From: Chloroflexota bacterium
GTDB taxonomy: Bacteria; Chloroflexota; Dehalococcoidia; DSTF01; JACRBR01
Direction of reading: 5' to 3'
DNA: 32,306 nucleotides
Assembly (NCBI GenBank): GCA_016213125.1
Contig: JACRBR010000195.1
Location: forward strand, 1-32,306
Part shown: piece by piece, positions 1 through 32,306 of the stretch
Layout: every line of letters starts with the position of its first letter
How positions within the stretch are numbered: position 1 is the first letter of the stretch
Program-made: the position numbers and the translations under genes
The notes under the pieces: model-generated
Told to the model about the DNA's origin: nothing
What the model saw: only the letters and a program-made list of their open reading frames with translations
The model's database searches: none

Positions 1-1
1 G

Positions 2-655
2 CGTCTGCTCATTCCTAACGGCCTCGCCGTCGGCGTCGGCTATGCCGGCTTCATCGTCGATACCGCCTTTGCGTCCGGCGCCCGCGAGGACGCCGCGCTT
101 CCCGCCATCCAGAACGCCTGGCTCCTCGCCGGCCTCCCCATCGCGCTGCTCGGTCAGGCCGTGGGTCAGGCGGCCTTCCCGCGCCTCGCCGCCCGCGCCG
201 AGGAACGCGACTGGCGTGGAATGCGCGCGGTGCTGGTCGGCGCGCTCGCTGCCGCGCTCGCCCTCGCCGTTCCGGCCCTGTTGTCGATGCTCTTCCTCGG
301 CCGCACAGTTGTCCGCGTCCTCTTCGAACACGGCGAGTTCGGTCCCGGCGCCGGGGACGTCACCTACGACGTCCTCTTCGCCTACGCCGTCGCCCTCCCC
401 GCCTATGTGGCCACCGAGGTCGTCACCCGCGGCCTCATCGCCATGCGCGATACACGCACGCCGCTCCTCACGAACGCCGTCCAGCTCGCGGGTCGCGTGC
501 TCATCATTGCGCTCCTGCTCGACGGGAGCGGCGTCGTTGCCATCCCCATCGCCTTCGCCGTCACCGCAACTGTTGAGACGTTCTTGCTGTCCGCCGTTCT
601 CGCCATGAAGCTGCGGTCGCGCCTGTCAGCGTCACCGGCCGCTGCGTACGCGTAG
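2..655 (+). CDS. murJ: Lipid II flippase MurJ/MviN family protein, C-terminal part (5' truncated by window)
   Basis: Open frame from base 2 through the 161..655 ORF; ...QNAWLLAGLPIALLGQAVGQAAFPRLAARAEERDWRGMR... and repeated hydrophobic segments typical of MurJ. Confidence 0.85.
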   Translation, partial: RLLIPNGLAVGVGYAGFIVDTAFASGAREDAALPAIQNAWLLAGLPIALLGQAVGQAAFPRLAARAEERDWRGMRAVLVGALAAALALAVPALLSMLFLGRTVVRVLFEHGEFGPGAGDVTYDVLFAYAVALPAYVATEVVTRGLIAMRDTRTPLLTNAVQLAGRVLIIALLLDGSGVVAIPIAFAVTATVETFLLSAVLAMKLRSRLSASPAAAYA

Positions 656-659
656 GCCG

Positions 660-1517
660 TCACGCGTCCGGCGCGCTCCTGTCGGCGGTGAGGTCCGCCT
701 CGTACGCGCCCCAGAACTCGCGTGGCAACAGCAGCCCGATCTCGACCATCACCTGGCGCGCCAGGCGCCGATCCTCCTCCCCGGCCGGCAGCTCGTGCGT
801 CGCGCGCGTCACCCGGAAGGCGGGCCCGAAACGCGCGTGCAGCGTGCCTGCGTCGTCCTCCCATAACCCGGCGGGCAACAGCGGCTCCCGCCGCGACGCC
901 ATGCCCAAGAACCGGCCAACGCCCTCCTGCGGTTCGATCAGCCGCCCGCTCGACTCGAGCCCTTCAGGGGTGATCGCGATCGGTCCCGCGTCCAAGGCGC
1001 GCAGCAGCTCACGCAGCGCCGATGCCCGCCCCAGCCGCAACTCCTCCCGCCGCGGCATGACGACGAACCCGTACACCAGCGATACTCGCCGGAAGAGCCA
1101 TCGAATTAGCCGCATTGGGATCGGTATGGGGCCCGCGCGTAGCCCCAGGTATTCGCTCGTGAACGTCCAGCGGATTTCAGGCAGGCCCGGCCGCCGCTCC
1201 GCGATTGCGGTCGAGGCCACCATCGCGCAGTGAAACGGCCGCAGGCCCCGTCGCGAGTAGTGGTTCATCACCAGCACGAAGTTGCCGCTCTCGGGGATGT
1301 GTTCGATGCCCTCGATCCGTCGCGGGCATGCCCGGTTCGCTTCCAGCACGATCCGGCTGTCGCGCACGAAGGACCGCGAGCGGCCAAGCACCAACGAAAC
1401 CGCGAGCCCCGGCAGACGCCACATCGGCACGCTGTACATCGGCCGTCTGGCAGGGGGCGTGCCGTTTGAAGCCGTCATACACAGTCCGTCGTTCATACGG
1501 TCCAGGGCGACGGGCAT
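660..1517 (-). CDS. PlsC-like lysophospholipid acyltransferase family protein
   Basis: HIPESGNFVLVMNHYSRRGLRPFH and ITPEGLESSGRL resemble acyltransferase NHxxxxD and EG motifs; start codon uncertain. Confidence 0.55.
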   Translation of the reverse strand: MPVALDRMNDGLCMTASNGTPPARRPMYSVPMWRLPGLAVSLVLGRSRSFVRDSRIVLEANRACPRRIEGIEHIPESGNFVLVMNHYSRRGLRPFHCAMVASTAIAERRPGLPEIRWTFTSEYLGLRAGPIPIPMRLIRWLFRRVSLVYGFVVMPRREELRLGRASALRELLRALDAGPIAITPEGLESSGRLIEPQEGVGRFLGMASRREPLLPAGLWEDDAGTLHARFGPAFRVTRATHELPAGEEDRRLARQVMVEIGLLLPREFWGAYEADLTADRSAPDA

Positions 1518-1523
1518 ACGTCG

Positions 1524-2468
1524 CTACCAGTCGGGCACGTTCTCTTCCATGTCCGTCGTGAACGTCAGCCGCCGCTCGTTCTCGCCGTCCCGGTCCATCA
1601 GGTACAGCTCCGTGTTGCCGTCGCGGCGCGAGAGGAACACGAACCGCGTATCGTCCGGCGAGGTGTTGCTATAGTCGTCGAAGCTCGGATCGCTCGTCAG
1701 CCGCACGTCGTCACCGATGTCGGCGTGCCCGTCGAACGGCTGGTCGCGGGCGAACAGGTCCGTGTTCGTCGAGTCGCCGGGCGCCGCGGATGCGTATGTC
1801 AGCGTCTTCCCGTCGCGTGTGAAGTGCGGGCACACGTCGGCAGAGGGAGTCGACACGATCGTCTTCACTGACTGCGTCTCGATGTCCACCGCGTAGATGT
1901 CGATGTCGTTCCGGTCCTGTTCGATCGCGGCGAAGTACACCTGCTCGCCGTCGCGCGTCCAGGCCGGGAACTCGGAGAACTTGTACGGCCCTGCGATGTG
2001 CCTCGAGTGTCCGCCGTCCGCGTCCATCAGCGCGAGGTAGCTGCCGTCGTCCTCGACGATCTCCACGTACACGATCTGCTTCATGTCCGGCGAGTACTTC
2101 GGGCTCCACTGGTCGAGGTCGGGCGCCGTCGTAAGCCGCCGCGGATCGGAACCATCCGGTGCGATGGTGTAGATGTTGCGCTTCGGCCGCGTGTCCTTGT
2201 TCGAGACGTAGATGATGCGAGAACGGTCGGGCGCCCATGCCGGGTGTCCGCTGACCGCCTCATCGAACGTCAGCTGCTTCAGCTCGCCCGTGTCCGCGTC
2301 GACCGTCCAGACGTTCGTCGTCTGGCCCTGCCGCGCCTCGTACACGATGGGCGCACGTTCAGCAGTACCGCCGTCGCCGTTGCCATCACTGCCGCTGCAC
2401 CCGGTAGCGACCACCACCGCCGCACCCAGGGCCGCCACCGCCACCAGCTTGCCCGCCAACCGCGTCAT
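1524..2468 (-). CDS. TolB/PD40-type beta-propeller lipoprotein
   Basis: Lipobox-like VVVATGCSG; repeated WAPDRSRIIYVSNKD / YSPDMKQIVYV / FTRDGKTLTYAS / SPDDTRFVFLSRRDGNTELYLMDRDGENERRLT blades. Confidence 0.8.
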   Translation of the reverse strand: MTRLAGKLVAVAALGAAVVVATGCSGSDGNGDGGTAERAPIVYEARQGQTTNVWTVDADTGELKQLTFDEAVSGHPAWAPDRSRIIYVSNKDTRPKRNIYTIAPDGSDPRRLTTAPDLDQWSPKYSPDMKQIVYVEIVEDDGSYLALMDADGGHSRHIAGPYKFSEFPAWTRDGEQVYFAAIEQDRNDIDIYAVDIETQSVKTIVSTPSADVCPHFTRDGKTLTYASAAPGDSTNTDLFARDQPFDGHADIGDDVRLTSDPSFDDYSNTSPDDTRFVFLSRRDGNTELYLMDRDGENERRLTFTTDMEENVPDW

Positions 2469-2503
2469 GCGTGCCTCACTGTGATCGGCAGCCGTCCACC
2501 GCC

Positions 2504-2524
2504 GACCAACGACTGACGACCAGC
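2504..2524. repeat. Short period-7 tract (GACCAAC-GACTGAC-GACCAGC) between argS and the TolB-like gene
   Basis: Three consecutive related heptamers read directly. Confidence 0.5.
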
Positions 2525-2532
2525 GCCCGTCT

Positions 2533-4209
2533 TCACATCTTGTCCGGCGTGCTCATACCCATCAGCGTCAGCGCCCGCGCCAGCACGATGCGCGCCGCCT
2601 CGCACAGCCGCAGCCGCGCCTTCGAGAGCGGCATCTGCTCATCGTCCAGCACCCGGCACTCCGTGTAGAACTGGTGGAACGCCGTCGCCAGCTCCTGCGC
2701 GTAGTGCGGCAGATGGTGCGGCTCCGAGCGCTCAGCCATGAGCTGCACGAGCTCCGGGAGCTGCAGCATCTTGCGGACCAGGTCCTGCTCCATCGGGTGC
2801 GACAGCAGCGACACGTCCGCGCCCTCCGACGAGAAGCCGCGGTCACCCGCGTTTGCGATGATCCCGGCGATCCGCGCGTGCGCGTACTGCACGTAGTACA
2901 CCGGGTTCTCCGATGACTGCCGCTTCGCCAGCTCCAGGTCGAACTCCATCTGGCTGTCCGCCGACCGCGACAGGAAGAAGAAGCGCGCCGCATCCTCCCC
3001 GACCTCGTCCACGATGTCCCGGATCAGCACGATGTTCCCGGAGCGCTTCGAAAGCCGCACCAGCTCCTCGCCCCGCCGGAAGCTCACGAGCTGGTAGATC
3101 AAGATCTCCAGCCGCGCCGGTTCCACGCCCAGCGCCTGCACGGCGGCTTTCAGCCTTGAGACATGCCCCTGGTGGTCCGCCCCCCAGACGTTCAGCACCC
3201 GGTCAAACCCGCGCGTGTGGAACTTCTCGTAGTGATACGCGATGTCCGACGCGAAGTACGTCGGCCGCCCCGTGCTCCGGATGACGACGTTGTCCTTGTC
3301 CTCCCCCAGCTCGCTCGACGCGAACCACAGCGCCCCCTCTTTCTCGACGAGGAACCCCTGCTCCCGCATCCGCGCCATGGCCGTGTCGTAGACGCTCGGG
3401 CCGTCAGCCGAGTCGTACAGGGATCGCTCCCGGAACCAGACGTCGTAGTGCACGCCGAGCCGCTGCAGGTCGGCGCGGATCCCCTCGACGATCATCTCCA
3501 CCCCGCGCAGCACCATCGCCGGCGGCGGCTCGTCGATCGTCGCGTAGTCGTAGGCATCGCCGCTCTCCGCCCGGATGCGCTTCGCGATGTCGATCATGTA
3601 TTCGCCGGGGTAGCCGTCGGCCGGGATCTCCACGCTCTTCCCCAGCAACTGCTGGTATCGCGCGACCAGCGTCCGCCCGAACACCTCGGTCTGCGTGCCC
3701 GCGTCGTTCACCAGGTACTCGCGCTCGACGTGATAGCCCGCGGCCTCCAGCACCGACGCCAGCACGCTGCCGATCGCCGCGCCGCGCCCGTTGCCCGCCG
3801 TGAGCGGACCGGTGGGGTTCGCGCTCACGAACTCAACCTGCACCCGCTTGCCGTTCCCGATCGGCACGTTGCCGAAGTCCGCGCCCGCAGCCAGGATCGC
3901 GTCCACCTGCCGCGCCAGCCACGGCTCCGAGAGCCGGAAGTTCACGAAGCCGGGCGGGGCCGCCTCCGCCGCCCTCAACATCTCCGTCACCGGAATCCGC
4001 GATGCGATCGTCTTTGCCAGGTCCAGCGGGTTGGCGCGCGCCGCCCGCGCCAGCCGCAGCGGCAGGTTCGTCGCGTAGTCGCCGTGCTCCGGACGTGCCG
4101 GCGTCTCGATCACGATCTCGGGTAGCGGCACCTGCGGCAAATCGCCCGACGCCATCGCAGCGGTCGTGGCCGCCTCGATCATGCCCTCAAGGTCGTTGCG
4201 GATTGTCAT
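2533..4209 (-). CDS. argS: Arginyl-tRNA synthetase
   Basis: VEFVSANPTGPLTAGNGRGAAIGS...YLVNDAGTQ, WGADHQGHVSRLKAAV, LSKRSGNIVLIRDIVDEVGEDAARFFFLSRSADSQMEFDLELAKRQSSENPVYYVQYAHAR; full length 558 aa. Confidence 0.95.
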   Translation of the reverse strand: MTIRNDLEGMIEAATTAAMASGDLPQVPLPEIVIETPARPEHGDYATNLPLRLARAARANPLDLAKTIASRIPVTEMLRAAEAAPPGFVNFRLSEPWLARQVDAILAAGADFGNVPIGNGKRVQVEFVSANPTGPLTAGNGRGAAIGSVLASVLEAAGYHVEREYLVNDAGTQTEVFGRTLVARYQQLLGKSVEIPADGYPGEYMIDIAKRIRAESGDAYDYATIDEPPPAMVLRGVEMIVEGIRADLQRLGVHYDVWFRERSLYDSADGPSVYDTAMARMREQGFLVEKEGALWFASSELGEDKDNVVIRSTGRPTYFASDIAYHYEKFHTRGFDRVLNVWGADHQGHVSRLKAAVQALGVEPARLEILIYQLVSFRRGEELVRLSKRSGNIVLIRDIVDEVGEDAARFFFLSRSADSQMEFDLELAKRQSSENPVYYVQYAHARIAGIIANAGDRGFSSEGADVSLLSHPMEQDLVRKMLQLPELVQLMAERSEPHHLPHYAQELATAFHQFYTECRVLDDEQMPLSKARLRLCEAARIVLARALTLMGMSTPDKM

Positions 4210-4709
4210 GGGCGGTCAAATGGAAACGCGCGCTGCCGGATGAGTTGCAGGACCTCCTCCACGGCGGCACGCGCATGGTCCACTACCGCCGGAGGGTACC
4301 CCATGGCCTCACTGTGCGCGAGAAACTCGTCCTCGTCCAGCACCCGGGCTTCCTCGTCTGTGTACCAGGCCACATCCAGGTCCAGGTCGACGTACGAGAA
4401 CGCCGCTCCGTCGAATTCCACCGGCGTCGCGATGTTCACGTAGTACCAGATCCGCCCGTCCCGCTGCACCCGGGAGACGTTGTAGTGCCGATCGTCCCAG
4501 AGGTAGGTGTCCGCATGCCACTCCAGCTTCCACGGGCGTGGCTCTTCGCCCAACCGCGGCGGCGAAAGCACCGTGTCGCCCGGACGCTGCGCCAGCACGT
4601 AGAGCGGCCCCTTGTTCGCCACGAACCACGCCGGCCACCGCGCCCGCAACGAGCCGTCGTACTTGCGAATGTCGATCGGCGTCTCCCGCCCGATCAGATC
4701 GTCGTACAC
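4206..4709 (-). CDS. DUF402-type protein
   Basis: LEWHADTYLWDDRHYNVSRV...WYYVNIATPVEFDGAAFSYVDLDLDVAWYTDEEARVLDEDEF; stop overlaps argS start (4206-4209). Confidence 0.7.
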   Translation of the reverse strand: MYDDLIGRETPIDIRKYDGSLRARWPAWFVANKGPLYVLAQRPGDTVLSPPRLGEEPRPWKLEWHADTYLWDDRHYNVSRVQRDGRIWYYVNIATPVEFDGAAFSYVDLDLDVAWYTDEEARVLDEDEFLAHSEAMGYPPAVVDHARAAVEEVLQLIRQRAFPFDRP

Positions 4710-4750
4710 GCCCTCAATCGTACTTCAACAGGATCCGCAAGGTGACTGTC

Positions 4751-4780
4751 GTAGGGGCGAGGCACTGCCTCGCCCTGCGG
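4751..4780. repeat. Dispersed palindromic repeat GTAGGGGCGAGGCACTGCCTCGCCCTGCGG (copy 1)
   Basis: 9-bp stem GGGCGAGGC/GCCTCGCCC; near-identical copy at 12473..12502. Confidence 0.8.
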
Positions 4781-4828
4781 TTGCACGACCATCGCCCCTG
4801 CGGCAGGACCCACCAGAACCCGAAGGGC

Positions 4829-4852
4829 GAAGGGGCCGTCCACGGCCCCTTC
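4829..4852. terminator. Hairpin GAAGGGGCCG-TCCA-CGGCCCCTTC, putative intergenic terminator or repeat
   Basis: 10-bp perfect stem with 4-nt loop; no T-tract. Confidence 0.4.
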
Positions 4853-4880
4853 AATCGCTGCTGGTTGGCGCGCCTACCCC

Positions 4881-6137
4881 CTACTGGGTCACCCCGCTGG
4901 GCGCGTCCGTCGACTTCTTCGCCGCCTGCTGCTTCTCGAACAGGTCGTTGTTCAGGTATGCAAACACGCCGTCCGGGTTTTCGCTCGTCTCCGGCGTCAC
5001 CCACACGTGCATCATCCAGCGCAGGTCCGCCGTGAACCGTCCGCCCTTTGCGACGCAGCTCGCTTCCGTCTCTCCTTCGCTCGCCCCACTGAACCCCACC
5101 AGGCACAACCCCGTGTGCGCGTGCCACAGGTCCAGGTTGCTCGCGAACCCCGCCGGCTCCGCCTCGCGTGTCACGCCGCCGATCCCCGGGACCTGCAGGA
5201 ACCACACCCCGACCAGCTTCTCCGGACCGCCGTCGATCTTGCTGAACAGCAGCCCTTCCGGCTTCGTCGGGTCGAACTTCCCATCCCGCACGTACTCGAA
5301 GTTCAGGTAGTGCTGCCCCATGAACGGGACGTCGCTCGTCGTGTTCACATACCCCGCCGCCGCGGCCTTTTCCGGCGTGTTGAGCTGTTCCGCGACCGCG
5401 TGAGCCTGCTTGATCTGCTCCCGCATCGCCGGCAGATCGGCCTTCGTCACCGTCCCTTCGGGGAACAGCGGCAGCAGCTCATCGTCCGATAGCGTCTCCA
5501 TCTGCGTGAACGTCGGCTGCTTGCCGTGGTCGTGTTCGCCACCGTTCGCTTCGCCGTTGCTCCCCTGCGTCAGCGCGCCCTCGACTTTCTCGGGATCGCT
5601 TCCTCCCGAGCCGCCGGGGTCGCCGCCGCGGATGATTCCTTCGTCCTGCAACGCGGCGGCCACGCCTGCGTCGCCCGCAGCGTCAGTGTGAGTGTGGTCG
5701 CTCGCGACGGCGTTCGCGTCGTCGTGGCTGTGGCCTACCGTCACGCCCGTCGCCCCGATGTACGTCACCGATGCGATGGACACCGTCACCAGCACTACCC
5801 ATGCCACCGTCACCGGCACCGCGCGACGTATCGCCCCTTCGGCCGTCCGCGCGCCCTTCATCGCTGCGATGCTGAACCCCGCCAGCACTGCCGCCGACGT
5901 CACCGCGAGTCCGATCCCGGCAACAAGATGGCCCGGGTTCCCCAGGCTCAGCAGCGTCTCTTCCGAGGCCCCGTTGTTGTGCCGCCATGCGTCGACCGCC
6001 AGGCCGATGAACACCACCAGCATGCCCGCGACCGCGGCCGCGAACCACGTCACGGACTCTGTCAGCCACGCCAGGTTTGCGCGCGTATCACCGCGCGCGC
6101 GCGCTCCTGCGTCTGCGTACCGATCGATACTGGCCAT
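4881..6137 (-). CDS. Membrane protein with His/Asp-rich linker and C-terminal His/Cys-containing domain (function unknown)
   Basis: N-terminal TM helices; linker GHSHDDANAVASDHTHTD...GGEHDHGK; C-terminal MGQHYLNFEY, LWHAHTGLC, WMMHVWV. Start taken at MASIDRY. Confidence 0.7.
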   Translation of the reverse strand: MASIDRYADAGARARGDTRANLAWLTESVTWFAAAVAGMLVVFIGLAVDAWRHNNGASEETLLSLGNPGHLVAGIGLAVTSAAVLAGFSIAAMKGARTAEGAIRRAVPVTVAWVVLVTVSIASVTYIGATGVTVGHSHDDANAVASDHTHTDAAGDAGVAAALQDEGIIRGGDPGGSGGSDPEKVEGALTQGSNGEANGGEHDHGKQPTFTQMETLSDDELLPLFPEGTVTKADLPAMREQIKQAHAVAEQLNTPEKAAAAGYVNTTSDVPFMGQHYLNFEYVRDGKFDPTKPEGLLFSKIDGGPEKLVGVWFLQVPGIGGVTREAEPAGFASNLDLWHAHTGLCLVGFSGASEGETEASCVAKGGRFTADLRWMMHVWVTPETSENPDGVFAYLNNDLFEKQQAAKKSTDAPSGVTQ

Positions 6138-6189
6138 GGTTCCCGCTCCTTCCCTGGCCCCCGTTACCCCGAGGCCTTCCCCGTGTGAA

Positions 6190-6870
6190 CTACACCGCGC
6201 TCTCAGAGCGCGCGCGCTCGGCGGGCGCGCTACCGGTATCGGTTTCCTCAGCTTCCCCGGCCAGAGGCGTGAAATACGCCACCAGCATGTCGCCGCACGC
6301 GTCCCGGTACTTCTCCCAGTCCCGACCATCGTTCAGCACGAACGCCTGGTACACCGTCATCGAGACCGCACCCACCGTGAGTTTCGTCATGATAGTGGCG
6401 TCTCCCTTGCGCACCACCCCGTTCCCCATCGCGTTGGTGATCACCTCCGCCATCGGGAGCGCGCGCTTCTCGTTGGCGTCGCGCATCCGTCGGGTCGCCG
6501 CGCTGTCCGGGTCCGTGTTCAGCACCACCAGCCGCACCAGGTCCCGGTTCGCCGCGCACGCCTCGAACACCTGGCCCACCCGCACCCGCACGGCCTGGTC
6601 CAGCGATGCTGACGTCGGCACGTCCGTCAGCGCATGCGCGATGAGCTGGTTGAACTGCTCGCTGAGCGCCGCGAACACATCCTCCTTCGACGCGAAGTAG
6701 AGGTAGATCGTTCCCAGCGCGATCCCCGCCTCCTCCGCGATGTCCGCGATCGTCGTCCCCCGGAAGCCCTGCCGGGAGAACACGGTGCGCGCGGCCGCCA
6801 GTATCTCTTCGCGCCGGGCGGTGCGAGCGGATTCGCTGCGGGTCTTGCGTTCGGCGAGGGGTCGGGACAT
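6190..6870 (-). CDS. TetR/AcrR family transcriptional regulator
   Basis: REEILAAARTVFSRQGFRGTTIADIAEEAGIALGTIYLYFASKEDVFAAL. Confidence 0.9.
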   Translation of the reverse strand: MSRPLAERKTRSESARTARREEILAAARTVFSRQGFRGTTIADIAEEAGIALGTIYLYFASKEDVFAALSEQFNQLIAHALTDVPTSASLDQAVRVRVGQVFEACAANRDLVRLVVLNTDPDSAATRRMRDANEKRALPMAEVITNAMGNGVVRKGDATIMTKLTVGAVSMTVYQAFVLNDGRDWEKYRDACGDMLVAYFTPLAGEAEETDTGSAPAERARSESAV

Positions 6871-7019
6871 CGAAGCTCCTTGGAACTGAACCACGTTCAT
6901 TCTCATGCCGCTGGGGCACCCTGTCAACGGCAACGCGTGCGAATTTCGTAAAACCCCACCGCCACAACGCAAAGGGGGGCGCGCGTAACGTGCCCCCCTT
7001 TTCTATCGATACGCAGGAC

Positions 7020-9464
7020 CTAGTCCTGCTGGAACGGCGGCCTGGGCGGGCCGGGAGGGCCCTCGTCCCGGTTCGGTCGGTTGCGCAGTCCGCCGTCCGC
7101 GCTGCGCTCCGGTCCGCGGCTGGTGCCGCCTCCCGAGCCGCTGCGCCGGTCGAACCCGCCCCCGCCACGGGGACGCTCGCCGCCACCGTTGCCGCCGCGA
7201 GGTCCGCGATCGCCGTAGCCGCCGCCACCACCGCCGCCGCCTCGGCCGCCGCGGTCGAACCCGCCACCGCCGCGGCCACCACGGTCACCGCCGCCGCCCC
7301 GCGGGCCGCCACGGTCACCGCCGCCGCTGCGATTGCCGCGCGCCTCGCGCTGGCGCTCCACGGCTGCCGTTGGTCCCTGTTCACCCGCCAGCACGGCGCG
7401 CCGGGAGAGGTTGACGCGCCCCATGCTGTCGATTTCCGTCACCATGACCTCGATCTCTTCGCCCACCGAGAGCGCCTCTTCGACAGAGGGCACGCGTTCG
7501 GTGGAGATCTCCGAGATCGGCACCAGTCCGTCCTTCCCCGGGGCGATCTCAACGAACGCGCCGAAGTTCATCAGCCGGGCCACCCGGCCGTTGTACACCG
7601 AGCCGACCTCCACGTCCTTCGTCATCGCCTCGATGATGCTGATCGCCCGCTGCGCCGATTCGCCGTCCGTCGCGCCGACGAACACCGAACCGTCGTCCTC
7701 GATGTCGATCGTGCAGCCCGTCTCCTCGATGATCGACCGGATGACCTTCCCGCCCGGACCGATGACCGTACCGATCTTCGACGGGTCGATCTGCAGCCTG
7801 TACATGCGGGGCGCGTACGGTGACATCTCCTCGCGCGGCGCGTCCAGCACCTTCAGCATCTCACCCATGATGTGCATCCGGCCGTCACGCGCCTGCGCGA
7901 CCGCTGCCTTCATCACCTCCATGGGGATGCCCTGGATCTTGATGTCCATCTGCAGCGCAGTGATGCCCTCTTCCGTCCCCGCGACCTTGAAGTCCATGTC
8001 GCCCATGGCATCTTCCAGGCCCGCGATGTCCGTCAGCACCTTGTAGTTGCCGTCCTCACCCATGATCAGCCCCATCGCCACGCCCGATACCGGCGCCTTG
8101 ATCGGCACACCGGCGTCCATCAGCGACAGCGTGCTGCCACAGGCCGACCCCATCGACGTGCTCCCGTTGCTGGAAAGCACGTCCGAGACCACGCGGATCG
8201 TGTACGGGAAGTCGTCCGACTCCGGCAGCACCGGCAGGATGGCCCGCTCCGCCAGCGCCCCGTGGCCGATCTCCCGCCGCCCCGCCCCGCCCATGCGTCC
8301 CGTCTCTCCGACGGAGTACGGCGGGAAGTTGTAGTGATGGAGGTACCGCTTGCTGGCGATGGGCGAGAGCGTGTCCAGCCGTTGCGCGTCGCCCACGCCG
8401 CCCAGCGTCGTCACGCTCAGCACCTGCGTCTGCCCGCGCGTGAAGATTGCACTGCCGTGTACCCGGGGCAGCACGCCCACCTGGCACCAGATCGGCCGCA
8501 CTTCGGTCGACTTCCGCCCGTCCGGGCGCTTGTCGTTCTTCAGGATCGAGTCGCGGACCGTCTTCTTCACGAAGTAGTCCAGCGCCTCCCCGACCGCCTT
8601 CTCGCCGAACTCCTCGCCGTACTTCTCGACGAGCTTCGCCTTGTGCGCGTCCAGCCCCCCCTGCCGCTCGTCCTTCGCCAGCGCCAGGAACTCGTCGATG
8701 CTGCCCGCCAGGTCGGCCGAGACCTTGTCCTTCAGCGCCTGCGCCAGCACCGGCGGCTCGAAGACCCACTTCACCGGCTTGAACGCCGCGATCATCTCTT
8801 CCTGCAGGTCGATGAGGATCTGGTTCTGCTGCTGCCCGTACTCCAGCGCGCCCAGGATGACGGACTCCGGCGCTTCGTCCGCGCCCGCCTCCACCATCAT
8901 GATCGCGTCGCGCGTGCCCGCCACCACGATGTCGATCAGGCTGTCCTCCAGCTGGTCGAACGTCGGGTTCGCCACGTACTGTCCGTCGATGTAGCCGACG
9001 CGCACGCTGCTCACCGGCCCGTTGAACGGGATGTCGCTGATCGAAAGCGCCGCCGACGCGCCGACCGTCCCCAGCACGTCCGGCTGGTTCTCCTTGTCCA
9101 CCGCCATCACCGTGATGACGCACTGCACATCGTTCCGCATCGTCTTCGGGAACAGTGGCCGCAACGGCCGGTCCGTCAGCCGCGCGCTCAGCGTCGCCTC
9201 GCTCGATGGCCGCCCTTCGCGGCGGAAGAAGCTGCCGGGGATCTTCCCGGCCGCGTACATCTTCTCCTCGAAGTCGATCGTCAGCGGGAAGAAGTCCGTG
9301 CCCGGGCGTGGCGCGCGCGCCATCACCGCCGTGCACAGCAGTACGACGTCGCCGTACTTCACCAGGCAGGCGCCGTTCGCCAGCCCGGCCACCCGGCCCG
9401 TCTCGATCGTCAGCGTCTTCCCGCCGATCTCTCTTGTGAATGTTCGAATATCAGGTCCTGACAT
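7020..9464 (-). CDS. pnp: Polynucleotide phosphorylase with RGG-rich C-terminal tail
   Basis: FFRREGRPSSEATLSARLTDRPLRPLFPK; RREIGHGALAERAI; SNGSTSMGSACGSTLSLMDAGVP; KH (IGTVIGPGGKVIRSIIEETG) and S1 (GRVARLMNFGAFVEIAPGKDGLVPISEI) domains. Confidence 0.97.
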   Translation of the reverse strand: MSGPDIRTFTREIGGKTLTIETGRVAGLANGACLVKYGDVVLLCTAVMARAPRPGTDFFPLTIDFEEKMYAAGKIPGSFFRREGRPSSEATLSARLTDRPLRPLFPKTMRNDVQCVITVMAVDKENQPDVLGTVGASAALSISDIPFNGPVSSVRVGYIDGQYVANPTFDQLEDSLIDIVVAGTRDAIMMVEAGADEAPESVILGALEYGQQQNQILIDLQEEMIAAFKPVKWVFEPPVLAQALKDKVSADLAGSIDEFLALAKDERQGGLDAHKAKLVEKYGEEFGEKAVGEALDYFVKKTVRDSILKNDKRPDGRKSTEVRPIWCQVGVLPRVHGSAIFTRGQTQVLSVTTLGGVGDAQRLDTLSPIASKRYLHHYNFPPYSVGETGRMGGAGRREIGHGALAERAILPVLPESDDFPYTIRVVSDVLSSNGSTSMGSACGSTLSLMDAGVPIKAPVSGVAMGLIMGEDGNYKVLTDIAGLEDAMGDMDFKVAGTEEGITALQMDIKIQGIPMEVMKAAVAQARDGRMHIMGEMLKVLDAPREEMSPYAPRMYRLQIDPSKIGTVIGPGGKVIRSIIEETGCTIDIEDDGSVFVGATDGESAQRAISIIEAMTKDVEVGSVYNGRVARLMNFGAFVEIAPGKDGLVPISEISTERVPSVEEALSVGEEIEVMVTEIDSMGRVNLSRRAVLAGEQGPTAAVERQREARGNRSGGGDRGGPRGGGGDRGGRGGGGFDRGGRGGGGGGGGYGDRGPRGGNGGGERPRGGGGFDRRSGSGGGTSRGPERSADGGLRNRPNRDEGPPGPPRPPFQQD

Positions 9465-9499
9465 GTGTGGGGATTCCTCCGTTTTCCGGTTGTGTGGTC

Positions 9500-9529
9500 C
9501 CCGCCAATGCTATGCTCGGCATTGGCGGG
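9500..9529 (-). promoter_or_regulatory. Hairpin in the 5' region of pnp (CCCGCCAATGC-8nt-GCATTGGCGGG)
   Basis: 11-bp perfect inverted repeat about 36 nt upstream of the pnp start codon. Confidence 0.5.
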
Positions 9530-9709
9530 CAATGGCATGTTAAATGACGTTACGCAGCGGCTGATGCTCCGCGGCTGCTTGTGACGACTCGAATGAGGGA
9601 AGTGGTGTGGCCCACCCGCCGCAGCGGGTCTTCCGACGTCAGGGCCCGTCCTCGAGGATCGTCGCTTCGCTTCTTCTCTTCACACCGGGTCACATCTTCC
9701 CGGCGCGCG

Positions 9710-9738
9710 AAAAGGCCTCCGTGTTACTTGCGGAGGCC
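9710..9738 (-). terminator. Rho-independent-type terminator overlapping the rpsO stop codon
   Basis: Minus strand GGCCTCCG-CAAGTAACA-CGGAGGCC-TTTT; the TAA stop lies in the loop. Confidence 0.65.
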
Positions 9739-9993
9739 CAGTTGCTGGAGGACAGCGCGGTAGCGTGACACGTCCGTCTTATTCAGGAAGGCTAGCTGCC
9801 GGCGTCGTTGGCCGACGAGCTTCAACAGCCCTCGCTGCGTCGAGTGATCGTGCCTGTGCTGCTTGAGGTGTTCCGTCAGGGCGTTGATACGGTCCGTCAG
9901 GAGGGCTACTTGCACCTCGGCCGAACCCGTGTCGGTCGCGTGCCGCTTGTGCTGGCCGACGATCTCGGCCTTGCGCTCTACAGTCAGCGCCAT
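9724..9993 (-). CDS. rpsO: 30S ribosomal protein S15
   Basis: [82 protein letters not shown]. Confidence 0.97.
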
Positions 9994-10104
9994 CTATTCC
10001 GCGTTTCCTCTCTCTTTAGTACATCCTGAGGCTACCAGAGCCCACACGGGGTGGCAACCGGTGATACACACTAGGGGTTCAAGATTAGGATCGACACCGG
10101 TATC

Positions 10105-10132
10105 TGTCATTCCGAGCGCAGCGAGGAATCTT
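10105..10132. repeat. Dispersed repeat TGTCATTCCGAGCGCAGCGAGGAATCTT (copy A)
   Basis: Same 26-27 nt core at 13725..13751; diverged copy at 13859..13885. Confidence 0.8.
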
Positions 10133-10180
10133 GCCGCTCCCGCCAGCGGCGCTCGTAGCGCTAGCGCTGCCAGGGTAGCT

Positions 10181-10198
10181 GCGGAGCTTCAGCTCCGC
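10181..10198. repeat. Palindrome GCGGAGCTTCAGCTCCGC
   Basis: 8-bp perfect stem; same shape as 13789..13806 and 21941..21961. Confidence 0.6.
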
Positions 10199-10251
10199 CC
10201 ACTGTCTCGGGCGGGTACGTGGTTGCTCCGCAGGCGAACCGACTACTGACG

Positions 10252-11505
10252 CTACGGCACTGGGGTGCGTTGCGACGCCGTACACGTCGGTACTAGGCTC
10301 CTCACGCTCGGCGGCGACACCACCGTCGGCTCGTCGGCCGGTTCTGGCGCCACGCACGTCGGATACGCCACCGGAGGCCCAAAGACGTCCTCCTCCGCGC
10401 CAAGGAAGGTCTTGAACCATCTGGCGAGTTCTGCCTGATCATTGCCAAGCCAGCACGGCCGCTCATACCCGATCCCGATCACCCGCACGTGCTCGCCATC
10501 CGGCTCGACGGTAATCCTGAACCGCCCATTACATGCAAGGGCTGCATTCAGGTAGTACACGCCATCGTGGTACTCGTGTCCGAACAGCGGCCTGCTGTCG
10601 ACCCGTTCCGCGAAATCCTCAAGAGAGCCATCGAGGACCAAGGACGGGACCTCGCCATCGGGATACGTGTAGAACTCCTTCCCCGAATCATCAGGAATTG
10701 GCAACGCCGGAAGCTTCCTTTCAAGCCGCGGCACGAGTTCGTCGCGCACCATCGCGAAAAGCGACTTTCGCGTCGACGCCTTACCGCACGCGCCAGACGC
10801 GTCCAGCGCGACCACGCGAATCGCGCGGTATTGAGCCTTGATGCGCGCCAAGCGGCAGTCGTTATCAAGTAACACGTCAATACTACCGGGCACTGCTGGC
10901 CGAGCACCCGATCGGCCTATGACATCACCATGCGCGTGCCCGCTGGCGTCCAGCCGAATGTGGATCTCGCCCGCGTCGAAGTCGATAGGGAGCACCGCCG
11001 CCGGGTCATCCGGTGCGAATTCGTATTTCAGTCGCGGTGGTTCGCCAAGGAAGCTCGTCGCCGCAAACGAGAACGCAGCAAACCCAAACACGATCGGCGC
11101 AACTCGCAGACGAAGCCCTCCCGTCGCGCCTGCTTCTGATATGCGCAGGCACGTGTGCGAGATCGGCAGAACAACCAGCGCCACCAGGTCCGTGTAATCC
11201 ACCACCCGCCCGATTTCGAAGATCCCGCCCGCGTTCCACCCATCGATCGCCCCCTGAGACAGCGGCGACTTCCACCACACAAACCCAAGCGCCGTAGCGA
11301 GGTAGATCTCCCGGGTCCGCCGCGGAAACAGCGCCGACCAGAACATCGGGAAGATGAACAGCCCCGCGAAGTCCGACAGCTTGCCCGTCAGCACGCCCGG
11401 ATACGCCTGCTTCAGCACGAAGTCGTTCGCCAGCAGGAGCAGAAGCCCCGCCACGAACCCCACTGACGTCAGAACGCGTGCCGCCCGGTCCATCGTGCGT
11501 ATCAT
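10252..11505 (-). CDS. Hypothetical membrane protein
   Basis: Continuous ORF; hydrophobic N-terminal half (VLTSVGFVAGLLLLLANDFVLKQAYPGVLTGKLSDFAGLFIFPMFWSALFPRR), soluble C-terminal half; start at MIRTMDRA or MDRA. Confidence 0.65.
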   Translation of the reverse strand: MIRTMDRAARVLTSVGFVAGLLLLLANDFVLKQAYPGVLTGKLSDFAGLFIFPMFWSALFPRRTREIYLATALGFVWWKSPLSQGAIDGWNAGGIFEIGRVVDYTDLVALVVLPISHTCLRISEAGATGGLRLRVAPIVFGFAAFSFAATSFLGEPPRLKYEFAPDDPAAVLPIDFDAGEIHIRLDASGHAHGDVIGRSGARPAVPGSIDVLLDNDCRLARIKAQYRAIRVVALDASGACGKASTRKSLFAMVRDELVPRLERKLPALPIPDDSGKEFYTYPDGEVPSLVLDGSLEDFAERVDSRPLFGHEYHDGVYYLNAALACNGRFRITVEPDGEHVRVIGIGYERPCWLGNDQAELARWFKTFLGAEEDVFGPPVAYPTCVAPEPADEPTVVSPPSVRSLVPTCTASQRTPVP

Positions 11506-11540
11506 ACGACGGTCACCCACCCCCGGAGGTTCCCCGCCCC

Positions 11541-12434
11541 ATGCCCGTCCCCCAACCCCCAATCACCAACCCCCAATCACCACCGAAGGTGGCCATCGTC
11601 ACCGACAGCACCGCCTGCATCCCCCCGGACGTCGCCGCCCGGTACGGCATCGAGGCCGTCCCCGTCCACATCATCTTCGGCGGCCGCACCTACGCCGATT
11701 CCCTCACCACCGATACGGCCGAGTTCTACGACCGCCTCCGCACCTCCACCGACCGCCCCACCACCGCCGCCCCCTCACCCGGCATGTACATCGAGGCCAT
11801 CGGCCGCGCCGCCCGCCGCGCCGACGCCGTCCTCGTCATCACCGTCTCCGCGCAGTTCAGCGCCATGTACGACTCCGCCCGCGCCGCCATCGACGCCGTC
11901 CACGCCGAGTCCCCCGCCCTCGACATCCGCCTCATGGACTCCCGCAACGCCGCAATGGCCCAGGGCTTCGTCGTCCTCGAGGCCGCCCGCGCAGCCGAGC
12001 GCGGTGCCAACATCGACGACGTGGTCGCCCGCGCCGAAGAGATGACCGGGCGCGTCACCCTGCTCGCCATGCTCGACACCCTCACCTACCTCGCCCGCAG
12101 CGGCCGCGTCCCGCGCGTCGCCGCCTGGGCCGCCGGCGTCCTCCAGGTGAAGCCCGTCGTCCGCTTCAGCGCCTCCGACATCAAGCTCGTCGCCCGCACC
12201 CGCACCCGCCCGAAGGCCCTCGACCGCATGGCCGCCATCTTCGCCGAGTCCACGGCCGGCCGCCGCGTCCACCTCGCCGTCCACCACGCCAACGTCCCCG
12301 AAGACGCCGCCTACTTGCTCGCGGCAGCGCAGCGCTCCGCCGACATCGTCGAGTCCTACGTCACCGAGTTCACGCAGGTCATGGGCGTCCACACCGGCCC
12401 CGGCCTCGCCGGCCTCGCCTGGTGGTGCGAGTGA
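11541..12434 (+). CDS. DegV family (fatty-acid binding) protein
   Basis: VAIVTDSTACIPPDVAARYGIEAVPVHIIFGGRTYADSLT...TAAPSPGMY; GGAGGT at 11525-11530 ahead of ATG 11541. GTG 11589 is an alternative start. Confidence 0.9.
   Translation: MPVPQPPITNPQSPPKVAIVTDSTACIPPDVAARYGIEAVPVHIIFGGRTYADSLTTDTAEFYDRLRTSTDRPTTAAPSPGMYIEAIGRAARRADAVLVITVSAQFSAMYDSARAAIDAVHAESPALDIRLMDSRNAAMAQGFVVLEAARAAERGANIDDVVARAEEMTGRVTLLAMLDTLTYLARSGRVPRVAAWAAGVLQVKPVVRFSASDIKLVARTRTRPKALDRMAAIFAESTAGRRVHLAVHHANVPEDAAYLLAAAQRSADIVESYVTEFTQVMGVHTGPGLAGLAWWCE
11550..11584. repeat. Period-7 tract CCCCAAC-CCCCAAT-CACCAAC-CCCCAAT-CACCACC
   Basis: Five consecutive related heptamers at the 5' end of the degV-family ORF. Confidence 0.75.
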
Positions 12435-12472
12435 GAGGTAAGAGGCGAGAAGCGTGAAGCGAGACGAGAGAC
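12431..12472 (+). repeat. Purine-rich period-7 array (GTGAGAG-GTAAGAG-GCGAGAA-GCGTGAA-GCGAGAC-GAGAGAC)
   Basis: Six degenerate heptamers beginning at the degV stop codon. Confidence 0.75.
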
Positions 12473-12502
12473 GTAGGGGCGAGGCACCGCCTCGCCCTGC
12501 GG
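12473..12502. repeat. Dispersed palindromic repeat GTAGGGGCGAGGCACCGCCTCGCCCTGCGG (copy 2)
   Basis: 29 of 30 bases match 4751..4780. Confidence 0.85.
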
Positions 12503-12537
12503 TACGGCCACCACCATCCACATGCGCCGCGCACACC

Positions 12538-12561
12538 GTAGGGGCATGCTGCGGCATGCCC
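12538..12561. repeat. Related palindrome GTAGGGGCATGCTGCGGCATGCCC
   Basis: Shared GTAGGGGC leader; stem GGGCATGC/GCATGCCC. Confidence 0.65.
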
Positions 12562-12626
12562 GAAGATCCCACAGTCACCCCACCGCCGCCCATGCGAAAG
12601 CGCCACCAACGCCGCGGGACCGGCGT

Positions 12627-12703
12627 CATCCTCCATCCTCCATCCTCCATCTTCCGTCGTCCATCCTCCTTCGCCGCATCCAACCTCTAACATCCAACAT
12701 CCA
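12627..12703 (-). repeat. Pyrimidine-rich period-7 array (CATCCTC x3, CATCTTC, CGTCGTC, CATCCTC, CTTCGCC, GCATCCA, ACCTCTA, ACATCCA x2)
   Basis: Eleven in-phase heptamers read directly. Confidence 0.8.
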
Positions 12704-12714
12704 CGCCCAGTACC

Positions 12715-13660
12715 ATGCCGCACGTGCACCACCGCTCCGTCACCACGCTCCTCCTCGCGGCCGCCATCCTCGTCGCCGTCGCTCCCGCCTGCAACGACGA
12801 CGGCGGCCCGCCCCCCGCCGACCGGCGTCGTCTTCTACGCCAACCGCGACGGCGACGACGACGTCTATATCACCAACCTCGACGGCACCGGCACGCACCA
12901 GCTCACCAACGAGCCCGGCCGCGACTACGAGGGTGACATCTCGCCCGACGGCAAGACCGTCGTCTTCGCCTCACAGCGCGCCACCGGCCCCAACAGCCAG
13001 CTCTTCCTCATGAACGCCGACGGCACCGACGTCCGCCGCCTCACCTTCAGCGCCGACGGCGCGAGCGGCACCGTCATCGACGACTACGCCCACTGGTCGT
13101 CTGACGGCAAGAGCATCGTCTTCCAGCGCTCCAGCGACGCCACCGGCAAGATGGACGCCGACGTCTGGATCATCGACCCCGTCACCGGAGAGGAGCGCCA
13201 GGTCACCGACACCCCGACCAACTGGGACAGCACCCCCAGCTTCACCCACGACAACAACGGCGTCATGTTCGAGCGCGGCGGCGGCTCCGCCGGCTTCTCC
13301 ATCTACCGCGTCGATCTCGTAACCGGCGAGGCCACCCGCATCACCGGAGACGATGCCGGGCGCGCAACGGGCGGCAAGGAGTCGCCGGACGGCAAGCGTA
13401 TCCTCTTCACCTCCGGCATCGATGGCGACGCCGAGGTCTACGTCGCCGAAGCCTACGGGGGGAACATCACCAACCTCACCAACAACGACGCCGCCGACAT
13501 CTACCCTCACTGGTCGCCCGACGGCAAGCGGATCCTCTTCGAGACCGACCGCGACGGCAACCACGAGATCTACGTCATGAACGCCGACGGCACTGAACAG
13601 CGCCGCGTCACCACCGACCCCGGCAAAGACTCCGACCCCCACTGGTCCCGCGCCCACTGA
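12715..13660 (+). pseudogene. TolB/PD40-type propeller lipoprotein interrupted by an apparent +1 nt frameshift in a C6 run (12811-12816)
   Basis: Frame 1: MPHVHHRSVTTLLLAAAILVAVAPACNDDGGPPP. Frame 2 resumes as TGVVFYANRDGDDDVYITNLDGTGTHQLTNEPGRDYEGDISPDGKTVVFAS... to 13660. Removing one C gives 314 aa, the same length as the paralog at 1524..2468. Confidence 0.8.
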
Positions 13661-13709
13661 GTGGGAAGTGAGAAGCGCGACGTGAGACGTGAGACGCGAG
13701 ATGCGCGAA
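13661..13709 (+). repeat. Purine-rich period-7 array (GTGGGAA-GTGAGAA-GCGCGAC-GTGAGAC-GTGAGAC-GCGAGAT-GCGCGAA)
   Basis: Seven in-phase heptamers starting directly after the TGA of the TolB-like ORF. Confidence 0.8.
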
Positions 13710-13724
13710 GCCAGGGACGCGGTA

Positions 13725-13751
13725 TGTCATTCCGAGCGCAGCGAGGAATCT
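13725..13751. repeat. Dispersed repeat TGTCATTCCGAGCGCAGCGAGGAATCT (copy B)
   Basis: Identical to 10105..10131. Confidence 0.85.
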
Positions 13752-13788
13752 AGTGGTGACGCCACCAATCGCCGCCAACCCAGTACTA

Positions 13789-13806
13789 GAGGGGCTTTAG
13801 CCCCTC
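13789..13806. repeat. Palindrome GAGGGGCTTTAGCCCCTC
   Basis: 7-bp perfect stem; follows copy B just as 10181..10198 follows copy A. Confidence 0.65.
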
Positions 13807-13858
13807 CGGATAAGCAGGGGCTTCATCCTCTTAGGTGCGAGGCGCAGGCCTCCTAGTA

Positions 13859-13885
13859 CGATTCCGAGCGCAGCGAGCAAACTTG
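13859..13885. repeat. Diverged copy of the dispersed repeat (CGATTCCGAGCGCAGCGAGCAAACTTG)
   Basis: ATTCCGAGCGCAGCGAG core, followed by CTTGCCGCT as in copy A. Confidence 0.65.
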
Positions 13886-13943
13886 CCGCTGACACCAACG
13901 CGGCTGCATGCGTAAGCGCCAAGCACCGCGCCCGAAGTCCACA

Positions 13944-14034
13944 CCTCCCGCCTCCCGCCTCCCGCCTCCCGCCTCCTGCCTCCCGCCTCCCGCCTCCCGC
14001 CTCCCGCCTCCCGCCTCCGACTTCCAGCATCCAC
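13944..14034 (-). repeat. Period-7 array, (CCTCCCG)n with degenerate last units
   Basis: Ten CCTCCCG/CCTCCTG units from 13944 to 14013, then CCTCCGA, CTTCCAG, CATCCAC. Confidence 0.9.
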
Positions 14035-14036
14035 CC

Positions 14037-15701
14037 CTACTCCGGCACCGGCACCGTGCGCGGCTGGCTCAGCCGCTCGATGATGTTCGCCGTCAGCTTC
14101 CGCAGCCGCGCGTCCGCGAACGCCCCCCGCTCCTCGTGCCCCCAGTCGTCCAGCCCCCAGCTCCACGCGAACGTCCCCGCGTTGAACACCGCCGCCCCGC
14201 TCTCCGCCTTGTAGATCGATGACGCGGCCGTGTCGCTCCCCAGGAACCCGTCGACCGGCGACGCGCCCACCGGAACCAGACCCTCCGGCCGCCTGTCCGG
14301 CGTCGTCATGTGGTCGTACTCGTACCCCACGATCCCCGGGAACGAATCGCCCTCCGTGATCTCCGTGTCCTTGAAGATCCAGTGATCCACGTTCGCCGGC
14401 CGCCACGCCTGGTACTCCGGCGTCGCGTTGGAACCGTACTTCAGGCCCGTGAGCATGCTCTGCGGCCGGTTCACCGGCGGCGCCGAGAACAGCACCGTCG
14501 CCTCCTGCGGACGCTCGCGCGCCAGCGGGTCCAGCGATGCGTCCTTGTAGCACGTCAGCACCCGCGCCTTCCCGTCCTTCGTCGCATCCTCAAGGCGACT
14601 CTGCCAGTACACCTCGTTGCCGCTGAAGAACGCCAGGTTCACCCCCGCGTCCCGCGCCGCCTCCACCGCGTCGTACTGCTGCTTCGTCCAGTACTCGTCG
14701 TGCCCCAGCGACACGAACAGCCGGTGCCGCTGCAGCACCTCGCCGCGCAGGTGCACGTCGACGTTCGTCGTGTACGTCATGTCGTACCCCTGCGACTCCG
14801 CCCACCGCACGAAGTTGTACTCCCACCGGAAGAACTCCCCCGCCCCGTACATCGGCTGGTTGTTCAGCGTCGGGTCGTACGGCCGGTCGTACGAGACGCG
14901 ATACGCGCGCCGCTCTTTCTCGCTGTACCGCCGGTTCGCGCCGAAGGAGCCGTACAGGCTCGCGTCGCCCCACACGTTGTACGCCTGCCAAGTGTTCGTC
15001 GAAGCCTGCACGATAATCGGCGATGTCGCGTCGTCGTCGCGCACCACGAAGATCGCGTACGCATACGTGTCCGACTTCACTTCATGCAGCTTTACGATGT
15101 AGTAGCCGGGCGCCCAGTCGCCGCCCGTCTTGATCTGCAGGCTGCGCTTCCAGTTGCACTCGATGAGGAAGGTGTCGGGTTCCACGCTGCAGGCGTGGCA
15201 CTCCTCCAGGCTGCGCAGCGCGTCCCATCGCCCCTGCGCCTGGCCTTCGTTGTCCTTGTACGACTTCACCAGCCGCCCGCCCGCGCCGCCGTACCAACCC
15301 ATGCGGTACACGTCCGCGTCGAACCGCGCGCCATCGTCCCTGGTGCTCACGTGCAGGTCCACCGTCTCGCCCGGCTGGACGCTGGCCTGCCCGCAGTACG
15401 CCGCGATCTCGCCCTCGAGCGCTGGCCGCTCGGCGATGTGCCAGCCGTTGTCTCCGGGAAGGGCGTTCTCCCGCGCGACCGCGCCGCCCCGCACGTCGAT
15501 GGTCTTCGCCCCACCGTCCCGGCAGCGGAGCGCCAGCAGCCCCCCCGTGGCCACCAACCCCGCCAGGAACTGTCTCCGGTCGACCTTCCGTGCCGCCAGG
15601 AACTGCAGTGGGACACTCCTGTCATCCGCCGCCCGTGTTGTAGCAGATGGATCGCCACCCCGCCCGCCGCGACATAACGCCCGCGCCACGTCCCTCCCCA
15701 T
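14037..15701 (-). CDS. Tat-exported N,N-dimethylformamidase large (beta) subunit-like protein
   Basis: Tat-like KVDRRQFLAGLVATGGLLAL; GHDEYWTKQQYDAVEAARDAGVNLAFFSGNEVYWQSRLE and overall architecture resemble the DMFase large-subunit family. Start uncertain (ORF open to 15785). Confidence 0.6.
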   Translation of the reverse strand: MGRDVARALCRGGRGGDPSATTRAADDRSVPLQFLAARKVDRRQFLAGLVATGGLLALRCRDGGAKTIDVRGGAVARENALPGDNGWHIAERPALEGEIAAYCGQASVQPGETVDLHVSTRDDGARFDADVYRMGWYGGAGGRLVKSYKDNEGQAQGRWDALRSLEECHACSVEPDTFLIECNWKRSLQIKTGGDWAPGYYIVKLHEVKSDTYAYAIFVVRDDDATSPIIVQASTNTWQAYNVWGDASLYGSFGANRRYSEKERRAYRVSYDRPYDPTLNNQPMYGAGEFFRWEYNFVRWAESQGYDMTYTTNVDVHLRGEVLQRHRLFVSLGHDEYWTKQQYDAVEAARDAGVNLAFFSGNEVYWQSRLEDATKDGKARVLTCYKDASLDPLARERPQEATVLFSAPPVNRPQSMLTGLKYGSNATPEYQAWRPANVDHWIFKDTEITEGDSFPGIVGYEYDHMTTPDRRPEGLVPVGASPVDGFLGSDTAASSIYKAESGAAVFNAGTFAWSWGLDDWGHEERGAFADARLRKLTANIIERLSQPRTVPVPE

Positions 15702-16028
15702 CGCCGCGCCGCCTCCCCCGCACCTCGCGGTGGAAAATGTTCCGAAAGTGCAGTGGCGCGCTTGGAGATCGCAGCGCCCGTGCACTACGATCGCCCTTGC
15801 CGCAGGCCCTCCCGGTCGCGCGGCCTGCGACCCGAAGCGCCCCGTCTCCCGGAAGGAGGAAGCTGCGACCCGCCGAAAAACCCAAAAGTGCCGAGCAATT
15901 GAATCTCGGGCGCGCCGAAGGAATGGCGAAACTGCAAAAAGAAATTCCCGGATTAGATTCGATTTCGGCCAGAAACGTTCCCGCGAAGCCGCGAAGAGAC
16001 GGCCGAATTCAACGCGGAAATGGAGGGC

Positions 16029-16895
16029 CTACCCCGAAGAAACCACGAACTCGCGGATCACATCGAGGCCCCGCGGATCGTCGCGAAAGATGCCGTGCCC
16101 CGCGCTCGCGAAGCGCTCGAACCGCACCAGGTGTGGCGGCAACGCCCGCGCGATGTCCTCCTGTGACTCGATCGGCGTGATCGGATCCGCCTCGCCGCCC
16201 AGCACCAGCGTCGGACACCGCACCTTCGCCAGGTCTGCCAGCATGTCGAACGACAGCCCTTCGCCGCCGGGCCCGAGGAAGCTCATCAGCACCTTGCCGC
16301 TCATCACGCTGCGAGCGCGCGCGTCAGGGTCAGGTTTCGCGACGGTGTTGTAGAACGGCATCGCCTCCGTCATCCACTTCAACGCGAACTCCGGCGAGTC
16401 GTACCCGATGGTCAGCGCATGCCGCGCCATCGCCGCGATCTCCGGCCCGCCCGCGCGGTCGAACAGCTCGATGCTGCGCTCGACGTGCGCGTGCCCCTGC
16501 GCCGCCGTGCTCGAGAGGATCAGCTTCCCCGGATGCTCCGGGTGCCGCGTCGCGTACGCGATCGCCACGAATCCGCCGAAGGAGTTCCCCAACACGATCG
16601 GCTTCTCGATCTCCAGCGCGCGGCAGAACTCGAACAGGTCGTCGCCCCACTGCGCCAGCGTCCAAGCCTCCGCGGGCTGCCGGTTGCTGCGCCCGTTGCC
16701 CCGGTGGTCGATGTAGACGACCTGCGCGATATCAGCGAATCGCGAGAACGCGGGCTTATAGCCCGAGTGGTCCATGCCCGGCCCTCCGTGCAGCAGGATC
16801 AGCGTGGGCTGCTCCCGCATGCGTGGCCCGTCGGGCACAAGCTTCGCCCCCTCTACGTCGAAGAAGATCCGTACGCCGTTGACCTCGATGCGCAT
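16029..16895 (-). CDS. Alpha/beta hydrolase (proline iminopeptidase-like)
   Basis: LILLHGGPGMDHSGYKP, VVYIDHRGNGRSNRQ, IVLGNSFGGFVAIAYA, ASAGHGIF. Confidence 0.88.
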   Translation of the reverse strand: MRIEVNGVRIFFDVEGAKLVPDGPRMREQPTLILLHGGPGMDHSGYKPAFSRFADIAQVVYIDHRGNGRSNRQPAEAWTLAQWGDDLFEFCRALEIEKPIVLGNSFGGFVAIAYATRHPEHPGKLILSSTAAQGHAHVERSIELFDRAGGPEIAAMARHALTIGYDSPEFALKWMTEAMPFYNTVAKPDPDARARSVMSGKVLMSFLGPGGEGLSFDMLADLAKVRCPTLVLGGEADPITPIESQEDIARALPPHLVRFERFASAGHGIFRDDPRGLDVIREFVVSSG

Positions 16896-16974
16896 GCCGG
16901 GAAGTCTACTGCGCCTCGCCGCGCGCCAACACAACACCGCGCCGCACGAACCCGGCCGCCCCCCCGCGCTCACC

Positions 16975-18939
16975 TCAGCGGAGCGACAGGTCCGTTGTCC
17001 CTCCGCGCGCGTCTTTGGAGCGAGGGCCGTTGATCACCGTCTCCGCGGCAGGCTCCCCGTCGATGAGCAGCGTCACCACGGCGCCGCGCTCGCATCCCGC
17101 CACGGAATCCGGCCCCACCACAGACAGGATGTACCCGCGAAAGCTCCCCGTCCGCCGCGTCGATGCCACCCCGCACCTCACGCCGCCGATGTACGCCTCC
17201 ACCAGCGTCCCCGGCGGCATCAGCCCGCCGCCCCGTGTGTACACCTCGCCGGAGTACTCGCTGACGAGCGGCGCCGCCCCCTGCGGCTCCGCGGTCGAAA
17301 ATCCCGTGTCGAACGAGCCCGTCGTGCTCCCTTCCGGCCACGCGAACGCGGTCTGGCTGTACAGCTTCGTGTCGTTCGCGTACGTCCACAGCAGGATCTC
17401 GCCGCCCGGTGAGCCGCAGCCCGTCGACTCCGCGTCCGCCATCACTGTGATCTCGTATCGGCCGTCATCGATAGGTGGCAGGTCGAGCTGGCACGGCGTG
17501 ACCAGCCCCTCTCGCCGCACCACCGCCCCCACCCACCGCGCGTCGAACGCCTCACCGTCCAGCATCAGGTTGCCGCGAATCACCACGCGCTCCGCCGCTC
17601 CCGGCACCGCGTCCTCCTCAGGCGACCCCGATCGTGGCAGCAGCGCGAACTTCGACCCCAGCGTGCGCAGGTCATCGACGAGCACGTCATCGCCTTCGGG
17701 CCGCGCGCCGCCTTCCACCCACGCGACCAGCGCCTCGAACCCCGCCTCCTGTTCCGACGTGTTGAAGCCGCAATGCCCCGGGTCCGCGATCACCCGCTGG
17801 ACCAGCAGGTCGCCCTTCCCCGCCGCTTCGACGCGCTGCCGAAGGATGCGCGCCTGCTCGATCGGCACCTGGCCGTCGCCGGTCGTGTGCATCGTCAGCA
17901 TCGGCATCTGCAGGTCGCCCGTCGTTTCGTTCCGTTCGACGAACCGCTGCACCAGCTCGTCCTGCGTCGGGAGGCGCACAACATCTCGATTGAACTCCTC
18001 GCTCGAGACCGCGCTCAGCGGCCCCAGCCGGTACTCGGTTTCGATGTTCGGCGCCAGGCCTCCGGAGACCAGCATCTGCGTGCGCCGCCAGTTCGTCTCC
18101 TCCTCCGCGCGAAATCCCTCCCGATCGAACATGCGCGGTCCGCCCGTCAGGTCGATCATGATGCTCTCGAATCGCTCGTGCGTAATGGGATCGTCCAGCG
18201 CCGGCAGGATGCGCTCGCTGATGAGCTTCGGGATGCTGTCCGCGGTTTCGAACTCTCCCTGCGTCACGCCCGCCACGTAGGCGCCCGCGGCGAAGAAGTC
18301 AGCCTGGCCACGAGCCCCCGATTCGTTTCCCGCGCTTCCACACAGCGCCAGCGCGCCATCAAACCGGTCCGGGTACCGCTCCGCCGCGATGTGGGTCGCC
18401 GCCCCGCCCATCGATTCGCCCGTGACGTACGTCCATGCAGGGCGTCCGTGCTTCTGTACGAAGAGATCCCACAGCGCCGCCGTTTCGTCAGCGGCGCGTC
18501 CCGGTATCAGCGACGTGCTGCTGAAGCTTGATGCGCCCCACGCGTACCCGTTGCCGATGAGGTACCGGCGAAAGTCCGGCGCGCTCACGCGTGCTTCGCT
18601 GCGCAGCTCCTCGAACCCGTGCATGTACAAGACCACGCGCCCGTTCCATTCGTCCGGCATCTCGATCCGGTACACCGTCCCGCCCAGCCGCCCGTAGTCG
18701 GCCGTCGCCCCCGGCAGCGCCTCGAACGCCGGGTCCGCCAACGAGATGCCCTCGGGCTCGGACCTGATCGCCACCGAGGAGGGAATTGCCCTGGGCGTAG
18801 GCGTACCCCGCGCGGGAGCCGCGCCGTCATCGCAGGAAGCGAGCGCGACGGAGATGGCCGCCAGCGATAGCGTGAACAGTAGGATCGTGCGAATGCCGGG
18901 CAATCGGTACTCCGTCTCGCTGCACTCCCCGTTGTACAC
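16975..18939 (-). CDS. Alpha/beta hydrolase-domain lipoprotein (putative esterase/peptidase)
   Basis: GTG start; signal ILLFTLSLAAISVALASC; YVTGESMGGAATHIAAERYPDRFDGALALCGSAG; C-terminal Ig-like/CNA-like region unassigned. Confidence 0.7.
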   Translation of the reverse strand: MYNGECSETEYRLPGIRTILLFTLSLAAISVALASCDDGAAPARGTPTPRAIPSSVAIRSEPEGISLADPAFEALPGATADYGRLGGTVYRIEMPDEWNGRVVLYMHGFEELRSEARVSAPDFRRYLIGNGYAWGASSFSSTSLIPGRAADETAALWDLFVQKHGRPAWTYVTGESMGGAATHIAAERYPDRFDGALALCGSAGNESGARGQADFFAAGAYVAGVTQGEFETADSIPKLISERILPALDDPITHERFESIMIDLTGGPRMFDREGFRAEEETNWRRTQMLVSGGLAPNIETEYRLGPLSAVSSEEFNRDVVRLPTQDELVQRFVERNETTGDLQMPMLTMHTTGDGQVPIEQARILRQRVEAAGKGDLLVQRVIADPGHCGFNTSEQEAGFEALVAWVEGGARPEGDDVLVDDLRTLGSKFALLPRSGSPEEDAVPGAAERVVIRGNLMLDGEAFDARWVGAVVRREGLVTPCQLDLPPIDDGRYEITVMADAESTGCGSPGGEILLWTYANDTKLYSQTAFAWPEGSTTGSFDTGFSTAEPQGAAPLVSEYSGEVYTRGGGLMPPGTLVEAYIGGVRCGVASTRRTGSFRGYILSVVGPDSVAGCERGAVVTLLIDGEPAAETVINGPRSKDARGGTTDLSLR

Positions 18940-19174
18940 CCTTCGGCGTGCGTTGGTTCCGTACCCTCAACGGGAAGCGCCTTTTTGCACGAGTGTCGAT
19001 CGCCCTGGCCCCGCCTTTCACCGCCGGTAACAGAACCGTCATGCGGTCATACCCAACGTGCCCTGCTCCGTGTCATCCCCATCGCAATAGCGCCAATTAG
19101 CACTCCCATAACACATTCTTAGCCGGCCACGCCGACAACGAGGTCGGGGATGGGTGACTGATGGGGTACGGGTT

Positions 19175-19531
19175 ATGGCGACGTTTATTTCACTACTGAC
19201 ATGGCATCGGTGCATGACCGGCGAAGCGGAGATCCGCGGCACAATCGATCGCCACGAGCTCCAGCTCTGGGCGCTTGGCATGCACTCGATCACCTTCGTC
19301 TCCGACGATCCCGGCGACTGCGCGGCAGTGGTTCTCAGCCACTGCTCCGATCACGCCGCAGCCGCAACGATTGCGGACACGCTCCTGGGAGAGGCTCTCG
19401 TGCGCGTGGATACGATGCGCTTCGATGAGGCGCGCGGCACCCCCGCGTGGCTGGCTGCGCCCGTGTCCGGGCCGCGTCTTCCCCACCCCCCGCGGCGGCG
19501 GCGGGAGCAAGAGCAGGCGCTGGCCGCTTGA
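19175..19531 (+). CDS. Hypothetical protein
   Basis: ORF MATFISLLTWHRCMTGEAEIRGTIDRHELQLWALGMHSITFVSDDPGDCAAVVLSHCSDHAAAATIADTLLGEALVRVDTMRFDE; no family recognised. Confidence 0.4.
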   Translation: MATFISLLTWHRCMTGEAEIRGTIDRHELQLWALGMHSITFVSDDPGDCAAVVLSHCSDHAAAATIADTLLGEALVRVDTMRFDEARGTPAWLAAPVSGPRLPHPPRRRREQEQALAA

Positions 19532-19560
19532 CTGGAGGGGAGCAAGGTTCAGCGGTGCAC

Positions 19561-19593
19561 GGCGGCCCGGTCCCCGCGCAAACCCGGGCCGCC
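19561..19593. terminator. GC-rich hairpin GGCGGCCCGG-13nt-CCGGGCCGCC
   Basis: 10-bp perfect inverted repeat downstream of the hypothetical ORF; no T-tract. Confidence 0.4.
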
Positions 19594-19739
19594 GGCCTGC
19601 CCATTTGGGCCGCCGGGGCAGCGTCCATACGCCAGATCGCCGCGGCTTAACCAACTCGGCAACCAGTCCTCTCCCGCGTGAAAACCCGTGGGTCCGGACC
19701 TCCAATTCAGATCGTTTCGGGCCATCCGGAGACCCCTGA

Positions 19740-21908
<2,169 letters not shown>

Positions 21909-21940
21909 CAGGGTGTTGAGGAAGCCCCTCTATCCTTGCA

Positions 21941-21961
21941 GCGCGGGCTGAAAGCCCGCGC
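21941..21961. terminator. Hairpin GCGCGGGCT-GAA-AGCCCGCGC downstream of the gyrB-type gene
   Basis: 9-bp perfect stem 32 nt after the stop codon; no T-tract; same shape as the other CTnnAG palindromes. Confidence 0.45.
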
Positions 21962-22091
21962 GTTCAGGTTCGCGAAGAACTCTTTTCGATGCCCAGGCCG
22001 CGTGCCACGACGTTTTTCGGCACCGTGCGTGCCCGGCGCTCGCTGACCGGTCGTGCTGATGTCGGAGACAGTCATCAAGCCTGTCCCCCTT

Positions 22092-22568
22092 TCATATCGC
22101 TCGCGCTCGGGCTTCGCGCGGGCCCAGCTCGACGATCCGCGCATCGGTGATCCGCCGCCCCGAGGTCCGCACGATCGCCACGGTCTGGATGCGATGAAAG
22201 CCCGCCCGCCCGGCCGCCCCCGGGTTCACGTACACCACTCCCGCTCGATCCTCGACCAGCGCCCGGTGACTGTGGCCGAACACGACGGCCTGCGTATCCG
22301 CCCCCGGGGAAGCGTGCAGCAACTGATGCACAAGATGGAAGCGAACGCCGCCGAGATCGAGGTCCGCTCGAAGCGGCAACCCCAGCGTGTCGCGCTTTTC
22401 GTCGTTGTTGCCATACACCGCGTGGACAGGCGCTATGGAACCCAGCGCATCCAGCACGTGCTGCCCGCCGATGTCGCCCGCATGGACGATGGCTTCGACG
22501 CCGCGGAACGCCCGCACCAGCCGCGGGTCCACAAACCCGTGCGTGTCAGCAATAATCCCGATGCGCAT
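22092..22568 (-). CDS. Metallophosphoesterase (YfcE/MJ0936-like phosphodiesterase)
   Basis: MRIGIIADTHGFVDPRL, AIVHAGDIGG, VYGNNDEKRD, VVFGHSHRALVEDRAGVVYVNPGAAGR. Confidence 0.9.
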   Translation of the reverse strand: MRIGIIADTHGFVDPRLVRAFRGVEAIVHAGDIGGQHVLDALGSIAPVHAVYGNNDEKRDTLGLPLRADLDLGGVRFHLVHQLLHASPGADTQAVVFGHSHRALVEDRAGVVYVNPGAAGRAGFHRIQTVAIVRTSGRRITDARIVELGPREARARAI

Positions 22569-22578
22569 CGCGCGCGGG

Positions 22579-22800
22579 TCAGCGGACGCCCTGATAGATG
22601 GCCGGTTGGTAGGACGGTGGCGGAATGGGCTTACCCTGTTCGCGAGCGACCTCGATCCAGAGGCCTTTCGCAATTGTCACTTCTCGAAGCGCGTCTTCCG
22701 GTGTGGGCCCAAACGCGGAGCAAAGCGGCAGATCGGGGATATCCGCAATGTAGGCTCCGTCCTCTTCACTGTAGAAGATGTTGATGTGGTAGTCCTTCAT
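22579..22800 (-). CDS. HicB-family antitoxin-like protein (short form)
   Basis: INIFYSEEDGAYIADIPDLPLCSAFGPTPEDALREVTIAKGLWIEVAREQGKPIPPP; 73 aa, no C-terminal HTH/RHH seen. Confidence 0.85.
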   Translation of the reverse strand: MKDYHINIFYSEEDGAYIADIPDLPLCSAFGPTPEDALREVTIAKGLWIEVAREQGKPIPPPSYQPAIYQGVR

Positions 22801-23051
22801 TCGCGTTCCTCGAGTGTCAGCTTAGCGGTTTCCACGAGGCGTACGAAGGCGCGAACCTGATACGGCTTAGCTTTGCCGCCGTCCGGCTGGAGATTCACCT
22901 GCTGAATCAGGCCCGGCCTTGTGAACATGTGATGGCTTCCCCGGATGCGGCTCAGGCGAAAACCAAATGCCTCCACGAGCGCGACCAGCTCTTCGAACCG
23001 CAGGTTGTTCGGCTGCCGTGCCGCCTTGTCGAGCAGCGTTCGCGCATCCAT
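22797..23051 (-). CDS. HicA-family toxin-like protein
   Basis: LVALVEAFGFRLSRIRGSHHMFTRPGLIQQVNLQPDGGKAKPYQVRAFVRLVE; overlaps the hicB-like gene by 4 nt. Confidence 0.85.
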   Translation of the reverse strand: MDARTLLDKAARQPNNLRFEELVALVEAFGFRLSRIRGSHHMFTRPGLIQQVNLQPDGGKAKPYQVRAFVRLVETAKLTLEERE

Positions 23052-23089
23052 GCTTTCGGGCTCGTCCTAGCGCGCTTCTTGAGAGCAAG

Positions 23090-23112
23090 AAGGTCCGCCA
23101 TGAGCGGACCTT
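23090..23112 (-). terminator. Hairpin terminator downstream of rpsU
   Basis: AAGGTCCGC-TCATG-GCGGACCTT, then CTTGCTCT on the minus strand. Confidence 0.5.
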
Positions 23113-23143
23113 GACGTAGTCATCCCGGATTCGGAATCTTCAA

Positions 23144-23338
23144 CTACACCACCGGCCGCTTCGCGCGGCGGCGGCGCCGCGCGGCCTTCGCCATCGCGAT
23201 GCGACGGCGCTCGCTCTTCGGGATGAAGTGCCGCCGCTGCTTGATCTCGCGCAGGATGCCGTCGCGCTGGACTGCCTGGCGGAAGCGCGTGAGCAGGTGC
23301 TCCCCGGACTCACCATCGCGTAGGTCTACTGACGTCAT
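23144..23338 (-). CDS. rpsU: 30S ribosomal protein S21
   Basis: ESGEHLLTRFRQAVQRDGILREIKQRRHFIPKSERRRIAMAKAARRRRRAKRPVV. Confidence 0.9.
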   Translation of the reverse strand: MTSVDLRDGESGEHLLTRFRQAVQRDGILREIKQRRHFIPKSERRRIAMAKAARRRRRAKRPVV

Positions 23339-23363
23339 GTTCGCTCCAGTCTGCGATCGGCCT

Positions 23364-23960
23364 TCAGGCCGGTTGTTTCGTCGTTGGCTGCTCGACCGCG
23401 GCGTGCGCGCCAAGGCCATTCAGTTTATGCCATCCACCGTCCCCGGCCCAGATGGCGCGGATCGCATCCCACTTCTGCTGCCGCGCCGCCTCCAGTGTCT
23501 GAAGCTGGTCGCGCACCATGCTCTTCGTCGAGCCCCGCAGCGACTGGATCTGCCGCCCGATCTCCGCAATCTCCGTCAGAAGCTGCGCATGTTGCTCCGC
23601 CCGCCACTCCGGCGGCACCATCGGCGCGTCGTCGCGGACGGCTTCCAGGGGCTCGCCCGCCTTCGCCTTCCGGAAGATGAGCTTCTGCTTCCCCTCGTCT
23701 TCCGGCGTCGTATCCACCGTGATTCCCCACAGGTCCCGCGCAACCGTCTCAGACACAACGAGCACGGCCCGTCCCTCGAAGTGATAGACGATGTCGTGCT
23801 CGATGGGTTCGTCGACGATAAAACGGTACTTGCCGAGGTTGGTGTTGAGTCTGAGACAGCGGTCGGGAGTCGTACGCCGGGCGAGGAGCTTCGAGAGGGC
23901 TTCACACGCCGATGGGGTTACATGCACGCCGACCAACCTCCCCGCTCCGCACACATCCAT
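23364..23960 (-). CDS. HesB/IscA-like-fold protein with C-terminal coiled-coil-like extension
   Basis: VHVTPSACEALSKLLA...LGKYRFIVDEPIEHDIVYHFEGRAVLVVSETVARDLWGITVDTTPEDEGKQKLIFRK; C-terminal CxC absent. Start may be GTG at 23927. Confidence 0.45.
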   Translation of the reverse strand: MDVCGAGRLVGVHVTPSACEALSKLLARRTTPDRCLRLNTNLGKYRFIVDEPIEHDIVYHFEGRAVLVVSETVARDLWGITVDTTPEDEGKQKLIFRKAKAGEPLEAVRDDAPMVPPEWRAEQHAQLLTEIAEIGRQIQSLRGSTKSMVRDQLQTLEAARQQKWDAIRAIWAGDGGWHKLNGLGAHAAVEQPTTKQPA

Positions 23961-24136
23961 GCGGCGCGCGCTGCGTCCCGCCCGAAGCGGGGACCGATGC
24001 CGGTGAAGCTATCCCTGAGGCTTGCTCACGGGATCGAAATAGTACCACTGTTGGTCGAATCTGGCAACGATCCGTTGTCATAAATGGCAGCCGGACAAGC
24101 TCCCTAGCGAGCGTTGCGCAGCGTGTGCTACCCACT

Positions 24137-24526
24137 TCACCGCGACGTGACGCGAATGTAATAGCCATCGGGATCGATGATCCGGTAGTCCGTGAGCCCC
24201 CACGGCCGTGTGCCCAGCGGGGTCGCGATTGCACAGCCGCTCGCAACCGCCCGGTCGTAGCTCGCTGTCACGTCATCGACCTCCAGCACGATCTCGACGC
24301 CCACTCCCTTTCGTCCGCGAAGGGCATCCTGCGAGAAGTGATGCTCGGGTGGAAGACCATCCTGCAGCCCGAGTCCCAGCGTGACCGCGCCCAGCCGCAT
24401 CACCTCGTAGTCCCCGTTCCGCCCTGACTCCTCGAAGCTGAGCGCATCGCGATAGTAGGCGCAGGATCGCGCGAGGTCGCTCACAAACAGCTCGAGCCGT
24501 AGTGTTGCGGAAGAGTCGTGCGGCAT
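24137..24526 (-). CDS. VOC (glyoxalase/bleomycin-resistance) family protein
   Basis: LELFVSDLARSCAYYRDALSFEE...GVEIVLEVDDVTASYDRAVASGCAIATPLGTRPWGLTDYRIIDPDGYYIRVTSR. Confidence 0.9.
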   Translation of the reverse strand: MPHDSSATLRLELFVSDLARSCAYYRDALSFEESGRNGDYEVMRLGAVTLGLGLQDGLPPEHHFSQDALRGRKGVGVEIVLEVDDVTASYDRAVASGCAIATPLGTRPWGLTDYRIIDPDGYYIRVTSR

Positions 24527-24622
24527 GATCCTCCGGCATGTGCGCCGGGGCTAACGCCTGGGTGCTGGCACCCGCCGGATCGGCGATAGAGCCCGCGCCG
24601 GGCCGTGCCGATCATTGTATAG

Positions 24623-26050
24623 ATGAGGGCGCACTTCCGCGTGTGGGCCGTGTACTCCGCCGTAGCGGGCGCCTGCCAGGTGGCCGCTCTCCTCGCTCCC
24701 GCACCCACCGCGCCGGGCGACACAACGCTGATCGGCGAAATGATGTTGGTCTCGGCGATCGCTGGCGTGGCCTTGGCCGTGGTTGCCGGTTACATCGCGT
24801 GGGATGCGCGCGAATGGTCGCCCGCCATGCTGGCGTTGGGATGCGGATCCGTCGGCGCGGGCCTCGTTGTCCGATTCGTCTGCGCGGACGAAGGATTGGG
24901 CCTGGAGTCATCCCGTGGCGCGGCCTTTGCCCCGCTGCTGGGACTCCTGGCCGGAAGCGTGTGGTTCTTCCTCGCCGTGCAGACGTGGTGGCCTGCGACG
25001 GGTGTGCGCGATCTACGCCAGACGCTCGCGGTGCGCACGCTGTTGGTGACGGCCGCCTCGGGCATGGGTCTGGCGGGCTACCTCCTCGCCGCGTTCCCCC
25101 ACGCCTTGCCCGGCGATCAATTGACCCGCGTGTTCGCCGGCATCGCCGCGGCCAGCTACGTGTACGCCGGCGCGCGCCTGGCCGGTGTTTGGCGGCTCGT
25201 TCGCCTGCCTTCCCTCTCTGGACTAACGCTGAGCTGCGGCGTGTTCACGGTGCTTGTGATCGTCCTCGCCGCCGGTGGGATCCCGGGCGTGGCTCCGTAT
25301 CAGATCGATGCCGTGCTGCTCGTTGGCGCCTGCCTGCCTGTTGCGTCGCTGGCCGTCGAGCAGCGGGTTCGGCCGGGGCTACGATCCGTTGCCTTCGGCC
25401 CCCTGCTCTGCGCTGCAGTCGCCACACCGCTTCCACAGCGGGCGCGCACGATCACGGCCTTGGTGGACCGCATCAGCGGTCACGGCGGTCCCATGCGCGG
25501 CCATGCCGCCCGCGTCACGGAGCTCTCCGCGCTCATCGCCGCGCAGCTGCGCTTGGAGCCGGAGCAGATAGCCGAGACGGCGGCGGCAGCGCGGCTACAT
25601 GATCTGGGCAAGCTGGTGGTACCTCGCACGTTGCTCCATCGCGGTGGCCGGCTCTCGGCCCGTGAAGAGGCCGCCGTTCGCACGCACGCGCTTGCGGGCG
25701 CGCAGATCGCAGCGCGTGTGCCCGCCCTCGCGCCGGCAGCGCGCGCCATCGCGGACCACCACGAGCGCTGGGACGGCAGCGGCTTCCCGTCGGGCAAGCG
25801 CGAGACCGAGATCGCCCTCGCCGCCCGCATCGTCGCCGTTGCTGACGCGTACGACATCCTCCGCAGCGCGCGCGCCTACAAGCCGGAATGGGGCGCCGCC
25901 GAGGCCGTATCCGAGATCGAGCGCGGCTCCGGATCCTTGTTCGAGCCACGCGTCGTGCAGGCGCTCGTGCGGCTCGTCGCCAGCGGCGCGATCCGGCCCC
26001 CCAGCGCGGCCCCGCTCGCTGGCGCCATCCGCCGTCGTCCTGCCGCGTAA
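24623..26050 (+). CDS. Membrane-anchored HD-GYP domain protein
   Basis: Multiple N-terminal TM segments; RLHDLGKLVVP, IADHHERWDGSGFPSG, ARIVAVADAYDILRSAR. Confidence 0.9.
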   Translation: MRAHFRVWAVYSAVAGACQVAALLAPAPTAPGDTTLIGEMMLVSAIAGVALAVVAGYIAWDAREWSPAMLALGCGSVGAGLVVRFVCADEGLGLESSRGAAFAPLLGLLAGSVWFFLAVQTWWPATGVRDLRQTLAVRTLLVTAASGMGLAGYLLAAFPHALPGDQLTRVFAGIAAASYVYAGARLAGVWRLVRLPSLSGLTLSCGVFTVLVIVLAAGGIPGVAPYQIDAVLLVGACLPVASLAVEQRVRPGLRSVAFGPLLCAAVATPLPQRARTITALVDRISGHGGPMRGHAARVTELSALIAAQLRLEPEQIAETAAAARLHDLGKLVVPRTLLHRGGRLSAREEAAVRTHALAGAQIAARVPALAPAARAIADHHERWDGSGFPSGKRETEIALAARIVAVADAYDILRSARAYKPEWGAAEAVSEIERGSGSLFEPRVVQALVRLVASGAIRPPSAAPLAGAIRRRPAA

Positions 26051-26077
26051 CAACCCGCAAGAAGCATCCTGCGCCGG

Positions 26078-26107
26078 TTGACGAACAAACGTTTGTTTGA
26101 GTATGAT
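26078..26107 (+). promoter_or_regulatory. Sigma70-type promoter TTGACG-N18-TATGAT with palindromic operator AACAAACGTTTGTT (26084..26097) in the spacer
   Basis: Direct reading; perfect 14-bp palindrome between the -35 and -10 elements. Confidence 0.75.
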
Positions 26108-26114
26108 CGCCGCC

Positions 26115-26759
26115 ATGGTCGCCACCCTAACTGGAACGCCACCGCTAGAATCCACCACCCGCGACGCGATCCTGGATGCCTCCGAGCGTCGGTTCGCCGA
26201 AGCAGGTTTCGATGGCGCGTCGACCAGGGAAATCGCCGCTGACGTCGGCCTGAAAAACCAGGCCAGCCTCTATCACTACTTCGAGAACAAGCAGGCAATC
26301 TACGAAGCCGTGCTCAAGCGCGGTGTGGAGTCTCTGCTCGCCGTCATCGCGGACAACGGCCGCGCTGGCGCTCTGCGCGAGTCCGAGGGCGCAGCCCGTG
26401 GCGAACATCTCGCCGCGTACCTGGATCGCACCTTCGACTACCTTGTCGCGCATCCCCACCTTGCCCGCCTGATCCAGCGCGCGTCCCTCGACGAGGGCGG
26501 TATCGCGCGCGAGATCGTCGCGCGCCTGGTGCAACCGCTCTTCGACGGTGGTGTGCGGCTGCTGCACGACGCGCAGGGTCCCTGGCCCGCCGCCGAACTA
26601 CCGCATGTGGCCGCGGGCCTCTATCACCTGATTTTCGGCTACTTCAGCGACATGGCGCTGTTGACCGCCGTCATGGACGACGACCCGGCGAGCGAGGCTT
26701 CCATCGCCCGCCAGCGCTCGTTCGTGCGCGCGGCCGTCGCCCGGCTGCTCACGAAATGA
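26115..26759 (+). CDS. TetR family transcriptional regulator
   Basis: TRDAILDASERRFAEAGFDGASTREIAADVGLKNQASLYHYFENKQAIYEAVL; ATG 7 nt after the -10. Confidence 0.9.
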   Translation: MVATLTGTPPLESTTRDAILDASERRFAEAGFDGASTREIAADVGLKNQASLYHYFENKQAIYEAVLKRGVESLLAVIADNGRAGALRESEGAARGEHLAAYLDRTFDYLVAHPHLARLIQRASLDEGGIAREIVARLVQPLFDGGVRLLHDAQGPWPAAELPHVAAGLYHLIFGYFSDMALLTAVMDDDPASEASIARQRSFVRAAVARLLTK

Positions 26760-26816
26760 ACGGCCAACACAATGCTCGAGGAACAACACCGCAGCTAACC
26801 GAATCGAGGAGCGACG

Positions 26817-28034
26817 ATGACCACGATCACCCTGGCCGACCTGTACAGCGCCGACACCTACGCGCGCGCGATGCCCCACGACACCTTCGATCTCTTGCGC
26901 CGTGACGAACCCGTGCACTGGCAGCCGGAGCCCCAGGGCCCGGGATACTGGGCGCTCACCCGCTACGAGGACATCGTGCAGGTGTCGTCGGACAACGAGC
27001 TGTTCTCGTCCGCACGCGGCGGCACCAACCTGGAGGACCTCGGCGACGATGCGCTCGCCATGATCCGCACGCTCCTCATCAATATGGATCCCCCGAAGCA
27101 CACGCAGTACCGCAAGCTGGTGGCGACCGGCTTCACGCCGAAGATGGTGCGCCAGCTCGAACCGCACGTGCGGCAAATTACGAAACAGATCGTCGACAGT
27201 GTCGCGTTGAAGGGCTCCTGCGACTTCGTGACCGACGTCGCCGCGCAGCTGCCGCTCGCTGTGATCTGCGAGATGATCGGTGTGCCAAAGGACGATCACC
27301 ACAAGATCTTCGACTGGAGCAATCGCCTGATCGGATTCGACGACCCGGAGTATCACACCTCGCCCGAGGACGGCCGCATCGCCGCGACCGAGATGTTCAT
27401 GTACGCGAACGCCATGGCGCAGGACCGCAAGGCGAGCCCGCGTGGCGACCTGGTGAGCGTCCTCATGCAGGCCGAGGTCGATGGCGACCGTCTGAGCGAA
27501 GCCGACTTTGACGGCTTCTTCATCGTCCTTGCGGTGGCGGGAAACGAGACCACCCGCAACCTCATCTCCGGCGCCATGCTCGCGCTGATCGAGAACCCGG
27601 AGCAGCGCCAGCGCCTCATCGCCGACCCGAAGCTGATGCCGACCGCGGTCGAGGAGTTCCTGCGCTACGTCTCACCGCTCATCTACTTCCGCCGCACGCT
27701 ACAGCGCGATGTCACGGTCGGGGGCCGCCTCCTCCACGAAGGTGACAAGGTGGCCATGTACTACCCCAGCGGCAACCGCGACGAAGCGGCGTTCGAGCAG
27801 CCGCACGCGTTCGATGTCGGGCGCTCCCCCAACGCCCACATGGCCTTCGGGGGCGGCGGGCCGCATTTCTGTTTGGGCGCCAGCCTCGCCCGTCTCGAGA
27901 TCCAGTGCATGTTTGAGGAGCTGCTGACGCGCCTGCCGGACATCGAGCTGGCGGGACCCGTCGACCGCCTGCGCTCGAACTTCATCAACGGCATCAAGCA
28001 CATGCCCGTCAAGTTCACGCCCGCACGCGCCTGA
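26817..28034 (+). CDS. Cytochrome P450
   Basis: VLAVAGNETTRNLISGAM (I-helix), FRRTLQRDVTVGG, FGGGGPHFCLGASLARLEI (heme Cys). Confidence 0.96.
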   Translation: MTTITLADLYSADTYARAMPHDTFDLLRRDEPVHWQPEPQGPGYWALTRYEDIVQVSSDNELFSSARGGTNLEDLGDDALAMIRTLLINMDPPKHTQYRKLVATGFTPKMVRQLEPHVRQITKQIVDSVALKGSCDFVTDVAAQLPLAVICEMIGVPKDDHHKIFDWSNRLIGFDDPEYHTSPEDGRIAATEMFMYANAMAQDRKASPRGDLVSVLMQAEVDGDRLSEADFDGFFIVLAVAGNETTRNLISGAMLALIENPEQRQRLIADPKLMPTAVEEFLRYVSPLIYFRRTLQRDVTVGGRLLHEGDKVAMYYPSGNRDEAAFEQPHAFDVGRSPNAHMAFGGGGPHFCLGASLARLEIQCMFEELLTRLPDIELAGPVDRLRSNFINGIKHMPVKFTPARA

Positions 28035-28136
28035 GCAAGAGCGCACCCTTAATCTGCGATAATCGGCCATTAACACGGCAGACCTACTCTCTTGTTGGAA
28101 CCAACCGGCGGGCGGGGAATCGCACGTCGAATGGTT

Positions 28137-28170
28137 GAGAAGCCGGAGGAAGCGGGGCCTCCGGCTTCTC
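28137..28170 (+). terminator. Strong hairpin GAGAAGCCGGAGG-8nt-CCTCCGGCTTCTC downstream of the P450
   Basis: 13-bp perfect inverted repeat about 100 nt after the P450 stop. Confidence 0.6.
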
Positions 28171-28326
28171 TCGCGTCGATGCACCGGCCATGTCTGGTCC
28201 GCCGCATACAGCTTCGGCCTATTGACACCCTTTCGGCGCGCTGGCTAGACTCGCCATGGCCGCCGGGGACCGCCGATCGTGGTCCGACACTACGGGAGGC
28301 GGCGTGTGCGGTAGGGCGGTGGTCTC

Positions 28327-29007
28327 CTGTTACACGGCATCGAAAACGCCCTCCTCGACTTCATCACGGGCGTCTACAACACGATAGGCTGGCCCGGCGT
28401 CATCTTCATGATGGCCGTCGAATCCGCCTGCATCCCCCTTCCCAGCGAGCTCATCATGCCCATCGCGGGCTGGAAGCTCATCGAGGAGAAGGATCGCGGG
28501 CTGGAGTGGGTGCTCCTCGCCGGCTTCTTTGGGGCCATAGGCAACACCGTAGGCTCGCTCGTCGCCTACTACGTCGGCGCGTACGGCGGCCGCCCCTTCG
28601 CTGAGAAGTACGGAAAGTACTTCCTCGTCTCTCACCACGATCTCGATCTCGCCGATCGATTCTTCAAGAGATGGGGCAACTGGGCCGTGTTCGGATCGCG
28701 CGTGCTTCCTGTTGTGCGTACATTCATCAGCCTGCCCGCCGGGATCTCGCGCATGCCGGTGTGGCAGTTCACGGCCTACACGTTCGTGGGCGCGTTCATC
28801 TGGTCTGTACCCCTTGCCTATGGCGGATATAAACTTGGCGAGAACTACGAAGACCTCCGCAATTGGATGCGCCCGGCGGACTATCCCATCGCGGCCATCA
28901 TCGTGATTGCGGTGGCCTGGTACGTGTACAGGCACATCAAGCGGGCCTGGTGGACCGGTGGCGAGCACGCCGCCGCTCCCGAGCCCGAGGCAGAGCGCTC
29001 GGTCTAA
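28327..29007 (+). CDS. DedA/VTT-domain family membrane protein
   Basis: GWPGVIFMMAVESACIPLPSELIMPIAGW, FGSRVLPVVRTFISLPAGISRMPVWQFTAYTFVGAFIWS; start upstream of ATG 28408, probably a non-ATG codon near 28327. Confidence 0.85.
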   Translation: MLHGIENALLDFITGVYNTIGWPGVIFMMAVESACIPLPSELIMPIAGWKLIEEKDRGLEWVLLAGFFGAIGNTVGSLVAYYVGAYGGRPFAEKYGKYFLVSHHDLDLADRFFKRWGNWAVFGSRVLPVVRTFISLPAGISRMPVWQFTAYTFVGAFIWSVPLAYGGYKLGENYEDLRNWMRPADYPIAAIIVIAVAWYVYRHIKRAWWTGGEHAAAPEPEAERSV

Positions 29008-29091
29008 GGCGGGGTACCGGCGCGACGAAGATAGGCTGGACTCAGGAGAAGCCCGCAAGGGCAGGGACTGAGGGCAGGGAGTGCACGGCCT

Positions 29092-30288
29092 ATGATGATC
29101 GTCCGCGTGTTTGCCGCGGCCGCCAAACCGGCGCTCGTCACTGGCGCCATCGCCGCCGCTACGGCCGGTGGCTGGTTCGCCTTCAACAACATCACCGGCG
29201 ATGCCCCGACCGCGTTCGAGCGCCTCCAGTCCGCGGGCACGCGCCTCCTCGTGAGCGAGTTCGGCACCAACTCCGACACCATCGTTGCCATCGACCCGGC
29301 CGACCCGGGGGGCGCTCGCGACGTCATCGCCACCATCGACCACGCACCGGAGTACGGCATCACCGCGGCCCTGTCGCCCGATGGCGAGGCGATCGCCTAC
29401 ACCGCCCTGCCCCTCGATACACCGAAGCCTGCCCCGGACGCCCCTGCCATCGCCGGCATAGTCGCGGCCGGCGGCGATGTGGCCGTGCTCGCCACCGATG
29501 TCGATCTCGTCGTCCCGCCCGTCTGGTCGCCCGATAGCGACGCCATCATTGTCCGAAAGAACACCCGGTGCGAAGACGCCGGCCTGTCGTGCGACGAATT
29601 CCCCGCTGGCGCCTTCGAGCTGATCCGGCTCGGCCGCGATGGCTCGCGCACGACGATCACCTCGTGGCGCAGCGCCGCCGCGTTCCCCATCGCCTTCTCC
29701 CCGGATGGCGCCGCGTTCTACTTCGCGACGCTGGACGCCACCGGTACGGATCTCTACCGCGTCGCCCCGGACGGCAGCGACGAGTCGATGATCGCGCACC
29801 TCAGCGACCAGGTGGCGCGCGACTGGCGCATCTCCCCCGACGGATCTGCGCTCGCGTATTCCGCCGCTGAAAGCGGACCGGCGCCCATGATCGTCGCCCG
29901 CGTCGTCGATCTGGCCACCGGCGCGATCAGCGATGCCATTTCGACGAGCGCGCTCGAGGCGGGGCCCCCCAGCACCGGCGTCTCGCGCGGCGAGTTCAAC
30001 CCCGCCTGGACGCCCGATGGCGACCTGACTGTGGCCGCCCTGAATCTCGACGGCGGCGCCGGCGCTGTGACAATGTCCGACCTCGGCGCCACCGAGGAAA
30101 CCCAAAACACCGACAGCATCGATCTGCCCCTTGGCTGGTCGCCCGACGGACGAACGCTGGCCGTGCGCGCGGTCGAAGGCGAGACGCCCTTCGAGGCGGG
30201 CGCCAGCCACGTCGAGCTTGTGCGCGACGGCGAGCGGGAACGCATCTCGGACAGCAGCGACATCTCGATCGTGGGGTGGACGGAGTGA
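29092..30288 (+). CDS. TolB/PD40-type beta-propeller protein with N-terminal membrane anchor
   Basis: ALSPDGEAIAYTALP, WSPDSDAIIVRKN, FSPDGAAFYFATLDATGTDLYRVAPDGSDESMIAHLS, ISPDGSALAYSA, WSPDGRTLAVRAV. Confidence 0.8.
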   Translation: MMIVRVFAAAAKPALVTGAIAAATAGGWFAFNNITGDAPTAFERLQSAGTRLLVSEFGTNSDTIVAIDPADPGGARDVIATIDHAPEYGITAALSPDGEAIAYTALPLDTPKPAPDAPAIAGIVAAGGDVAVLATDVDLVVPPVWSPDSDAIIVRKNTRCEDAGLSCDEFPAGAFELIRLGRDGSRTTITSWRSAAAFPIAFSPDGAAFYFATLDATGTDLYRVAPDGSDESMIAHLSDQVARDWRISPDGSALAYSAAESGPAPMIVARVVDLATGAISDAISTSALEAGPPSTGVSRGEFNPAWTPDGDLTVAALNLDGGAGAVTMSDLGATEETQNTDSIDLPLGWSPDGRTLAVRAVEGETPFEAGASHVELVRDGERERISDSSDISIVGWTE

Positions 30289-31667
30289 TGGGTCGCTGGT
30301 TGCGCCGGACCAGGCGTTGGTCAGCGGTTTCCGTGACCGCGCTGGCAGTCACTCTGGTGCTGCTCGCGGCGCCGGAAGGACACAGGCACGCGCGCGTGGC
30401 GGAGGCCTGCGCCTTCGTCGAACCCCCGACGACCTACGAGACCACGGAGGATCGCCGCCTCTACATGGCCGCGATGGACCTGGCCGCCTACGACATGCTC
30501 TTCCCCCGCGACCGGTTCTTCTCGCAGGCCTACGTCGAGAGCGGCACACGGTCCAATCGCACCAACGGCCCCGACACCTACATCCCACCGACGCTGCTGA
30601 AGTCGATCAGCTGGCTGGAGAGCTCATCGTCCCAGGGATCGCCCGCGCTGCCGTTCGGTGCCATCGGGCCCGGACTCGTGTCCTTCGACTGCGGCTACGG
30701 CATCGCGCAGGTGACCAGCGGCATGACCGCGCCCCTCGGCGAGAGCGGCCAGCCCACCGACGAGCAGGCGCTCGTCGCCACGCACTTCGCATACAACATC
30801 GGGCGCGGCGCGGCGATCCTCATCGACAAGTGGAACGCCGCCCCGGAGGGACGCCCCATCTCCGGGATCGATACGAACAGCGACCCGCACATCGTGGAAA
30901 ACTGGTACTTCGCTGCCTGGGGCTACAACGGCTTCACCGGTCCCGGCGCCAACCGCAGCAACCACCCGCTTGATCCCATCTACGGCTCCTGGCCGCGCAC
31001 GCCCTATAGCTGCGGCGCCGCGAACGACGGCCTCGGCCACAACCGGTCGCAGTACCCGTACCAGGAGCTGGTCTTCGGTTGCATGGCCCACCCTCCGGCG
31101 GTGCAGGGCCAGCCGTTGTGGAAGGCGCTCGACGTCACCCTCCCCGACTTGAACAACGCCTACTGGCGCACGCCCCTCGATCTCGAGAACTTCGACGCTC
31201 CGTACGCCGCCATGGACATCCCCACCCCCAAGCCCGATCACACCGACCCAACATTGAAGCCCCCGGACTGGGTGCGCGGCCTCGTGCTCGGCGCACCGCG
31301 ACTCTCGGTCGACCGCCCGATCCTGCTGGTGAACGTGCGCCCCGGCAAGTCGGCGACGCCCGCCGAAGTGCGCATCGCCAACACCGGGTCCGGCATCGTG
31401 CCCTGGCGCGTCAGCGCGAACAAGAGCTGGATCACCGTCTCCCGGCAGGCCGGCGTTGCCGTCGGTAACGACATGGTCTGCCTGAACGACTCCCCGTGCG
31501 AGCGCACCGCCGTCCTCAAGATCTCCGTCGACCCCACCAAGGTGCTCGGCTCCGACGCCGCCGTCGTGAAGATCCAGGGCCTCGGCCAGGGCGCCGGCGC
31601 CGCCGAGATCGCCGTCTTCATCAAGATCAACGTCGCCATCGGCGTCCCCGGCACCACAAAGAACTGA
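30288..31667 (+). CDS. Secreted lytic-transglycosylase-like protein with BACON-like C-terminal domain
   Basis: Signal-like N-terminus; SISWLESSSSQGSPALPFG...FDCGYGIAQVTSGM...FAYNIGRGAAIL; IVPWRVSANKSWITVSRQAG. Start overlaps preceding stop (TGATG). Confidence 0.6.
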   Translation: MGRWLRRTRRWSAVSVTALAVTLVLLAAPEGHRHARVAEACAFVEPPTTYETTEDRRLYMAAMDLAAYDMLFPRDRFFSQAYVESGTRSNRTNGPDTYIPPTLLKSISWLESSSSQGSPALPFGAIGPGLVSFDCGYGIAQVTSGMTAPLGESGQPTDEQALVATHFAYNIGRGAAILIDKWNAAPEGRPISGIDTNSDPHIVENWYFAAWGYNGFTGPGANRSNHPLDPIYGSWPRTPYSCGAANDGLGHNRSQYPYQELVFGCMAHPPAVQGQPLWKALDVTLPDLNNAYWRTPLDLENFDAPYAAMDIPTPKPDHTDPTLKPPDWVRGLVLGAPRLSVDRPILLVNVRPGKSATPAEVRIANTGSGIVPWRVSANKSWITVSRQAGVAVGNDMVCLNDSPCERTAVLKISVDPTKVLGSDAAVVKIQGLGQGAGAAEIAVFIKINVAIGVPGTTKN

Positions 31668-31670
31668 CTT

Positions 31671-31715
31671 GCTTGGCCTGCGTCGCCGCGACCGAAGGGT
31701 CGCTCGCGGCCAAGC
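31671..31715 (+). terminator. Two-tier hairpin after the transglycosylase-like gene
   Basis: Outer stem GCTTGGCC/GGCCAAGC, inner GCGACC-GAAG-GGTCGC; no T-tract. Confidence 0.5.
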
Positions 31716-31785
31716 CACCGGTATTCCGGGCCCTTCCTTGGGCTGGCGGGCGCCCACCCCACCTGCCAATTTCAACGATTGGGGC

Positions 31786-31815
31786 TTGATCCAGAGCCCA
31801 ATGCTGGTCTAGAAT
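31786..31815 (+). promoter_or_regulatory. groEL promoter TTGATC-N18-TAGAAT
   Basis: Good -35/-10 spacing, directly upstream of CIRCE. Confidence 0.7.
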
Positions 31816-31818
31816 CGA

Positions 31819-31845
31819 TTAGCACTCCCGCCCGGAGAGTGCCAG
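31819..31845 (+). promoter_or_regulatory. CIRCE element (HrcA operator) TTAGCACTC-N9-GAGTGCCAG
   Basis: Matches consensus TTAGCACTC-N9-GAGTGCTAA at 16 of 18 arm positions. Confidence 0.9.
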
Positions 31846-31902
31846 ATTCACGCGAACCCCAAAGTAAAACAGAGTCAAAACCCATAGCGGAGGACGAGCT
31901 AA

Positions 31903-32306
<404 letters not shown>

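Follow-up and report, generated by a model that had tools for sequence, protein, structure and literature searches.

The closest demonstrated system to the operon described here is acuR-acuI-dddL of Rhodobacter sphaeroides, governed by AcuR, a TetR-family regulator. Its transcription start was placed by 5'-RACE exactly at the acuR AUG, operator mutations derepress the operon, and the genes behind acuR are translated at higher levels than acuR itself (PMC3017554). The tetR gene of Tn1721 is cited in the same paper as encoding a TetR-family repressor translated from mRNA without a 5' leader (PMC3017554). In bacilli, fatR-cyp102A3 and bm3R1-CYP102 are autoregulated TetR–P450 operons with an 18-bp palindrome, and FatR has a single genomic target (PMC3814354). 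With respect to operator architecture, QacR-like regulators, which bind as two dimers, use overlapping palindromes with a 4-bp gap between half-sites, compared with 3 bp for TetR-like regulators binding as a single dimer (PMC6018408). Finally, a survey of bacterial genomes detected a TA-like signal about 12 bp before the start, which was read as leaderless (PMC3160421).

The DNA analysed here (the window) is a stretch of 32,306 nucleotides from a Chloroflexota bacterium, contig JACRBR010000195.1. It contains a TetR-family gene and, 57 nt behind its stop codon (26760-26816), the ATG of a cytochrome P450 gene (Table 1); this arrangement, proposed earlier from the letters alone, is confirmed by the sequence and by the PF00440 and PF00067 matches. 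The original prediction of TTGACG-N18-TATGAT-CGCCGCC-ATG with AACAAACGTTTGTT in the spacer is likewise correct to the base. The interpretation that we consider very likely is that the tetR–P450 operon has a single leaderless promoter and that TetR, bound in the spacer of this promoter, represses its own synthesis until it is released by a ligand.

Table 1. Features of the tetR–P450 operon and its promoter (window coordinates)
Feature	Position	Strand	Basis
-35 hexamer TTGACG	26078..26083	+	Direct reading and promoter scan; TTGACA in 4/4 relatives
Probable TetR operator, 18 bp CGAACAAACGTTTGTTTG	26082..26099	.	Predicted; block conserved in 5 genomes, single-copy motif
Perfect 14-bp core palindrome AACAAACGTTTGTT	26084..26097	.	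Direct reading
CAAAC-N4-GTTTG half-site pair	26086..26099	.	Kept in 5/5 genomes, including divergent G002
TGAG between core palindrome and -10	26098-26101		Direct reading
-10 hexamer TATGAT	26102..26107	+	Direct reading and promoter scan; TACGAT, TACTAT or weaker forms in relatives
CGCCGCC between -10 and ATG (7 nt)	26108-26114		Direct reading
tetR ATG, predicted transcription start within a few bases	26115..26117	+	Inferred; -10 distance on the leaderless peak, no Shine-Dalgarno
tetR, 214 aa, TetR/AcrR-family regulator	26115..26759	+	PF00440, 46.4 bits
P450 Shine-Dalgarno GAGGAG	26806..26811	+	Direct reading; equivalent in 4/4 relatives
Cytochrome P450, 405 aa, CYP125-like	26817..28034	+	PF00067, 84.7 bits

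The 14-bp palindrome alone proves nothing, and as evidence by itself it was rejected, because the window holds five perfect palindromes of at least 14 bp and Markov-1 sequences hold a mean of 5.4. The arrangement around it is much rarer. The composite TTGACN-N17/18-TANNNT-N5..8-RTG occurs once in the window, where 0.017 occurrences are expected, and a promoter scan over 3 kb returned the tetR promoter, with its 18-nt spacer, as one of two sites, with 0.2 expected. Another in-frame ATG, at 26103, is an unlikely start, since it forms part of the -10 and the relatives do not have it. A second strong promoter-like site, TTGACA-18-TAGACT, is present at 28222-28258 and ends 4 nt before an ATG (28256), which opens just a 43-aa ORF located upstream of, and out of frame with, a DedA-like gene.

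Further evidence comes from related genomes. In a family set of eight genomes, including the window's own (G000), four others (G001-G004) carry a close tetR orthologue (55-68% identical), and the closest P450 orthologues (71-81% identical) are found in the same four genomes, each behind tetR. The corresponding promoters read TTGACAAACAAACGTTTGTTTGAG-TACGAT-CGCGC-ATG in G001, TTGACAAGCAAACGGTCGTTTGAT-TGGATC-AACGC-ATG in G002, TTGACAAACAAACGTTTGTTTGTG-TACTAT-CGCCC-ATG in G003 and TTGACAAACAAACGTTTGTTTGAT-TAGATC-CGGCC-ATG in G004; G002 and G004 have a weak -10, whether it is taken at 18 nt (TGGATC/TAGATC) or at 17 nt (TTGGAT/TTAGAT). Across the five genomes, pairwise identity averages 0.89 over the 24-nt block of -35 and operator (lowest pair 0.79), but 0.26-0.28 over four 24-nt blocks upstream of the promoter. 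The left-hand TTGA is kept without a matching mirror image on the right, so that the -35 seems to be conserved in its role as a promoter element and not just as a portion of the palindrome. Outside the family, the best matches are about 28-40% identical and are not orthologues.

The motif CAAACRWWYGTTTG is confined to the five genomes that carry this tetR; it lies at the tetR promoter, and G002 has one additional copy. It was not found in G005-G007, which are without a tetR orthologue, and G005 lacks it even with a 64% identical P450 kept. This distribution bears on the question of which regulator occupies the site. A different TetR paralogue could bind the palindrome while the linked TetR acts elsewhere, given that there are 19 TetR_N genes in G001 and seven in G004 and that linked regulators do not always act locally. 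However, the five of the eight genomes that have the motif are also the five with the tetR orthologue, and a paralogous tetR–P450 pair of G001 carries its own, different palindrome, AATCAATCGATTGATT; we therefore regard binding by another paralogue as extremely improbable.

Turning to the element that the linked TetR is predicted to recognise, the earlier placement of the palindrome between -35 and -10 holds for the 14-bp core, but the true symmetric element is longer: it begins at 26082 and so overlaps the -35 by 2 bp. It contains one mismatched pair in the window, G26083/T26098, due to G26083, the same base that gives a -35 of TTGACG instead of TTGACA. In G001, G003 and G004 the palindrome is CAAACAAACGTTTGTTTG or longer, and in G002 exact symmetry is lost and only CAAAC-N4-GTTTG remains, equivalent to 26086-26099. 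The predicted operator is built as a period-4 array, AAAC.AAAC|GTTT.GTTT, in which CAAAC-N4-GTTTG can be read in two registers offset by 4 bp in G001, G003 and G004, in one exact and one mismatched register in the window, and in one in G002. A similar array, AATC.AATC|GATT.GATT, makes up the palindrome of the paralogous pair in G001 (G001:C31:1-1952, L138; 42% and 35% identical), where it separates a TATTAT box from the tetR start. Because the 4-bp half-site gap and the overlapping palindromes are as in QacR-like regulators, and the paralogue's array is similar, it is a reasonable inference that the operator may consist of two overlapping dimer sites.

The main rival for this site is LexA. The Gram-positive LexA consensus is CGAACRNRYGTTYG-like, and CGAACAAACGTTTG (26082-26095) fits it; LexA, alone or alongside TetR, might thus bind in the spacer and make the operon inducible by DNA damage. 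Apparent SOS boxes are present in these genomes: TAGAACAAAYGTTTG-type sites precede SPL-like radical-SAM genes and a DUF5131-like gene (L189 = G000:C190:1974, L190, L182, L194, L195), TAGAACAGGCGTTTG precedes lexA (L196-L200), and at the recA loci (L208-L213) two sites, AGAACAAATGT and TAGAACAAACG, flank the promoter. The tetR operator resembles the TAGAACAAAYGTTTG boxes found before recA, lexA and SPL-like genes, and with a position weight matrix built from 26 SOS-type sites the window reaches 16.8, a score that falls in the range of these sites. On this matrix the tetR promoters of the window, G001 and G004 reach 14.5-16.8, but those of G003 and G002 only 9.8 and 1.2. GAAC is present in 26/26 sites, whereas the best register of every tetR promoter has AAAC, a test that is partly circular because the sites were registered on GAAC; among the tetR promoters, that of the window alone has a GAAC half-site, and in a weaker register (12.9). 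Moreover, conservation of the additional outer half-sites is seen at tetR alone, and a P450 operon is not known to be linked to DNA repair. LexA control is not favoured, and we assign it a very small probability.

With TetR retained as the preferred candidate for binding the operator, the genome scan that had been proposed for defining its regulon showed the motif to be essentially single-copy, and the predicted regulon is therefore the operon itself. CAAACNNNNGTTTG has one site in G000 and two unrelated sites in the relatives (G002:C13 and G004:C19), the former upstream of a molybdopterin-oxidoreductase-like gene that has a Shine-Dalgarno; a wide regulon was accordingly rejected. A two-mismatch site on G000:C190 was also dismissed as a second target, being the SOS-type box in front of an SPL-like radical-SAM gene, a box that G001, G002 and G004 have as well. 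On the same contig (L002:388-505), a tandem array of about a dozen CTGTTCCC-like units lies just behind an ORF.

Concerning the genes themselves, tetR and P450 overlap by ATGA in G001, G002 and G003, and there the overlap of stop and start makes the two genes one unit. In the window, where they do not overlap, a second promoter in the 57-nt gap is conceivable, although the promoter scan found none there. The best solved relative of the P450 is CYP125MRCA (8vxi; 553 bits, E 2.8e-165), followed by CYP124 (338 bits) and M. tuberculosis CYP125 (about 310 bits); judged by these closest relatives, the enzyme appears to belong to the CYP125 lineage. In mycobacteria, KstR, a TetR-family regulator, controls a CYP125; the operator of the tetR–P450 operon differs from that of the KstR system, and KstR was not matched when the window TetR was compared with solved structures at 1e-5. 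In the helix-turn-helix of the window TetR, at 26244-26275 (residues about 44-54), the turn GLKNQAS is one residue longer than the paralogue's GLNQAT, and, of the TetR genes in G001 and G004, only those of this orthologue group have a PF00440 match spanning 48 codons. A single-sequence AlphaFold model (pLDDT 53) was too poor for a fold search.

The earlier claim of a leaderless start gains support from the footprint in the relatives, from the contrast between a tetR without and a P450 with a Shine-Dalgarno, and from a genome-wide excess of -10 boxes at leaderless distance. The start codon follows the aligned -10 position by 5-7 nt in all five genomes (5 nt in the relatives). A Shine-Dalgarno is missing before tetR wherever tetR is the first gene, whereas the P450 has one in 5/5 genomes (GAGGAG, AAGGAG, AAGGAG, GGGGAGG, AAGGAG). 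The tetR ATG of G001 is the sole in-frame start between the operator's stop codon and the helix-turn-helix. G004 offers a natural exchange. A gene of 258 aa, whose glyoxalase-like match is weak (PF13468, 23.9 bits, under the cut-off), is inserted between promoter and tetR, with 5 nt separating the aligned -10 position from its ATG, and the now internal tetR overlaps the stop of the inserted gene and is preceded by GGGAGG. The missing Shine-Dalgarno is therefore tied to the position in the transcript and not to the tetR gene.

The genome-wide excess was measured on samples of 400 kb (G001), 280 kb (G004) and 138 kb (the window's genome), with genes called unlinked when not closely preceded by a co-directional gene. 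TANNNT at -11 to -14 precedes 46/237, 21/165 and 8/81 unlinked genes, respectively, but only 22/4449, 11/3331 and 5/1657 internal in-frame ATG/GTG codons; these rates, 10-19% versus 0.3-0.5%, are approximate because the gene caller was home-made. They make leaderless starts routine in the family. The box almost never occurs together with a Shine-Dalgarno, and with the first T of the -10 at -13 the window tetR sits on the genome-wide leaderless peak. It could still be argued that promoter and operator are real while transcription starts elsewhere, tetR having a short or longer leader and being translated without a Shine-Dalgarno; GC-rich genomes have many such leadered genes, and a simple test detects a Shine-Dalgarno in only about a third of the sampled genes. 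However, the -35, the spacer and the distance to the start have been kept as a set where everything upstream has diverged, and the distance from -10 to start matches the genome-wide peak. We judge a start elsewhere to be quite improbable and favour one at the tetR ATG, give or take a few bases.

A leaderless start as a habit of TetR genes is not supported, as about 4-5 of the 19 in G001 look leaderless, near the genome rate. Several individual cases were recorded. One more group of TetR orthologues (L142-L145; G004:C2, G002:C13, G003:C170, G001:C21), with 31-34% identity to the window TetR, shows in each genome TTGACA/T and, about 6 nt ahead of the start, a GATACT-like box, and looks leaderless. 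In two loci (L158, G001:C7:119190; L176, G004:C15:32442), a TetR gene has its GTG start immediately behind a GAATGAATATTCATTC palindrome that covers the -10 and resembles the Bacillus FadR operator. Another TetR gene (L173, G001:C9:4394) has TTGACC-N17-TAGAAT-7-ATG, and the palindrome TTGAGCAAATGCTCAA covers the start codon itself.

It is proposed that transcription from a sigma-70-type promoter begins on the A of the tetR ATG or no more than a few bases away; a start there would make the mRNA leaderless. TetR would be translated without a Shine-Dalgarno, presumably weakly, and the P450, on the same mRNA, from a good one. As one or two dimers, TetR would bind the 18-bp array between -35 and -10, overlapping the -35, exclude RNA polymerase and so repress its own operon. 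A ligand, perhaps the substrate of the P450 or a related steroid or lipid, would release it, which would make the operon substrate-responsive, as originally suggested. A steroid or branched-lipid inducer is a guess, based on the closeness of the P450 to CYP125MRCA, CYP124 and CYP125. A broader scheme, which we think unlikely, would be a promoter-operator-leaderless cassette whose first-gene slot is kept and whose occupant changes (the glyoxalase-like gene of G004), with the period-4 array serving two overlapping TetR dimers and leaderless starts setting a low repressor-to-enzyme ratio across the family; here, the A-to-G change at 26083 of the window, creating a GAAC half-site, might add a weak LexA contact. 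The proposed mechanism would give an uncultured lineage a one-operon switch with a defined operator and a predicted transcription start, which could serve as a compact sensor part when its ligand is identified. The roughly 10-19% of leaderless-looking unlinked genes in the family also matter for gene-start calling and expression design.

In the open-access literature, no leaderless TetR-P450 operon was found. The predicted operator resembles the two-dimer operators of QacR type in its overlapping palindromes and in the 4-bp gap between half-sites, cf. CAAAC-N4-GTTTG, but differs from them in sequence and total length (PMC6018408). Tn1721 tetR, in contrast to the tetR described here, is divergent from an efflux gene and is linked to no P450. 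As in fatR-cyp102A3, a TetR-family gene lies upstream of a P450 in one operon with an 18-bp palindrome and, by prediction, a single target. However, the FatR operator lies between transcription start and Shine-Dalgarno, the system is not leaderless, and it involves CYP102 and fatty-acid inducers, whereas here the predicted operator lies between -35 and -10 and the P450 is a 405-aa CYP125-like enzyme. With acuR-acuI-dddL the operon appears, on sequence grounds, to share the essential plan: a TetR gene first and without a Shine-Dalgarno, enzyme gene(s) downstream with one, a start-adjacent promoter, and a conserved inverted repeat overlapping it. The acuR system differs in its operator, TAATAGAC-n6-GTCTATTA, in its enzymes, in having acrylate as co-inducer and in its TetR subfamily, the AcuR model NF051457 giving the window TetR 19.6 bits against a cut-off of 247. 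Ligand-relieved autorepression is demonstrated for acuR-acuI-dddL and proposed from sequence for the tetR–P450 operon, which would thereby join a type of compact on/off switch that has been described in other bacteria.
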